The notes beneath the pieces were generated by a model. It worked only from the letters and a program-made list of their open reading frames with translations. It had not been told where the DNA came from and searched no databases. A program made the position numbers and the translations under genes. A stretch of DNA of 64,000 nucleotides, taken from the NCBI RefSeq assembly GCF_947496985.1, contig NZ_CANMEZ010000007.1, positions 62,001 through 126,000 on the forward strand, written 5' to 3'. This document shows, piece after piece, positions 1-64,000 of the stretch (position 1 is the first letter of the stretch; the number at the start of each line of letters is the position of its first letter). Source of the DNA: an uncultured Kordia sp. GTDB taxonomy: Bacteria > Bacteroidota > Bacteroidia > Flavobacteriales > Flavobacteriaceae.

Positions 1-1336
1 TGATTTTTCAACCAATGAACAAACGTATCCACTAGAATGTTTTTATTACACTCCGTTTCAAAACTATAAAATATATGATATTGCAAATGGAATCATCACA
101 AAAGATACTACTATTGGCGAATCGCCAAAGCGTACAACAGACGGAACTATTATTTCATTAACGGCATTACCATTACTACCAAACTTTACATCGCAAGGAC
201 AATTGTTTTTAGAGTTAGAAAATGTAATCGCTCCTGCGCAAGTGTCTTTCTATTTTGAACTAGCGCGTACGTACACAGAACAAACTTTTGATGAAAAAAC
301 AGTAAATTTTTCATACTTAAGCACCACAGGTTGGAACACACTACCTGTTATTTCTGATGAAACAAACGGTTTTACTTGTTCAGGAATTATTACCGTAAAT
401 ATTTCTAGAGATATTACCACACAACACGATATTATGCCAGGCAACAATAGTTGGATTGCCATTGGTACTACAAATAATCCTGACGGTTTTGCAAAAACAA
501 CGTTTTTAAAAACCAACGGAATTACACTTAAGAGAATTGTAAGTGCTACAGATGTTTCTACAAATGCGCCAGAATTAAACGCAAATGTAATCTCAAGTCC
601 TGAAAATGCAATTCCTGAAATTTCTGCAACAGTACAACCATTTCCTTCATTTGGCGGAAAAGCGTCTGAAACCACACCACAGATGAACTCACGTGTAAGT
701 ACACGTTTAAAAACCAAAGATCGATTGATTACAGCAGAAGATTATTTCAATGTAATTCGTTTGGAATTTCCTGAAGTATATTATTCAAAAACTAGTTATC
801 ATTCATCAGCAAAAAAAGTCATCTCATATCTCGTAAAACGTGTTTCAGATGCTACAGTTGCCAATGCTTTTGAGCCTTTAGTAAGCGAATGTACTGAGCT
901 TGCTATTGAAGAATATATCCAAACTAGAGTAAATGCTTTTACAAAGATTGCTGTTTCAAATTTTACACTTCAATATGTAAAAATTACAGCGAGCATTATC
1001 ATTGATTCAAACTATGAAATTTCTATAGTTAGCAAAGAAATAAATGATGGAATAAACATATTTCTATCACCTTGGATTACGAGTGCACAAGAACAAATTA
1101 CCATAGACAAAGGTATCAACACAGCACAAATAGCTTCATTTATTAACAGTTTTGACGCTGTAATAGAAGTAACAACTATTTCATTTCAAATTGGCACCAA
1201 AGATTTTACCACAGGAACCATTCAGTATGATCCTGAAGCAAAAAACGAATTCACACCAGCAAACGGAACTTTAGTAGTTCCGTCATTAAACAATATAACC
1301 AACGAAAGTAGCATTACGTATAGTTTTCATATATGA
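1..1336 (+). CDS. Baseplate J-like protein of a contractile injection system (5' truncated)
   Basis: The reading frame is open from base 2, so the gene begins outside the window; the first internal ATG at 203 is not a credible start. About 445 residues are visible. The C-terminal half resembles baseplate J/gp47-family proteins (Afp11-like): a stretch with an NSRVSTRLKTKDRLITAEDY-type segment followed by alternating strands and helices ending in a VIEVTTISFQI strand. In eCIS particles such proteins form the baseplate wedge that links tube, sheath and spike. The stop codon overlaps the next start (ATGA at 1333-1336), which implies translational coupling with the second baseplate gene. The family assignment rests on context and overall pattern; no enzymatic motif is expected. 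Confidence 0.75.
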   Translation, partial: DFSTNEQTYPLECFYYTPFQNYKIYDIANGIITKDTTIGESPKRTTDGTIISLTALPLLPNFTSQGQLFLELENVIAPAQVSFYFELARTYTEQTFDEKTVNFSYLSTTGWNTLPVISDETNGFTCSGIITVNISRDITTQHDIMPGNNSWIAIGTTNNPDGFAKTTFLKTNGITLKRIVSATDVSTNAPELNANVISSPENAIPEISATVQPFPSFGGKASETTPQMNSRVSTRLKTKDRLITAEDYFNVIRLEFPEVYYSKTSYHSSAKKVISYLVKRVSDATVANAFEPLVSECTELAIEEYIQTRVNAFTKIAVSNFTLQYVKITASIIIDSNYEISIVSKEINDGINIFLSPWITSAQEQITIDKGINTAQIASFINSFDAVIEVTTISFQIGTKDFTTGTIQYDPEAKNEFTPANGTLVVPSLNNITNESSITYSFHI

Positions 1337-4125
1337 CAACGGAAAATCACATAGTAGACACGCAACTTCCTTTAGAGCTTGATTTCCAATCTCTGAAAGC
1401 AGCCGGACTTGCCTACATCCAAAAACATAGCAGTACAGCTTGGACAAATTTGAATCCGAGCGATCCTGGTATAACTATTTTGGAACAACTCTGCTATGCA
1501 TTTACGGAACTGGGTTATTGTGCAAATTTTCCAATGAAGGACATTTTAACACAAAAAAATGGATCGCTTCAAGTAGAAAATCAGTTTTACACACCAAAAG
1601 ATATTTTAACAACATCACCGATCACAATTGATGATTATACAATGTTGGTGATTGATCAAATTGCGGCTGTAAAAAACATCATTATTGCACCTATTCCGAC
1701 AGCATTCCCATTTGTACAAGGCATTTATAATGTGTATCTATTGTTGGATAAAAATTATACAGATCCTACTGTTGAGCACAATCCAGAATTTGATACATTT
1801 TTCTTACTAAACAATGTTAGAAACATTGCTGAAGTATTTTTAATGCCAACAACATTAGTTGAAAAAACTTATAGCATTACAGGAAATTTAGAGTTAAAAT
1901 CTGGTTATCACTATCAAGATGTATTACCAAAAATTATACAAAGTATTAGTCAATATGTATTTCCAGATGTTACCCAAACTGGATATGATAAATTGCAAAA
2001 AGAAGGTGAAAGTACCAGCGCTATTTTTAATGGACCTATTTTAAAAAATGGTTGGATTCCTTCACAAAGTATTCAGCCTAAAAAAGATACCATCCAGCCA
2101 TTTGAAATCACAAAATTAATTCATGATATAGAAGGCGTACAAGCAATTTCTAATGTTACTTTTTATTATGATAGTGAAAAAGAAGACTCGGCAACTTGTA
2201 ATGAAAATGAAATTTTAGTTTTTGATTTTACACAATCATTAACAAGTACAAATCAGTTAAAAATTCATTCGGAAGGAGCACAACACAATTTAGACGTAAA
2301 CACCTCATTGTTAGAAGAATTCGGAAGCATGCAACAGCTTTCTTCTAAAATAAACACAGTAGCTGCTGTAGTGACAGAACCTTCGCTTCCAGAAGGTAAA
2401 TTTAGAGATATTACCAACTATTATGCAATTCAAAACACGTTCCCTGAAGCGTATAAGGTTGGTTTAAACGCGGTAAATAAAAATACACCTGCGTATCAAA
2501 CAGCACAATCGCGTCAGTTGAAAGGATACTTAAATGTATTTGATCAAATGTTGAGCAATCAGTTTGCGCAATTGGCAAATATTGACAAGTTATTTTCATT
2601 TAAAAATTCAATTACAGGAAGTCCTGCCGATTTAGAAAATTACAACGCAACAAAGACAAAAGAACAAAAAGAAAATCCTAAATATCCAGCACCTTTTAAA
2701 GTGTTTTCTCCAACATATTTTTACCAATCGTTGTATGGAAGCGTGCCAAATATTGAACCGTTATTACTCGATTATACAACATTTAACTTTGGTCCTGTTC
2801 TCGAAACAGAAGATGAATTAGAAAAGAAAAAATGGACACTATATCAAGAAGATCCATACAATGCATATATGTACGGATTGCTGGTTGCTATTGAAGAAGA
2901 CGCTATCAATTTACAACGTAGAAATGATTTACTAGATCATTTGTTAGCACGACATGGAGAATCACCTGCGGTTATTGACACCATTATTTACGGAACGATA
3001 TATTCTGGAGACGTCCTAAAAGATCGTGTGATTATTAAAAGTGTATATCTACAAAACCTAGCCACTTTATCTTATCACAAAACCAAAGCATATAATACTA
3101 TTGGAAGTACAATTATTAATAATACGTTTACGGAAGTTACTGCTGAAACTATTAGCGATGTTATTAAAGAAAGTGATCCGAAAAAGCTTTCCAAAGCCTT
3201 ACAATTATTAAGAACAATTATTGTTAAATCGAATGATCGTGAAACTATTTTTAATTGTAGTTATATCGATGCTTCCCAAAAAGTAACCAAGCAAGATTGC
3301 ATTGATTACACAACAATTATCTTAAAAATGCAACTCTTATTAGCGTTAGAGCAACACTATATCAATTATTTACAAACATATAAAAGCTTTGATTTTTACT
3401 ATCACAAAGGATTCTATTTACAAAGTTTACATCTAACCGAAATAGAAAGCTTGCAAAAAAGTACTGCGCTATGGTTAATTTCAGAACGTAAAGGTTTGAT
3501 TTCTGTAGAAACGAACATTTTATTACAATCGGCAGGTTTTACAGTATACATCAAAAAAGCAATCGATTCTTTAGGTGGAAAATTTAAGTATTATAGTAAT
3601 AATACAATGTTGTCATACGAAGACTTCATTATATTAACTACCTCGTTTGATAGTATGACAACTGATGAAGTAAATACAATGCTAAGTGATACTTCAAAAT
3701 GGACAATGAATTTTGAAAATCCAACTATAGAAAATGATAGGTTTGATACGCTTGGAACTTCAGATTATACCTATACAATTCAAATTTCGTGGGGAACTGA
3801 ATTCACTACTACAATTCACAATCCAATTTTCGACAATACATTGTTATTCTATTTTCCAGATTTTATAACGTCACTTAACGCTACAGCATACAAACAACGA
3901 CTTTCCTATTTCTTAAAAAGTCAATTACCGTTGCATGTGAGTACGCGTACAAGTTATATAGACGCTACAGATATGTCCAACTTGATTCCATTATTTTCTG
4001 ATTGGCATAATGCACTTCTGTACAATGGGACTAATTCTGATTTTGACACAACACTAGCAACAACAACTGCTGGACAACTGATTTCCCATTTAGATAAACT
4101 TTACAAAAAGCACGCCAATGTATAG
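1333..4125 (+). CDS. Large eCIS baseplate protein (Afp12-like)
   Basis: 930 residues, without signal peptide or membrane segments. The N-terminus carries the SDPGITILEQLCYAFTELGY segment (residues about 42-61), a pattern I associate with baseplate J/wedge-like proteins of eCIS loci. The remainder is long alternating sequence with no catalytic motif. It overlaps the upstream baseplate gene by 4 nt and the downstream tape measure gene by 8 nt, so the three are translated as one unit. Expected role: a baseplate wedge component of the cytoplasmically assembled particle. Position between the J-like gene and the tape measure gene matches the Afp11-Afp12-Afp14 order of antifeeding prophages, although no separate tail-fibre gene is seen between them here. 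Confidence 0.72.
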   Translation: MTTENHIVDTQLPLELDFQSLKAAGLAYIQKHSSTAWTNLNPSDPGITILEQLCYAFTELGYCANFPMKDILTQKNGSLQVENQFYTPKDILTTSPITIDDYTMLVIDQIAAVKNIIIAPIPTAFPFVQGIYNVYLLLDKNYTDPTVEHNPEFDTFFLLNNVRNIAEVFLMPTTLVEKTYSITGNLELKSGYHYQDVLPKIIQSISQYVFPDVTQTGYDKLQKEGESTSAIFNGPILKNGWIPSQSIQPKKDTIQPFEITKLIHDIEGVQAISNVTFYYDSEKEDSATCNENEILVFDFTQSLTSTNQLKIHSEGAQHNLDVNTSLLEEFGSMQQLSSKINTVAAVVTEPSLPEGKFRDITNYYAIQNTFPEAYKVGLNAVNKNTPAYQTAQSRQLKGYLNVFDQMLSNQFAQLANIDKLFSFKNSITGSPADLENYNATKTKEQKENPKYPAPFKVFSPTYFYQSLYGSVPNIEPLLLDYTTFNFGPVLETEDELEKKKWTLYQEDPYNAYMYGLLVAIEEDAINLQRRNDLLDHLLARHGESPAVIDTIIYGTIYSGDVLKDRVIIKSVYLQNLATLSYHKTKAYNTIGSTIINNTFTEVTAETISDVIKESDPKKLSKALQLLRTIIVKSNDRETIFNCSYIDASQKVTKQDCIDYTTIILKMQLLLALEQHYINYLQTYKSFDFYYHKGFYLQSLHLTEIESLQKSTALWLISERKGLISVETNILLQSAGFTVYIKKAIDSLGGKFKYYSNNTMLSYEDFIILTTSFDSMTTDEVNTMLSDTSKWTMNFENPTIENDRFDTLGTSDYTYTIQISWGTEFTTTIHNPIFDNTLLFYFPDFITSLNATAYKQRLSYFLKSQLPLHVSTRTSYIDATDMSNLIPLFSDWHNALLYNGTNSDFDTTLATTTAGQLISHLDKLYKKHANV

Positions 4126-7100
4126 TTCGGGAGCACATATCGTCACGCGTTGCGAATGGAAAACAGCCTTTGATTCCAAACAGCTTGCTACTGCTTTACA
4201 AATGTATATAAGTAAATGGAGTACATACAAAATGCAGCGTATTATCAATACTGTTTTTGATCATTTTTGCCCAGAAGGACAAACTATGAAGATTAAAAAA
4301 TTGTCGGTTGATTTAGGCGCAATCACGTATGAAAATATGGAACGCGAGCTTCCAATTCGTTTAAAAGATGCCTTATCTGATGCTTTGTATGCGTTGATTA
4401 TGTATCCAAAAAGTGGTGATCAAACTTTGGAAGTTGTCAATGCTTCAATGGCACAATTACATATTTTAAAATCCCTTTTACTAGAAGGAATATTGCCTTG
4501 GAATTATCAAGAAAGTTACGGTTCTGCTAATCATATTATGAGTTTACAGTTGGCAAACAATCGATTGGAAATCATTCAACTTATTCAAGAAATCGGTGTC
4601 AAATTAGATGTTCGTAAACGTATTGCATGGCAATTTAATGAAACGTTGATTAAAAAAATAATTACTGGATTAGAACCTAATAATCATCAACAAATTATTA
4701 GTTTTTCAGAAGAATTTGTCAAAGTTCAAGAAAAGGAAAATGTACTCAAAACAAGTACACAAGCGTTCAAGAAAAATTTATGGTTATGGATTTTAAACTA
4801 TTTATTTGTTGACAGAGGAACCATTTTTAACAAAATCGCTTTTGTACGCAGTACCATTGTTCAAATTGCCAATCATTTTAATATTTCATATGATGTTTTG
4901 GTAGAATTGATTGAAGCAGCAATCAACAGAAACAAAAGATATTCTATTGTAAGTAATGACTTTATCGCAATTTTAAAATTATTATCTGAAGAGTTACATC
5001 ACAAATCATATACAGAAGTTAAAACACATAAACAGCAGGAAAATTTCTGGAAAAAAGTGGTTACATATTTTAGTTCCGCTTCCGCGAGAAGTAACTCGGC
5101 TCAAAAAAATGAATTCAATGAATTGGTAATTAATTTATCAAAATTAGATGCTACGCGTTTTCAAAAAATCATCGTAAGTGTAAATCAAAAACCAGCACAT
5201 TGGGAAGCAATTTTAAAAGACTTAATTCCAGCAGCTATTGAAAATTTATTCATTGCGCTGTCGCCTACACAATCTAAGAACGTATTAACACAAATTGAAT
5301 TTTTAACACAGTTAAATACTAAAATAAGTTCAAAAATTGTGCCTGTACAGTTGTATACTTTAGGAATTGAATTTTGTGTAACACATCAAAATGCATCGGT
5401 TTCAAAACATGATTTCTTAACTTTTATTATTGAAAAAATTGCTAAAAAACAACAGCAATCAAAGTTTAGCATATTAAATCAATTATTAGGAACTTCTATT
5501 ACAAATGCAACCACTCAAAAAGCAGCATTTATTCCTTTATTCAATGAATTGAAAAGTTTATTTCAACAAGAAATTGTGTCTGCAAAAAACACAAACAATG
5601 AAGCATTACACACTATTATAGAAACCTATATTGAAGCAATTACTACAAGTCAACTCTCAAAAAATGAAACACATATACTTGAACAGAAAATGCTTCAATG
5701 GATTACTATTTCTCCAAAAGATTTTTGGAAAACTATTATAAAGACTCCAAAAACAACGTTTATTACAGCGCATGTAACAACATTAATTGCTACCTACGGA
5801 ACACAACGTTTTCTAAAAGAAGTACATCCAACAATTGCTACATTTTTACAAAAAGTACAGCATGTTTTTACGGAGATCATTGCGAAAAACTCAAAACATA
5901 CTGCTACACTTCGTTCTATAGCGCACTTACTAAATGAAATCAGTTTTGCAATTATTTGGAAGGAAAATATACAAAACATTGATCACTTTTTTGTCAAGTT
6001 GCTTCTAGGCATTCAACGTAAAAAAACAGTAAAAAATAACGCTGATCTTCAAGAAGTAATTCAGTTGATATTGACACATCCAAAGATCAAAACAATTGGT
6101 TTTTCATCACAAGAATTTGTGGCAATTCAACAACAATACAAGAAGCTTTCTCAAAAAACGGTTTTGGCAACTATTCTAGAAACTACACAGGAAATAAATC
6201 AACAACAGAAAGTAGCCGACTTGTTAACTGAAATTGTTAGAACTAAGAAAATAAAAAATTCAGAATATCAAAAACATACAAAAACAATTATTACCTATTT
6301 GCTTTCCAACGGAGAACATATATACACGAATTTGATTCCTAAATTTTTAAAAGAAATTGCCAAATCGAAATCAAACTTATCTAATTCTGAAATAGAAAAA
6401 ATCTTGAAAAATTGTTTTTGGCAAACGTTGGTAGTATACACTTCATATAAAGGAAACGAACAACAATTCATCGCGCTATTTGAAGCTACAATTGCTACAA
6501 CGTTTTCAGGAATTCAGTTTCAAAAAGATGTTTTCAATACAGTTTCAACCATTCAAAAAGAAACTGCAGAAACTCGTTTCGAAAGGATTATAAAAATTAC
6601 AAAAACAGCAAATCAGCAAGAAAAAGTAGCAGAATTACTAGCTGAAATTATCCAACCTAAAAAAACACAAAATTCAGATTATCAAAAATATACACATACA
6701 ATCATTCGTTATTTACTATCAAACGGAATCAATGTACGCAAAGAACTAATTTCCACATTTTTAACAAAAATCTCAACAGAAAAACCAAATCTAAACAAAG
6801 CTGAAATACGTCAAATTTTAGCTAATTGGTTTTGGAAAACGTTGGTTTCTTATGCTTCATACAAAGGAAATGAACAGCGATTTAAAATCTTATTTGAGAC
6901 CAATATAATGGAAGTTTTTTCAAACTTGAAAACTGCTTCAAACGAATTGATTTCTATTCCAACAACAAATACTAGTACATTAACGATTCCTATAGAAATA
7001 ACAGCTTCCACCCTATTTGAAACGATTCAACATGAGTTGAAAAAAGGAGCTACAGCTATTCGTATCGGTAACAAAACCTATACATTTTCAGAAGTATTTA

Positions 7101-8722
7101 CACTTGGTTTAGAGACTTCTCCAACACAAATAAGAACTATTATTCAGGAAACTGTTTATACTAAAAAACAACGTAAACAATTACAACAAGCTATCACTTT
7201 TGAGGAATTCATTATTCTAATTTCAAAAGGTTTATCAGGTTTCGCTATAGAAATGTACAAATCGTTTCACATGCTATTTGTCATTGCAAAACACTTTGGA
7301 AATACACAAATTGTTGCAACATTAGAAACGCTGTTTTGGAACGAAACAATTGTTAGTATTCAAGCAAAATCAGTTACAGAAAAACAATTGAAAACATTAT
7401 TAAAAGTAACCTTTGATGAACTTTCAAATGTTGATACGTTAGATCTTTTAACTATTGTAAGATATATAAAACGCAATCGCTTAGCTATTCCAAAAACATT
7501 AAAAACAGCATTGATTACGCACCATTCTATTTTTGAAGCAATTGCTTCAACAACGCCAAAAATTTCACTTTCTAAAGCCATTGAAACTTGTATTAGAGAA
7601 GGAAAAATTGAAGCATTGAGTACTTATCTCATTACAGAATTTACAATTCCTGCGTGGTTTCAGCATAGAGAAGCGTATACATACGAAGCAATAGTAAATA
7701 TCCTTATTTCGGAACAACCGTTACTTGTTTTAAAAACCATTAGGAGTAACAAAGTCTCTGAAATACAACTCACAAAACTTACACAAACGATTCGTTTTTC
7801 AAACTTAATCAAAACCGTATCAAAATTATATCCATTACAACAAAAACGACTTGCCGATCTTCTAAAATTATATGAAAGCATGGCAATGATTTCTGTAACC
7901 GGAATTGCTACCAAAGAATTGCAAGATGTACTGAGTAAAAAAGTATGGAAAGCATGGCAAACTGCAAATTGGTCTTTGATTTCGCAAACAAATATTTGGA
8001 ACGAACTCTTATGGGAAATTTGTGGTAAAAAAAGCATGAAAACGCATGATTTTGTCAAAGCGATTCAAAGTATTAAAACAAGTTTACCAAGTACGCTTCA
8101 GGTAACATTTACAAGCTTATTTCCTGAAAAGAAGAAAGCTTTACAAATAGCGACAGTAACACAAAATAAAACCCTAAAACAAACAGCAATGAATACGCAA
8201 CAAACTTCACTTCCCGATGAAGGAATTACAATTCCAAACGCTGGATTGGTACTCCTCAATAATTATTTCTTAATGCTTATGGAGCGTTTAGGAATTATTT
8301 ATAACAACGAATTCAAAACGGAAGAAGATCAAGAAAATGCAGTGCATTATTTTCAATATATCGTAACTGGATTGACGGAAACGGAAGAATCTTTATTAGT
8401 CTTAAATAAAATAATATCTGGTCTTTCGCCAAATACACCTATCAAAAGTTCTATAGATATGACAAGCGATCAAAAACAATTAATTGATGGATTGATACAA
8501 GCCGCTATTGGATATTGGCCAGAAATTGGTCAGACTTCAATTGATGGATTCCGTGGAAATTGGTTGGTTCGTGAAGGAATTTTGAGAGAAACCGAAGAAC
8601 GTTGGGAATTGACCGTAGAAAAAAGAGCCTATGATATTTTACTCACAAAATCACCATTTTCATTTTCAATTATAAAATTACCGTGGATGCCAAAACCACT
8701 ACATGTTACTTGGCCATTTTAA
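4118..8722 (+). CDS. eCIS tape measure protein
   Basis: 1534 residues. The N-terminus (about 1-90) and C-terminus (about 1365-1534) fit the family annotated as contractile injection system tape measure protein: an N-terminal segment with FDHFCPEGQTMKIKKLSVDLG, and a C-terminal segment with AGLVLLNNYF, VHYFQYIVTG, LVLNKIISGL and GYWPEIGQTSIDGFRGNWL. The middle is helical and Lys/Gln/Thr rich. It contains a diverged tandem duplication of about 138 residues (near 680-817 and 818-955). In phage tails and CIS the tape measure length sets tube length, so this is a long-tube type. It starts 8 nt inside the preceding gene. Confidence in the family is high because both ends match. Confidence 0.88.
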   Translation: MYSSGAHIVTRCEWKTAFDSKQLATALQMYISKWSTYKMQRIINTVFDHFCPEGQTMKIKKLSVDLGAITYENMERELPIRLKDALSDALYALIMYPKSGDQTLEVVNASMAQLHILKSLLLEGILPWNYQESYGSANHIMSLQLANNRLEIIQLIQEIGVKLDVRKRIAWQFNETLIKKIITGLEPNNHQQIISFSEEFVKVQEKENVLKTSTQAFKKNLWLWILNYLFVDRGTIFNKIAFVRSTIVQIANHFNISYDVLVELIEAAINRNKRYSIVSNDFIAILKLLSEELHHKSYTEVKTHKQQENFWKKVVTYFSSASARSNSAQKNEFNELVINLSKLDATRFQKIIVSVNQKPAHWEAILKDLIPAAIENLFIALSPTQSKNVLTQIEFLTQLNTKISSKIVPVQLYTLGIEFCVTHQNASVSKHDFLTFIIEKIAKKQQQSKFSILNQLLGTSITNATTQKAAFIPLFNELKSLFQQEIVSAKNTNNEALHTIIETYIEAITTSQLSKNETHILEQKMLQWITISPKDFWKTIIKTPKTTFITAHVTTLIATYGTQRFLKEVHPTIATFLQKVQHVFTEIIAKNSKHTATLRSIAHLLNEISFAIIWKENIQNIDHFFVKLLLGIQRKKTVKNNADLQEVIQLILTHPKIKTIGFSSQEFVAIQQQYKKLSQKTVLATILETTQEINQQQKVADLLTEIVRTKKIKNSEYQKHTKTIITYLLSNGEHIYTNLIPKFLKEIAKSKSNLSNSEIEKILKNCFWQTLVVYTSYKGNEQQFIALFEATIATTFSGIQFQKDVFNTVSTIQKETAETRFERIIKITKTANQQEKVAELLAEIIQPKKTQNSDYQKYTHTIIRYLLSNGINVRKELISTFLTKISTEKPNLNKAEIRQILANWFWKTLVSYASYKGNEQRFKILFETNIMEVFSNLKTASNELISIPTTNTSTLTIPIEITASTLFETIQHELKKGATAIRIGNKTYTFSEVFTLGLETSPTQIRTIIQETVYTKKQRKQLQQAITFEEFIILISKGLSGFAIEMYKSFHMLFVIAKHFGNTQIVATLETLFWNETIVSIQAKSVTEKQLKTLLKVTFDELSNVDTLDLLTIVRYIKRNRLAIPKTLKTALITHHSIFEAIASTTPKISLSKAIETCIREGKIEALSTYLITEFTIPAWFQHREAYTYEAIVNILISEQPLLVLKTIRSNKVSEIQLTKLTQTIRFSNLIKTVSKLYPLQQKRLADLLKLYESMAMISVTGIATKELQDVLSKKVWKAWQTANWSLISQTNIWNELLWEICGKKSMKTHDFVKAIQSIKTSLPSTLQVTFTSLFPEKKKALQIATVTQNKTLKQTAMNTQQTSLPDEGITIPNAGLVLLNNYFLMLMERLGIIYNNEFKTEEDQENAVHYFQYIVTGLTETEESLLVLNKIISGLSPNTPIKSSIDMTSDQKQLIDGLIQAAIGYWPEIGQTSIDGFRGNWLVREGILRETEERWELTVEKRAYDILLTKSPFSFSIIKLPWMPKPLHVTWPF
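5980..6960 (+). repeat. Diverged internal duplication within the tape measure gene
   Basis: Two blocks offset by 414 bp (138 codons) align. The first contains KVADLLTEI, YLLSNGEHI and YTSYKGNEQQF; the second contains KVAELLAEI, YLLSNGINV and YASYKGNEQRF. The AAAGTAG anchors lie at 6209 and 6623. The outer limits given here are approximate because the similarity fades into the helical background. Confidence 0.75.
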
Positions 8723-8855
8723 AAACTAACAACCATGAAAAAATATAGTAGTACACCAAATATAGACAGTAGTTAGCTCGATAATGATGAGTAAATACAA
8801 AATTAAATAACCACAGTAAGGTTAAAAATTATTAATAAACCAAAAAATAAAATTT

Positions 8856-11099
8856 ATGAGTTCTTACAATGACAATCTACATTCTAGTGTTGTTTCCTCA
8901 TTAAACGCACAAGAATTAGAATTACAAAAAGTAAAGGCAAAACAAGATGCGTCTATGTTTTCGCTTTACTATGCACAAGGTGCACGAATTACAGCTTCAG
9001 AAAAACTAGAAGTTACTTCTGAAAAATATGAATATGAACAAAAAGTAAATGGACAAGCAACGGTAGATAGCGATATTTCTACCAATGTATTAGCTTCTGC
9101 TAATAATGCAAAAACATATACTGATAAATCAGTTACTAATACTTCTGTAGCCGCTTCAAACATGCAAATAGCAACCAATGCTATTGTAAAGCTAAGTAGT
9201 GATACTGGAAGTATTTTAAGTATTGTGAGTGCTGGTGATTTTGGTACTGAAATTTACGATCAAGCTAAAAACGCTGCCATATTGATGGACAATACTGCGT
9301 ACGTAGCCGAAGTAGCATCGCAAAAAAGTATGGAATCATCTGCAAGTATTTCAGAAGTAAGCACAAAAACTTTAGTAGATAAAGCAACGGTAACTGATAC
9401 ATCTGTAAAGGATTTATTAGCAGTAGTATCTGGTGAGTTAGAAGCTACAAATACGTTGGTTCAAACAGAAACATCTGAAGTTGCTACAACTAGTACTGAA
9501 GAAAAAAAGGCAGAAGGTCAACTAGAAGATTTAAGTGTTTCTTATAGAGCTACACGAGATGCTTACAAATTGAGTAATTCCCAATTAAACTTAGATTTGA
9601 CCGTACTTCCAAGTATTGCACATCAAAAATTTACGGCTTCCTTTAATATATACAAAAACCCTTTCCACTTAGAAGCCAATACTACAGATGATAAAAGTAC
9701 AGCAACAAAAAGTCCTGTAGACAGCTATTATGTAATGCTTGTAAAAGAAAGTCAAAGGCAAACATTTACGATTAATAATGCAGAAACAATTGTTAATAAT
9801 GGATCTACACTATCATATGTGAAAATTGATCCTTCTGATGCTCGAAATGGTAGAATATCACAAACCATTTATATTTCTCAACCAAAAGGAACAGAACTAG
9901 GTGAAGTAAAAGTATTACATGACTCTGATGGAAACGAATTCAAATTAGGAGACGATTATGTAATATTTGTATTGACAGTGTTTACAACTGAGTATAAAAA
10001 ATCTATCAATACGTTTGATGATTACCTATCAGCTGCATCTATGATGTTTACGATGAAGCATACACTTAACAGACCTAGTTTTGATTCAATAAGTGTTGCG
10101 CCAATTAATAGTGCTCCTCAAAAATTAGAGTTTGATATCTTACAAAAACTTGAATTTGATTTTGAATTTAACAAACCTGCAAAAACTAAAATTAATGTAG
10201 GATACCGTTGTATATTTTTACCTGATAACTGCGAATTAATTGATGGATTATTGACAGCAGCTGATTTACAACATATAGAAAAAGGGATTGAATTCGATGA
10301 GGAAATTGCTAATTATAACTATGAAATTCATGATTTACAGCAGCAAAATGACTACTTGAAAGGTAAAAAATCAAATGATAGTGGTGCTAAAGATGTTGAT
10401 ACAAAAGGTATTGATGCTAAAATAGCGCACAACAAAGCTGAAATAACAAAACTTGAAATAAAACTAAAAGAAGCAGAAAAGCAAAGAAAAGCAAACGATG
10501 AGTACAAAGCAAAACCAGGCTTTTTCTTCAACACCACAATTGCAGAACAAATACCCGCTGGAAGTTATACCGATGGTAATGTAGCAGCAATTTCTTTTTC
10601 TGAATACTTTCTAAAAAAATATCCAATACTTAGTAAAGAATCGAAGGATGGAGATGCTAAAAAATTAGAAAGCACTATTAAGAAATTTATCAAAGATTTC
10701 ATTGGCGGAAAGTCAATTCTTGTATTATGTGTAGACTTTGTAAAAATTCTTAAAGAAATAATTAAAGCAGAGAAGAAGTTAGAAACGCTTCTTAAAAATG
10801 AAGCACTCATGAGTGATTTCGTATTGGTTTTAGCTGGTTATACTCCATTTACAGTAAGCATGGAATTTGCTGCAGAAACTACTGACAATTTTGGAAATCG
10901 TTTAATTGGTAGTAACTCATACATTCCTGCTGTATTGGTCGTAAGTGATACTACTGAAACACAAGAGAAAATGTTCAAAAACACACTTTCTAACTTTGGT
11001 AAAACTAATCCTTTTACGTATATCGCGGCAAATCAAAGTAACACGTACGAAGCTGCAAATGAATTAGTAAACAGTCAACCACAAAAATGTAAAAAATAG
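8856..11099 (+). CDS. Coiled-coil eCIS-associated protein of unknown function
   Basis: 747 residues. Residues about 1-245 are an Ala/Ser/Thr-rich, heptad-like helical region with no Cys. Residues about 255-470 look beta-rich, with QTFTINNAETIVNNGS and IYISQPKGTELGEVKV. Around 480-550 there is a second, strongly charged coiled coil (DLQQQNDYLKGKK onward), then a mixed C-terminal domain. I recognise no enzymatic motif and no signal peptide. It lies 133 bp after the tape measure gene and 5 bp before another coiled-coil gene. The location inside the eCIS cluster suggests a particle-associated structural, fibre or chaperone role, but this is inference. It could also be a cargo protein. Confidence 0.6.
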   Translation: MSSYNDNLHSSVVSSLNAQELELQKVKAKQDASMFSLYYAQGARITASEKLEVTSEKYEYEQKVNGQATVDSDISTNVLASANNAKTYTDKSVTNTSVAASNMQIATNAIVKLSSDTGSILSIVSAGDFGTEIYDQAKNAAILMDNTAYVAEVASQKSMESSASISEVSTKTLVDKATVTDTSVKDLLAVVSGELEATNTLVQTETSEVATTSTEEKKAEGQLEDLSVSYRATRDAYKLSNSQLNLDLTVLPSIAHQKFTASFNIYKNPFHLEANTTDDKSTATKSPVDSYYVMLVKESQRQTFTINNAETIVNNGSTLSYVKIDPSDARNGRISQTIYISQPKGTELGEVKVLHDSDGNEFKLGDDYVIFVLTVFTTEYKKSINTFDDYLSAASMMFTMKHTLNRPSFDSISVAPINSAPQKLEFDILQKLEFDFEFNKPAKTKINVGYRCIFLPDNCELIDGLLTAADLQHIEKGIEFDEEIANYNYEIHDLQQQNDYLKGKKSNDSGAKDVDTKGIDAKIAHNKAEITKLEIKLKEAEKQRKANDEYKAKPGFFFNTTIAEQIPAGSYTDGNVAAISFSEYFLKKYPILSKESKDGDAKKLESTIKKFIKDFIGGKSILVLCVDFVKILKEIIKAEKKLETLLKNEALMSDFVLVLAGYTPFTVSMEFAAETTDNFGNRLIGSNSYIPAVLVVSDTTETQEKMFKNTLSNFGKTNPFTYIAANQSNTYEAANELVNSQPQKCKK

Positions 11100-11104
11100 A
11101 ACTC

Positions 11105-11971
11105 ATGAATATAGACACTTTATATAGAGAATCGATAAGCACACGATATGGTGTAACCGAAAGAAAAAAACAAGAATTAGATCGCCTTACACAAGAAGTG
11201 CTCAATGCACAAGGCACTGTTGAAGAATACGAAGCAATTGTAAATTCTTTAACGCAGAAATTAGATAAACTTAATGCCGAACTTGCTACTGCAAAAACAA
11301 ATAAAGATCAATCACTTAGCAATAAAGATGCGGTAGACACAGTAGTAGACAATGCTAAAAACTTACTACATAACTCTGAAATTGTAGTAAATGAAACCTC
11401 AAAAGCAAATGGAGATATCAGAGAAACTGCAGAACAAGCAAACTCATTGATAAACAAATTAATTTATGCTGCTGAAATTGTGAACAAACTAGCGAACCTA
11501 GTAATTCGTAAAAAAGCGACAAATCCGCTAATTTCAGATGAATTAATCTCCTTAGTTACACAAGCACAAACTGATGCTAATAATGCCGTAGCATTAACTT
11601 TAGTGGCTTTAGAATCTGTATTTGCTTCTCAGGCGACAACTTCTGAATCTGTTGCGGCTGTAGAATTAGAAAATGAGCAAATAGATAAACTTTATAAGCT
11701 ACTTACAGAAGGAGATGTAGCATTAGAGAAACCTGACAATGCAAGTATCAACTCAGCCTCTACAACAGACCTTAAAAATACGTCTATCAAAAGCTACCTT
11801 TACGAAGCATATACAATTGCAAGCGCTATGTATGATGAAGTATTGACAGCTGCAAATGATACATCGAGTCAATTAAATAGTGCAAAAGCTTCGTTGAGTA
11901 ATTCTCAAGTAAAACTAGCTTCATTAGAATCTGGATTGGCGGCAGCAAACGCAGCAGCATTAGCATCTTAA
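11105..11971 (+). CDS. Small coiled-coil eCIS-associated protein
   Basis: 288 residues, almost wholly helical. An N-terminal coiled coil (about 15-75, ERKKQELDRLTQEVLNAQG) and a C-terminal one (about 235-288, Ala/Ser rich) flank an alanine-rich centre. The composition resembles the first 245 residues of the 747-residue neighbour, and the genes are 5 bp apart, so the two products may interact or derive from a common ancestor. There is no Cys, no signal peptide and no enzymatic motif. I do not recognise a named family. Confidence 0.6.
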   Translation: MNIDTLYRESISTRYGVTERKKQELDRLTQEVLNAQGTVEEYEAIVNSLTQKLDKLNAELATAKTNKDQSLSNKDAVDTVVDNAKNLLHNSEIVVNETSKANGDIRETAEQANSLINKLIYAAEIVNKLANLVIRKKATNPLISDELISLVTQAQTDANNAVALTLVALESVFASQATTSESVAAVELENEQIDKLYKLLTEGDVALEKPDNASINSASTTDLKNTSIKSYLYEAYTIASAMYDEVLTAANDTSSQLNSAKASLSNSQVKLASLESGLAAANAAALAS

Positions 11972-12016
11972 TTTTCAGCACCTTAGAAACAATAATTATC
12001 TCAAAACAAATACACT

Positions 12017-12937
12017 ATGGATAACGTATCTAAAAAATTCTATAAAAGTTTTTATAACAAAACTAATGGTTTTATTCCAGCAAAACCGTTAAATCAACAT
12101 ATGTATCCAGGCGATTTTTTCCAGATAAAAAATGGAGAAATCATTGTTTTAGGGAATATTTTCAGAAATTCTATTGTCAACGTCGAAGATGTCGTCTTTG
12201 ATGATGGAATCAAACTCAATCCTGCTAGTTGGAACTTTAACGAAGGTGTCTCAAAAGCCTATTCAGGTAGAGATAGTGGGCACAACGCTATTGAAGGAGA
12301 TTTTGAGTTTAGCAAACAACTACTCACATTTGACGGATTTGGAAGTTTCTTTTTTAAAGCAGAAGCTCCCGAATCCGTAAAATTTGCTAATTGGAGTGAT
12401 TTTCAACAAGAGCTTATCATTAAAATGACACAAATTATCTACTCATTTAGAGAAGTATACATTGTTACAGAAACAGCAACTGCTAAAAATTGGACATTAG
12501 CCATTGCAGGCTCGGACAAAGCCGAATTGGAAATTGCTACAGAAACGGAAAACTTTGGATTGGTCGATCTTTTTGGTCATTCCGATTCAAGAACAATTCA
12601 AGCAAGAGACATTGAATTTTATCACAGAGAAGATAAAAAGAAACCTAGTTTTTTTAAAGCAAAAAAACTCATCGTACAACCACAAAAACTAGAAACTTTT
12701 ATCAGTCAATTAATCGCTGATAGAACAGGAATTGCTCCGTGGGCAGCCACTTTTTATGACTATGATTTTTATCATGACAATACATTTACTTCGCCTGTTA
12801 CGATAAATGCACAAGCTTCAGTATTAGATATGCTTCAGGCTAATCAGCTCAATCCAAATACAGCATTACAATATTTTGCATGGACAAATACAAACCTTGA
12901 CGATGTAGAAAAACTATTCATAGATTATGGAAACTAA
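12017..12937 (+). CDS. Conserved-type eCIS cluster protein of unknown function
   Basis: 306 residues, apparently soluble. The N-terminal part is rich in predicted strands (GDFFQIKNGEIIVLGNIF), the centre contains FREVYIVTETATAKNWTLAI followed by AELEIAT, and the C-terminus is mixed alpha/beta. I recognise no family. It overlaps the AAA+ ATPase start by 11 nt, which implies coupled translation and perhaps a physical or functional partnership with the ATPase. In Afp-like loci the ATPase neighbours are the tape measure and the cap/terminator proteins, so a cap-like role is possible but unsupported by any visible motif. Confidence 0.55.
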   Translation: MDNVSKKFYKSFYNKTNGFIPAKPLNQHMYPGDFFQIKNGEIIVLGNIFRNSIVNVEDVVFDDGIKLNPASWNFNEGVSKAYSGRDSGHNAIEGDFEFSKQLLTFDGFGSFFFKAEAPESVKFANWSDFQQELIIKMTQIIYSFREVYIVTETATAKNWTLAIAGSDKAELEIATETENFGLVDLFGHSDSRTIQARDIEFYHREDKKKPSFFKAKKLIVQPQKLETFISQLIADRTGIAPWAATFYDYDFYHDNTFTSPVTINAQASVLDMLQANQLNPNTALQYFAWTNTNLDDVEKLFIDYGN

Positions 12938-14279
12938 TGAATACATATTTGCAATTCATCAAGAAATTGATTGGCTACAAAATGTCATCAATCAAGTAAT
13001 AGGGAACTATTTACAACATGAAGGTGTGGATGCACATTGGACAGAATTAGAAGTACCTGATATTGAAGAAGTAGATACTCCGTATACAAATACCATTAAA
13101 GATTGGAACTTAAATACGCTTGAACGATTGGCGCTTATACTTGCTATTACTCCGCATATTCGTCCAGAAACTTTAGATATTTTTTTCGGTCAGAATAAAA
13201 TATATAATCGCGGGTTTACCGAATTTGGAGGCATTATAGACAAAGGTCACAGCGGTTTTTTACCCACAGGACAAACTTTGTTGTTTTTATTAGCAGTATT
13301 AAATCCTGAATGGCATATTGAGGTACTTTCTTTTTTCGATAGCGATCATGTATTTCAAAAAGAACAGGTATTAGACGTAGAAAATACAGAAAGTTACTTG
13401 CCAAAACTCAATGGAATACTAAGTATTAATTATAGATGGTTACACTATTTCATAACTGGAGAAAAGCGAGCGTTACAACACAGTGTTAGCTTTCCTGCAC
13501 AAAAAATAACAACCAATTTAGAGTGGGAAGATGTCGTATTGAACCCTAGTATTATGGATCAAATTACGGAATTGCAGACATGGTTAACCCACAAAGATAC
13601 GCTCATGAAGGATTGGGGATTGTCCAAACGACTAAAACCAGGATACAGAGCTTTATTTTACGGTCCGCCAGGTACTGGAAAAACCTTAACAGTTTCCCTT
13701 TTGGGAAAAAACTTAGGAATGGATGTCTATCGTGTTGATCTTTCTATGATTGTTTCTAAATATATTGGTGAAACAGAAAAAAATCTATCACGCATATTTG
13801 ACAGTGCAGCATATCAGAACTGGATTCTATTTTTTGATGAAGCGGATGCATTATTCGGAAAACGTACGCAAGCAAACTCATCCAATGATCGTCATGCCAA
13901 TCAACAAACTTCATACTTATTGCAACGTATAGAAGATTTTCCAGGATTTATCATCTTGGCTTCTAACTTAAAAGCAAATATGGATGAAGCATTTTCAAGA
14001 AGATTTCAATCTACAATTAATTTTAAAATGCCATCTGTAAATGAACGTATCATACTTTGGAAAAAAGCATTTTCAGACACCTGTACTTTAGCTCCTGATA
14101 TTAATCTATATCAAATTGCTGAAAAATATGAATTGGCTGGTGGCGCTATTATAAATGTGCTTCGTTATTGTGCATTGGCAGCAATTCAACGAAACGATAC
14201 GGTTGTACAAAAACAAGAATTACTTGATGGAATCCGAAGAGAGTTTAAAAAATTAAACAAAACAATGACTTTATTGTAA
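12927..14279 (+). CDS. AAA+ ATPase of the contractile injection system (Afp15-like)
   Basis: 450 residues. An N-terminal domain of about 230 residues precedes one AAA+ module. Walker A is GPPGTGKT at 246-253, Walker B ILFFDEAD at 300-307, sensor 1 near ASN at 345-347, and a candidate arginine finger lies in SRRF at 357-360. All key ATPase residues are present. AAA+ ATPases of this type are a hallmark of eCIS loci and are thought to help particle assembly or cargo loading. It overlaps the upstream gene by 11 nt. Confidence is high for the ATPase and good for the eCIS assignment, given the tape measure gene and the DUF4157 protein nearby. Confidence 0.88.
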   Translation: METNEYIFAIHQEIDWLQNVINQVIGNYLQHEGVDAHWTELEVPDIEEVDTPYTNTIKDWNLNTLERLALILAITPHIRPETLDIFFGQNKIYNRGFTEFGGIIDKGHSGFLPTGQTLLFLLAVLNPEWHIEVLSFFDSDHVFQKEQVLDVENTESYLPKLNGILSINYRWLHYFITGEKRALQHSVSFPAQKITTNLEWEDVVLNPSIMDQITELQTWLTHKDTLMKDWGLSKRLKPGYRALFYGPPGTGKTLTVSLLGKNLGMDVYRVDLSMIVSKYIGETEKNLSRIFDSAAYQNWILFFDEADALFGKRTQANSSNDRHANQQTSYLLQRIEDFPGFIILASNLKANMDEAFSRRFQSTINFKMPSVNERIILWKKAFSDTCTLAPDINLYQIAEKYELAGGAIINVLRYCALAAIQRNDTVVQKQELLDGIRREFKKLNKTMTLL

Positions 14280-14286
14280 TGAAACA

Positions 14287-14823
14287 ATGAATATGCAACA
14301 AAAAATACAAACTGGAGAATTCTCAAGAATATTTGTCATGAATTCTTGGAGTAATCCTATTCCTGAAGTAACACGGAATATTATAGTTGCTGATGCACTT
14401 AATCATTGTATTGAAAGTGGAGAATTGCTTGTGATAGGCTATTTAATAAAAAATCAATGTGTGTTTTTGATAGGTTTTAGTAGAAACATAAACATTGAAG
14501 AAACGTTGAATAATTTTTTCCGTCAAGTTGCCTTTGAAATTGAAGCATATTATCAACGAAAAAACACATATGGAAATTACAAAATTGCAGATTCTCTAAA
14601 AACAGGTTCGTACGCATACATTTTTACACCATATCCATTTACTGACGATTATATAAAAAGTATTATTATGGGACGAGAAGTAAATCTACCGTATTATGAT
14701 CCTCGTTTAGCACGGTTAGAAGATTATTTACACAATGATAATTTTTGTTCAGCCTTAGATTATGCTGGTGGAAAAAGCCCTGTACTTGTAGCTGTTAAAA
14801 GAAAAAACCAACGAATATCTTGA
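14287..14823 (+). CDS. Small protein of unknown function, faintly like a Y1 transposase fold
   Basis: 178 residues, following the ATPase by 7 bp and ending just before the DUF4157 gene. No catalytic motif is visible. The order of elements SRIFVMNSW, GELLVIGYLIKNQCVFLIGF, NNFFRQVAFEIEAYYQR recalls REP-associated Y1 (IS200-like) transposases, where a GYxxMPNHVHLL segment sits at the same place; here the histidines are absent and the segment reads KNQCVFLI. This likeness is my own reading and weak. If true, the protein would be a domesticated, catalytically dead derivative. Otherwise it is simply an unrecognised eCIS accessory protein. Confidence 0.55.
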   Translation: MNMQQKIQTGEFSRIFVMNSWSNPIPEVTRNIIVADALNHCIESGELLVIGYLIKNQCVFLIGFSRNINIEETLNNFFRQVAFEIEAYYQRKNTYGNYKIADSLKTGSYAYIFTPYPFTDDYIKSIIMGREVNLPYYDPRLARLEDYLHNDNFCSALDYAGGKSPVLVAVKRKNQRIS

Positions 14824-14828
14824 AAATT

Positions 14829-15548
14829 ATGTATCAAAAAAAACAACAAAAGACTTTACAACAAAAAAGTGCTGCCAATCATATTGCAGACACCAAAAAT
14901 GATGTTGTAGCATTGAAAGACAATCGTTCAGTATCAACTATACAAAAAAAGAAAAACAATACTGGTTTACCCGATAATTTAAAATCTGGTATGGAAGGAA
15001 TTTCTGGTCATTCTTTAGACGATGTAAAAGTACATTACAATTCATCCAAACCTTCACAACTCAATGCACATGCCTATGCACAAGGAACTAATATTCATGT
15101 AGCTTCTGGGCAAGAAAAACATTTACCACATGAAGCTTGGCATGTAGTACAACAAAAGCAAGGACGTGTAAAACCAACCGTCAAAAAAAATGGCGTAGCA
15201 ATTAATGACAATCCTGGTTTAGAAAAAGAAGCTGATGTTATGGGTGCAAAAGCCATACAACAAAAAGCTGTTTCAAATGAAACAACACAACTGCAAGAAG
15301 TAGCACAATTGGGTAGAAAAAAGCACCCTAAAAAAGCTTCTGGGACAGGAATGGCGCGTAAAGATCCTGGACATGGAAATGTAAAAAGTAAGCAACATGC
15401 TAAAAAAAGAGCTAAAAAGGATGGAAAGCGTGCGGCAAAAAGAAAAGAAGAAATAGCACGATTACAACAAAAAAGAGAAGATGATGAAAGACGCAGAAAT
15501 GGTGGCGGACCACCACCTGGAGGAGCTGGAGGCGGAATAGCTGTCTAA
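14829..15548 (+). CDS. DUF4157-containing eCIS cargo-type protein
   Basis: About 239 residues from the ATG at 14829; an in-frame TTG at 14820 would add three residues. The DUF4157 domain spans roughly residues 45-140, with HSLDDVKVHYNSSKP, YAQGTNIHVA, the metallopeptidase-like HEAWHVVQQ motif and the downstream NPGLEKEADVMG that supplies a third acidic ligand in this family. DUF4157 proteins are strongly associated with eCIS loci, usually as N-terminal parts of toxins. Here the C-terminal 75 residues are not a recognisable toxin domain but an extremely Lys/Arg-rich tail ending in a Gly/Pro-rich stretch. Possible roles are cargo, a loading adaptor or a nucleic-acid-binding effector. Confidence 0.85.
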   Translation: MYQKKQQKTLQQKSAANHIADTKNDVVALKDNRSVSTIQKKKNNTGLPDNLKSGMEGISGHSLDDVKVHYNSSKPSQLNAHAYAQGTNIHVASGQEKHLPHEAWHVVQQKQGRVKPTVKKNGVAINDNPGLEKEADVMGAKAIQQKAVSNETTQLQEVAQLGRKKHPKKASGTGMARKDPGHGNVKSKQHAKKRAKKDGKRAAKRKEEIARLQQKREDDERRRNGGGPPPGGAGGGIAV

Positions 15549-15587
15549 ATAGTGTATTAAAATTTTAACCATTAAAAACCAAGTAAA

Positions 15588-16361
15588 ATGCAAGCAACTA
15601 GTATATCAAATCATGAAAGTGATTTCTTTGAAACAGGAAGAGATTCACACGGAAAAGCATTCAATTTAACAGAAATGTCTGTTCCCATTAAAGGAACTAA
15701 TGAAGTGATGGACTATGTAAATTGTAGATTGAAAAATGGCGATTCTTCGTTTTATTATCAAGAAAGAAATACCAAAACACAAATTGTACTGCATTTTACA
15801 GCTGGATTTTTAAGAGGTGATGTCGCGGCTTTATCAACACCAAATAATCATGTATCTACCGCTTTTATCATTCCCAGAAATGGAAAAACACTAAATATGT
15901 GGTCGTCTGCGTATTGGTCATATCATCTTGGGAAAGGAGCCGTTGGAGGAAACAAAACTGGTTGCAAAAGAACAATTGCTATTGAAATTTCTAATATTGG
16001 ATATCTAAAAAAGAAAGGCGATCAATTGGTGACTATTTATAGTGATAAAGACGATTATTGTACATTAGATGAAACATATTATTATACAAAATTAGACACA
16101 CCATTTAGAGGACAAGAGTATTATGCTACATTTTCAGATAAACAATACAAAAGCCTGATAAGTTTGCTTCGTTATTTAACTGCTGAATATGATATTCCAA
16201 GAGCATTTTTACCAGAAGATAAAAGGTATATAACAGGTATTGAAAGGGAATTACCCAATTTTAAAGGGATTACATCACATGTAAATTATAGAACTTCTGG
16301 AAAATGGGACATTGGTCCTGCATTTGATTGGGAAAGAGTTATAAATGGTGTAAAAAAATAA
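15588..16361 (+). CDS. N-acetylmuramoyl-L-alanine amidase (Amidase_2 / AmpD-like)
   Basis: 257 residues, no signal peptide. The Amidase_2 fold is shown by VLHFTAG (His69), YHLGKGAVGG near 112-121, AIEISN with Glu133 as likely catalytic acid, SHVNYR (His231) and WDIGPAFDW (Asp241). The zinc ligand pattern H69/H231/D241, with ten residues between the last two, matches AmpD-type enzymes. The reaction is cleavage of the amide between N-acetylmuramic acid and L-Ala of peptidoglycan. Lacking its own export signal and sitting at the end of the eCIS cluster, it is either an injected effector or a lysis factor releasing assembled particles. It follows the DUF4157 gene by 39 bp. Confidence 0.85.
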   Translation: MQATSISNHESDFFETGRDSHGKAFNLTEMSVPIKGTNEVMDYVNCRLKNGDSSFYYQERNTKTQIVLHFTAGFLRGDVAALSTPNNHVSTAFIIPRNGKTLNMWSSAYWSYHLGKGAVGGNKTGCKRTIAIEISNIGYLKKKGDQLVTIYSDKDDYCTLDETYYYTKLDTPFRGQEYYATFSDKQYKSLISLLRYLTAEYDIPRAFLPEDKRYITGIERELPNFKGITSHVNYRTSGKWDIGPAFDWERVINGVKK

Positions 16362-16406
16362 TTTCATTTTTTAAAAAACCATCACTTTTTATAGCGTGAT
16401 TTAGCA

Positions 16407-16414
16407 TACTTTTG
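16407..16414 (+). promoter_or_regulatory. Bacteroidota -7 promoter box
   Basis: TACTTTTG matches the TAnnTTTG -7 consensus of Flavobacteriia and lies 25 bp before the ATG at 16439. It overlaps the alternative upstream TTG start of the transporter and so argues for the ATG as the true start. No clear -33 TTG is seen. Confidence 0.5.
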
Positions 16415-16438
16415 CATGAATTCTTAAAGAAAAAATTC

Positions 16439-17275
16439 ATGCTCAAAAAGGCAATTCAATTTATGGTAATTAGCGCATTAGCGTTTGCTTTTTTGAATGC
16501 TATTGTAAAATACTTAGGTAGTTTTAATGCATATCAAATTGTGTTTTTCAGGTCAATTGGAACCTTGGCTTTTACGATTCCTTTTTTGCTAAAGCATAAG
16601 ATTTCTATCTATGGAAATAAAAGAACGCTACTCATTATTCGTGGAATTTTTGGGGTAACATCGATGTCATTATTTTTTATGTCATTAAAATATTTGCCCA
16701 TAGGATCAGCCGTTTCATTACGTTACATCTCTCCTATTTTTGCAGCTATTTTTGCTTTGTTTATTCTGAAAGAAAAGATAAAACCGATTCAATGGTTATT
16801 TTTCTTAGTAGCGTTTTGTGGCGTACTTGTTTTAAAAGGCTTTGATACACAAATTGGCACAACAGGATTACTTTTAGTGATTATTTCATCATTTTTTAGC
16901 GGATTGGTTTTCATCATTATTCGAAAAATTGGAACTAGCGATCATCCAGTAGTTGTGGTTAACTATTTTATGATGGTTGCTACCTTGGTTGGTGGAATTT
17001 TGTGTATTCCGTATTGGAAAACACCAATAGGTTGGGAATGGGCTTTACTGCTTAGTTTAGGTGTTTTTGGGTATATTGGGCAGCTATACATGACAAAGGC
17101 ATTTCAACTTGCAGAAACCAACAAAGCTGCACCTTTAAAATATATTGAAGTTATTTTTACAATGCTGATTGGACTAACTTGGTTTAACGAATCGTATACA
17201 ATTTGGAGCGTTTTAGGAATTGTTTTAATTGTAATTGGATTAACGTTGAATACATATACGAAGACTTCAAAGTAA
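16439..17275 (+). CDS. DMT superfamily transporter (EamA family)
   Basis: 278 residues from the ATG at 16439; a TTG nine codons upstream lies inside the apparent promoter and is less likely. About ten hydrophobic segments form two EamA repeats, for example FMVISALAFAFLNAIVKYLG at the start and the GVLVLKGFD and IGLTLNTYTK ends of each half. EamA proteins of the drug/metabolite superfamily export small metabolites across the inner membrane; the substrate cannot be told from sequence. The gene stands alone between the eCIS amidase and a convergent DUF2911 gene, with a hairpin downstream. Confidence 0.85.
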   Translation: MLKKAIQFMVISALAFAFLNAIVKYLGSFNAYQIVFFRSIGTLAFTIPFLLKHKISIYGNKRTLLIIRGIFGVTSMSLFFMSLKYLPIGSAVSLRYISPIFAAIFALFILKEKIKPIQWLFFLVAFCGVLVLKGFDTQIGTTGLLLVIISSFFSGLVFIIIRKIGTSDHPVVVVNYFMMVATLVGGILCIPYWKTPIGWEWALLLSLGVFGYIGQLYMTKAFQLAETNKAAPLKYIEVIFTMLIGLTWFNESYTIWSVLGIVLIVIGLTLNTYTKTSK

Positions 17276-17291
17276 TTTTTTATCAAATAAG

Positions 17292-17322
17292 AAAAGCACT
17301 CATACAAAGTACAAGTGCTTTT
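17292..17322 (+). terminator. Hairpin between convergent genes
   Basis: The inverted repeat AAAAGCACT...AGTGCTTTT (arms 17292-17300 and 17314-17322) lies 17 bp after the transporter stop codon and before the convergent DUF2911 gene. Its A/T-flanked arms allow it to act as a bidirectional rho-independent terminator. Confidence 0.6.
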
Positions 17323-17359
17323 ACATTCAATTGAAAATCTAAACTAAATAATTGAATTA

Positions 17360-17935
17360 TTATTGTAATGTAATTGGAAACTCGGCAACTGTTGTGTCCC
17401 ATCCAATTTTTAAATGAACTACGTTTTTACTTTTTTCATATAAAACAACTGATAATTGCTCTATTTCTTTTTTACTTTTTTGTGTAGGAACTGTAATACT
17501 TGCTACGTCTTTTGAAGCATCATACGAGTAATTTCCCCATCCATCATTATCAGTGTTAATTTTTAACGTCCAAGAATCTTTATTTGGAATAATAATTACT
17601 GAGTAACGACCTGCTTTTACTTTTGTATCACCAACTAGTACGTCTGTCATAAATAACACTTCCGTAGATTCGTTAGCTCCTACTCTCCATGCTTTTCCAA
17701 ACTCTAATAAGCTTCCAAAAACTTCTCTTCCTTTTTTAAATGGACGTGCATAGATAACTCTGATTTTTGGTTCTAATGCTTTCTTCTGAGCATCAGATTT
17801 TGCGAATGCTCTTTTTGCAGCATTGGTTGGATAATGTGCAATATCTGTTGGACTTTTATCTACTTTAGGGAAATCCTGTGCATTTACTGTACTTACTACT
17901 GCGAAAAACGCAAGCATCATCATAATTTTTTTCAT
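17360..17935 (-). CDS. DUF2911 domain-containing secreted protein
   Basis: 191 residues with a signal peptide ending VNAQ (about residues 1-20). The remainder matches DUF2911: IRVIYARPFKKGREVFG, FGKAWRVGANESTEV, AGRYSVIIIPNKD and WTLKINTD. The function of DUF2911 is unknown; such proteins are common in Bacteroidota and are expected in the periplasm. It follows a lipoprotein gene by two bases on the same strand, so the two are very probably co-transcribed and perhaps act together. Confidence 0.85.
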   Translation of the reverse strand: MKKIMMMLAFFAVVSTVNAQDFPKVDKSPTDIAHYPTNAAKRAFAKSDAQKKALEPKIRVIYARPFKKGREVFGSLLEFGKAWRVGANESTEVLFMTDVLVGDTKVKAGRYSVIIIPNKDSWTLKINTDNDGWGNYSYDASKDVASITVPTQKSKKEIEQLSVVLYEKSKNVVHLKIGWDTTVAEFPITLQ

Positions 17936-17937
17936 GT

Positions 17938-18750
17938 CTAGTTTTTTAAGTTAATTATTTTCTGGGTTTCTATTTTTGATAGTTCTTTTAATTCTTCTTT
18001 TTCGTATAATGCTGGTAAGTCCTTTAATGGTGTTCCTACTGGCGCTTTATAATTGATGTAATCTTGAAATGTAATGCCGTCAACTACACGAACATTATAA
18101 GCACTTCTAAAACGAACGCCACCACCATTTACTTGGTAATTATACGCTAAATAATCAATCTTTTTTGTCTTTTGATTGATCCAATAATGATATTCATCAT
18201 CAAAATCTTCACCGCCGCCTTCTTGGTTGAAAGTAACTTTTAAAACATCATATTTTTGACCTTTGATTACAGTTTCTTCCACAAATGATTTATTTACAGC
18301 GGCATCATTCAATTTGTGTGGTAATGTTGCAAAATAAATTACAGAATTCACAGCTCCTGTAGCACTTGCAATCTTCTTTTCAGATAGCTCAATTGACTTA
18401 TTATCAATGGTTCTCGAAAGTTTCCCGTTATCTAAAACATCGTGTGTTGTTTTACCATCTTTCGTACTTTCTACTTCATATACGTATGAATTTCCATCGT
18501 TTTTAAAACTGTATTTTTTATCACGGAAAATAAACTCATAATTCGCCTGATCGTATAATGCTCCACCATGTGCCTTGATAGTTTCTTGTAAAGTTTTTGT
18601 GGCTTTGTCTACGGTTTTAACCGTTTTTGTTTCTGCATTAGTTACAACAGGTGTTGTTGTTTCTGCAGTAGTAGTAGATTTTTCTTTTGTATCACAAGCA
18701 ATGAAGCTGATAATCAATACAAAAGCTAAAAATAAGTGTGTAGGTTTCAT
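17938..18750 (-). CDS. Lipoprotein of unknown function (DUF6503-like)
   Basis: 270 residues from the ATG at 18750; a TTG at 18771 in the same frame is less likely because the ATG immediately precedes the signal sequence. A type II signal peptide with lipobox FIAC puts Cys near residue 19. A Thr-rich linker follows, then a domain with GGALYDQANYEFIFRDKKYS and EDFDDEYHYWINQKTKKIDY that resembles Bacteroidota lipoproteins annotated DUF6503; I am not certain of the family number. It precedes the DUF2911 gene by two bases, so the pair probably forms an operon of envelope proteins. Confidence 0.65.
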   Translation of the reverse strand: MKPTHLFLAFVLIISFIACDTKEKSTTTAETTTPVVTNAETKTVKTVDKATKTLQETIKAHGGALYDQANYEFIFRDKKYSFKNDGNSYVYEVESTKDGKTTHDVLDNGKLSRTIDNKSIELSEKKIASATGAVNSVIYFATLPHKLNDAAVNKSFVEETVIKGQKYDVLKVTFNQEGGGEDFDDEYHYWINQKTKKIDYLAYNYQVNGGGVRFRSAYNVRVVDGITFQDYINYKAPVGTPLKDLPALYEKEELKELSKIETQKIINLKN

Positions 18751-19070
18751 GAAATCTGTTTTGATCTTCAAATCTGATTTTAACCTTTGTCGTATTAATT
18801 ACAAGTCCTTTCTAATTTTAACATAATTTAACATGTGTCCTTTAGAATTTAGATGATTTTAAAAATCATTTTGCCATTCAATACGTGTATTTCTTATGTG
18901 TCTATTGGTTTAAAACACGAAGAAATACTTGTGAATTCGCGACAAGAATTAAGTAATAACTACATTTTTAAATCTTCAAATTAATATCAGCATAAGTCTA
19001 ATAATATAATGAGACATTGAATCAAGTTTAGCATATAGTGTAAAAGATAAAAGAACTAGCGGTTTTTACA
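18751..19070. other. Intergenic region, no gene seen
   Basis: 320 AT-rich bases between the 5' end of the lipoprotein gene and the 3' end of the MutS-like gene, both on the minus strand. It should contain the lipoprotein promoter, but no exact TAnnTTTG box was found on the minus strand. No hairpin or credible small ORF stands out. Confidence 0.5.
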
Positions 19071-20333
19071 TCATTTCAACAATTCGTTTAGTCCTTCTTT
19101 TTCAAATAAAATTCTTCCAACTTTAATATCTGACCAACCTTTTTTCAATTTATAGGTAAATGTTGGCTTATTCTCTATAAGCTCACAATCTATATAATAG
19201 TTAGAAATATGCTCATTGGAAACACTTTTGAGTTCTTGTATATGTGTAGAAATTAAAAACAGGGAATTTTCAAATTTGCTCAATCCGTTGATAGTGGTTT
19301 TACAAATTTCAAAAGCATCTTCTAGATTCGTTCCACTGAAAAGTTCATCAAAAATAGCAAAACAGCGTTTCCCGCTAGAAGCATGTTTCACTACTGTTTT
19401 AAGATTTACTATTTCCGTCATAAAATGACTATATCCATTAAGAATATCATCTCTTCTATTAATTTCGATGGAGAAGTGATTAAAAAAGGGAATTGCGCCC
19501 ATAGTTGCCGGAATTCCAATTCCAAGATGCCCAAAATAAATGCACAGTCCTACTGCTTTTAAAAAAGTAGATTTCCCAGACATGTTAGGTCCGTTTAATA
19601 CAATTACATTGCTTAAGGCTTCAAAATTGTTTTTTACAGGATTTTCAATTAATGGATGATAAAAATCCGTGAGTTGAATCTTTTTTTTTGTGAGTATTGG
19701 AAAAGTAAAGTTGTTTCGTAAAATGCTTGTGTTTATGGATAAGTATGCTTCAAATTCAAAGAAATTTTCCCAAAATGAAAGTACAGAACCGTTACTTCTA
19801 AGTTCGTTAATTTTCTCTGTTAATGCAATAACATGTGTGTCTTTTAATTGCTTTTCTCTAACAATATATTCGTGTTTACCAAGTTCAAAATTTGAGAAAA
19901 AAGCAAGTATTTCTTTTATATTTGAACGATATACTTCTGGAAAATTCTCTAGATTTAATCGTGTAAAATACTTTGATTCCAAGCGATGAAAAAATAATAT
20001 CAATTGATTAAACTTACTGATATACCCAATTTTTTCCTGTTTGGAAGCAAACAATCTATACTTTAACTTCTTTTGTGATAAGTCTTCTATTTTTTCATTC
20101 AACAGAAAAAAATGAACTTCATTTACATATAAAACAGTATAAGAATAGTGTTTTAGAATTCTTTGATTTGCACTAAATCCTTTTAAGATGTTTTGACGTT
20201 CAATAATTGCTTCTGTTGACTGTAAAGGTCTGTTTAGAATAGCTGCAATTTTCTTTTTTGCAAACATGTTTAGAGAATAATCGAACAATGGTAATAGTTC
20301 TTTCTCAATATGTAAGTCCTTCAAGTTATTCAT
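19071..20333 (-). CDS. MutS-domain (domain V) ATPase protein
   Basis: 420 residues. The C-terminal third is a MutS-type ABC ATPase: Walker A GPNMSGKS at 248-255, Walker B CFAIFDELF at 324-332, then SGTNLEDA and STHIQEL for the switch regions. The N-terminal 230 residues are helical and correspond at most to a core/lever domain; the mismatch-recognition and connector domains of MutS (usually above 800 residues) are missing, as is the Smr domain of MutS2. Such short MutS-related proteins are frequent in Bacteroidota and have no settled function, so mismatch repair should not be assumed. It has no close co-directional partner. Confidence 0.85.
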   Translation of the reverse strand: MNNLKDLHIEKELLPLFDYSLNMFAKKKIAAILNRPLQSTEAIIERQNILKGFSANQRILKHYSYTVLYVNEVHFFLLNEKIEDLSQKKLKYRLFASKQEKIGYISKFNQLILFFHRLESKYFTRLNLENFPEVYRSNIKEILAFFSNFELGKHEYIVREKQLKDTHVIALTEKINELRSNGSVLSFWENFFEFEAYLSINTSILRNNFTFPILTKKKIQLTDFYHPLIENPVKNNFEALSNVIVLNGPNMSGKSTFLKAVGLCIYFGHLGIGIPATMGAIPFFNHFSIEINRRDDILNGYSHFMTEIVNLKTVVKHASSGKRCFAIFDELFSGTNLEDAFEICKTTINGLSKFENSLFLISTHIQELKSVSNEHISNYYIDCELIENKPTFTYKLKKGWSDIKVGRILFEKEGLNELLK

Positions 20334-20555
20334 TCGCTATTGTATATAAAAAATACTTGAACCGTGCTATATTTTTATTTTCTAAAAACAGCATCATCAA
20401 AGTTTTCTACAATAAGAAACCAATGATTTTCAGTATCTAAGATTCATTTTTAAAACTAAAGCAATCTTCTAGAAAATCAAAGTTATTAGTAAATATTTAA
20501 CGACTCAGATTAGTCATTTATACAATAGAAAAGACTATTAATAAGCAAACTTACT

Positions 20556-21155
20556 TTATAATTTCACAAAAATTCCGAAGAGTTCGTCTCCTGCTCGTGG
20601 AGCAATGGAATTGTGTGCTTTTTCAAAAGTTTTCACTGTAAAATAGGGTTCAAAATAACTTAAATATTCTTCCTTACTACCACCATATGGGCGTTCTTCC
20701 CCATCATCAGTCAATTCAAAATTAAACCATAAACCTACTAATTTTCCATTTACACTAAGTAATTCTTCCATGTGTTTTGCATACTTTTTTCGCGTTTCTG
20801 GTAAGGGTGGAAATGAGCAAAAAAATGTTTGTTCTAAAACTAAATCATAGCTTCCTGTATGTGCAAAGAAGTCTTCACACACTAAATTGTCATCAGGAAA
20901 TTTAGGATTTCGTTGTTTGAATTCTTGCAATGGAATTTCGGAAATATCCAATATATATACGTTTGTAAAACCTTGTTGAATTAGGTATTCCGCTTCATAC
21001 GCATTCCCGGCACCTGGAATTAAAATCTTAAGATTTTTATCTGTTAATTGATCAATATATTCTTTTAAAGGAGTTGATGGCGAACCAATATCCCAACCTG
21101 TACGTTTGTCTTTATAACGTTGTGACCAATATTCTTTTATAGCATCAGAATTCAT
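20556..21155 (-). CDS. SAM-dependent methyltransferase, thiopurine methyltransferase-like
   Basis: 199 residues. The sequence follows bacterial TPMT-family proteins: YWSQRYKDKRTGWDIGSPS at the N-terminus, motif I ILIPGAGNAYEAEYL (about 45-59), acidic motif YILDISEIPL and a C-terminal half with LEQTFFCSFPP. The expected reaction is S-methylation (or selenium/tellurium methylation) using S-adenosylmethionine. It is a cytoplasmic single-domain enzyme of normal length for the family. It lies downstream of the beta-repeat lipoprotein gene but is separated from it by a terminator, so it is probably transcribed alone. Confidence 0.85.
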   Translation of the reverse strand: MNSDAIKEYWSQRYKDKRTGWDIGSPSTPLKEYIDQLTDKNLKILIPGAGNAYEAEYLIQQGFTNVYILDISEIPLQEFKQRNPKFPDDNLVCEDFFAHTGSYDLVLEQTFFCSFPPLPETRKKYAKHMEELLSVNGKLVGLWFNFELTDDGEERPYGGSKEEYLSYFEPYFTVKTFEKAHNSIAPRAGDELFGIFVKL

Positions 21156-21205
21156 ACAAATAATTTTAAGTGTAAAGTTCTGAAAAGAATTTGAGTTTTA
21201 CTAAA

Positions 21206-21239
21206 AAACCCTTGCTTCTTCTAAAAGAAACAAGGGTTT
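21206..21239 (-). terminator. Rho-independent terminator after the beta-repeat lipoprotein gene
   Basis: Inverted repeat with arms AAACCCTTG (21206-21214) and CAAGGGTTT (21231-21239). On the minus strand the hairpin is followed by TTTAG and lies 65 bp beyond the lipoprotein stop codon, as expected for an intrinsic terminator. Confidence 0.75.
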
Positions 21240-21303
21240 AAAGAGTAATTAAAAAACTGCTTATTATATATGTAAAGTCTTTAATATCAAAACCAACCTT
21301 TTA

Positions 21304-22203
21304 TTAATTACATGCATCTAACGCAGCAGTTAATTCATCATCACTATTAATTGTAGCTTGTGTTCCATCTTCATATTCAATATTCATTGGATATGTAGGT
21401 ACAAATGATACAGCAGCTCCTAATCCATCAATGTAAGTAAAGAACTCTTCATCATCATTTACGGTAACTACGTTTCCGCTATCGTCAACTAAAGTAATTG
21501 GATATACAATTTCGAAACAGTTTGATCCGCAATCATCACAAGGCTCAATATCATAACATTCGTTATAAATTGCATCAAAACCAGCATCATCGTTGATTGT
21601 TACAATTACACCAGTACTTGTTGCTACTGTAATTGGATATGAAAATCCTACACCATTTGGAATTGAAAACAACTCTAAATTGCTAGTCACAGTAACCGTA
21701 TTTCCGTCATCAGTTAATACATCTAATGGAAATATAAATTCGAAGCAATCGTTTCCAACAACAATATCATCTCCAATACAGTCTTCAATAACTGCAATGA
21801 ATTCCATTTCGTCATTAATAACTACTTCTGAACCATCTTCCAATGTTATTGTTACAGGAAAAACAAGTGTTCCTTGCATGCCAGCAGGAGTATTTTGGCT
21901 TTGCATATAAGCATCTAATTCTGCTTGATTGTTTATTACTACAGTAACTCCGTTACCTTCAAATGAATATGGGAAGTTTATAGTAAAACAATCTCCGCTG
22001 GGATCTTCATTTCCATTATCAAAAACATCATCTGCATGATCAGAAGAAACGGCGTTGCGTGCATATGCTGTTAAACCTGTTTTTAAAGCAGCATTTGTCT
22101 CCGTAGCTTGCTCTTCAGGAATTACATCTGTGTTATCATTACTACAGGAAAATGTAAAGATGGTTATTGCTAAAATAAGTGAAAATTTGAGTACGTTTTT
22201 CAT
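21304..22203 (-). CDS. Acidic lipoprotein with tandem beta repeats
   Basis: 299 residues. A lipoprotein signal with FTFSCS places the lipidated Cys near residue 20. After a short linker there are six imperfect repeats of about 40 residues with the pattern YPI-x(6-8)-DG-x-VTINDDxEF, for example FPVTITLEDGSEVVINDEME and YPITLVDDSGNVVTVNDDEE. Cys residues recur in pairs at alternate repeat boundaries (DCFEF, DCGSNCFEI). It is strongly acidic and was probably surface or periplasmic. It is divergently arranged with the sigma / FecR / TonB receptor cassette, so it may be part of the same regulon, possibly as a substrate-binding partner; that link is inference. Confidence 0.7.
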   Translation of the reverse strand: MKNVLKFSLILAITIFTFSCSNDNTDVIPEEQATETNAALKTGLTAYARNAVSSDHADDVFDNGNEDPSGDCFTINFPYSFEGNGVTVVINNQAELDAYMQSQNTPAGMQGTLVFPVTITLEDGSEVVINDEMEFIAVIEDCIGDDIVVGNDCFEFIFPLDVLTDDGNTVTVTSNLELFSIPNGVGFSYPITVATSTGVIVTINDDAGFDAIYNECYDIEPCDDCGSNCFEIVYPITLVDDSGNVVTVNDDEEFFTYIDGLGAAVSFVPTYPMNIEYEDGTQATINSDDELTAALDACN

Positions 22204-22338
22204 AAATATTTAATGTTTTTTTTGGTTTCAAATTATAGACAACTGAGTTACTTTTCACCCTACCTTTTCAAAACTACAGAAAGAAAATATTTTTTATTTA
22301 TTTGATTATCAAAACATTAACCATTAAAAAAAAATACA

Positions 22339-22346
22339 TACATTTG
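22339..22346 (+). promoter_or_regulatory. Bacteroidota -7 promoter box for the sigma factor gene
   Basis: TACATTTG is an exact TAnnTTTG match 36 bp before the deduced TTG start codon of the ECF sigma gene. No well-spaced -33 TTG is evident. Confidence 0.45.
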
Positions 22347-22381
22347 AAACCTAACAATACACAACCTAATTTTTCAAGCTT

Positions 22382-22891
22382 TTGAAACCAAAAAAATCAG
22401 TCTGCGAGTCTAATAATTTTGAAGCTATTTTCAGACAGCATTCAAGGACATTGCGAAACTACATTTTTTATAAATGTGGCAACGTAGATTTGGCTGAAGA
22501 TTTGGTTCAGGAAGCCTATATAAAGTTATGGAACAATTGTAAAAAAGTTCCGTTTGCGAATGCTTTATTTTTTCTTAAAAGAGTTGCCAATAATGCTTTT
22601 TTAAATGTTGTAAAACATCAAAAAATCGTATTAGAACATGAAAAAATTCCAACTTCAGAGGTCACTATTGAAGATCCTGAATTTCTATTGGAAGAAAAAG
22701 AATTTATGCAAAAACTAGAAAATGCGATCGCCAACTTATCGGAAAAACAACGTGAAGTTTTTTTATTGAATAGAATTGATAAGAAAACCTATGCAGAAAT
22801 TGCTATTTTTCTGGATATTTCGCAAAAGGCAGTTGAAAAACGAATGCGAAATGCTCTAAAAAAATTACGTGTAGAAATTGGTAATGTTTAA
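22382..22891 (+). CDS. ECF RNA polymerase sigma factor (FecI-like)
   Basis: 169 residues. Region 2 (about 16-80) contains FRQHSRTLRNYIFYKCGNVD and LAEDLVQEAYIKLW; region 4 (about 110-163) contains LSEKQREVFLLNRIDKKTYA and the helix-turn-helix EIAIFLDISQKAVEKRMRNA. The start must be TTG at 22382: an in-frame TAA lies at 22367-22369, and the next ATG falls deep within the protein. FecI-type sigma factors direct transcription of surface uptake genes when released by their FecR partner. The gene is followed by fecR-like and TonB receptor genes, which fits a cell-surface signalling cassette. Confidence 0.92.
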   Translation: MKPKKSVCESNNFEAIFRQHSRTLRNYIFYKCGNVDLAEDLVQEAYIKLWNNCKKVPFANALFFLKRVANNAFLNVVKHQKIVLEHEKIPTSEVTIEDPEFLLEEKEFMQKLENAIANLSEKQREVFLLNRIDKKTYAEIAIFLDISQKAVEKRMRNALKKLRVEIGNV

Positions 22892-22940
22892 AAGGTAGGG
22901 TAAACAAAAAGTTAGTTGTCTGTTATATAAGTGAGACGTC

Positions 22941-23852
22941 ATGAATACTGAAAAAAATAACGAAATCGATATTGCAAAATGGCTTAGTGGAGAACTAACT
23001 CCAGAAGAGAAACATGCTTTTGAACAAACAGAGGACTACAAAGCCTATGCAAAAATCATCAATGCTACGGATAAATTACATGATCCAGCATATGATGAAG
23101 ATGCCGTTTTGTCAAAAATTCAGCAAAAGATTACTGTACAACCTAAAGTTCGAAAACTGAATTCTCGTTACGTATATTCAGGAATTGCAGCTGCATTGGT
23201 ATTACTTTTTGGATTGTATTTTTTCTTGAACAATACCGCAAAATCAATTACTACAGATTTTGGTCAGCAATTTGCATTTACACTTCCTGATGGTTCTGAA
23301 GTTACGTTAAATTCAAAATCAACGCTAAGTTACGATAAAGCTAATTTTAGCAATGAACGAATACTTCATTTAGATGGCGAAGCGTATTTTAAGGTTACCA
23401 AAGGCTCTTCTTTTAAAGTAATTACTGATGAAGGAATGATAGAAGTTTTAGGAACACAATTTAATGTAGATACTAACGATGATTTTTTTGAAGTTCGCTG
23501 TTATTCTGGAAAGGTAAAAGTTGTGAATGATCAAAAAGTTGAACGTATTTTAACCAAAGGGAAAGCACATCAAACGTATAAAAACGCAGTAACTGATTGG
23601 GATTTTGATGCAGCCAAAACATTGTGGATTGCTGGAACGCATACTTTTTCAAACACTCCATTTTTACAAGTGATTGATGCATTAGAAAATCAATATGAAA
23701 TTACTATAGAAAACTCAGAAATATATAAAGACGAACGTTTTACAGGTCGTTTTTCAAATACAAACTTTGAATTAGCGCTTCAAACAGTTTTTGAAGCTAT
23801 GAATATTACCTATACACTAAAAGATAACACCATTACGCTCTCGAAAAAGTAA
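22941..23852 (+). CDS. FecR-family anti-sigma regulator
   Basis: 303 residues. A cytoplasmic N-terminus (1-75) precedes one membrane helix (about 77-96, YVYSGIAAALVLLFGLYFFL). The periplasmic FecR domain (about 103-195) shows FTLPDGSEVTLNSKSTLSYD and HLDGEAYFKV, with a DUF4974-like C-terminal domain at about 230-300 containing ENQYEITIENSEIY. The protein holds the ECF sigma factor and relays a signal from the TonB receptor. It lies 49 bp after the sigma gene and its stop codon directly abuts the receptor start. Confidence 0.92.
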   Translation: MNTEKNNEIDIAKWLSGELTPEEKHAFEQTEDYKAYAKIINATDKLHDPAYDEDAVLSKIQQKITVQPKVRKLNSRYVYSGIAAALVLLFGLYFFLNNTAKSITTDFGQQFAFTLPDGSEVTLNSKSTLSYDKANFSNERILHLDGEAYFKVTKGSSFKVITDEGMIEVLGTQFNVDTNDDFFEVRCYSGKVKVVNDQKVERILTKGKAHQTYKNAVTDWDFDAAKTLWIAGTHTFSNTPFLQVIDALENQYEITIENSEIYKDERFTGRFSNTNFELALQTVFEAMNITYTLKDNTITLSKK

Positions 23853-26216
23853 ATGAAAAAAACATATTTGGTATATATTTTTCTTCTATGCTTGCACGCT
23901 TTGCATTCTCAAGAACGTGACATAAATTCTAACTCTAATCTTTCTCTTAAAACCGTACTTTCTGATATTGAAAAACGTTTCAATATTAGTATTTCTTACA
24001 ATGCTAAAATTGTTGAAAACAAAACTGTTTTACTTTCCAAAAACACACTTGAACTTTCTGAAATTCTTTCATTAATTACGAAACAAACAGGATTGGTTTT
24101 TAAAAAACTTTCTGGTAATACATATATCTTGAAAGTAACGAATCCTAAAAATAAACCAATCAAAAAAACACCAATTGATTTAGACAAAGTTATTATTTCC
24201 AACTATTTAACTACAGGATTTACTAAAAATACAGATGGTGCTATTGAAGCAATTCCTGAAGATTTTCAGACATTACCTGGTTTTGTAGAACCTGATGTTT
24301 TGCAAAGTGTACAGTTGATTCCTGGCATACAAAGTCCGGATGAAACTTCTACCGGATTAAATATTCGTGGTGGAACGCCCGATCAGAATTTGATACTTTG
24401 GGATGGTATTAAAATGTATCAGTACGATCATTTTTTTGGAATGATTTCTTCCTTTAATCCATACTTGATTGAGAATGTAAAAATCTATAAAAACGCAGCT
24501 TCGACACGTTACGGAAATCATTTGTCAGGTGTTATTGATATTGAATCTTCTTCTAAAATTCCAGCAAAAACTACTGTCGGATTGGGTACAAATATGATTT
24601 ATGCAGATGCGTTTGTGAAGTTGCCAATTGGCGATAATGTTGCTGTAATTGCTTCGTTACGACGTTCGTATTCAGATCTTTTTGAAACGGTTACTTTTGA
24701 TGAATTTTCAGAGCAAATTTTTCAAAACACAAAAATTACAGAGAATACTGGAACTTTTAGTGACGTGCTTTCACAAACGAATAATACATTTTATTTCATC
24801 GATTTTACAGCCAAAGTAATTGCGAATCTTAACAAAAATAGTACACTTACCGTCAGTTCTATTCTCTCTAAAAACGAGCTCGATTTTGAATCAAAGTTTG
24901 ATGAAATTAACCAACGTACAAAAGATGATTTGTTCATTAACAATTATGGTGTTGGTGTTTCTTGGAAAAATAATTGGAGTAAAAAACTAAGTACAGAAGT
25001 GAATATGACGACTTCTCATTACGATTTTAAATATGTTGGTCAAGAATTACTGTCAAATTTGTTCGATTATGAAACGGTGAAAGAGAATGGTGTTACTGAT
25101 ATTGGTTTACATATACAATCGGAATATAAATTAGACAAACAACATCGTTTTATTGGTGGTTACGAACTGTCTGTTAATGAATTAGACTATACTATTGGAA
25201 GGCGCTCTGATGTAATTTTTGATCCTGATTTTTTGATTACTTCTGAAGGTTCTAAAAATACAGTACACGCTATTTTTGCAGAACATCATTTAAAATTTAA
25301 AGATTGGACTATTCAAACAGGAATTCGTGGAAACTATTCTACAACACAAAATGATTTCTTTTTTGAACCACGAATTCATGTTTCAAAGAAGTTAAACAAT
25401 CAGTTTACAACTACTTTTTCTGCAGAACGACAATATCAATTTATCAGTCAGATTATAGAGTTTGAAACACAAAATTTTGGATTAGAAAATCAGGTTTGGG
25501 TTTCGGCAAATGATGCTGATATTCCTGTATTACGAAGTGAACAAGTAAGTCTTGGCGGGAATTTTCAGGAAGATAATTGGAATGTAGATGTAGAAGCGTA
25601 TTTTAAAAAAATCAACAATTTAACGTCACTCACCAGAGGTTTTGATATTGATACACGTTCGCTTTCTATTGGAAAAAGCACCATTGCTGGGTTGGACGTA
25701 TTGGTAAAAAAACGCTATTATAATTTTTCAAGTTTGGTGAGTTATGCTTTGACAAGAAATGAATTTCAATTTGACGATTTAAACAATACAAAAGCATTTC
25801 CTGGAAATTTTGACATTCGTCATTATTTAACTTTGATTCAATCTGCAAAGTTTGGCGATTTAGAATTGTCGCTTGGTTGGCGTTACCGAACTTCACGTCC
25901 ATATACACTCGCAACTGGTTTAGAAGGAACTACTACAAACGATATTATCATTCAATATGGAGAAACAAATGGCGAACGTTTAAATCCGTATCATCGTTTG
26001 GACTTTTCGGCAACGTACGAGTTTAAGCCTTTGCGAAAGAAAGACACCAAAGTTTCTCTTGGGTTTTCTTTGTTAAACATATACAATCAGAAAAATATTT
26101 TAAACAGAAATTATCGCATCATTTTGAATAGACAAACTGCCGAATTCCAATTGCGTACTATTGATAAAATTTCCTTAGGTAGAACTCCAAACTTTATGGT
26201 TCGGTTGGAGTTTTAA
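23853..26216 (+). CDS. TonB-dependent receptor with N-terminal STN signalling domain
   Basis: 787 residues. A signal peptide ending HSQ is followed by an STN domain (about 35-90, LKTVLSDIEKRFNISISYNA), a plug (about 130-235, VLQSVQLIPGIQSPDETSTG then LNIRGGTPDQNLILWDG) and a 22-strand-type outer membrane barrel ending in a terminal aromatic residue (FMVRLEF). The STN domain contacts the FecR partner upstream, so this is a transducing receptor. There is no SusD gene next to it, so it is not a typical glycan locus; the ligand is unknown. Its stop codon lies in a palindrome shared with the convergent TPR gene. Confidence 0.9.
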   Translation: MKKTYLVYIFLLCLHALHSQERDINSNSNLSLKTVLSDIEKRFNISISYNAKIVENKTVLLSKNTLELSEILSLITKQTGLVFKKLSGNTYILKVTNPKNKPIKKTPIDLDKVIISNYLTTGFTKNTDGAIEAIPEDFQTLPGFVEPDVLQSVQLIPGIQSPDETSTGLNIRGGTPDQNLILWDGIKMYQYDHFFGMISSFNPYLIENVKIYKNAASTRYGNHLSGVIDIESSSKIPAKTTVGLGTNMIYADAFVKLPIGDNVAVIASLRRSYSDLFETVTFDEFSEQIFQNTKITENTGTFSDVLSQTNNTFYFIDFTAKVIANLNKNSTLTVSSILSKNELDFESKFDEINQRTKDDLFINNYGVGVSWKNNWSKKLSTEVNMTTSHYDFKYVGQELLSNLFDYETVKENGVTDIGLHIQSEYKLDKQHRFIGGYELSVNELDYTIGRRSDVIFDPDFLITSEGSKNTVHAIFAEHHLKFKDWTIQTGIRGNYSTTQNDFFFEPRIHVSKKLNNQFTTTFSAERQYQFISQIIEFETQNFGLENQVWVSANDADIPVLRSEQVSLGGNFQEDNWNVDVEAYFKKINNLTSLTRGFDIDTRSLSIGKSTIAGLDVLVKKRYYNFSSLVSYALTRNEFQFDDLNNTKAFPGNFDIRHYLTLIQSAKFGDLELSLGWRYRTSRPYTLATGLEGTTTNDIIIQYGETNGERLNPYHRLDFSATYEFKPLRKKDTKVSLGFSLLNIYNQKNILNRNYRIILNRQTAEFQLRTIDKISLGRTPNFMVRLEF

Positions 26217-26222
26217 TACGTA

Positions 26223-27047
26223 TTATGACTTATCCGAAAGCGCTTCAATTTCTTTGATTACATCTGCATAGTATACTTTAAAACATAGGTATCCATTGCG
26301 AATATGATAACTATCTAAGAATTTATCTTTTGCTTTTTCAAACTGAATTTTGGCTTCTTCTTGTTTTTGTAATCCTTTATAAGCTAGTCCTGCATAATAA
26401 TAACTATCTGGATAATCTTCTGTGATTTTTAGTTGATTTTCAAAAGCTTTTAGCGCTTTTTCGTATTGCTTATTTTTCACATACAACATTCCTAATGTAT
26501 GGTAATCTGTTAGTCCAAAATCGTCTTCGCGTTGGTAACTTTTTAGGCAATTTTCAATTGTTTGTATTCCTTTTTCATAATCGCCTAATTTTGCATACGC
26601 CATTCCTAACAAAATCCGCATGTCTTTATCGCCACCAGGACTGAGTTCGTAAATAAAAGCATTCGGAAGCTTGTAATATCGTTCTAAATCTTCAATACAA
26701 CGTTTGTAATTTCTATTTTGAAAATACCAATATGCGCGATACGTTAGGTGAAATCTTGGTTCTAATTCTACTGCTTTATCAAGCAATTGTAATCCTTCTA
26801 GTATGAATCCTCTTTTAAAATATGGAACCGATTTTTCCATGTACGCCCAAGCGTAATTTGGATTGAGTTTGATGATAGAATCAAACATCATTTGTGATGC
26901 TTTGCTTCCTTGTTTTAGCTCTTTTCCTTTGTATGCAAGTTCACAGGCTTTGCGTTCGTTGCTTCCTTCAGGATATAATAAACAATTTCCTTGACCGTAT
27001 GCAAAAGCCGAAAAACATAAGAGTATGATATATGTTACTTTTTTCAT
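26223..27047 (-). CDS. TPR-repeat protein, exported
   Basis: 274 residues with a signal peptide (to about residue 19, AFAYGQ). Tetratricopeptide repeats are clear: NYAWAYMEKSVPYFKRGFIL, ILLGMAYAKLGDYEKGIQTI, YHTLGMLYVKNKQYEKALKA and SYYYAGLAYKGLQKQEEAKI. TPR proteins mediate protein contacts; here in the envelope. It overlaps the upstream lipoprotein gene by four bases (ATGA), so the two are translationally coupled and likely act together. Function otherwise unknown. Confidence 0.8.
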   Translation of the reverse strand: MKKVTYIILLCFSAFAYGQGNCLLYPEGSNERKACELAYKGKELKQGSKASQMMFDSIIKLNPNYAWAYMEKSVPYFKRGFILEGLQLLDKAVELEPRFHLTYRAYWYFQNRNYKRCIEDLERYYKLPNAFIYELSPGGDKDMRILLGMAYAKLGDYEKGIQTIENCLKSYQREDDFGLTDYHTLGMLYVKNKQYEKALKAFENQLKITEDYPDSYYYAGLAYKGLQKQEEAKIQFEKAKDKFLDSYHIRNGYLCFKVYYADVIKEIEALSDKS

Positions 27048-27562
27048 GATGGTAAAATGTTTCCGTTTTTAATTTTTATGATTAGGAATGTATATCCATC
27101 ATGACTTTCTCCTTTATATATGGGATGATTCCAATATTCTAGATTTTTTACGTTGGTTATAATTTCTTTTTTTAAAGAAGCTATGCATGTAGTTTCCTTA
27201 AAATCTTCATCTACAATTTGCCAACGAAATCTCCCTGACTCATTTTTACAATTGACTGCAAAACGCACGAAGAAATAGCCTGTAAAAGATTCAAATTCAG
27301 GTTGTTTTTTGTAAATTTCTATCAATTCTTTTTCCATTGCAGGCGTACCACCTGTATACGAAATTCGGCCTCTATGATGCAATACATTTGTTGTATCACA
27401 AAATTTAAAATTGACATCATCTAACTTTGGATCAAAAGGTGTGTCACCAATATGTTCACTATAAACTGGTATTATTTCTTTTTCACTTTCTTTCTGTGTA
27501 TTGCAACCGAAAGCAAGCAATAGTAACGTTGCTAAGTATATGTAGGTTAATTTTTTATTCAT
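27044..27562 (-). CDS. Lipoprotein with TonB C-terminal-like domain
   Basis: 172 residues. A lipobox LAFGC puts the modified Cys near residue 20. Residues about 75-165 (GYFFVRFAVNCKNESGRFRW, then IKNGNILPS at the end) resemble the TonB C-terminal / energy-transducer fold found as free-standing domains in Bacteroidota, although it lacks the N-terminal membrane helix and Pro-rich spacer of real TonB. It is therefore more likely a periplasmic accessory protein. It is coupled to the TPR gene by a 4-nt overlap. Confidence 0.6.
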   Translation of the reverse strand: MNKKLTYIYLATLLLLAFGCNTQKESEKEIIPVYSEHIGDTPFDPKLDDVNFKFCDTTNVLHHRGRISYTGGTPAMEKELIEIYKKQPEFESFTGYFFVRFAVNCKNESGRFRWQIVDEDFKETTCIASLKKEIITNVKNLEYWNHPIYKGESHDGYTFLIIKIKNGNILPS

Positions 27563-27593
27563 GTTGTTTGTAGTTGGGTATTTTGCATAGAAT

Positions 27594-28757
27594 TTACGAA
27601 TTTCTCATTGAAAAATCGGAATATTCCATTCGATAGAAAAAACCTGTAAAGTCAAACACTGATAATAGTTCTGAATGTGTTTTGGTAATGGTTTCTGCAT
27701 TCGTTGTCATGAAGTTATAAATTTTTACGCCATCTTCTACAAATACTGATTTTAAATCGCCAAAATGTGCAATTATTGCTTCCATTTTTTTGATGTCTAC
27801 TTCATATTTTTTCAGATACAATGCCAATCTGGTTTTTGCATCTTGTTGTTGTTCGTTTGTAAATATGTTCGATGTTATACAACTTTCTAAACACATCATT
27901 GCTGATACATTCATAAATAGATTATTAAAAAGTGTGTATACATTTCTTCGATCTTCCTCATCTTCTATAACTTCAGAAGCGCGTGTACGATGATCTATCT
28001 TGAACATTTCTTGTTGATTGTGAAATAGTGATGTGTGCATTATTTTACCTGTAAGCTTTCCTACCTCATTAATAAAGTATATTTCATCTTCTTTTTCTTT
28101 CCCATTAGGAATTGTAATAAATAAGCAACCATTGGCATTTATAGAAGCAAACGATCTGCTAAATCTATCTTTTAATTGATAAAATACACATTTTTTCAAA
28201 CACATTTGAATCAACGAAAAATGATTAGGAATACTATTTCTCAGATGTGTTATAGCTGTTGTTAATGAAGAAATATTTTGAGTGAATAATGCTTCATTCA
28301 TAATTAATTCTTCTTCCTTTATAGGATCATTCATTGAGACTATTCCTAGAATATTTCGCAGCAATGGCACTCTATACTTTACCACTTCAATTGTCGTATC
28401 TGGAATAAAATGTAATTTTTCAAACGGTGTTGCTTCTCCTTTTTTTAAATATCCAATTGTGGGTACGTATCCAATTCCTTCCGTGTTACAGATAGCATGT
28501 ACGTTTAGTTGTTGCATATCCGTTAAATATCCTTGCATTAACTCAGGCAACATTCCGTCAGGAAAAACCTTTTCGGCTACTTGTGTTCTGTTAAAGTATG
28601 CCATTAATAATGGTTCTATAAAAATTTGATCGTCTTCTAAGTTCAATTTTGTCAAAATTGAAGCATCTTCTTTATAGATTAGTATTCTAATAACATCAGC
28701 AAGTTCATTCTGTTTTTTCGGAATTAGTGTTGTAAGCATAGTTCGGTTTTTACACAT
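27594..28757 (-). CDS. Paralog of the HxxxH protein with degenerate motif (KLTGK)
   Basis: 387 residues, no signal peptide or membrane segment. It aligns over its full length with the 377-residue protein at 29149-30282: shared segments are LMQGY (73-77) against FMQGY, GIGYVPTIGYLKKGE against GIAYVPTIGYFKKGE, and RSFASINANG against NSFASGNALG. Where the paralog has AHQTGH, this protein reads GKLTGK (KLTGK at 234-238), so both candidate metal-binding histidines are Lys. It lies downstream of the GG-peptide gene with a hairpin between. The fold may be related to HEXXH-type peptide-modification proteins; this is tentative. This copy would be a pseudoenzyme or scaffold. Confidence 0.6.
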   Translation of the reverse strand: MCKNRTMLTTLIPKKQNELADVIRILIYKEDASILTKLNLEDDQIFIEPLLMAYFNRTQVAEKVFPDGMLPELMQGYLTDMQQLNVHAICNTEGIGYVPTIGYLKKGEATPFEKLHFIPDTTIEVVKYRVPLLRNILGIVSMNDPIKEEELIMNEALFTQNISSLTTAITHLRNSIPNHFSLIQMCLKKCVFYQLKDRFSRSFASINANGCLFITIPNGKEKEDEIYFINEVGKLTGKIMHTSLFHNQQEMFKIDHRTRASEVIEDEEDRRNVYTLFNNLFMNVSAMMCLESCITSNIFTNEQQQDAKTRLALYLKKYEVDIKKMEAIIAHFGDLKSVFVEDGVKIYNFMTTNAETITKTHSELLSVFDFTGFFYRMEYSDFSMRNS

Positions 28758-28783
28758 TAAAAAACGTTTGATAAAATAAGCAA

Positions 28784-28823
28784 GCAGAGATTACACATCA
28801 CGATGTATGTTATAAATCTCTGC
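28784..28823 (-). terminator. Hairpin between the GG-peptide gene and the downstream paralog gene
   Basis: Arms GCAGAGATT (28784-28792) and AATCTCTGC (28815-28823) form a strong stem; the loop also contains the complementary pair ACATC/GATGT. On the minus strand the following sequence is only moderately T-rich, so it may be a partial terminator or an mRNA-stabilising element that favours precursor peptide expression over the downstream gene. Confidence 0.55.
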
Positions 28824-28861
28824 CTGACATTGTTTATTTATTAGTAAACTAAAAAGATATT

Positions 28862-29041
28862 TTAGTTACTTCTAGTACTTAATGGACTCGCTGGTGCAGC
28901 TGTAGCCGAATGTAAGTGACAATTGTCTGTATGGCACTCATTGAATGGCTTAGCTAAACCACCTGCGATAGTGTTTAATAAATCTTCTGATACTATTGAA
29001 TCTGCTTTTTTTGCTAACTCTGCGAATGATAATTTACTCAT
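28862..29041 (-). CDS. Double-glycine leader peptide, candidate RiPP/bacteriocin-type precursor
   Basis: 59 residues starting ATG at 29041. The first 28 residues (MSKLSFAELAKKADSIVSED, then LLNTIAGG) form an amphipathic acidic/Leu-rich leader ending in Gly27-Gly28, the classical cleavage site of C39 peptidases. The remaining 31 residues contain ECHTDNCHLHS, that is two Cys and three His in ten residues, followed by an Ala/Ser/Thr/Pro tail. The gene lies between two paralogous genes on the same strand, 107 bp from the upstream one and 104 bp from the downstream one. No dedicated ABC exporter is adjacent. A RiPP or bacteriocin-like role is inferred from leader form and gene context only. Confidence 0.7.
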   Translation of the reverse strand: MSKLSFAELAKKADSIVSEDLLNTIAGGLAKPFNECHTDNCHLHSATAAPASPLSTRSN

Positions 29042-29148
29042 AATTAAAATAATTTAAAGGTTGTTTTACTTACTCTATTAAGGCTTTTCAGTTTTCGCCT
29101 ATTTGCGCGCACAAATGTTTTTCAGATCAACTAATTGATCTATATATG

Positions 29149-30282
29149 TTAAGAGTTCAAGTCTGAAAATAGCTTGAAACTAAAGTTGTATGCTTGATTA
29201 GAGAAATCATATGCATCAATGATGCTTCCCCATTTTTTATTAATTTCTTCAAACTTATTTTTGATAGAATTCACAACATCTAATCCTTTTTGGGTTAGCA
29301 TGTTTTCCATTCCGTCATAATGTTTGATTACAATGTCCAGTATTTGTAAGTCGATATTACATTTTCGTTGATAGAATCCAATTCTTGCCAAAGCTTCTTT
29401 GTAATAATCTCCTTCAAAAGCATTTGCTGCAATACATTCATCTAAACAATAGAATGTGGTGTAATACGTGTATAATGCATGAATTAAGATATTGACAGTT
29501 CTATGGTCTGGACTTCCTAAAATTTCTTCTACAGATTGTGAAGCATCTATTTTATAGAACGTTGATTTTTTAAACATCAAGTTGTTCATGATTACATGTC
29601 CTGTTTGATGTGCAATGTCATCTATAAAAAATATTTCGTTGTAATCTTCTTGATATACATTAAAAAATGCTAAGCCAAGTGCATTTCCACTTGCAAACGA
29701 GTTTGAATTATTCGGATCGGTTTTAAACAAATAAATGTATTCACAACATTGATCTATAAGCTGATATTGATCCGGTACGTGTTTGCGAATCAAATCCATT
29801 GCATTGTTGAGTTGATCAATACGATCAGTATATAATTTTTCGTCCCACAATTGATCTTCTGCTGGTGTTTCTAAGATTACTTTTAAAAATGGTGTTGGAC
29901 ATCTTAAAATTTTCACGGACGAATCTTTTACTCTAACTGTTGGTGCAAAAGGCTTGTCTTCTCCTTTTTTGAAATATCCAATTGTTGGCACATAGGCTAT
30001 TCCTTCATCATTATATAAATGATTCAATTGTAATGTTTGTTTTTCAACATGATAACCTTGCATGAATTCTTCTAACAATGCTTTTTCTTCTTCTTCCGAA
30101 AATGTTTTAATGACTTTATGTCTAAAGAATGCAAATAATAACGGACAACAGAAAGTTTCATCATTATCAAAATCTATCTTTTCTAAGATATGCGGAGCTT
30201 CCTTATAAAGTAAAATCTTTACAGTGTTTATTTTTTCATTGATATCAGAAATTATCGAATCTTTTTCTAGTAACTCCGCCAT
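29149..30282 (-). CDS. HxxxH-motif protein, possible peptide-modification protein
   Basis: 377 residues, soluble. The central segment FFIDDIAHQTGHVIMNNLMF carries HQTGH at 225-229, an HExxH-like motif with Gln in the place of Glu, followed further on by CLDECIAANAFEGDYY and similar acidic helices that could supply a third ligand. The layout recalls proteins annotated as HEXXH motif-containing putative peptide modification proteins of RiPP loci; I cannot confirm membership. It is a full-length paralog of the gene at 27594-28757, which has lost the histidines. It is first in the apparent unit: HxxxH protein, GG peptide, degenerate paralog. Confidence 0.6.
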   Translation of the reverse strand: MAELLEKDSIISDINEKINTVKILLYKEAPHILEKIDFDNDETFCCPLLFAFFRHKVIKTFSEEEEKALLEEFMQGYHVEKQTLQLNHLYNDEGIAYVPTIGYFKKGEDKPFAPTVRVKDSSVKILRCPTPFLKVILETPAEDQLWDEKLYTDRIDQLNNAMDLIRKHVPDQYQLIDQCCEYIYLFKTDPNNSNSFASGNALGLAFFNVYQEDYNEIFFIDDIAHQTGHVIMNNLMFKKSTFYKIDASQSVEEILGSPDHRTVNILIHALYTYYTTFYCLDECIAANAFEGDYYKEALARIGFYQRKCNIDLQILDIVIKHYDGMENMLTQKGLDVVNSIKNKFEEINKKWGSIIDAYDFSNQAYNFSFKLFSDLNS

Positions 30283-30810
30283 ACGATTTAGTATTAGTTT
30301 TTGTTTATACTATATTACTAACTATAACCATAAAATCCTACATTTATTTCAACACTAAACGTAAGATATTTCAAATACCTATTATTTTTTAACAGAAATA
30401 TTTGATTTTAAATATTTACAAAAAATACACAAAAAGCCTCAAAAGTGTTGATTTTTAAGCAAAAAACATCATTTTTTGAAGATTTTTAACAGTTTTCAAA
30501 AAGTGAATTTGTAAGAAATAATTTTTTCAATTTTATGATTTTTTTATGAAAAAGAAACAAAAAGTTAAGGATCAATCTTACTATTTAATAGTAAAAATAG
30601 TATTAATTTAGTAGTAATTGTAGTATGTTTTTGTTGCAAAAATTCTAGGGAAGTAAAAAAATAGATGAAATTTGACGTAAAGAATTACATTTCCTTACAA
30701 CTTAAAAAGATATTTTTTTAAATTTATTTAAACAAAACTTAGGTATAACGATTCTATTAACGTTTTAGCTATTGATTTTTAAACTCCCTATTTTATATTA
30801 AGTATCTTTA
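30283..30810. other. Divergent intergenic region, very AT-rich
   Basis: About 530 bases between the HxxxH protein gene (minus) and the methyltransferase gene (plus). It must hold promoters for both. No clear hairpin or coding sequence is seen; the only plus-strand ORF with an ATG and a basic start (30546, 21 codons) has no supporting context. Confidence 0.5.
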
Positions 30811-30818
30811 CACCTTTG
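30811..30818 (+). promoter_or_regulatory. Approximate -7 box before the methyltransferase gene
   Basis: CACCTTTG retains the TTTG half of the TAnnTTTG consensus and lies 33 bp before the ATG at 30852. It overlaps the alternative TTG start at 30816, which therefore is probably not used. Confidence 0.3.
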
Positions 30819-30851
30819 CATGAAACTAAATTTTTTTCATGTGTGTATGAT

Positions 30852-31514
30852 ATGAGTTCTCCTTTAGCAAAAGATAAAAAAAGTTTCTTCGACAAACTCT
30901 TAATTCGATTCCATAAGAATGCTTCGCACAGCAATCGGATTGCGATTTTGAGTCGTTTGTTTACTCAGAAAATTCAAGAATTAGCGATACAAAAAGAGAC
31001 AATTACATTACTGGATATTGGTTGTGGTGATATGAAAATCACCAAGATTTTGGCTGAACAAAATAAAAATTTACAAACGACAGGTGTTGATATTTACCCG
31101 AATACACGAAACTGGAAAAACTATGTTGCTTTTGATGGAAGAACACTTCCTTTTACCGAGAAGAGCTTTGACATTATATTGTTTAGTGACGTTTTACACC
31201 ATGATTATGAAAATTTAGATCAATTGATCAAAGAAGCCAAACGCGTTTCAAATTTTATAATGATTAAAGATCATTTTGAGTATGGTTTTTTCTCTAGAAC
31301 GCTTTTACAACTTGCTGATATTGTTGGAAATTATGGCTACGGTGTTTCTATTCCGAAGCGTTATTTTACTAAAAAAAGGTTTCAAGAATTAGTGAAAAAA
31401 CATCAACTCACGGAAATTAAACAACAATGTCCTGTGTATTTGTACAATCATCTTCCGCTGGTAAAGTATATTTTTAAAGGAAAGTATCAGTTTACGAGTG
31501 TGATTAAAACTTAA
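30852..31514 (+). CDS. Class I SAM-dependent methyltransferase
   Basis: 220 residues from the ATG at 30852 (a TTG at 30816 would add 12 residues but overlaps promoter-like sequence). Motif I is LLDIGCGDMKITKILAE, followed by the acidic TGVDIYPN and the post-motif segment LPFTEKSFDIILFSDVLHHD, typical of the Methyltransf_11/25 fold. The substrate cannot be inferred; the C-terminal region (ISIPKRYFTKKRFQELV-like) resembles methyltransferases found near polyprenyl glycosyltransferases. The nearby GT2 and membrane protein genes on the opposite strand support a glycolipid or glycan context. Confidence 0.8.
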   Translation: MSSPLAKDKKSFFDKLLIRFHKNASHSNRIAILSRLFTQKIQELAIQKETITLLDIGCGDMKITKILAEQNKNLQTTGVDIYPNTRNWKNYVAFDGRTLPFTEKSFDIILFSDVLHHDYENLDQLIKEAKRVSNFIMIKDHFEYGFFSRTLLQLADIVGNYGYGVSIPKRYFTKKRFQELVKKHQLTEIKQQCPVYLYNHLPLVKYIFKGKYQFTSVIKT

Positions 31515-31527
31515 TGTTTTATATTGA

Positions 31528-31884
31528 TTATCCAATAGTTATTTCCAAGGCTTCATTAGGAATTTCATTTTCAAATAATTTCGTTAGAATTAAGTTTGAT
31601 CTTCTCACTTTTAAGCTTTCAGAATTTTTGAATTCAATAATATAATCACCAGAATATAGAATATCCAACACCATAATTCTTTTTGCTATTTTCTTAAAGT
31701 CATAAGACTGAACTCTCCACATCGTTTTTTTCGATTCTACAATCATTCCATTGTCTTCTTTCTTAAAAACCAAAGAAAAGTCATTCATTTCTACACTCCA
31801 ACCACCTAATACTTTTATATTGTATATTCCCGTAGTTAGATAAATCTTTTGATTTTTTTTGTGAATATTGAATGGTCCTTTCAT
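31528..31884 (-). CDS. Small hypothetical protein
   Basis: 118 residues without signal peptide, membrane helix or Cys. The pattern of alternating short strands (IYLTTGIYNIKVLGG, FSLVFKKEDNGM, GDYIIEFKNSESLKVRRSNL) suggests a small beta protein. I do not recognise a family. It follows the GT2 gene by 41 bp on the same strand, so it may be co-transcribed with the glycosyltransferase pair. Confidence 0.5.
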   Translation of the reverse strand: MKGPFNIHKKNQKIYLTTGIYNIKVLGGWSVEMNDFSLVFKKEDNGMIVESKKTMWRVQSYDFKKIAKRIMVLDILYSGDYIIEFKNSESLKVRRSNLILTKLFENEIPNEALEITIG

Positions 31885-31925
31885 AAATACATTTTAAATC
31901 ACCTTTAAAAAACTACATAAAAAGA

Positions 31926-33089
31926 TTATACTTTTGACTTAATGTTTCGCTTCAAACCCAAGATACTAAAGAAGAAACTAAATAATATTATTTGCAACCC
32001 TAACATTACGGTAAAAACTGCTGGCACTATTGTCCGTAAGGTTTCTGCGGGTTTTAAATCACTAAAACTTGTAGCTTTCCAAGCTAATAACCCATCAACA
32101 CTTAAGTAGATTCCTAAAGCAAAAATTAGAAATCCAGCAATAAGTCCTTTTTCTAAATTGAAATATTTGAATAGATTATCATACCGATCACTTTTGGGTA
32201 ATAATCCATTTTCTACCGCAAATATTTTGGTTAATCCATAAAATGCTAAAAATTGAAATCCAACCACTACAGCACTTGCTGTATATAATAATGTATGTAC
32301 ATCAAAAACGATTCCTGCGAATGTAATTGGTTGTATAATTAAGATGGTTGATACTATCATTCCAATGATAATCATCAAAAATGCTGGATATAAAAATAAC
32401 CAACGTGGACTGTATAATAGTAAGAAACGTAAGTGTCGCCAACCATCACGCCAGGTATTTAAATGTGGCGGACGCGAACGTCCATCGGGATATAATATTG
32501 TTGGAACTTCTGCAATGGAAAGTTTGTTTAGTTTTGATTTTACAATCATTTCAGAAGCAAATTCCATTCCTGTAGTATTCAAGTGCATTTTAGCAAACGC
32601 TTCTTTTGAGAAACCTCGTAAGCCACAATGAAAATCACCAATTTTTATATTAAAAAACAATCGTCCAATAAATGACAATACAGGATTCCCTAAGTATTTA
32701 TGTAGAAAAGGCATCGCACCTTTTTTAATTCCACCTTTAAAACGATTCCCCATCACCAAATCATTTCCTTCTCTTAGTTTTTCTAGAAATGGTGTTAACG
32801 CAGCAAAGTCATAACTATCATCTGCATCTCCCATAATAATATACTTTCCTAAAGCTACATTGATACCTCCACGCAAAGCACTTCCGTATCCTTTTTCAGC
32901 TACAGAAACAACTCTAGCATTTAGCTTTTCAGCAATAGCTTGCGAACCATCTGTACTACCATTATCAGCCACAACAACTTCTCCATTCACTTGATGTTTT
33001 TTAAAGAAAGATTGTGCTTTTTTTATACATATTCCTAATGTCTCAGCCTCGTTAAGACATGGCATCACTATCGATAATTCAGGACTCAT
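31926..33089 (-). CDS. GT2 glycosyltransferase with C-terminal membrane domain (GtrB/DPM-like)
   Basis: 387 residues. The N-terminal GT-A domain (1-220) has SIVMPCLNEAETLG, VADNGSTDGS at 40-49, the DADD metal-binding motif at 88-91 and DFHCGLRGF. The C-terminal 165 residues contain four hydrophobic segments. This layout is that of polyprenyl-phosphate sugar synthases such as GtrB. Likely reaction: transfer of a sugar from a nucleotide sugar to undecaprenyl phosphate on the inner membrane. The upstream polytopic membrane protein gene overlaps it by 11 nt and may use the product. Confidence 0.88.
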   Translation of the reverse strand: MSPELSIVMPCLNEAETLGICIKKAQSFFKKHQVNGEVVVADNGSTDGSQAIAEKLNARVVSVAEKGYGSALRGGINVALGKYIIMGDADDSYDFAALTPFLEKLREGNDLVMGNRFKGGIKKGAMPFLHKYLGNPVLSFIGRLFFNIKIGDFHCGLRGFSKEAFAKMHLNTTGMEFASEMIVKSKLNKLSIAEVPTILYPDGRSRPPHLNTWRDGWRHLRFLLLYSPRWLFLYPAFLMIIIGMIVSTILIIQPITFAGIVFDVHTLLYTASAVVVGFQFLAFYGLTKIFAVENGLLPKSDRYDNLFKYFNLEKGLIAGFLIFALGIYLSVDGLLAWKATSFSDLKPAETLRTIVPAVFTVMLGLQIILFSFFFSILGLKRNIKSKV

Positions 33090-34359
33090 ACATTTTTTTG
33101 TTAAGCGAATTTAATAAAATAAAAACTGTCAAGAAGAGAACCCAATCATTATAAAATGTAAATCGGATAATTGTGTGCATTCCAATGGATACGATGACAA
33201 GATTACTGATTAATAATGTAGAAATTAAGAGTAGTATTTTATACGTTTTTGTGTTGTGTTTTAAAACACCTATGAAACTAGAAAGTAGTACACACAAATA
33301 GAGAAATACAAATGTTGTTCCCCTAAAACCATGAAATAGATTTCCAATATACAGTTTAGTCCATTCTGAAAAATTATCCAAAATTAAAGGTGCATACATA
33401 TTAGAAGTCATTTTTTCAAGCGCTATATACTTTTCATCTTCAGAAAGCGATTGATCAAAAATAGCATTCCCGTTTTTGAAAATTGGCCCCATCGTAATAC
33501 TTGCAAATTCTTGTATGTATACTGACGTTTTATCACGATTAATTCTTCTTTCTAAGTGATGAATGTTTAATTTTTTTTGAGCTAAATCTTGATATGTGTT
33601 TTGGAAAAATTGCTTTTCTTTTACATCATCAAAAATGGCTTCATCCTCTGTATCAGACACATAAAAAGCAGCCGTAATAATATTCATTCCTTTCCACGGC
33701 GTACTCACAAAATGATTATGAACAACCTTATGATAAGTTCTATCTACAAGTGATGTTATGAAAGGCAAACACAATAGTAATAGAATTGACAATCTATATT
33801 GTTTCCATTGTTTTTCTTTGAGGTAAACCCAGAAAATCATCAAAAACGCAACAGGAATTAAATAGATAAATTGATAACGTGTAATGAGTAATATTCCTAA
33901 AATTGGTAATGCACAAAGAAGCTCTTTTTTATTTTTTGAAACGAAAAAAGCGATGTAATGCCCAATTACAATTAAGTATAAAGCATACGAAATTGCCTCT
34001 GAAAGCACATTGTTCCCTATACACAAACCCACAAGATATGGAAGCAGTAATACCACTGAAAAACAACAACTATAAAAATTATTTAATAGCTGAATACTTT
34101 GTGTTTTCCGAATGAAAAAGTATACCGAAAAACAACCTATTGCTGTTTGCAGAAAAAGTAATGCAGTATCAAAATTACTTCCGAAAATTGATTTGATGAG
34201 TTTTAGAAAAATGGAATACCCAGGTGTGCGATTGATCATCATATTAAGATACCCTGTAGAATCTGGAAAATATACTGCAGGTTTTCGAAGTACTACAACA
34301 AAAGTAATTAGGAATAGAATTCCCATAAAAATGTTACGTTGTATATTGCTAACCTTCAC
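33079..34359 (-). CDS. Polytopic membrane protein, possible GT-C type glycosyltransferase
   Basis: 426 residues with about nine to ten hydrophobic segments and one soluble loop (about 225-300, KEKQFFQNTYQDLAQKKLNI region). The GTG at 34359 gives the longest form; an ATG twelve codons on (34326) is an alternative start. The first segment reads FMGILFLITFVVVLRK followed by YFPDSTGYLNM, a periplasmic acidic loop reminiscent of GT-C enzymes that use polyprenyl-phosphate sugars. Overlap with the GtrB-like gene downstream supports the idea that the two act in sequence. The acceptor is unknown. Confidence 0.6.
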   Translation of the reverse strand: MKVSNIQRNIFMGILFLITFVVVLRKPAVYFPDSTGYLNMMINRTPGYSIFLKLIKSIFGSNFDTALLFLQTAIGCFSVYFFIRKTQSIQLLNNFYSCCFSVVLLLPYLVGLCIGNNVLSEAISYALYLIVIGHYIAFFVSKNKKELLCALPILGILLITRYQFIYLIPVAFLMIFWVYLKEKQWKQYRLSILLLLCLPFITSLVDRTYHKVVHNHFVSTPWKGMNIITAAFYVSDTEDEAIFDDVKEKQFFQNTYQDLAQKKLNIHHLERRINRDKTSVYIQEFASITMGPIFKNGNAIFDQSLSEDEKYIALEKMTSNMYAPLILDNFSEWTKLYIGNLFHGFRGTTFVFLYLCVLLSSFIGVLKHNTKTYKILLLISTLLISNLVIVSIGMHTIIRFTFYNDWVLFLTVFILLNSLNKKMYES

Positions 34360-34492
34360 AGAGTAAATTTTGGTAAAAGTATGTATATATTTTTAGATTT
34401 CTGTGAATGCGCTTGTGAATATCATCGTTATGATTGATATGATACTTTTGACTACTTTTAAATTGTTTTTAAGAGTTGACTTAAACTTGCTA

Positions 34493-35263
34493 TTACCAAT
34501 TCAGCCATGCTTTAAAATCGCTTGTTTTTTGTCTGCTAACGATAAATTCCTGATCGCGCTCATGAAGAATAGATAATTTGACGCGATGATTGAAGTATGG
34601 ATTTATTTTTTGAATTGCATTTTTGGCAACAATTTGTCCACGATTGATTTTGTAAAATTGATCCGAATCAAAGGAATTAAATAATTGATCTATGGTTTCA
34701 TCAATAATGTAACGTTTCCCAGCAACTACACCAAACGTAATGCTGTCTTCCGAATATACATATAACAAATCAGTAATTTTAATTTGCACAAAACCTGTTC
34801 CTTCTTTAACCAATAAACCTGTTCGTTTTTTAGCGGTTTTTAGTTCTGTTTGTGTTTGAATACTAGTTAATAATTGTTTCAAAACTGCATTATCTATCGT
34901 TGAAGGATTGCTGGATTTTGTGAATTTACCCAATGCTTTTTGCAGATCTTCTTGCTGAATTGGTTTTAATAAGTAATCCACACTATTTACTTTAAATGCC
35001 TGAATTGCATATTGATCAAACGCTGTGGTAAAAATAATTGGCGCTTCGACCTCAACTTTTTGAAAAATTTCAAAGCTTAAACCATCTGCTAGTTGAATGT
35101 CCATAAATATCAAATTGGGCATTTCGTTCGTTTGAAACCAATCAACTGCATCTTCAACTGAGTCAATAACATCTACCAAATTGTACACAAAGGCGCATTT
35201 TGTCAACATGTTTTGCAACTGATTTGCTGCACGAAATTCATCTTCTATAATGAGTACATTCAT
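34493..35263 (-). CDS. LytTR-family response regulator
   Basis: 256 residues. Receiver domain 1-120 with acidic pocket IIEDE, phospho-acceptor Asp55 in LIFMDIQLADG, TTAFDQ and KPIQ. The LytTR DNA-binding domain covers about 145-256 (LLYVYSEDSITFGV, FYKINRGQIVAKNAI). It overlaps the histidine kinase gene by four bases (ATGA), so the pair is coupled. The kinase gene in turn follows two small membrane protein genes closely; together these suggest a four-gene operon. Confidence 0.92.
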   Translation of the reverse strand: MNVLIIEDEFRAANQLQNMLTKCAFVYNLVDVIDSVEDAVDWFQTNEMPNLIFMDIQLADGLSFEIFQKVEVEAPIIFTTAFDQYAIQAFKVNSVDYLLKPIQQEDLQKALGKFTKSSNPSTIDNAVLKQLLTSIQTQTELKTAKKRTGLLVKEGTGFVQIKITDLLYVYSEDSITFGVVAGKRYIIDETIDQLFNSFDSDQFYKINRGQIVAKNAIQKINPYFNHRVKLSILHERDQEFIVSRQKTSDFKAWLNW

Positions 35264-36327
35264 GATTTTGTTTTTATGTCAGATGCTAGTAATAATGGTA
35301 ATGAAACTGTAAATTCATTACCATCGTTTTCAATTTTCGGTAATCTATTTGAAATTAACGCATGTCGTTTTTCAATATTGATTAATCCTAGTTTTGTAGA
35401 TGGCAATTGTGTTGATTTTGTTTGAATTTTGTTTTTTACAACAATAAAATCATCTTGTATTGTTACGTGAATAGTTAGCGGTTTTGATCTAGAAATGACA
35501 TTGTGTTTGATTGCGTTTTCAAGTAATAACTGCAAACTCATAGGAACAATCATACGATCTAAAACGATTTCTGGAATACTCCAATTCAACTTTAAATTAT
35601 CACCAAAACGTTCTGTTTGAATGTGAATATAGGCACGTGCAAACTTTAGTTCATCCCGTAAGGGAATTATATTTGCATCATCAGAATCTAAGATAAATCG
35701 GTACACATCTGATAACTTATCTACAAACTTTTTTGCATCTTCTTTTGTATTTTGATCAATAATATCGCGCAATGTATTTAAGCTATTAAAGAAAAAATGC
35801 GGTTGCGCCTGATTGCGCAATGCGTCTAATTGTGCCAACACAACAACTCTTTTAGCTTGTTCTTCTTCTCGAATAGATGTTTTTAATTGTAAGTAAAAAT
35901 AAATTGCTTCATAAATTGCCATTACCATGACACTGATAATTACAATCGGTAACAACACGCGATATCTTTCTGAAAAGTAATAATTCTGATCAAATATATA
36001 TCCTAAAAAAGTACCTCCTATAGCATCTATTGACGTTACTGTGATAACAATAGAAAGAAAAAGTAATAAGGCGCGTTTTCCAACATATTCAATTGCTTGA
36101 TACTTTTTTCGCAACCAAATAAAATTAAAACGCATTACAAACCAATTACAAATAGAGAAAAACAAAGAAACACTCCAATTGATAATTGCTTCTCCAAAAG
36201 GGTAGCGCATAAACGAATTGGTAAACATATAATCCGTTACAAAACTGAGTACAATGATCCCGATAATGACAAACCATACATCATTGAATCCTATATATTT
36301 TAAACGTTTTTCTTTGTTTAGTAACAT
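35260..36327 (-). CDS. LytS-like sensor histidine kinase
   Basis: 355 residues. Four hydrophobic segments (about 15-30, 48-70, 84-108, 122-145) precede a His_kinase domain with QPHFFFNSLNTLRDII, phospho-acceptor His177, and a HATPase with LLLENAIKHN and the late LGLINIEKRHAL. The sensing part lacks a large periplasmic domain, so the signal is probably sensed in or near the membrane. It is co-directional with the downstream response regulator and overlaps it. Confidence 0.92.
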   Translation of the reverse strand: MLLNKEKRLKYIGFNDVWFVIIGIIVLSFVTDYMFTNSFMRYPFGEAIINWSVSLFFSICNWFVMRFNFIWLRKKYQAIEYVGKRALLLFLSIVITVTSIDAIGGTFLGYIFDQNYYFSERYRVLLPIVIISVMVMAIYEAIYFYLQLKTSIREEEQAKRVVVLAQLDALRNQAQPHFFFNSLNTLRDIIDQNTKEDAKKFVDKLSDVYRFILDSDDANIIPLRDELKFARAYIHIQTERFGDNLKLNWSIPEIVLDRMIVPMSLQLLLENAIKHNVISRSKPLTIHVTIQDDFIVVKNKIQTKSTQLPSTKLGLINIEKRHALISNRLPKIENDGNEFTVSLPLLLASDIKTKS

Positions 36328-36344
36328 GATCTTTAGTTATAGTT

Positions 36345-37139
36345 TTAGTAAAGGGGTAATCCTTGTTTTGCTTGATAGAACATATGTGTAATCCAAGCAG
36401 CATACAATAGTCCAAAAATGATGGTTGTAATTACTTGATTTTTAGTCGTTGTTTTCCATTTTCTGGAAAGGATTAATGCGAATAACGGAATAATTTGAAT
36501 ACCGTGCAATCCAAAGAAATGTGCAACACGTAAATCTCCAGCAACAGTACTCCAATTTACCAACGGCAATCCGTCTCCTCCATCAGCTACGCCAACATTG
36601 TGTGCCATTTGACTAATCATTTGTCCGCCAACCCAACTTCCAACAATGACAACAACCCAACCTATAAATATTGCTACTTGAACAGGTTTTGCGACTTTCA
36701 TTTTTAATCGAGCAGCGTCAAAAGCAAATAAAACCATTAACAATACATTGATTGCGATTAAAATTCCCATTGCAGCAAATAGCAATCCGTCAAATAATGA
36801 ATCTTGATTATAATGTGATTGTACGCCACGTGAAGCCTGATAGAAAATAATTCCAATCTCAAGCAGAAGTGTCCATGAAATAATATTGTTTAAAATGTTT
36901 TTCTTTCGTGTTGAATACGGATATTTCGTCATTAAAAAACCTACTGTAAATATATATATAGCTCCAGAAATACAGAATTTTAAAGGTTTCACCCAAACAT
37001 TTACACCCGCTAATGTTCTATCATCTATCAATAATCCGCCAATACATATAATTCCTCCAACGACATGTAACATTACAATGGTGAATAATATTGGGCTTGC
37101 ATTTTTTACGGTACGAATACTATTTTTTAAGAAATTCAT
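36345..37139 (-). CDS. Polytopic membrane protein of unknown function
   Basis: 264 residues with about seven hydrophobic segments and conserved-looking polar positions (VWVKPLKFCISGAIYIFTVG, FFGLHGIQIIPLFAL with two His). I do not recognise a named family. It lies two bases after an ABA4-like gene and 17 bases before a LytS-type kinase gene, all on the minus strand. The tight spacing suggests that it may supply or modulate the signal for the kinase. Confidence 0.6.
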   Translation of the reverse strand: MNFLKNSIRTVKNASPILFTIVMLHVVGGIICIGGLLIDDRTLAGVNVWVKPLKFCISGAIYIFTVGFLMTKYPYSTRKKNILNNIISWTLLLEIGIIFYQASRGVQSHYNQDSLFDGLLFAAMGILIAINVLLMVLFAFDAARLKMKVAKPVQVAIFIGWVVVIVGSWVGGQMISQMAHNVGVADGGDGLPLVNWSTVAGDLRVAHFFGLHGIQIIPLFALILSRKWKTTTKNQVITTIIFGLLYAAWITHMFYQAKQGLPLY

Positions 37140-37141
37140 AG

Positions 37142-37564
37142 TTAGGCTTTTTTAAGTTTAATAGCTTTCATAATTATAAAAAGTAAGAAACCTATAGGTC
37201 CAAACATAAAACTACCAAACAAACATGGAATGATTAGTAAATGATGAATTTTTAAAGTTTCATTTTGATTCAGAATCCACATTCCTATCAATAAATCAAA
37301 AGCGAGATAATGCACCCAACCTGCCAATACTGCGTTCTTTTCTGTAAACAATGCCATGACAGATGTAAGGCTTCCAAAGTCCATAAAACCACCTATTTGC
37401 ATTGCTTGAATGATATAAACCACATAAATAAGTGATAAAATGATTGGAATAATTTTATAATCGATAAAGAATCGAGTTACTTTCCATTTTGGTAAGAATA
37501 TTAATAAAGCCCACATAAAAATAGCAAGCTTACTGACTAATGAAAAAACTTCTGATGGTGTCAT
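37142..37564 (-). CDS. ABA4-like (DUF4281) membrane protein
   Basis: 140 residues with four hydrophobic segments. The segment NAVLAGWVHYLAFDLLIGMW matches the ABA4-like family, and the length is right. Plant ABA4 acts in neoxanthin synthesis; the bacterial proteins have no proven function. It is the first gene of a probable operon with a second membrane protein and the LytS/LytTR pair. Confidence 0.8.
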   Translation of the reverse strand: MTPSEVFSLVSKLAIFMWALLIFLPKWKVTRFFIDYKIIPIILSLIYVVYIIQAMQIGGFMDFGSLTSVMALFTEKNAVLAGWVHYLAFDLLIGMWILNQNETLKIHHLLIIPCLFGSFMFGPIGFLLFIIMKAIKLKKA

Positions 37565-37987
37565 AGATATTGATTTATAAAGTTCGTTAGTTTAATTGAT
37601 TGGTTCAAAAGTGCATTGTTTTCCTAACTAATAGGATAATTTTCTGCTGAATTGTCGTAAATGGTAATTGAATTGTTTCTTCCTAAAAAATCATTACTAA
37701 AATATCATCATTTATGGCTATTGTTTCAAGCAAAAACTACTTATAACTTCGCTAAGTAAAGTTTACTAAATATCAATGTTAATAAATCATAAACAGTCTA
37801 AATAGTACGGAAACCCATAAGGCAATGTAAATTCTTATGTTTTATTTTGTTTTTTGGAATCGTACTTAATGTTTTTTTAACCTATTTCTTACGTTAGCAA
37901 AAAGATATTCAGTACTTTTAATATGTTAAAAATTTAACGTTTTTATGTTTTATAAAAACACATTGTCAAACAATAGATAGTTTTTCT
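37565..37987. other. Divergent intergenic region
   Basis: 423 AT-rich bases between the ABA4-like gene (minus) and the giant T9SS protein gene (plus). Promoters for both must lie here, but no perfect TAnnTTTG box was found; TACTTTTA at about 37914 is a near match on the plus strand. No gene or strong hairpin is seen. Confidence 0.45.
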
Positions 37988-40900
37988 ATGGTCAAAAAAT
38001 ACTTGTTCGCATTATGTTTAGTTTTCTTTTCTATACAACTAACAAATGCCTCATTATCAGGTTCAGAGAATATAAGTGTTGTAATAATGCCCGATGCAAC
38101 AATTAATGTAGATGAAATCACTGTTTGTCAGTATAATGATTCGCCAACTATTACCTTTACAGGTTCTGGCGGAACAGCACCGTATACGTTTACGTATACT
38201 ATAGGCACAGGAATGCCACAACTCATCACTTCTACAGGAGATATAGCTACTTTAGAAGTTCCTACAGGAAACGACGGAACTTTTACATTTACATTGACAG
38301 CTGTTGAAGATAGTAGCTCAACGATGCCAACTCCAATAACTGGACAAGCAGTTACTATTGATATTACTTTAGGGCCTGATCCAGACATAAACGGTCCTGG
38401 AAGTGGAGGATTTTCTAATGGAATTCCTGTTTTTAGTTCATGTGATAGTTCTGGGCCTACACTTTCTTTTTCTAATAATTCATCAACAAGAAATACGATA
38501 AATCAAAGCTATACAATAGTATGGGGAGATGGTACACCAGATTTTACAGGTAGTGATTGGGGATTACTTAATCATGATTACAGTCCAGGAACTTATAATA
38601 TGATTTACACCATAATTGGAGACAATGGCTGCACTACTGTACAAGAATATATTGTATTTATAGGTTCAAATCCTGCAGTACTATTTGGAAGTGCTGGAAA
38701 TGACGGAGTTATATGTAGCGGATCTTTCTTGACTATTCCAATTGACGGAACAGAAAATAATCCACCAGAAACAACGTATACTATTTCATTTAATGATGGT
38801 TCGCCAGATGAAGTATTTAGTCATCCACCGCCAGAAAATATTATACATACATTCACAACTTCCTCATGTGGAGTAGACAGTAATGGTTTTTCAAATTCAT
38901 TTTCTGCAACAATGGTTGCAGAAAATTTATGTAGAAGTACCGAAGTACAACTTGTACCGATTTATGTAGCAACAGAGCCAGAAGCCGATTTTACAAGTCC
39001 TAACGACCCTATTTGTATAAATACTGAAGTTTGTTTTGACAATACATCTACAGGAAATGAAATTAATGGTGGTGACGGAAGTTGCTCTACAAGTCCAAAT
39101 ATTGTCTGGGATATTACCCCAAATACATTTACATTAATTAATGGTTCTTCATTAGGAGATGATTTTAATTCTACAAACACTTCGCTTTGGGCAGCTGGAT
39201 CTAACACTTTATGTGTTAACTTTACTGCAGCTGGAACATACACAATTACACAAACTGCAGGAAATGCGTGTGGTATTGACACCATATCTCAAACTATATG
39301 TGTGGAAGCACCCATAAATCCACAATTCAATTTAAGTGCAAACAACGGATGTACGCCTTTAGCAGTTATAACCACAAATATAACTGATGAATCTACAAGT
39401 TGTGATCCACCAACATATCAATGGCAAGTAACCTATACTTCTGATTTTTGTGGTACTACACCTGCCGATTGGAGTTTTACCAATGGAACATCTGCAACTT
39501 CAGCAGAACCATCGCTCAATTTTGTAACACCCGGAACGTATACAATTCAATTAGCTGGCACAAATACGTGTGGTACTGAACAAACGACACAAGAAGTAAT
39601 TGTAAAACAACCTCCAACAGCCGCTATTGATCCTATTGGAATTATTTGTAATACAACTTCAATTTCACCATTAGCTATTATAAACACATGTACCGATAAC
39701 CCAGGAACTGTTTCGTACGATTGGCAGTTTCCAGGAGCAACACCAGCAAATTCAAGCATGCAATCACCAGGAACTATTGAATATGGAATGCCTGGAACCT
39801 ATACTTTTACACTCCAGGTAACTAATGATTGTGGTACTTCAGAACTTGTGACTGAAACATTTACAATTGGCGATGTTCCGGTTATTACAAATACCGATTT
39901 AACACAAGAAAGCTGTTCAGGAAACTTAACGACACCTATTAACTTCACCTCTTCTGTAACAGGAACTACTTATACATGGACAGCGGTAGCAACGTCAAAT
40001 ATTGCGGGTTACTTATCTTCTGGACCTACAGATAATATTCCTGCACAACCTATGTCAACAATCGACGGCACAGCAGGAACTGTAACCTATACAGTAACTC
40101 CTTCAGTTGGAAATTGTGATGGAGATCCTGTTGATTTTGTAATCAACGTAAATCCTGCACCAGAAATTACCACGCAACCACAATCTAGTATGGTGTGTCA
40201 AAATGGAGCAGCAAACACGCTAAGCGTAGCTACTTCTGGAGCTTCACCGCAATATCAATGGTTTAGTAATACAACAAATAGTACTACAGGAGGAACTCCA
40301 GTTGCAGGAGCTACAAATCCAAATTTTGATCCTCCAACAGATACTGTTGGAACAGTATATTACTATTGTGAAATTACATTTATTGCTGACGGATGCTCGT
40401 CTTTAAATTCGCAAGTAGCAGAAGTTGAAGTCACTCCAAATGCAAGCATTACAACACAACCAACACCTACGCAAAGTTTATGTGTTGGAAGCACAATAGA
40501 AAATTCGTTGTCCGTTGCTTTCACAGACGGAACTGGAACCGTTTCTTATCAGTGGTTTAGCAATACTACGAATAGCAACACAGGTGGAACTGCAATTGTA
40601 GGTGCTACAAATGCTAGCTTTACACCTGCAATTTTCACAACAGCTGGGAATTTTTATTATTATGTAGAATTATCTTTTGCCGGAAGTGGTTGTAATGATA
40701 TTGTAAGCGATGTTGCTGAAATTATTGTTTCAGAGTTACCTGTAATTGACTTACAACCGATTGCCACACAATCGCTTTGTCAAAACACAACTCCAGAAAC
40801 ATTAGAAATACAAGCTTCTGGAGGTTTGGGGACATTTTCGTATCAATGGTATAGCAATACTACAAATAACAATGCTGGCGGAACGGCAATTACTGGCGAA

Positions 40901-43900
40901 ACAAATACTACGTTCACACCACCAACAGATACGGTTGGCACTTTATACTATTATTGTGAAATTTCTCAGCCACCAAATGTGAGTTGTATGATAGTGAGTA
41001 ATCCTTCTGAAGTAATTGTAAATGCAGCTGCTACAATTGATTCGCAACCACAATCACAAGAATTATGTTTAGGCGAAACTGTTACTGATTTAATAATCAG
41101 CTATAATAATGGAGTTGGAACGCCAATTTTTCAATGGTATAGCAATACAGTTGATGATACAACAACAGGAACTATGATTGCTGGAGCAACAACTAACACC
41201 TATACTCCAATGGTTTCTTCTATTGGAACCAGTTATTATTATTGCACCCTTACGTTTGCTTCTGGTGGTTGTTCAGAAATTACTTCTGATACCGCTGAAA
41301 TTATTGTGAACGAAACGCCTAACATTAGCAATTTTACAGAAACACTCTGTAGTGGAAATAGCTTTACCATTGTTCCAGATACTTCTAATGGAGACATTGT
41401 TCCAACTAACACAACTTACACATGGACAACTCCTATAGTTTCTCCTGCAGGAAGCGTTACTGGAATAACTACAGCAACCACTCCACAATCAGATATAACA
41501 CAATCTTTAATAAACACAACTGATGCTACAGCAACAGTAACATATACTGTAATACCAACTTCAGGAAACTGTAACGGAACACCTTTTACTATAGCAATTA
41601 CATTAAATGCTGCTCCAGAAGTTACCATGCAACCACAACCAAGTACAATTTGCCAAGATGGAACACCTAATACTTTGAGTATTTCTCTAGGAAGCACATC
41701 AGACACACCACAATATCAATGGTATAGTAATACGACAGATAGCAACACTAGTGGAACTGCAATTGCAGGTGCTACGAATCCTAATTTTGACCCACCAACA
41801 GATACAATCGGCACTCTATATTACTATTGTGAAATTACGTTTGTTTCTGGTGGTTGCGCATTAATAAGTTCACAAACTGCTTCAGTAACGGTGACGCCAA
41901 ATCCTACAATCTCAGATCAACCAACCATGACACAGAGTTTATGTGTGGGAAGTACAATAGAAAACCCTTTAGCGGTACAATTCACTGACGGAACAGGAAC
42001 AGTTTCATATCAATGGTTTAGCAATTCTATGAATAGTAACACAGGTGGAACTGCAATTACAGGCGAAACTAACGCAGATTTTACACCTCCAATATTTACC
42101 TCAACAGGAAGTTTCTATTATTATGTAGAATTATCTTTTACTGGAAGCGGCTGTAATAACATCGTTAGTGATGTTGCAGAAATCATCATTGTGGCTTCTC
42201 CAATGGTAGATGCACAACCAATTGCATCTCAAACATTATGTCAAAATAGTCCTTCACAAGTATTAGAAGTACAAGTTTCTGGAGGTTTGGGACCATTTTC
42301 GTATCAATGGTTTAGTAACACAACAAATAGTACTACAGGAGGAACTCCAATTGCAGGAGAAACCAATGCAACATTTACACCACCAACCGATACTGTTGGC
42401 TCCGTGTATTATTACTGTGAAATTTCACAAGCTGCAAGCGTAAGTTGTAATGCTATAAGTAACCCTTCTGAAGTTATTATAAACCTTGGACCACTTATTG
42501 ACACACAACCACAATCACAGGAATTATGTACAGCTGACACCGTAAACACACTGAATGTGAGTTTCGTAAATGGTGTTGGCACACCAACATATCAATGGTA
42601 TTCGAATACCGTTAACGACACCATCACAGGAACTATAATTACTGGCGAAACAACAGATTCGTACACTCCAAACACCACTGCAGAAGGAACTACTTATTAT
42701 TACTGTATAATTACATTTTCTTCTGGAGGATGCTCTGAAATCGTTTCGGATACAGCAGAAATAATTGTAAATGAAACACCAGTAATAAGCAACTCTACTA
42801 TAACAATTTGTAGCGGAAATAGCTTTACAATTGCACCTGATACTTCTAACGGTGATATTGTTCCTATGAATACTATGTATACATGGACAGCTCCATCTAT
42901 TTCACCTGTAGGAAGTATTACAGGTGCAACCGCAGAAACGAATCCACAAACAGATATTAGTCAAGTATTGACAAATACAACAACTTCACCCGCAATTGTA
43001 ACCTATACAGTAACACCAACAGCAGGAGTTTGTGCAGGAAACACTTTTACAGTAGAAGTCACAATAAATCCTGCTATTACACCTAATATAATGATTACCA
43101 ATATTGAGTGTTTTGGAGATAATGATGGTGAGATTACTACAAATATTACGGGCGGAATTCCATTTGCAACAGGAACACCCTATATTATTTCTTGGACAGG
43201 ACCTAATGGGTTCACCTCAAATGACGCTTCAATTTCTAACCTTGAACCTGGGAATTATATCTTAACGGTTCAAGATGAAGGTGGTTGTCCTTTTTCTGAA
43301 ACATATACCATTACAGAACCATCAGAACTCATTTTAACCATCGATACAGAAACTTCGGTAACTTGTTTTGGTTCAGCTGATGGTGAAATTGCTGTTACAG
43401 TTTCAGGCGGAACTCAAAATTACACCTATAGTTGGACACGAAATGGTGCGCCTTTTTCTACAGACGAAGATATTTCAGACTTAACTGCGGCAACTTATGA
43501 ACTGACTATTTCAGATGCAAATAATTGTGGTCCAATTGTACAATCGTTTACCATTACAGAACCAGATGAATTAGCTGTTTCATTGGCAAATCAAATGAAT
43601 TTAGCATGTTTTGGAGACAATTCTGGAGCAATCGAAATAAATGTAACTGGGGGAACACCAACAGAAACGACTCCAGGTGTTTTTGAATACACCTATGCTT
43701 GGACAGGTCCAAATGGTTTTACTAGCACTTTACAAAACCTAACAACACTTGAAGGCGGAACATATAATCTAATAGTAACGGATGCTAATGGTTGTGAAGA
43801 CAACTTAAATGTTATCTTAACGCAGCCAGATGAAATTGAAATTTCTACTACGTTTACTGAAATTTTATGTTTTGGAGATAACGATGGTTCTATAACGATT

Positions 43901-45298
43901 ACAAATATCACTGGCGGTTCAGGATCGTATACAATTGAATGGAGTAATTTCGGTGAAGGAATGAGTCAGACAAATTTATCTGCTGGCGATTATACAATTA
44001 CTGTAACAGATTCCAACAACTGTACAGCATTTGTAACCGTAACAATTCCAGCACCACCAATATTTACAATTGAACCTGTGGTAACGCAGATTTCTTGTTT
44101 TGGTGCAAATGACGGTAGCATCATGCTAAATTTTCAAGGTGGGCAAGACCCTATTGATTTCGCTTGGGCGGATGATCCAAATGCAGGTGTAGAACGAAAT
44201 AATCTTGGGCCTGGAACTTACACTATCAATATTGTAGACGCCGTCCCATGTACCATCACGGAAACGTTTATCATTCTTGAACCTGCAGAACTTTCACTTG
44301 CAGCAAATATTACCAACGCATTGGATTGTGATGATCCAAATTCTGGAGCCATTAATCTACTAATCACTGGAGGAACACAACCTTTCACAGTCAATTGGTC
44401 TAATGGTGCCAACACAGAAGATTTAGACAATATTCCACCAGGTGATTATGTCGTAACTGTTGTCGATGCCAATGGTTGTGATATAAATGCAACATATACC
44501 GTTGTACGTCCATCTCCAATAGAGATTGCCGTTGAAACGGAAACTAATGCCAATTGTAACGCATTTACCGTAAATCAAGTATTTACAGCACAAGTTTCTG
44601 GCGGTGTTCCTCCGTATGATTTAAATTGGTCAAGCGGAATAGTTACCGGAGCCAATAATGAAATGATGACAACTTCGCAAAATGGTTTGGTCATTTTAGA
44701 AGCTACGGATGCGCTTGGTTGTGTAAGCAATTATACCTTTGAAGTTGATGTTCCTGTATTGAGCAATCCTGATTTTGAATTATCCTCTATTGGGTTTGAT
44801 ACATATGGAATTTATTCACAACTCGATCCAATACAATTTACCAATACGACAACAGGCGATTTTACAAATGTTTCTTGGAATTTTGGTGATGGAAACTTTT
44901 CCAATGAAGAAAATCCTTTACACACCTATGCATCCCCAGGAAGCTATACTGTAATTCAAACAGTAACTTTTCCGGGAGATTGCGTTTACGAAAGAGTCAT
45001 TACTCTATTAATTGAAAAAGGATACAAACTCATTATGCCAACAGCATTTACACCAAATGATGATGGTTTAAACGATTTTTTCCGACCTGTTTTTATCGGC
45101 TTAGACAATATGCAGTTAGATATTTATGACACATGGGGAAGTTTAATTTATTCTGAAACAGGAGATGATATCCAAGGTTGGGACGGAAAAATTAAAGGCG
45201 AACTTGTCGAAAACGGAAATTACTATTACACATTTACTGCTAAAACATTTTTTGGATCTATCGTTCGCGAAAATGGACCACTTACGTTAATACTATAA
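37988..45298 (+). CDS. Giant secreted multi-repeat protein with T9SS type B sorting domain
   Basis: 2436 residues. Signal peptide about 1-21 (LTNA). Residues about 30-700 hold PKD-like modules with GDGT and conserved Cys. About 718-1697 is an array of Ig-like modules (QWYSNTT, TDTVGTLYYYCEI) in two higher-order copies. About 1698-2200 holds SprB-type repeats beginning CFGDNDGEI and containing GGT and LTVxDxxGC. A PKD domain near 2240-2330 shows WNFGDGNFSNEENPLHTY. The last about 90 residues form the gliding-motility-associated C-terminal domain (PTAFTPNDDGLNDFF, IYDTWGSLIY, GWDGKIKGE, NGNYYYTFTA), which directs export by the type IX system and surface attachment. It is followed by a PorP/SprF gene after seven bases. 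Expected role: surface adhesin or gliding-related filament. Confidence 0.92.
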   Translation: MVKKYLFALCLVFFSIQLTNASLSGSENISVVIMPDATINVDEITVCQYNDSPTITFTGSGGTAPYTFTYTIGTGMPQLITSTGDIATLEVPTGNDGTFTFTLTAVEDSSSTMPTPITGQAVTIDITLGPDPDINGPGSGGFSNGIPVFSSCDSSGPTLSFSNNSSTRNTINQSYTIVWGDGTPDFTGSDWGLLNHDYSPGTYNMIYTIIGDNGCTTVQEYIVFIGSNPAVLFGSAGNDGVICSGSFLTIPIDGTENNPPETTYTISFNDGSPDEVFSHPPPENIIHTFTTSSCGVDSNGFSNSFSATMVAENLCRSTEVQLVPIYVATEPEADFTSPNDPICINTEVCFDNTSTGNEINGGDGSCSTSPNIVWDITPNTFTLINGSSLGDDFNSTNTSLWAAGSNTLCVNFTAAGTYTITQTAGNACGIDTISQTICVEAPINPQFNLSANNGCTPLAVITTNITDESTSCDPPTYQWQVTYTSDFCGTTPADWSFTNGTSATSAEPSLNFVTPGTYTIQLAGTNTCGTEQTTQEVIVKQPPTAAIDPIGIICNTTSISPLAIINTCTDNPGTVSYDWQFPGATPANSSMQSPGTIEYGMPGTYTFTLQVTNDCGTSELVTETFTIGDVPVITNTDLTQESCSGNLTTPINFTSSVTGTTYTWTAVATSNIAGYLSSGPTDNIPAQPMSTIDGTAGTVTYTVTPSVGNCDGDPVDFVINVNPAPEITTQPQSSMVCQNGAANTLSVATSGASPQYQWFSNTTNSTTGGTPVAGATNPNFDPPTDTVGTVYYYCEITFIADGCSSLNSQVAEVEVTPNASITTQPTPTQSLCVGSTIENSLSVAFTDGTGTVSYQWFSNTTNSNTGGTAIVGATNASFTPAIFTTAGNFYYYVELSFAGSGCNDIVSDVAEIIVSELPVIDLQPIATQSLCQNTTPETLEIQASGGLGTFSYQWYSNTTNNNAGGTAITGETNTTFTPPTDTVGTLYYYCEISQPPNVSCMIVSNPSEVIVNAAATIDSQPQSQELCLGETVTDLIISYNNGVGTPIFQWYSNTVDDTTTGTMIAGATTNTYTPMVSSIGTSYYYCTLTFASGGCSEITSDTAEIIVNETPNISNFTETLCSGNSFTIVPDTSNGDIVPTNTTYTWTTPIVSPAGSVTGITTATTPQSDITQSLINTTDATATVTYTVIPTSGNCNGTPFTIAITLNAAPEVTMQPQPSTICQDGTPNTLSISLGSTSDTPQYQWYSNTTDSNTSGTAIAGATNPNFDPPTDTIGTLYYYCEITFVSGGCALISSQTASVTVTPNPTISDQPTMTQSLCVGSTIENPLAVQFTDGTGTVSYQWFSNSMNSNTGGTAITGETNADFTPPIFTSTGSFYYYVELSFTGSGCNNIVSDVAEIIIVASPMVDAQPIASQTLCQNSPSQVLEVQVSGGLGPFSYQWFSNTTNSTTGGTPIAGETNATFTPPTDTVGSVYYYCEISQAASVSCNAISNPSEVIINLGPLIDTQPQSQELCTADTVNTLNVSFVNGVGTPTYQWYSNTVNDTITGTIITGETTDSYTPNTTAEGTTYYYCIITFSSGGCSEIVSDTAEIIVNETPVISNSTITICSGNSFTIAPDTSNGDIVPMNTMYTWTAPSISPVGSITGATAETNPQTDISQVLTNTTTSPAIVTYTVTPTAGVCAGNTFTVEVTINPAITPNIMITNIECFGDNDGEITTNITGGIPFATGTPYIISWTGPNGFTSNDASISNLEPGNYILTVQDEGGCPFSETYTITEPSELILTIDTETSVTCFGSADGEIAVTVSGGTQNYTYSWTRNGAPFSTDEDISDLTAATYELTISDANNCGPIVQSFTITEPDELAVSLANQMNLACFGDNSGAIEINVTGGTPTETTPGVFEYTYAWTGPNGFTSTLQNLTTLEGGTYNLIVTDANGCEDNLNVILTQPDEIEISTTFTEILCFGDNDGSITITNITGGSGSYTIEWSNFGEGMSQTNLSAGDYTITVTDSNNCTAFVTVTIPAPPIFTIEPVVTQISCFGANDGSIMLNFQGGQDPIDFAWADDPNAGVERNNLGPGTYTINIVDAVPCTITETFIILEPAELSLAANITNALDCDDPNSGAINLLITGGTQPFTVNWSNGANTEDLDNIPPGDYVVTVVDANGCDINATYTVVRPSPIEIAVETETNANCNAFTVNQVFTAQVSGGVPPYDLNWSSGIVTGANNEMMTTSQNGLVILEATDALGCVSNYTFEVDVPVLSNPDFELSSIGFDTYGIYSQLDPIQFTNTTTGDFTNVSWNFGDGNFSNEENPLHTYASPGSYTVIQTVTFPGDCVYERVITLLIEKGYKLIMPTAFTPNDDGLNDFFRPVFIGLDNMQLDIYDTWGSLIYSETGDDIQGWDGKIKGELVENGNYYYTFTAKTFFGSIVRENGPLTLIL
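40160..43070 (+). repeat. Two-copy higher-order repeat of about 1455 bp in the adhesin gene
   Basis: Copy 1 is about 40160-41614 and copy 2 about 41615-43070. Each runs through the same order of modules, marked by QPQ...CQxG, TQSLCVGSTIEN, QPIA(T/S)Q(S/T)LCQN, QPQSQELC and CSGNSFTI with DTSNGDIVP. Shared anchor CCAGAA lies at 40160 and 41615. Many stretches are near-identical at DNA level, for example the segments coding QWFSNTTNSTTGGTP at about 40255 and 42305. Confidence 0.85.
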
Positions 45299-45305
45299 TT
45301 GCAAA

Positions 45306-46310
45306 ATGAAATTAAAAATATGCCTCTTTATTATTGGTCTATGCTTCATTCCTAGAATGGAAGCACAAGATCCTATATTTTCTCAATACTTTTTAGTGCC
45401 GCAAACTATCAATCCTGGTTTCGCAGGGTTTCTAGAAACTACACACATAGGAATTGTTCACAGAACACAATGGCCCGCATTAGGTTTACGAATTGATACC
45501 AACTATGCGTTTGCAAGCACATGGTTTCCGGAAGCAAATAGTGGTGCAGGAATTAGTTTTTTAAATCAGCGCGAAAGTCAAAGTGGCTATGTCTTTTCTC
45601 AGTTTAATGTAAATTATGCCTACCAAGTTCAACTAAGCGACGATTGGTATTTTAGGCCTGGAATAGAATTTGGTCGCGGTTGGAAAAACCTAGGTTTTCA
45701 AGGATTGTTATTAGAAGATCAGATCAATATACAAACGAATGTGATTAATGCTACTTCTATAGATTTGTTATCCTTAGATGATGGAAGAATTGGTTTTTGG
45801 GATATTTCTGCTGGGTTATTGTTTAACACAGAACAAGCTTGGATTGGCGTTTCGGCAAAACATTTAAACAGACCAAATATCTCCTTAACAGTAGATGGAA
45901 ATGTACCACTAGAAACATTTTTCTCTATAAGTGCAGGATATGAATTTTTAGTAACCGATTTTATTGATATTCGTTTCTTACCATTTGAAACACGCTTGAT
46001 GGTTACAGGAAATTATATGCATCAAGGTCGTTTTAACCGATTTGATTTAGGAACTTCGCTCTCGGTAGGACGCTTCTTTTTAGGATCAACCTTGGTAACA
46101 AATCCTTCTAAAAATAGTGGAAATAGTCATTTATTAACTTCTATTAATGCATTTACAGGCTTACAGTATACAAATTTCCGATTTGGAATTTCCTATGATT
46201 TTAATACTTCTAGAATTGGACGAACTGGTGGTGTGTATGAACTTTCATTAACATATCAATTTGATTCAGAAGCAAAAAGATGTTACGGTTGCCCAGATTA
46301 TCAGAAATAA
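45306..46310 (+). CDS. PorP/SprF family type IX secretion membrane protein
   Basis: 334 residues. A signal peptide ending MEAQ is followed by the family start DPIFSQYFLVPQTINPGFAG, which is diagnostic of PorP/SprF proteins, and a beta-barrel-like remainder with FRPGIEFGRGW and FRFGISYDFNTSRIG. In Flavobacteriia, SprF-type proteins sit next to the gene of their partner adhesin and are needed for its secretion or surface retention, exactly as seen here (7 bp after the giant protein gene). Confidence 0.93.
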   Translation: MKLKICLFIIGLCFIPRMEAQDPIFSQYFLVPQTINPGFAGFLETTHIGIVHRTQWPALGLRIDTNYAFASTWFPEANSGAGISFLNQRESQSGYVFSQFNVNYAYQVQLSDDWYFRPGIEFGRGWKNLGFQGLLLEDQINIQTNVINATSIDLLSLDDGRIGFWDISAGLLFNTEQAWIGVSAKHLNRPNISLTVDGNVPLETFFSISAGYEFLVTDFIDIRFLPFETRLMVTGNYMHQGRFNRFDLGTSLSVGRFFLGSTLVTNPSKNSGNSHLLTSINAFTGLQYTNFRFGISYDFNTSRIGRTGGVYELSLTYQFDSEAKRCYGCPDYQK

Positions 46311-46340
46311 AAAAACCTCCTCCAAAACTATCGGAGGAAG
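46311..46340 (-). terminator. Terminator for the lanthipeptide-like precursor genes
   Basis: Arms CCTCC (46319-46323) and GGAGG (46333-46337) with flanking pairs; on the minus strand the stem is followed by a run of seven T (46309-46315 complement). It lies 29 bp past the stop codon of the distal precursor gene and just after the convergent PorP stop. Confidence 0.7.
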
Positions 46341-46368
46341 TTAATATACAGAAACCGTTTTAGGCAAA

Positions 46369-46554
46369 CTAAACTACAGTAGTACAACCTATTGGATCAA
46401 ATGTTGGCGGACAAATCATGATCATTGAACCTAACGTTGTAGGCGTACCATGCGTTGTGATTCCACCTTTTAAACTTGCAGTGTCTCGTTCGTTTAATTT
46501 AGCAATGTTCGCTTTTTTAATTTGTAGCGATTTTTTTATAATTTGTTTTTTCAT
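46369..46554 (-). CDS. Class I lanthipeptide-type precursor peptide 1
   Basis: 61 residues. The leader is Lys-rich (MKKQIIKKSLQIKKANIAKL, then NERDTASLKGG) and ends in Gly30-Gly31, the form seen in Bacteroidota class I lanthipeptide precursors, where a KKxxIAxLN segment precedes the GG. The core (30 residues) is rich in Thr and carries Cys48 and Cys57, suitable for thioether rings. No LanB, LanC or exporter gene is present in the window, so modification and export would have to be supplied from elsewhere. It is the second of two tandem paralogous genes on this strand. Confidence 0.78.
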   Translation of the reverse strand: MKKQIIKKSLQIKKANIAKLNERDTASLKGGITTHGTPTTLGSMIMICPPTFDPIGCTTVV

Positions 46555-46580
46555 CGTATAAAAATTTAAAAATAATTACT

Positions 46581-46604
46581 CCTGAATACTCTAAATCGGT
46601 CAGG
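46581..46604 (-). promoter_or_regulatory. Conserved 5' leader hairpin, copy 1
   Basis: CCTGA (46581-46585) and TCAGG (46600-46604) can pair. The same element with its surrounding bases recurs before the second precursor gene at 46861-46884, so it is a shared 5' untranslated element of unknown role. Confidence 0.4.
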
Positions 46605-46661
46605 AATTCCGATCTTAATTGATTCCAAAAATATATTGGAAGCAATCTGTAAAAGAATAAT

Positions 46662-46835
46662 CTATACTGCAGGAGGTATCGTACATAAAATACTCGTACA
46701 GTCCTCAAATAATGTTATGGTAATTGCTACTGTAAGACTAGATCCACCATGTAACGTTTGAGTTTCATTTTTGTTTAATTGAGCAATACTCGATTTACGT
46801 ATTGTCAATAATTTCTTTTTATTACTTTTTTTCAT
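46662..46835 (-). CDS. Class I lanthipeptide-type precursor peptide 2
   Basis: 57 residues from the ATG at 46835; the frame is open further upstream, but that extension (to 46904) covers the duplicated 5' leader and is not expected to be coding. The leader (MKKSNKKKLLTIRKSSIAQL, then NKNETQTLHGG) ends at Gly30-Gly31, exactly in register with its downstream paralog. The 26-residue core has Ser/Thr and two Cys (46 and 51), a short spacing. It precedes peptide 1 by 107 bp on the same strand. Confidence 0.78.
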   Translation of the reverse strand: MKKSNKKKLLTIRKSSIAQLNKNETQTLHGGSSLTVAITITLFEDCTSILCTIPPAV

Positions 46836-46860
46836 AGTATAAAGTTTATAGTTAATTATT

Positions 46861-46884
46861 CCTGAACATTTTAAGTTGGACAGG
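46861..46884 (-). promoter_or_regulatory. Conserved 5' leader hairpin, copy 2
   Basis: CCTG (46861-46864) pairs with CAGG (46881-46884). Flanking sequence resembles that of copy 1 (TTAATTATTCCTGAACATTT here against AATAATTACTCCTGAATACT there), which shows that the precursor gene and its leader were duplicated together. Confidence 0.4.
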
Positions 46885-46905
46885 ATTTCCAACTCCGATT
46901 GCAAT

Positions 46906-47213
46906 CTTAATAGAATCTAATGTACAAATCACCTAAATATCAACATGTTAACAAGAAGTAAAGTTGATTGAAAAGGATTTAAAATATATGTTCCATGATT
47001 TAATATTATTCTTACGCATATCTGCTAAAAACCTCAACATAAGGTTCGAAAATAATTAGTGAATAGCACACTATTTGATGAAGTGAAACGGTTGTTATTT
47101 GATGTAAAAGCATTATATAAACACCATGAAACGCCTTTTTTTGATGTTAATGTTGATTTGAATTTATGTGAAAAAAAAATAATTGTGTATTTTCTTGCAA
47201 ACAACTACTCTTT
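46906..47213. other. Divergent intergenic region between precursor genes and a LytTR system
   Basis: About 308 AT-rich bases. It must contain the promoters of the precursor pair (minus) and of the response regulator gene (plus). No exact TAnnTTTG box and no further precursor-like ORF was found on either strand. Confidence 0.45.
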
Positions 47214-47990
47214 ATGGAAATCACTACACTAATTATAGATGATGAACCGTTAGCGCGCCTACGAATTAGAAATCTGTTAACAGATCGTACACAGATTCAA
47301 ATACTAGATGAATGTAGAACAGGCAACGAAGCTGTCTCTAAAATTAAAGAACATACACCCGATTTGATTTTTTTAGACATTCAAATGAAAGATATGACAG
47401 GGTTTGAAGTACTGGAAAAGCTAACAATTCCTAAAAAAACATTGATTGTTTTTGTTACAGCTTATGATGAATTTGCGCTAAAAGCATTCGATTATTTAGC
47501 TTTTGACTATTTGTTAAAACCTTTTAAAGACGAACGATTTTATAAAACCGTAGATCATGTCATAGAAACACATGCTCAGGAAAGTCATAGAGCGTTTAAC
47601 CAACGCTTAGATCAATTATTAACAATGATTAAAACTCCTAATCAATATGTAAAAAAAGAGTTTTATCACAATTTGCCCATTCGAACTGGAAATAAAGTTC
47701 ATTTCGTAACCATCACTGATATCATGTACATTACGGCGTCTAGCTATTATGCAGAAATTCATACAAAACATAAAAAATATGTATTGAGAATGTCGCTTAC
47801 GAAACTAATTCAGAAGTTAAATCCAAATACATTTGCACGAATACATCGATCTACTATCTTAAATATTGCGTATATAAGTGAATTGATCCATTCAAATTTT
47901 GGAGAATTGGATGTACGTATGAAGGATCATCACATATTCCGGATTAGTAAAACGTATAAAAAGGAATTTCTAAATAAAATAGGAATATAA
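47214..47990 (+). CDS. LytTR-family response regulator
   Basis: 258 residues. Receiver domain (1-120) with IIDDEP, phospho-acceptor Asp55 in LIFLDIQMKDMTG, FVTAYDEFALKAFDYLAFDY and KPFKDERF; LytTR DNA-binding domain from about 150 (IMYITASSYYAEIHT, FARIHRSTILNIAYI). It is one base from the kinase gene downstream. Its divergent arrangement with two lanthipeptide-type precursor genes suggests, but does not prove, that it controls them; LytTR regulators control bacteriocin genes in other phyla. Confidence 0.92.
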   Translation: MEITTLIIDDEPLARLRIRNLLTDRTQIQILDECRTGNEAVSKIKEHTPDLIFLDIQMKDMTGFEVLEKLTIPKKTLIVFVTAYDEFALKAFDYLAFDYLLKPFKDERFYKTVDHVIETHAQESHRAFNQRLDQLLTMIKTPNQYVKKEFYHNLPIRTGNKVHFVTITDIMYITASSYYAEIHTKHKKYVLRMSLTKLIQKLNPNTFARIHRSTILNIAYISELIHSNFGELDVRMKDHHIFRISKTYKKEFLNKIGI

Positions 47991-47991
47991 G

Positions 47992-49119
47992 ATGGGTACT
48001 CATAAATCAAATACAAACTTGATAAAAAAGTATCTAGATGTAAAGTTGATCAAGATCCTTGCTTTATTTTGTCTAATAACTGTTATAGTTGTCTTTTTTC
48101 AAATATCATATTTTAAAATCCAAAAAGAAGAAACCTATGATTTGTTAGATAATTTTATAAAACACTTCCTAGTAGATTGGGTTATCATTTGCCTATTTAT
48201 GTCAATTGTATCAATGATTACGAGAGCATTTTTTCTAAAAAACATTCGTTCTATCTATATTATTTTGTTTCATTTAATTGTATCACTGTGTTTTGGCTGG
48301 GTATATTCGTTTATACATTCGAGCATCTTATTAGTTCTAGGAAAAATAGATTATTCTGCATTCCTTTATTATACTTCTTTTAATATGACGATTGCTTATT
48401 TATCAAGGACTTTCTTGTTATATCTTGGAATGACGGGAATTATTTACACCTATTATTATAGTAGCAGATTAAAAACAGCCGAATTGCAAAGAGCTTTATT
48501 AGCCGAACAGTTGACACAAACCCGAATGAGCGTATTAAAATCGCAGTTACAACCACATTTTTTATTTAATACGCTACATAGTATTTCTTCATTGATAGAA
48601 ACCAACACAAAGCAAGCGCAAAATACACTCAACGATTTAAGCGATCTTTTAAGAGAAGTCATAATCCTTAGAGAAGATCATTTTAACTCCTTAGCGCAAG
48701 AATTATACATCTTACAGAAGTATATAGACATCATTTTAATCCGTTATTATGATCATTTGACTATTACGACACATATAGCTCCAAACATTGAAGATACACC
48801 TGTTCCACTTATGATGATGCAGCCTATTGTAGAAAATGCCATAAAACATGGATTTACCGGAAATACGAATGCATTACAAATTGAGATTTCTATTATTGAG
48901 AAAGATGAACAGTTACTTTTTGAAATTAAAAATAATGGTACACCAATAACTAGCACATTGGATGAACTAGCAAGCAAAGGAAGTGGACTTCATAATATTA
49001 TAAGTCGTTTGGAAGCACTATACCAAAATAATTATAGTTTTGAGATTGTAAATTTGGAACAATGGGTTGTTGTAAGCATCAAAATCTTACGATATCAAAA
49101 TGATGTGCTACAAGACTAG
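47992..49119 (+). CDS. LytS-like sensor histidine kinase
   Basis: 375 residues. Four hydrophobic segments (about 19-40, 59-81, 88-116, 124-156) form a membrane sensor without a large outer domain. The kinase core has LQPHFLFNTLHSISSLIE with His189, and the HATPase has MMQPIVENAIKHGF and GSGLHNIISRLEAL. It pairs with the response regulator one base upstream. It is of the same class as the kinase at 35260-36327 but clearly a different protein. Confidence 0.92.
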   Translation: MGTHKSNTNLIKKYLDVKLIKILALFCLITVIVVFFQISYFKIQKEETYDLLDNFIKHFLVDWVIICLFMSIVSMITRAFFLKNIRSIYIILFHLIVSLCFGWVYSFIHSSILLVLGKIDYSAFLYYTSFNMTIAYLSRTFLLYLGMTGIIYTYYYSSRLKTAELQRALLAEQLTQTRMSVLKSQLQPHFLFNTLHSISSLIETNTKQAQNTLNDLSDLLREVIILREDHFNSLAQELYILQKYIDIILIRYYDHLTITTHIAPNIEDTPVPLMMMQPIVENAIKHGFTGNTNALQIEISIIEKDEQLLFEIKNNGTPITSTLDELASKGSGLHNIISRLEALYQNNYSFEIVNLEQWVVVSIKILRYQNDVLQD

Positions 49120-49200
49120 TAGAAAAGTTAAGTTTATTAGATTATTTAAACGAACAAAACACTTAGAAAGTTATCAGTTTAGAGATGTAAACGCATAAAA

Positions 49201-49224
49201 AAAGCCATCATTTCTGATGGCTTT
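49201..49224 (-). terminator. Intrinsic terminator downstream of tRNA-Asn
   Basis: Perfect inverted repeat AAAGCCATCA / TGATGGCTTT with loop TTTC, followed on the minus strand by a run of T (complement of the A run ending at 49203). It lies 12 bp past the tRNA 3' end and could also stop the convergent kinase transcript. Confidence 0.8.
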
Positions 49225-49235
49225 TAAAAGCTTTG

Positions 49236-49309
49236 CTCCTCCTCAAAGACTCGAACTTTGGACCCTCTGATTAACAGTCAGATGCTCTAACCAACTGAGC
49301 TAAGGAGGA
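49236..49309 (-). tRNA. tRNA-Asn (anticodon GTT)
   Basis: 74 nt on the minus strand. Acceptor arms TCCTCCT and AGGAGGA, discriminator G, D stem GCTC/GAGC, anticodon loop CTGTTAA (anticodon GTT), T loop TTCGAGT closed by CAAAG/CTTTG. The 3' CCA is not encoded. All stems pair fully, so the gene is intact. Confidence 0.95.
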
Positions 49310-49331
49310 GTGTTATTGCTTTTTGCGGTTG

Positions 49332-49362
49332 CAAATATATGCTATTTTTTATTTCGAACAAA
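49332..49362 (-). promoter_or_regulatory. Promoter of tRNA-Asn
   Basis: On the minus strand TATATTTG (49332-49339) matches the TAnnTTTG -7 box and TTTG (49359-49362) the -33 box with a spacing of 19 bp, the preferred Flavobacteriia spacing. The -7 box lies 22 bp before the mature tRNA 5' end. Confidence 0.75.
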
Positions 49363-49407
49363 TATTTTATTTATTTTTTTAAAAAAAATTTATTCTCCGT
49401 ATTAAGT

Positions 49408-50733
49408 TTACTTAATTAGGTTCCAAATATCGTTTCCAAATATGACAACCATTAAGCTCATAATGATCACAAAACCTATGATTTGACCTATTTCCATTAC
49501 TTTTTGAGATGGTGCTTTCCCTACAATTATTTCATATAATAAAAACATTACATGCCCTCCATCTAATGCTGGAATTGGAAGAATGTTTAGAAATGCTAGC
49601 CAAACTGAAAACATTGCCATAAAGCCCCAAAAGAATTGCCAATTCCAAGTTGTTGGCATAATTTCTACAATTCCAATTGGTCCTTTTACTTGTTTGTATC
49701 CTTGAATTACAGGATTGAATATTAGTTTGAATTGTTTTACCTGACGCACTAATACATTTATTGTTTCTTCAAAACCTCTTGGCACTGCTGCAAAGAATCC
49801 ATATTCTTTAGTAATGGCTAGTTTTTGTTGTGCTAATGCAAGGTCTGGTATTACACCTAAGCCTAAACTATCTGAAACTTTTGCCGTAATATCTATAACT
49901 TGATTTTGTCTTTTAACTTTTAAAACAATGGTGTTTCCTGCGCTTTTTTGTATTTCTTCAGTAAACTCATCCCAAAATTCTAGTTGAACGTTATTTGCAG
50001 TTATAATTTCGTCTCCTGCTAATATTCCAGCTTCTTTGGCATACGTACTATCTTTTACTTCACCAATAGTTAATGAATTATATCTTGGAACAACTATTTG
50101 CCTACCTCTACGTTCTAAAGCAGCTTTTTTACCTTCATCACTTAAAGGTACCGTTACTTCTTTTCCACCTCTCATTACTGTTACATCATCACCAAGTAAC
50201 AAGTCCATGTTTAGGTATTTGTCTAGTTTCTCTACAGGTTTTCCATCAATTGCAATGATGTTATCTCCTGTTTTTAACCCAATTTTTTCACTAACACTAT
50301 CAAAATATAGTCCGTGTTCTATTTTGTTTACTGGAATATAATTTTCTCCGTAATATGTAAATAATGCAATGTAAATGAACCAAGCTAGCAAGAAGTTAAC
50401 AATAACACCACCTAACATGATGATTAATCGTTGCCAAGCTGGTTTTGAACGGAATTCCCAAGGCTCTGGTGGTTTTTCCATTTGTTCTTTATCCATGCTT
50501 TCATCAATCATTCCAGCAATTTTAACATATCCTCCAAGTGGAAGCCATCCAATACCATATTCTGTATCTCCGATTTTTTTCTTTACTAATGAAAACCAAG
50601 GATCGAAGAATAAGTAAAACTTCTCCACTTTTGTTTTAAAAAGTTTCGCTGGTATAAAGTGCCCCAATTCGTGAAGAATCACTAAAATTGAAATGATTAA
50701 GATGAACGATGTAATCTGAATAAATACTCCCAT
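49408..50733 (-). CDS. rseP: RIP zinc metalloprotease (site-2 protease)
   Basis: 441 residues. The first membrane helix carries the zinc site HELGH at 21-25, two PDZ-like domains fill the centre (GLYFDSVSEKIGLKTGDNII and IGEVKDSTYAKEAGILAGDE), and the C-terminal membrane domain has the third ligand in LDGGH at 390-394. The enzyme cuts membrane-embedded anti-sigma factors within the bilayer; in this genome FecR-type regulators such as the one at 22941-23852 are plausible substrates. Length and order of domains are normal. It appears to be transcribed alone. Confidence 0.95.
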   Translation of the reverse strand: MGVFIQITSFILIISILVILHELGHFIPAKLFKTKVEKFYLFFDPWFSLVKKKIGDTEYGIGWLPLGGYVKIAGMIDESMDKEQMEKPPEPWEFRSKPAWQRLIIMLGGVIVNFLLAWFIYIALFTYYGENYIPVNKIEHGLYFDSVSEKIGLKTGDNIIAIDGKPVEKLDKYLNMDLLLGDDVTVMRGGKEVTVPLSDEGKKAALERRGRQIVVPRYNSLTIGEVKDSTYAKEAGILAGDEIITANNVQLEFWDEFTEEIQKSAGNTIVLKVKRQNQVIDITAKVSDSLGLGVIPDLALAQQKLAITKEYGFFAAVPRGFEETINVLVRQVKQFKLIFNPVIQGYKQVKGPIGIVEIMPTTWNWQFFWGFMAMFSVWLAFLNILPIPALDGGHVMFLLYEIIVGKAPSQKVMEIGQIIGFVIIMSLMVVIFGNDIWNLIK

Positions 50734-50855
50734 TTAGGTATAAAAATGTTTATAGAACGCACAAAAGTAAGCTTTTATGACAACTTAAAAAAGGGACAAA
50801 CCTACCTATGTGTATTTTTTAAAATATTTAAATGGAAATAGTTAATAATAGTGGC

Positions 50856-52610
50856 TTATTTTTCAAATGAAACTGCTGTAGTTTTTTGTGTAGTATCTTC
50901 GATAGCAGGCTTAATTTCTAAATCAGCAACTGCCTCAATATCAATTCCAATTGTATTATTTCTTGAGATTAAATCAAATTTAGGATCAAAAATTACATCA
51001 GCAATTTCAAAACCTACAGTTAATGTAAATTCCTGACCATTAAATGTATTGTCTAAAGTGATTATTTTTTCTTCTCCTTGTGTTCCAATAACTAAGAAAG
51101 GTACATTCATTTCAAAATAATCTACTTTTCTGTTTGATTGCTCTTGATTTACTTTGATGTTTAATCCGTTATTTTCAGACTGATACCAAGCTACATCATA
51201 TGAAGGATATCCTTCTCCATAAATCCAATCGTTGAAGAATTCTGTTAAATCTTCTCCACTCGTTTTTTCTAAATGCGCTTTCAATTGATCTGTACTTGCA
51301 TACCCATATGCCAATTCTTCATCATTTAAATAATTTCTTATTCCTTGAAAAAATTCAGCATCACCTAGCTTATTACGTAACATATGAATTACCATAGCGC
51401 CTTTATTATAGGTTAGACGTGAACTAAAAATACGTCCAACATTATCTAGCTTTTCTTCTTTTACATATACTGAACCGTTTCTTGATGTTGTAATATCAGC
51501 AACTTTTCCACGTTTCCAGTTGATAAAATCTTCTTCTCCGTCTAAATGATTTTCAACTAAACCAGATAAATAGGTTGCGAATCCTTCATTTAGCCAAATG
51601 TCACTCCAGGAATCGCAAGTTACTTTATTCCCAAACCATTGGTGTGCTAATTCATGTGCAATTAATGATCTACTGAAATTCCCCATAAAAGAAATTGTAG
51701 AATGCTCCATTCCGCCACCATAAGCAAACTCTGCATGACCATATTTTTCATCTTTAAAAGGATAGTCTCCAAATAAATCTTGAAATAAATTCATGATATC
51801 AACTGTTACTTTCGTGTATTCTTCTGCTTTTTCTCTTGATTCTGGATATACATAATTTACAATATCAAAACTTTCTCCATGGTTTTCAATCGTTTGTGAA
51901 AACACTTCGTAGTTTGTTACCGCCATTCCAATTAAGTAAGAAGGAATTGGGTAATTGTGTTGCCAATGTGTTGTTACTAAATCGCCATTTGTTTCTTCAG
52001 AAATAATCATTCCATTAGAAACGGCTTTGTATGCTCTTGGTGCTGTAATAACAACATCTATTTGATCAATCTTATCGTTTAAATCTTGCTTACATGGCCA
52101 CCAGTCTCTTGATCCATAAGGTTCAGAAAGTGTATATAAAGATGGTATATTATTGTGTGTAGTTGTTACGAATCCTTCTCCACGAGCGTTTCTATTTGGA
52201 GTTCCTTCGTATATAATTGTTACTTTCTCAGTTGCGTCTTCGCAAAGTCCTTTTGAAAAAGTGATCGTTAATTCATTATTTTCGTGTGTAAAATCTAACG
52301 TTTCTTCGGCTGAAGTTACAGAAGCTACTTCTAGATTGTCAGACAAATCAAAAACGATCTTATCTGTGTTTTCTAATGTACGGAATTCCGTAGTTACTTC
52401 ACCTTTAATATAATGTTTTGCTGGATCTACTTCGAATTGAAGCTTGTGATATAATAAATCGTATGAAGCTGTATTTTCGTTTGCTTCAAACTGTTGCAAC
52501 TGAGCTGCCTTATTATGTTCTCCTTTTACCACGTCAATCAGTTCTTTACCTGATTGCGCATTGGCGATAAAAGCACATAAGAAACCAATGGCTAAAATGG
52601 TATTCTTCAT
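50856..52610 (-). CDS. M1 family zinc metallopeptidase
   Basis: 584 residues from the ATG at 52610, which begins a signal peptide ending IANAQ; the frame extends upstream to 52772 but that part crosses the promoter and overlaps the divergent SCO gene. Active-site motifs: GGGMEH at 298-303 (GAMEN equivalent), HELAHQWFGN with zinc ligands His319 and His323, and Glu342 in WLNEGFATY. It lacks the long C-terminal domain of PepN, as usual for Bacteroidota M1 enzymes. Expected role: periplasmic or secreted aminopeptidase. Confidence 0.92.
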   Translation of the reverse strand: MKNTILAIGFLCAFIANAQSGKELIDVVKGEHNKAAQLQQFEANENTASYDLLYHKLQFEVDPAKHYIKGEVTTEFRTLENTDKIVFDLSDNLEVASVTSAEETLDFTHENNELTITFSKGLCEDATEKVTIIYEGTPNRNARGEGFVTTTHNNIPSLYTLSEPYGSRDWWPCKQDLNDKIDQIDVVITAPRAYKAVSNGMIISEETNGDLVTTHWQHNYPIPSYLIGMAVTNYEVFSQTIENHGESFDIVNYVYPESREKAEEYTKVTVDIMNLFQDLFGDYPFKDEKYGHAEFAYGGGMEHSTISFMGNFSRSLIAHELAHQWFGNKVTCDSWSDIWLNEGFATYLSGLVENHLDGEEDFINWKRGKVADITTSRNGSVYVKEEKLDNVGRIFSSRLTYNKGAMVIHMLRNKLGDAEFFQGIRNYLNDEELAYGYASTDQLKAHLEKTSGEDLTEFFNDWIYGEGYPSYDVAWYQSENNGLNIKVNQEQSNRKVDYFEMNVPFLVIGTQGEEKIITLDNTFNGQEFTLTVGFEIADVIFDPKFDLISRNNTIGIDIEAVADLEIKPAIEDTTQKTTAVSFEK

Positions 52611-52658
52611 ATGTAGTAAGTTAGATTTGGGACAGACAATATAGGAATTTTTCCTAGT

Positions 52659-52666
52659 CAAAAATA
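52659..52666 (-). promoter_or_regulatory. -7 promoter box of the M1 peptidase gene
   Basis: TATTTTTG on the minus strand is an exact TAnnTTTG match 48 bp before the ATG at 52610. It supports the shorter start of the peptidase gene. Confidence 0.5.
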
Positions 52667-52752
52667 AAAATCGTAAATTTGCAGAGGGTTTTTTCGATGA
52701 ATACCCCAAAACTAATCGACGAACTGTAAATTTATCCGTTAAACGAACTTTT

Positions 52753-53421
52753 ATGTTATCATTTTTCAGCAAATACAGACTTTTTGCGATTGTAATGCTC
52801 TGTTTATCAGCAATTATCGTATCAGCCTTCTACTTTACACTTAAACGAAAGGAAACGCTTCCTATATATCAACCTGCTAATGTAAATGTCGAATTAGTTG
52901 ACAATTCCATACAACATGTGAGTAAATATCATAAAATAAATGATTTTTCTTTGACCAATCAGAATGGTGAAACTATCACTCAAGAGGCATATAAGGGGAA
53001 AATTTATGTTGCTGATTTTTTCTTTACAACTTGTGCAACTATTTGTCCTATCATGACAAAAAATATGGCTGACATCCAAAAAGAGATCATGAATGATAGA
53101 GATATTATGTTACTTTCTCATTCAGTAACTCCTGAAATTGATACCGTAGCGCAACTAAAACGCTATGCTATTGAAAAAGGTGTAAATGATGAAAAATGGA
53201 ATTTAGTTACTGGTGATAAAAAACAGATTTACGATTTAGCACGCAAGTCCTACTTAGCTGTAAAATCGCAAGGAGATAATGATTACGGAATGGTACATAC
53301 CGAAAATTTTATGCTAATTGATAAAGAACGACGTATTCGTGGTTTTTATGATGGAACTAAGGATGAAGACATCAAAAAGCTTCTGGAAGATATTAAAATC
53401 TTAAAAAAGTCTTATAAATAG
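52753..53421 (+). CDS. SCO1/SenC family copper-binding thioredoxin-fold protein
   Basis: 222 residues. An N-terminal membrane anchor (about 9-30) is followed by a thioredoxin-like domain with DFFFTTCATICPIMTKNM, giving Cys94 and Cys98 of the CxxxCP motif, and the copper ligand His182 in MVHTENFMLID. SCO proteins deliver copper to the CuA site of cytochrome c oxidase or act as periplasmic thiol reductases. It precedes the feo genes by 77 bp, with a separate promoter box between. Confidence 0.92.
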   Translation: MLSFFSKYRLFAIVMLCLSAIIVSAFYFTLKRKETLPIYQPANVNVELVDNSIQHVSKYHKINDFSLTNQNGETITQEAYKGKIYVADFFFTTCATICPIMTKNMADIQKEIMNDRDIMLLSHSVTPEIDTVAQLKRYAIEKGVNDEKWNLVTGDKKQIYDLARKSYLAVKSQGDNDYGMVHTENFMLIDKERRIRGFYDGTKDEDIKKLLEDIKILKKSYK

Positions 53422-53463
53422 ACGTTTTTACACACGGAAGTTTTCTAACTTAACTTTTTAACT

Positions 53464-53471
53464 TATTTTTG
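53464..53471 (+). promoter_or_regulatory. -7 promoter box of the feo operon
   Basis: TATTTTTG is an exact TAnnTTTG match 27 bp before the feoA start codon. Confidence 0.5.
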
Positions 53472-53498
53472 CTTCTTTAAAATTAATCTAAATAAAGA

Positions 53499-53723
53499 AT
53501 GCACACCATTGCAGATTTAAAGAAAGGAGAAAAAGCAGTAATTCTTGATTTCTCTGTTGATACAATTCCTCTAAAACTCATAGAAATGGGTTGCCTTCCT
53601 GGAAATGAAGTGAGTTTGGTACAAACCACACTTTTTAATGGTCCTTTATTTTTAACGATTAATGGAAGTAATATTGCGGTTAGAAAAGATACTGCCGAAC
53701 AAATTCTAATAGAAAAAATATAA
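53499..53723 (+). CDS. feoA: Ferrous iron transport protein A
   Basis: 74 residues, the usual length of a single FeoA (SH3-like) domain: ADLKKGEKAVILDF, LKLIEMGCLPGNEVSL and FLTINGSNIAVRKDTAEQIL. FeoA is a small cytoplasmic partner of the FeoB iron transporter. The feoB gene follows after 12 bp. Confidence 0.93.
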   Translation: MHTIADLKKGEKAVILDFSVDTIPLKLIEMGCLPGNEVSLVQTTLFNGPLFLTINGSNIAVRKDTAEQILIEKI

Positions 53724-53735
53724 TCCTATTCGCGA

Positions 53736-55892
53736 ATGAGTGATTCAATGATACAAGTAGCATTAATAGGAAATCCAAATACAGGTAAAACATCATTATT
53801 CAACCATTTAACAGGATTGAATCAGAAAGTTGGAAATTATCCAGGTATTACTGTTGATAAGAAAACTGGAACATGTAAGCTTTCCAAAACGCAAAAAGCA
53901 ACGATTTTAGATTTACCCGGAACGTATAGCTTGAATGCTTCTTCGGCAGATGAAAAAATTGCTATTGATGTTTTAAATAATCCTGATAACGAATATTATC
54001 CTGATGTTGCTGTTGTGGTCACTGATGTTGAACAACTAAAACGCAATCTACTAATATTCACACAAGTAAAAGACTTAGCAATTCCTACAATTTTGGTCAT
54101 TAACATGGCTGATAGAATGAAAGCAAAAGGAATTACACTTGATATACCACAGTTAGAATCTGATTTAAACACGAAAATTGTAGTCATTAGTTCAAAACTA
54201 CACACGGGAATTTCTGAGGTAAAAGAAGCTATTTTAGCGTACAAAAGTATTTCTAGTAATGCTTGTATTCCTGAGGAACGTTTCAAGCAAAATACAATCA
54301 AAAATCCTGAATTACTCACATCATTGTCAGCTGTTGAACTCAAAAAAACGCAGCATCATGAAACTGTAATTCGCTATCAATTCATTAATAATACATTAAA
54401 AAAATCGTACAAAATAGACAAAGAGAAAGCTTCGGATTTACAAACTAAGCTCGATCGTATTTTCACACATAAGATATTCGGATATGTCATTTTTGGATTG
54501 TTGTTATTGTTGATATTTCAAGTAATTTTTGAATGGAGTTCTGTTCCTATGGACTTTATTGATAGTACGTTTGGCTCGTTGGCCGAATGGACACAAAATA
54601 CTTTACCAGAAGGAATGTTTACCAATTTATTAGCTGAAGGAATCATTGCAGGTTTGGGCGGAATTATTATATTTATTCCACAAATTGCTTTTCTATTTCT
54701 ATTCATTTCCATTTTGGAAGAAAGTGGCTATATGAGTCGTGTTGTCTTTTTAATGGATAAAATTATGCGTCGTTTTGGTATGAGTGGAAAAAGTGTTGTT
54801 CCACTGATTTCTGGAGCAGCTTGTGCAATTCCTGCAATTATGGCAACAAGAAACATTGAAAGCTGGAAAGAACGATTAATCACTATTTTAGTTACACCAT
54901 TTATTACCTGTTCTGCACGTTTGCCAGTATATGCTATTTTAATTGCGTTAGTGATTCCAAGTGAACGTGTTTTTTGGTTTTTTAATTGGCAAGGACTCAC
55001 TTTGATGTTATTGTATGTTATAGGTTTTGCAATTGCATTACTTTCCGCATACATTTTACACAAAACGTTAAAAATTGAAAGCAAGTCATATTTTGTGGTT
55101 GAAATGCCAAAATATAAAGTTCCATTATTTAAAAATGTAGCATTAACTGTTTTAGAAAAGACAAAAACCTTTGTATTTGAAGCTGGAAAAATCATTTTAG
55201 CTATTTCTATTATTTTGTGGGTATTGGCTTCTGTTGGAGTAAATGATTCGTTTAAGAATGCAGATCAAATTATTGCAACTTCTGTTAAAGAAAATGGTTT
55301 CAATGAGATTCAAGAAATTTCACTACAAAATAAAATTACACGCTTTGAAGAACTTTTAAAAGAAGAGGCTAAAGAAGCGAATAAAACATTGACTGCACAG
55401 GATATTAATTCTGCCTTAGCTGAAGAAACAGCAGCGTTTAGACAAGCCGTAATTGATGATGAAGTAGCTGCTTTAAAACTTGAAAACTCTGCATTAGGAG
55501 TTATGGGAAAAGTCATTGAGCCAGCTATAAAACCTTTAGGATACGATTGGAAAATTGGAATTGCTTTGGTGAGTTCATTTGCAGCTCGTGAAGTGTTTAT
55601 AGGTACCTTGGCAACAATTTATAGTGTAGGAAGTGAAGGTGATGACGAGGAAGGAAACACGATTAAAGCCAAAATGCAATCAGAAGTACATGCCGATTCT
55701 GGCAAAAAGGTATTTACCTTTGCATCAGGAATATCGTTATTATTGTTTTATGCTTTTGCAATGCAATGTATGAGTACATTAGCCATTGTAAAACGTGAAA
55801 CAAATGGTTGGAAATGGCCAATGATTCAATTATTTGGTATGTCGGCTATCGCATATATTGCTGGTTTAATAGCGTATCAGTTTTTAAAGTAA
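53736..55892 (+). CDS. feoB: Ferrous iron transport protein B
   Basis: 718 residues. N-terminal G domain with G1 GNPNTGKTS at 12-20, G2 PGITVDKK, G3 DLPG at 59-62 and G4 NMAD near 124. The membrane part contains the two Gate regions (SGAACAIPAIMATR and the later GIALVSSFAAREVFIGT) and a charged soluble insert of about 65 residues (about 520-585) rich in Glu and Ala, which is usual for Bacteroidota FeoB. It imports Fe(II) across the inner membrane. A small Cys-rich protein gene follows after six bases. Confidence 0.95.
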   Translation: MSDSMIQVALIGNPNTGKTSLFNHLTGLNQKVGNYPGITVDKKTGTCKLSKTQKATILDLPGTYSLNASSADEKIAIDVLNNPDNEYYPDVAVVVTDVEQLKRNLLIFTQVKDLAIPTILVINMADRMKAKGITLDIPQLESDLNTKIVVISSKLHTGISEVKEAILAYKSISSNACIPEERFKQNTIKNPELLTSLSAVELKKTQHHETVIRYQFINNTLKKSYKIDKEKASDLQTKLDRIFTHKIFGYVIFGLLLLLIFQVIFEWSSVPMDFIDSTFGSLAEWTQNTLPEGMFTNLLAEGIIAGLGGIIIFIPQIAFLFLFISILEESGYMSRVVFLMDKIMRRFGMSGKSVVPLISGAACAIPAIMATRNIESWKERLITILVTPFITCSARLPVYAILIALVIPSERVFWFFNWQGLTLMLLYVIGFAIALLSAYILHKTLKIESKSYFVVEMPKYKVPLFKNVALTVLEKTKTFVFEAGKIILAISIILWVLASVGVNDSFKNADQIIATSVKENGFNEIQEISLQNKITRFEELLKEEAKEANKTLTAQDINSALAEETAAFRQAVIDDEVAALKLENSALGVMGKVIEPAIKPLGYDWKIGIALVSSFAAREVFIGTLATIYSVGSEGDDEEGNTIKAKMQSEVHADSGKKVFTFASGISLLLFYAFAMQCMSTLAIVKRETNGWKWPMIQLFGMSAIAYIAGLIAYQFLK

Positions 55893-55898
55893 TAAATT

Positions 55899-56018
55899 AT
55901 GATTCAAGAACTATTAGTAGGAATTACATTTTTGATTGCCGTAGGTTTTCTCATCAAGAAATTTTTCTGGAAAAAGAAAGCCGCAAAAGCCTGTGGAAAA
56001 GACGCTTGCGGCTGTTAA
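55899..56018 (+). CDS. FeoB-associated Cys-rich membrane protein
   Basis: 39 residues. One membrane helix (ELLVGITFLIAVGFLIKKFF) is followed by a basic stretch and a Cys-rich tail CGKDACGC. Proteins of this form follow feoB in many Bacteroidota and Firmicutes and are thought to act with FeoB much as FeoC does, perhaps through a metal site. It starts six bases after the feoB stop. Confidence 0.88.
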   Translation: MIQELLVGITFLIAVGFLIKKFFWKKKAAKACGKDACGC

Positions 56019-56036
56019 CTATTTATTTTTTACTTT

Positions 56037-56693
56037 TTAAAAGTAATAACTCAATCCGAAAATTAAATCTTCAAAATTAAGTGACGCTCTAAATTCACTA
56101 ATATCCGTAGTAGTATCATTTGTTGGATTGTATATTTCACTTGACGTATATCCGACTGCACCAATGTTGATTTCTAAACCTATGTTTTTACTAAACATGT
56201 ATGTAAATCCTGGACGAATTCCAACAAACAAAGCTTTCGTTCTTATATTGTTTTCTCCATTCGTTTTTGCTTGTCTATGTGAATACAATACTTCTCCTTG
56301 ACCAAATATAGCCAAACGCTTCCCTATGCCTTTGTAATAGCGTACATATGGAAATATATTAAATGTATTAATTTTCACTTCTTGATCATCATCAAACGTT
56401 AGCTTCACATCTCTATCACGATGTTCATATCCAACACCTAAACCAATAAAAAAATTATCACTTACTGCATAGGCATATGAAGCATTGATTCCGGCTACAA
56501 ACACTTTTTCTTCTGTAACCGTAACGCTCATGTTATCGGTAGTACTACTATTGATAAAAAAGCTAGTATTTATAAGATTACTTCCTTTAGCAAATAAAAG
56601 TGTATTGTTACTTTCATCCTGATCAGAAGTATTGTCTTGTGCATGTGCGTATCCAATAATAAATAAGCACAAAAAAAGTACAATTTTTTTCAT
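56037..56693 (-). CDS. Outer membrane beta-barrel protein, paralog 2
   Basis: 218 residues with a signal peptide ending AHAQ. Alternating strands with SNLINTSFFINSS, YAVSDNFFIGLGVGYEHRDR, YVRYYKGIGKRLAIFGQGEV and a C-terminal LIFGLSYYF (terminal Phe) mark a small outer membrane barrel of the OmpW/opacity-like class. It is clearly homologous along its whole length to the protein encoded 5 bp upstream. Function unknown. Confidence 0.82.
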   Translation of the reverse strand: MKKIVLFLCLFIIGYAHAQDNTSDQDESNNTLLFAKGSNLINTSFFINSSTTDNMSVTVTEEKVFVAGINASYAYAVSDNFFIGLGVGYEHRDRDVKLTFDDDQEVKINTFNIFPYVRYYKGIGKRLAIFGQGEVLYSHRQAKTNGENNIRTKALFVGIRPGFTYMFSKNIGLEINIGAVGYTSSEIYNPTNDTTTDISEFRASLNFEDLIFGLSYYF

Positions 56694-56698
56694 CTTTT

Positions 56699-57352
56699 TT
56701 AGAAGTAATAACTAAGTCCGAAAATTAAGTTTGCAGTATTGAATGATAAATTAAACGAATTATTATCACTTTCTATATTACTCTGCGTATTTTCGGTAGT
56801 CGCAGTTGTATATCCTAATGCACCAATAGTAGTTTCTAATGCTAAACATTTGCTTACCATAAACGTAAGTCCTGGCCTAACTCCAACAAAAAAGCTATTC
56901 GTATCATTTGTATCTTGTCCGTTAACTTTAGTTTTTGTTTTTGAATATTGCGCTTCTCCTTGTACAAAAAAGGCAAATCGCTTTCCTAATCCTTTGTAGT
57001 AACGTACGTATGGAAACACACGAAAGCTGTTATTGGTAAATTCTTGAGTTGGATCTCCTGTAACATCTACTTCACGTTTGTTATGTGTATATCCAATACC
57101 AAGTCCTAAGAATAAATCATCACTAATAGCATATCCATATGATGAATTAACACCAAAACCGAAACGTTTATCTTCTTGTGTTTGTGATGGCAAATCAGTT
57201 TCTACCTTCGTATTGTTAAAAAAGAGACCTCCATTTAACAAACTAGTTCCTTTTGCAAAGGTTAGTTTATCCGAACTTGAATCTTTGTCGATGTCTTGTG
57301 CATTCACAAACCCAATGACGAGCATGCATAAAATAATTGTAATTTTTTTCAT
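56699..57352 (-). CDS. Outer membrane beta-barrel protein, paralog 1
   Basis: 217 residues with a signal peptide ending VNAQ. Same layout as its downstream neighbour: GYAISDDLFLGLGIGYTHNK, YVRYYKGLGKRFAFFVQGEA, and LIFGLSYYF at the C-terminus. The two genes end in near-identical sequence and lie 5 bp apart, so they arose by tandem duplication and are co-transcribed. No ligand can be inferred. Confidence 0.82.
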   Translation of the reverse strand: MKKITIILCMLVIGFVNAQDIDKDSSSDKLTFAKGTSLLNGGLFFNNTKVETDLPSQTQEDKRFGFGVNSSYGYAISDDLFLGLGIGYTHNKREVDVTGDPTQEFTNNSFRVFPYVRYYKGLGKRFAFFVQGEAQYSKTKTKVNGQDTNDTNSFFVGVRPGLTFMVSKCLALETTIGALGYTTATTENTQSNIESDNNSFNLSFNTANLIFGLSYYF

Positions 57353-57484
57353 AAAATAGTTTTTTTGTTAATTAGACATTTAAAGTATCAAAAAAATAGC
57401 ACTTACGGTCTGCTTTTCTGTTTTTAATACTATTCTTTTTGGAAAGAAAAAGTAAAATCTTACAACAAATCTTAAATTGTAGTT

Positions 57485-57742
57485 ATGACAATATTTGTAA
57501 AACTTCAATTCATTGTTCCTATCTTATTTATTGGAATCGGATATTATTTAGATTTAAAACAAAACCCTAATCAATTCAAGTAGGACATCAAAGGAAGTAC
57601 ATTGTATCTATTAGGAATTTTAATATTTGTAATACTCGAAAAAGTATTGTTTGATATTGGAATCATATATATAATATTACAAATTGCAATTTTGATTATG
57701 TTATCGTTTTGGATAAAATTCTCATTGCAGAAAGGAAAGTAA
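57485..57742 (+). pseudogene. Small membrane protein gene interrupted by in-frame TAG
   Basis: From the ATG at 57485 the frame reads MTIFVKLQFIVPILFIGIGY and on to codon 32, then TAG (57581-57583), then continues open through DIKGSTLYLLGILIFVILEK and further hydrophobic sequence to TAA at 57740-57742. Without the TAG it would be an 85-residue protein with two or three membrane helices. A strong terminator follows nine bases later, as for a real gene. Either the gene is dead or the TAG is read through; a base error is also possible. Confidence 0.6.
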
Positions 57743-57750
57743 AAGGCGTA

Positions 57751-57785
57751 AAAAAAGAGAGTGTTAAGCCCCACTCTCTTTTTTT
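57751..57785. terminator. Strong rho-independent terminator
   Basis: Arms AAAAAAGAGAGTG (57751-57763) and CACTCTCTTTTTTT (57772-57785) with a short loop form a stem with A and T tracts on both sides, so it can work in both directions. On the plus strand it ends the interrupted small membrane protein gene. Confidence 0.88.
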
Positions 57786-58035
57786 ATGTCTGTTCATTAA
57801 TATAACTACAAAAGCAAATCAATGAAGACTATTTTAAAATTACTCATTACTAAAGTAATTTGATTATCAATCATTTAGAATATATTTAGATTAACCAGCT
57901 ATGTTCATCGACAAACGCACTATTTCTATAGATAAACGGTAAGGTGAAAAGTTCAAAAAATACGCTAAAACACTATAAAACAACAAACTAACATTTGTTA
58001 GCAATAACTTACAATTAGTGAGTTATTATACATAT
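57786..58035. other. Intergenic region, nothing identified
   Basis: 250 AT-rich bases between the terminator and the distal copy of the 30-bp repeat. No gene, promoter box or strong hairpin is recognised. Confidence 0.45.
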
Positions 58036-58065
58036 TATCCTCTAAATAAGAAGAAATCATCTTTC
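58036..58065. repeat. 30-bp direct repeat, distal copy
   Basis: Identical over 30 bases to 58667-58696 (begins TATCCTCTAAATAAGAAG). This copy supplies the last two codons and the stop codon of the C39 gene. The identity ends sharply at both sides. Confidence 0.92.
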
Positions 58066-58659
58066 GTCAATTAAAGAATTAGACAACAAAATAGAATCTT
58101 GTTTTTTAGCTTTTACATCACTTTGCAAACGCGCTTTTATTTTGGTAGTCGCCTTATAAAATTTACCTGTAGCTTCAAACACTAATGCATATCCTTCCTC
58201 TACCATATTGGTAGAATCTTGGACAATCCAGTTGGGTAAAAATTCTTCTTTCGCATATGTTATTGCTCCTTTTGCAGGATCGGCAATCCAAATAGAGTCT
58301 CTATCCATTTTATACACCAATACAAAATGATTTCCATTCCAATGCAACATTGCTGGATATGGAACTTCGTTCAGTAAAGTTTCATAGTCAATTTTAATTG
58401 CTAGGTTTTTTAAACCAATTATATCTGCTGCACTTGCAATATCCCCCATAGAAGTTCCTTCCGCTCGTAAATTGGAAAGTTTGTTTAAGAGTTCAATATC
58501 ATAATCAACGCCATAATAGCGACTCACCATTTGTAAACATGTTGGCCCGCACTCAACCTGGTCTTTTTGTAAAATAATTGGAAATGGTTTTTCCTGTTCA
58601 TGCCCTAATTTACAAGAAACAATAAGTAAAAATAGCCAAAACAATCTTATAACTTTCAT
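58057..58659 (-). CDS. Stand-alone C39-family cysteine peptidase lipoprotein
   Basis: 200 residues. A lipoprotein signal (LLIVSC) places the lipidated Cys at residue 16. The C39 domain (about 25-150) has the oxyanion Gln31 and catalytic Cys37 in LQKDQVECGPTCL, His111 in HWNGNHFVLVYK and Asp127 in IADPAKG, so the triad looks intact. C39 domains normally form the N-terminus of ABC exporters and cleave double-glycine leaders; here no exporter part exists and the domain is predicted to be outside the inner membrane. It ends a metal ABC operon and lies within 30-bp direct repeats. Its substrate could be GG-leader peptides or be unrelated. Confidence 0.85.
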   Translation of the reverse strand: MKVIRLFWLFLLIVSCKLGHEQEKPFPIILQKDQVECGPTCLQMVSRYYGVDYDIELLNKLSNLRAEGTSMGDIASAADIIGLKNLAIKIDYETLLNEVPYPAMLHWNGNHFVLVYKMDRDSIWIADPAKGAITYAKEEFLPNWIVQDSTNMVEEGYALVFEATGKFYKATTKIKARLQSDVKAKKQDSILLSNSLIDER

Positions 58660-58665
58660 AGATTT

Positions 58666-60057
58666 CTATCCTCTAAATAAGAAGAAATCATCTTTCATTT
58701 CTTCTATTTCTGTATCTTTATTTGTAATGATATAATCAATGGCTTTTTCTGTAAATTCTTCTCCTTTTTTAGTAAGTGAGATTATATTGTCATCCACCGT
58801 AATCATATTATTTTTCAATGCCAATTCTACAATAGATTTTGAACGCAATTGTTGCCAGTTGATATGTTCGTTTAAGTGTTTTACATGACGCTCACTTTCC
58901 TCTGAATGATTTCGAATGTGTAATAAAAACACCAATAACATAATTTCAGTTTTCTGCTGTCTCACTTTATAATACCCATAAATTACACCTCTTTTGGGTA
59001 AAATGTATATTAAAATAGCTGCCATCACAAAACCAACTCCTATAATAGATACATAATCTAAAAAGACAAATTGCTCAAAAACCATTTTTATTTTTCCGCT
59101 TAGCGCGAATTCTGCAAAACCTGGTTCATTTAATAATAAAGCTTCATAGTATTGATTAAAGATTATACCAGCAACCGTTCCTAAACTTACTATAATTGAC
59201 GTAATAATTGGTTCATATACTAACAAAAATAAGATTGCTAAAACCGTTGTCATTGATCCAGAAATAGAAGCGTCTAATAAATGTGCTAACCAATACCCTG
59301 AAATTGCCGAAAACACTCCAAAAAAGCAGGAAAGTATAAGCATTTTCTTTAAATCTTTTGTAAAAAGATATGCAGTTGCTGCAGGTGCAATCATCAATGC
59401 AACCACTAAAATTGGACCAACAGCATCAAACGCACCAACTATGGTAATTGACGAAACTGTCATGAGTCCGTAATGCATTATAACTGGCGAAAAACCTAAT
59501 GCAGCCGCCAAACCAGCATCAAATGTACTTACTTTGAGCTCTTTGAAAAATGCAAATAATAGTATCAAAGTGATGATCAGAATAGATCCAATAACCCAAA
59601 TGGCTTTTGGTCCCAAATTGATACACGAATCGGCAATACCTTCCGTACAATTGATCAATAACGGATCAAAAGGAGCTAAACTTAAGTCACCAACCATTAC
59701 AGAATCGATATCCAAATGTACATCGTTAGCGTTTTTTGCTATTAAAATAACCCCAATACTAAACAATGCTGGAAATACAAGTCCGATGGCAGTGTCCTCT
59801 TTTACCAAGCCTGTTTTCTGAATAAACTCAACTAAAAAAACGGTGATAATTCCTGCCAAAGCAGCTAGCACAATAAGTAAAGGAGAAGATGTATCGCCTA
59901 CAATGAAAAATCCTATTACAATCCCTAACAAGATAGAATGACTTATGGCATCACTGATTAATGACATTTTTCGCAATACTAAAAATGTCCCAGGAATGGC
60001 ACAAGCAACTGCAACGAGCGCTACAATAATTTGTATGGTAATTTGTGCGCTATTCAT
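58666..60057 (-). CDS. Metal ABC transporter permease 2 with C-terminal winged-helix-like extension
   Basis: 463 residues. The first about 360 form a ZnuB/MntB-type permease of eight or more helices: VLRKMSLISDAISHSILLGI, GAFDAVGPILVVALMIAPAA and a long insert with CTEGIADSCINLG. The C-terminal about 90 residues (RSKSIVELALKNNMITVDDN, LTKKGEEFTEKAIDYIITNK) are a cytoplasmic DtxR-like winged-helix extension seen in Bacteroidota members. It overlaps permease 1 by eight bases. Its last codons form one copy of the 30-bp repeat. Confidence 0.9.
   Translation of the reverse strand: MNSAQITIQIIVALVAVACAIPGTFLVLRKMSLISDAISHSILLGIVIGFFIVGDTSSPLLIVLAALAGIITVFLVEFIQKTGLVKEDTAIGLVFPALFSIGVILIAKNANDVHLDIDSVMVGDLSLAPFDPLLINCTEGIADSCINLGPKAIWVIGSILIITLILLFAFFKELKVSTFDAGLAAALGFSPVIMHYGLMTVSSITIVGAFDAVGPILVVALMIAPAATAYLFTKDLKKMLILSCFFGVFSAISGYWLAHLLDASISGSMTTVLAILFLLVYEPIITSIIVSLGTVAGIIFNQYYEALLLNEPGFAEFALSGKIKMVFEQFVFLDYVSIIGVGFVMAAILIYILPKRGVIYGYYKVRQQKTEIMLLVFLLHIRNHSEESERHVKHLNEHINWQQLRSKSIVELALKNNMITVDDNIISLTKKGEEFTEKAIDYIITNKDTEIEEMKDDFFLFRG
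58667..58696. repeat. 30-bp direct repeat, proximal copy (permease 3' end)
   Basis: Identical to 58036-58065. This copy encodes the permease C-terminus KDDFFLFRG and two bases of its stop codon; the TAG here corresponds to TAA at the distal copy, so the permease stop is kept in both contexts. Confidence 0.92.
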
Positions 60058-61180
60058 ATGTATCTTTTACTTGCTGATCGTATAAATTCTCGGCTTTTTT
60101 ATATCCTTTTTGCGTCATAGACCATTGTTGTCCATTGATTTCAACATAATTCAAATCGACAAGTTCTTGCAGTGATCGTCTTGAAAATCCTTGAAAACCA
60201 TTTAAGATTTTAATCGCATGCGGATGTGCTATATTTTCATGCGTTTTTGCAATTCCGTACATAAACGCTAATGTTTTTTGCATTTTGATATTATTTCTAT
60301 TTTTCATGAAACGAATTTGCCTGAACAACAGACCTCGACTTGGAGAAAATATAAATGATATCAACACCAAACTTGCAGCTACTAAAACAATTACAGGACC
60401 TGTTGGCAAGTTACTTTGACTTGCACTGATTCCTGTTCCGACAACTCCTGAAAATGCACCAAAAATAGCCGCTAAAATCACCATGACTCCTAAACTATTT
60501 GTCCATTGCCGCGCAGCCGCAGCTGGCGCTAACAGCATTGCACTCATTAATACAACACCAACCGTTTGCAAACCTAACACAATGGTAATTACAATAAATG
60601 TTGTAATTAATATATCTATAAATCGCGTGTTGAAACCGAGTGTTTTGGTATAATCTGCATCAAAGAGTAAGATTTTGAATTCTTTCCAAAATACGAGTAG
60701 TATTATTAAACAAATTCCTGCTACAATTGCCATTAACCACACATCTTTTTCAAGTAATGTTGCAGCTTGTCCAAATAAATAAGTATCCAAACCTGCTTGA
60801 TTGGCATTTGGTTGCTTTTGAATGAACGTTAATAACAACATTCCAAAACCAAAGAATAAAGAAAGCGTTAAACCTAGTGCTGTATCTGACTTTAGATGTG
60901 TTTTTTTCGTAATTCCACGAATCCAAAATGTTCCAATTAATCCACTTATCAAGGCGCCAATTAGTAAAATGTAAGTGTCTTTTGCACCCATTATTAAAAA
61001 TGCAATTGCAATTCCGGGTAATGCGGCATGCGAAATGGCATCACCGAGTAGACTTTGCTTACGCAATACAGCAAAACTTCCCAACATTCCACAAATAGCT
61101 CCTAAAATTGCCGTTCCAAGTGTAATAGTTCGTAAAGTGTAATCTTCAAAAACAAGCGATATGTATTCTTGAATGTCTAT
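60050..61180 (-). CDS. Metal ABC transporter permease 1, probable ATA start
   Basis: 376 residues if translation starts at ATA (61180-61178); the first ATG (61085-61087) gives only 345 and cuts into the first membrane helix. The upstream extension (DIQEYISLVFEDYTLRTITL, then GTAILGAICG) reads as the normal N-terminus of this permease family, an in-frame TAA lies at 61193-61195, and no ATG, GTG or TTG occurs between. ATA overlaps the TAG of the preceding gene (ATAG). The core has VLRKQSLLGDAISHAALPGI and LQTVGVVLMSAMLLAPAAAA; the C-terminal about 85 residues are a winged-helix-like extension (GFQGFSRRSLQELVDLNYVE). Confidence 0.85.
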   Translation of the reverse strand: MDIQEYISLVFEDYTLRTITLGTAILGAICGMLGSFAVLRKQSLLGDAISHAALPGIAIAFLIMGAKDTYILLIGALISGLIGTFWIRGITKKTHLKSDTALGLTLSLFFGFGMLLLTFIQKQPNANQAGLDTYLFGQAATLLEKDVWLMAIVAGICLIILLVFWKEFKILLFDADYTKTLGFNTRFIDILITTFIVITIVLGLQTVGVVLMSAMLLAPAAAARQWTNSLGVMVILAAIFGAFSGVVGTGISASQSNLPTGPVIVLVAASLVLISFIFSPSRGLLFRQIRFMKNRNNIKMQKTLAFMYGIAKTHENIAHPHAIKILNGFQGFSRRSLQELVDLNYVEINGQQWSMTQKGYKKAENLYDQQVKDTYE

Positions 61181-61938
61181 GGTTTCTTGTCTTTAACTTG
61201 TTTCACAAATTTCTTCCCATCAAAGGTTAGAAGGACTTTTTTTCCTGTAGGCTTAAAAAAACCACTATCGTTATCCATTACAAATTCACCATGTGTAATA
61301 GTTCCTGTTTTTACATCAACCTGTAAGTCAAAATCATAACGTCTTGGTATTTTGAACACATAGATAGTTTCATTGTTTTCAAAAATGGTTTTTCGTACTA
61401 ATTTTTCATTGATTAATTCAAAATAGGTTAAAATTTTATGATGATGACCACTTCCATACGTTCCATATCCTTCAAATAGGTATCCTTTTGCAAATGGATA
61501 AATTCCTAAAATTACCGCATCAGCAAACATATCATTTCCTTCTTCCTCTTCATCAATTGGTTCATCCTGAATTGAAACGACATGTATTTGATTATCTGAT
61601 TCGAATTGAATTAAACTTTTTAATGCATGCCAGCTTCCTCCGGTAAGTGTATCCCAGCTAAAGGTTCGAATTTTTCTATCTTTTGAGGTTTTGATATTTA
61701 TATATTTACGAAGTTCTGGAAATCTATACTCCCAACTTTCTTTATTTGAAAGTACTTTTCTTAAAGTTTTTTCAAACTGAATCGCTACAGTTGATCTATC
61801 TATATCTTCATCTTTGGAACGTAGTTTTGTCAATGCAGCCAGTACTTTTTCTTCTTCCGCTTTCATATTCGTTTGTGCAAACATTGAAAGTGTAGTGAAA
61901 CTAACCAATAGTACTAAAAAGAATGTTTTTGTTTTCAT
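61177..61938 (-). CDS. Secreted protein of unknown function within the metal ABC operon
   Basis: 253 residues with a signal peptide (to about 21, TLSMFAQ). The rest is soluble, with WDTLTGGSWHALKSLIQFES, the acidic stretch DEPIDEEEEGNDMF, and GYGTYGSGHHHKILTYFEL, where three His occur together. No family is recognised. It lies nine bases after the ATPase gene and overlaps permease 1, so it is certainly part of the operon. A periplasmic role in metal handling is conceivable from the His and acidic clusters but is inference. Confidence 0.6.
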   Translation of the reverse strand: MKTKTFFLVLLVSFTTLSMFAQTNMKAEEEKVLAALTKLRSKDEDIDRSTVAIQFEKTLRKVLSNKESWEYRFPELRKYINIKTSKDRKIRTFSWDTLTGGSWHALKSLIQFESDNQIHVVSIQDEPIDEEEEGNDMFADAVILGIYPFAKGYLFEGYGTYGSGHHHKILTYFELINEKLVRKTIFENNETIYVFKIPRRYDFDLQVDVKTGTITHGEFVMDNDSGFFKPTGKKVLLTFDGKKFVKQVKDKKP

Positions 61939-61947
61939 AGGCTTTGC

Positions 61948-62685
61948 TTATTCTTGAACACTTACCTTGTAATTGATTCCGTAAGTCTTGGTTAAATTGT
62001 CGTCATTGAAAATATCTTTTACAGGACCTGTTGCAATTTTTTTTACATTTAAAAACGTTACCCAATCAAAATACTCAGGAACTGTTTGTAAATCGTGATG
62101 TACCACTACAACTGTTTTTCCTGCTTTACGCAATTCTTTTAAGATGTTGATGATTGCTTTTTCAGTAGTTGCATCCACACCTTGGAATGGTTCGTCCATA
62201 AAGTAGATTGAAGCATTTTGCACCAAGGCTCTTGCCAAAAAAATTCGCTGTTGTTGTCCACCAGAAAGCTGACTTATTTGACGATTTTTAAAAGGCAACA
62301 TTCCTACTTTTTCCAAGGCTTCTAAAGCAGCTTTCTTTTCTTTTTGCCCAGGACGTTTAATCCAACCGAGACTTCCATATGTTCCCATGATTACGACATC
62401 TAAGGCTGTAGTTGGAAAATCCCAATCTACACTTCCTTTTTGTGGAACATATGCAACTAGTTGGCGTTGTTTTTCATAGGGTTTTCCAAAAATAGAAACC
62501 GTTCCAGCAATTGGTTTGATGATTCCCAAAATTGATTTTATCAAAGTAGATTTCCCCGCGCCATTTGGTCCAACAATACACATCAATACACTTTCAGGGA
62601 TTGCCAAATCAATATCCCAAAGTACTGGTTTGTAGTTGTATGCAACCGTAAGATCATCAACCGTAATGGCGTATTTTGTTTTCAT
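61948..62685 (-). CDS. Metal ABC transporter ATP-binding protein
   Basis: 245 residues. Walker [10 protein letters not shown] (about 39-47), Q-loop [13 protein letters not shown], signature LSGGQQQR, Walker [13 protein letters not shown] and H-loop [13 protein letters not shown]. The [10 protein letters not shown] and [12 protein letters not shown] segments are typical of Mn/Zn/Fe-type (MntA/TroB/ZnuC) ATPases. It powers import by the two permeases downstream and works with the binding protein encoded 71 bp upstream. Confidence 0.94.
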
Positions 62686-62756
62686 TTTAATGGGTTTTGA
62701 TTGTTCGCTCTTAACTTTTAAAAAGCACTTCTCAATTTAAAATTCAGAATTCAGAA

Positions 62757-63671
62757 TTATTTAAGCGCATTCACAATCGTTTGTACATTGTATTTGTACA
62801 TTCCGATATACGTTCCTTCTACTGTGCCAGCATCACCAAGTGCATCAGAATACAAAGTTCCACCAATGGCAACTTCATGATCTTTTGATTTTACAGCAGC
62901 CTGCAACGCTTCAATGGTACGTTTTGGCACTGAACTTTCCACAAAAATGGCTTTGACATTTTTCTCAATGATAAAGTTTGCTAGTTTTTGCACGTCTTTT
63001 ACACCTGCTTCTGTAGCTGTTGAAAGTCCCTGTAAACCAACCACTTCAAAGTTATGCAATTTTCCAAAATAGTTAAATGCATCGTGCGCAGTAACCAAAA
63101 TTCGTTTTTCTACAGGCAATGTTGCAATGGTCTCATTTATTTCTTTTGCTAAAACGGTTAGTTTTTCGATGTATGTTTGCCCATTTTTCTCAAAACTCTC
63201 TGCATTTTTCGGATCTAATTTTTTAAGCTCATCTACAACAAATTGCGTTGCTTGTTTCCAATAGTCAATATGAAACCAAATATGTGGATCATAGTTGGAA
63301 GCAAAATATTCGGAACCTATTAAACCACTTTTATCAACAGCATCTGAAACCGCAATGGTTTTCTTTTGTTGCTTTCGCAATTTTTCAAAAACATCTTCCA
63401 ACTTTCCTTCTAAATGCAATCCGCTATAAATGATTACATCTGCATTGAAAAATTTACTCACCACGCTTTCACTTGCTTTGTATAAATGTGGATCAACGCC
63501 ACTTCCCATTAATCCTTGTACCTCCACTTTGTCGCCACCAATATTTTTTACCATATCCGTAATCATGGTCGTTGTGGTTACAATTTGAAACTTTCCGTCT
63601 TGCTTTTTGACTTCAGTTTTACAACTGATAATCGTGAGCATGATAACAAATATGTATGTGTATCTTTTCAT
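62757..63671 (-). CDS. Metal ABC transporter substrate-binding protein (TroA/ZnuA family)
   Basis: 304 residues, lipoprotein-type signal (LTIISC, Cys near 17). Candidate metal ligands: His in GSGVDPHLYKASESV, His in DPHIWFHIDYW, Glu/His in the AHDAFNYFGKLHN and QGLSTATEAGVKDVQKL segments, and the late GTLYSDALGDAGTVEGTYIG. There is no long His-rich loop as in ZnuA, which fits a manganese or iron rather than strictly zinc protein. It is first of the transporter genes after the DtxR-type regulator. Confidence 0.92.
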   Translation of the reverse strand: MKRYTYIFVIMLTIISCKTEVKKQDGKFQIVTTTTMITDMVKNIGGDKVEVQGLMGSGVDPHLYKASESVVSKFFNADVIIYSGLHLEGKLEDVFEKLRKQQKKTIAVSDAVDKSGLIGSEYFASNYDPHIWFHIDYWKQATQFVVDELKKLDPKNAESFEKNGQTYIEKLTVLAKEINETIATLPVEKRILVTAHDAFNYFGKLHNFEVVGLQGLSTATEAGVKDVQKLANFIIEKNVKAIFVESSVPKRTIEALQAAVKSKDHEVAIGGTLYSDALGDAGTVEGTYIGMYKYNVQTIVNALK

Positions 63672-63727
63672 TATGTTTTGTTCTGCTTAGTTTTAAAGCA
63701 CTTCTTAATATAAAATTTAAAAAAATT

Positions 63728-63740
63728 TCACTCGAAGTGA
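63728..63740. promoter_or_regulatory. Candidate operator palindrome upstream of the binding protein gene
   Basis: TCACT-CGA-AGTGA is a perfect inverted repeat 57 bp before the binding protein start codon and after the DtxR-type regulator gene. It could be an operator for that regulator, although it does not match a DtxR/MntR box that I know. Confidence 0.3.
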
Positions 63741-63806
63741 CATTGAACTGTTTTTGAGATTATTTCCAATTTAATAGTCAAAAAATCTATAATCTAAGTA
63801 TCTGAT

Positions 63807-64000
63807 TTATTTTTTGATACAAATATTATTCGCAATTTGCTGAGAAATCATGAATTCCTCTTTTTTGATTCGAATCTTCATAGAGTTATCAAATGGCTCT
63901 TTGTCGATCACTTTTATTTTTTTACCCAACGCAATTCCTTGTTTGTCTAAATACTTTAAAAATGAAGAAGAAGAATCTTTTACACCTACAATGATTCCTT
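63807..64000 (-). CDS. DtxR-family metal-dependent regulator (C-terminus only)
   Basis: The last 64 codons are visible; the gene continues past the window edge. The sequence has GIIVGVKDSSSSFLKYLDKQ, then GIALGKKIKVIDKEPFDNSM and ISQQIANNICIKK before TAA. This is the FeoA-like SH3 domain at the C-terminus of DtxR/MntR/SirR-type repressors (LGKKIKV followed by acidic residues and a final I..xxIANNI segment). The gene precedes the metal ABC operon on the same strand, so it very likely controls it in response to Mn(II) or Fe(II). Confidence 0.8.
   Translation of the reverse strand, partial: GIIVGVKDSSSSFLKYLDKQGIALGKKIKVIDKEPFDNSMKIRIKKEEFMISQQIANNICIKK

Follow-up and report, generated by a model that had tools for sequence, protein, structure and literature searches.

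What kind of system is encoded where a short gene for a peptide with a double-glycine (GG) leader lies between two genes for large, paralogous proteins? This arrangement occurs in a 64,000-nucleotide stretch of DNA (the window) from an uncultured Kordia sp. (RefSeq contig NZ_CANMEZ010000007.1); the large proteins are here called P1 and P2. A preliminary description had taken the three genes as a complete peptide-maturation (RiPP-type) or peptide-immunity unit. Below we consider how far the block extends, what is conserved in its peptide and which enzyme family P1 and P2 belong to.

Extent of the gene block

The three ORFs are borne out, in coordinates and translations, as a GG-leader peptide gene between two paralogs on the minus strand (Table 1). 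They are not the whole unit: the block comprises five genes and extends to position 26223, two genes past the start at 27594 that had been given for it. It is transcribed in the order P1, peptide, P2, lipoprotein, TPR protein. The identical five-gene order is found in genomes G179 and G249, and the block thus exists in three Kordia genomes, including that of the window. In G255 and G256, the TonB-type receptor and methyltransferase genes that flank the window's block are about 0.9 and 1.6 kb apart, respectively, and a tblastn search (E 1e-3, 20 kb around the flanking genes) detected none of the five block genes. They are also absent beside the upstream neighbors in G252 (tblastn; the stretch examined excludes the receptor), and in G179 the TonB-type receptor is not adjacent to the block. 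The five-gene block is therefore present in three Kordia genomes and without trace in three others.

Table 1. Features of the block (positions in the window) and of the added methyltransferase genes (positions in the named loci).
Feature	Position	Strand	Description
P1	29149..30282	-	377 aa; HQTGH and downstream His; probable non-heme iron peptide-modifying enzyme, divergent aKG-HExxH relative
Precursor peptide	28862..29041	-	59 aa; 28-aa GG leader, core with two Cys-His units
RNA hairpin, terminator/attenuator-like	28781..28826	-	Peptide-P2 gap; folding z -3.1 vs shuffles
P2	27594..28757	-	387 aa; P1 paralog without HxxxH and without downstream His; probable pseudoenzyme partner
Small lipoprotein-like protein	27044..27562	-	172 aa; lipobox-like start, judged by eye
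TPR protein	26223..27047	-	274 aa; Pfam TPR matches; signal-like start
CmoA-like/carnosine-methyltransferase-like genes	L014 11800-13838; L030 4872-6564		G176; G560

None of the five genes exceeds the curated cut-offs of the LanB, LanM, radical SAM or YcaO families, in agreement with the preliminary description. The hairpin in the gap between the peptide and P2 genes beats shuffled sequences in all four P2-bearing loci (z of -5.7, -5.3, and -4.9 in the relatives) and could raise the abundance of the peptide over that of the downstream products. Elsewhere in the window, a lipoprotein-like protein of 299 aa is encoded at 21304-22203 (minus strand); it has similar repeats with Cys in them, as judged by eye, and matches no Pfam family over its cut-off. 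A 2436-aa repeat protein, whose C terminus resembles a sorting domain by eye, is encoded at 37988-45298 (plus strand).

Distribution of relatives and the conserved peptide core

Relatives of the large proteins were found in 3 of 11 genus genomes, 4 of 249 family genomes by single-protein search and 10 of 397 by P1 profile, 4 of 282 class genomes, and 5 of 395 phylum genomes; these samples overlap, and the relatives are not independent of each other. In total, 15 loci in 14 genomes (that of the window included) have P1-type genes or what is left of them: P1 is intact at 12, split over two frames at one (G123), and reduced to a remnant at two (G419 and G662). G896 and G968 were left out of the 15 loci. 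Their HExxH proteins are more distant and score 30.2 and 54.8 bits, respectively, with the family model TIGR04267, and no GG-CH peptide was found in the DNA examined (19 kb and a 3.4-kb contig). The gene for the G896 protein (HEISH) adjoins a YcaO-type gene and one that looks ThiF-like by eye, with a recombinase-like gene in the vicinity (L101 8970-12206).

The window peptide has a leader ending in LLNTIAGG and the core LAKPFNECHTDNCHLHSATAAPASPLSTRSN. In an alignment of 15 peptides, the invariant residues are the GG, one Cys, and one His, and both GG and Cys-His are present in all 17 peptides of a fuller list that includes the G120 peptide and the second G176 peptide. One-unit peptides read GG-X4-CH (13/13), so that Cys and His occupy core positions 5 and 6, while two-unit peptides, CHx3CH, are those of all four P2-bearing loci. 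The tails beyond Cys-His are highly variable, and G419 has an additional ORF of the one-unit type with its start within the leader. As a control for chance, 88 small ORFs with GG at the expected place were collected from 20 stretches; CH followed within 12 residues in 16 of them, and all 16 are members of the window-peptide family (the ORF rule missed the G179 and G419 peptides). A match of the peptide to XyeA (12 bits; cut-off, 33) was rejected as chance.

The preliminary description was to count as refuted if homologs of the large proteins usually stood without GG peptides. This is not so, as a GG-CH ORF exists at all 15 loci with P1-type genes or remnants. Because those loci were chosen via the big protein, a search with the peptide profile served as the reverse test: it matched 17 of 397 family genomes, among them all 10 P1-positive genomes. 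Five weak matches (E of about 0.001 to 0.01) came from genomes with no GG-CH ORF in the 3-kb stretches examined. G120 has a GG-X4-CH peptide together with CPBP-like and TPR genes and no detected P1 (the best few candidates per genome were scored). In G170 (77% complete) the peptide is broken, as a stop interrupts its leader and Cys-His has become Cys-Tyr (L090, about 872-979), and P1 was not found on the same contig. The window locus combines a GG leader, a short precursor, and an adjacent gene of the modifying-enzyme type.

Neighbors were counted over 17 stretches (the 15 loci, G120, and G170); their names come from Pfam or NCBIfam matches of one or two examples each and otherwise from similarity or inspection by eye. 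The TPR protein recurs in 11 stretches and the lipoprotein gene in 7; the small lipoprotein, for which Pfam gave no match at E 0.01, presumably has a TonB_C-like look. Both a C39 ABC transporter and a CPBP-like membrane protease occur in 9 of the 17. An amidohydrolase is encoded in four (L029, L056, L057, and L059; Pfam for L029), either in the gap that separates P1 from the C39 transporter or nearby. Two stretches (G176 and G560) have CmoA-like and carnosine-methyltransferase-like enzymes with an aldo/keto reductase, beside ILGACH-type peptides.

The five-gene block of the window includes no C39 transporter. Four C39 matches over the cut-off were found in the window's genome, two of them strong: an ABC transporter on contig C1, adjoining LanB-like genes, and a lone protein in the window (58057-58659, minus strand) with a lipoprotein-like start and without an ABC transporter part. 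These two proteins are candidate proteases for the window leader. Contig C1 (L037) carries a separate lanthipeptide-like cluster, made up of two GG peptides, a LanB that is split, and the C39 transporter.

Family kinship of P1 and P2

P1 and P2 are 31% identical, and the profiles of the two groups match with an E value of 2.5e-60. The HQTGH of the window P1, already singled out in the preliminary description, belongs to an HxxxH motif conserved in all 13 P1 proteins. Its second residue is Gln in 12 of them, including that of the window, and Glu (HExxH) only in G560; a downstream His is present in 12 of 13 and replaced by Asn in G648. In G560 (motif HEGSH), the P1 frame continues into the lipoprotein gene, giving 549 aa (L030 9185-10834).

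With TIGR04267, the model of the aKG-HExxH peptide beta-hydroxylases, P1 scores 17.2 bits (E 0.0039), below the curated cut-off of 40. The model matches 4 of 17 family proteins, i.e., three near-identical Kordia P1s and that of G415; the best score among P1 relatives is 20.9 bits and the best E value 0.00028 (G415). Whole-genome searches with TIGR04267 did not recover P1, and the count of 0 in 247 phylum genomes is no proof of absence, because the same search overlooked even the P1 of the window genome. Canonical-type members are present elsewhere in the class, as seen in the class genome sample.

Other comparisons bear on the kinship. A search of plasmid records totaling 7.3 billion bases with P1 (E 1e-3) gave a single match, a protein annotated as HEXXH motif-containing putative peptide modification protein. 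The same protein is the lowest-E match of the G415 relative (2e-4; 7 records in total, the others at E 0.3 or worse), and it scores 91.9 bits with TIGR04267. Together with three relatives found by it, two being close Xenorhabdus proteins, it formed a canonical yardstick, one of whose four proteins was scored with TIGR04267. Profile-profile comparison of the 13 P1s with this yardstick gives a probability of 98.0% and an E value of 1.9e-13 over 170 columns. In pairwise and profile alignments, the HQxGH of P1 falls on HExGH, and its downstream His is matched to the His of FHA; these alignments served in place of L012, whose frame lacks such a motif, for fixing the profile register. P1 is thus kin to the aKG-HExxH peptide beta-hydroxylases, although it has diverged from them and falls under the family cut-off, and it is probably a non-heme iron peptide-modifying enzyme. 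Searches by sequence against solved structures gave no credible match. Lone weak matches were taken as chance: those of P1 to FliI and others, and those of P2 to pantoate ligase and herpes capsid.

P2 presents a different picture. The KxxxK that had been noted in it as a motif is not common to the four P2 proteins, in which the place reads KLTGK, FFTGK, HYTGK, and FTSSS. The full HxxxH is present in none of the four; the first His is retained only in the G249 P2, and the second His and the downstream His in none. Because at least two of the three candidate metal ligands are lost in all four genomes, KxxxK represents a decayed motif. The P2 proteins form one fully supported group, whose branching matches that of their P1 partners, some forks not being strong. 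P2 alone matches the canonical aKG-HExxH set poorly (probability 2.3%, E 0.021), and it is placed in the family because of its match to P1. P2 accompanies 4/4 two-unit peptides and 0/13 one-unit peptides; in our sample this association with the doubled CH unit has no exception, but it may stem from a single event. P2 is probably a pseudoenzyme partner.

Proposed route, alternatives, and known systems

The explanation that we favor, with a probability of about 0.6, is a RiPP biosynthesis block in which P1 would oxidize Cys-His, P2 would have a non-catalytic role, a C39 protease would cut after GG, and the product would be exported. The precursor would be bound through its leader, and P1, as an enzyme of the aKG-HExxH kind using iron and aKG at a metal site of HQxxH plus His, would oxidize the Cys-His unit or units after the leader. 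We assign oxidation to this unit because it is fixed in the peptides; it is a probable target, with hydroxylation as the likeliest reaction and beta-hydroxylated His (or Cys) as the most likely product. Hydroxylation by superfamily members takes place on His, Asp, Phe, Gln, and Pro (PMC13060819). P2, which keeps the sequence family and not the metal site, might help P1, perhaps with the second unit. Cleavage after GG would take place in trans, since the window's block encodes no C39 protease, and the mature peptide would then be exported. The lipoprotein and the TPR protein may work in the envelope, in handling or self-protection. Counted against this explanation are the score of P1 below the TIGR04267 cut-off, the replacement of the hallmark Glu by Gln in 12 of 13 proteins, and the G120 GG-X4-CH peptide without a detected P1.

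A different chemistry is conceivable, although we regard it as doubtful: P1 might link the sulfur of Cys to the ring of His, or oxidize that sulfur, via a three-His iron site. Three-His iron sites occur in thiol-oxidizing enzymes, P1 retains three candidate His residues, mostly without the Glu, and the Cys and His of the peptide are adjacent and invariant. Two loci also add a methyltransferase that matches carnosine methyltransferase and, weakly (36 bits; cut-off, 170), the model of the OvoA C terminus. However, canonical members have the downstream His as well, so that three His residues are not special, and superfamily members described in print mainly hydroxylate. With a similarly low chance, the locus could stand for a new RiPP class defined by a Cys-His unit close to the leader, in which the HQxxH iron enzyme forms a Cys-His bond and the twin lacking a metal site enables two tandem units; if true, this bond would be a ribosomal route to thiohistidine-type chemistry.

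It is about equally improbable that the Cys-His peptide is active unmodified (e.g., as a metal-binding or antimicrobial peptide), with P1 and P2 as chaperones, sensors, or immunity proteins. P2 is without a metal site, G120, in which no P1 was detected, still has genes for the peptide, CPBP, and TPR proteins, and the G662 and G419 peptides persist beside P1 remnants; yet P1 is intact at 12 of 15 loci with its His residues conserved, and G170, where no P1 was detected, has the broken peptide reading Cys-Tyr. The peptide-immunity system of the preliminary description found no direct support. Least likely of all is that P1 is a metallopeptidase trimming the precursor. Zincin peptidases need the Glu, whose loss disables zincin-type hydrolysis, and it is Gln in 12 of 13 P1s; besides, a C39 protease is available for the leader at 9 of 17 stretches. 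What speaks for trimming is the HxxxH motif and PflC, a member of the same aKG-HExxH superfamily that also cleaves the backbone oxidatively (PMC12636437).

The locus points to a branch of the aKG-HExxH family whose scores with the current model stay under the cut-off. The features of this branch are a hallmark motif with Glu naturally changed to Gln, a short substrate motif that is fixed, and a pair of enzyme and dead twin that accompanies the doubled substrate unit; the chemistry of P1 and the role of the twin are testable with small parts. In the open-licence literature (subscription papers being outside the scope), no description of the P1-peptide-P2 composition was found among the matches listed, which consist mostly of titles and the beginnings of abstracts. 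The composition, for which the preliminary description knew of no exact counterpart, has known relatives, given the kinship of P1 with aKG-HExxH enzymes and the G415 relative.

That relative, with LanB and LanC beside its own P1 and peptide, provides a link to the class I lanthipeptide clusters of Bacteroidota, a link seen only in G415, whose peptide could alternatively be a LanB substrate; the five genes of the window, in contrast, include no dehydratase or cyclase. With bacteriocin and RiPP systems that combine a GG leader and a C39 ABC transporter, the family shares the GG leader and, at 9 of 17 stretches, the C39 transporter with an HlyD partner, whereas the window's block is without a transporter. 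The closest likeness is to the aKG-HExxH peptide beta-hydroxylases (TIGR04267/IPR026337; ChlBH, BpmH, PflC/PosC, and PesO), with which the family has in common a homologous catalytic stretch, HxxxH, the downstream His, and a RiPP context. It differs from them in HQxxH for HExxH, scores under the curated cut-off, GG-X4-CH or CHx3CH substrates, a pseudoenzyme twin at four loci, and lipoprotein and TPR partners. The suggestion that this is a RiPP-type locus, and that one of its proteins is kin to HExxH peptide modifiers, is thus supported, and the locus looks like an uncatalogued branch within a family of peptide-modifying systems that is already known.
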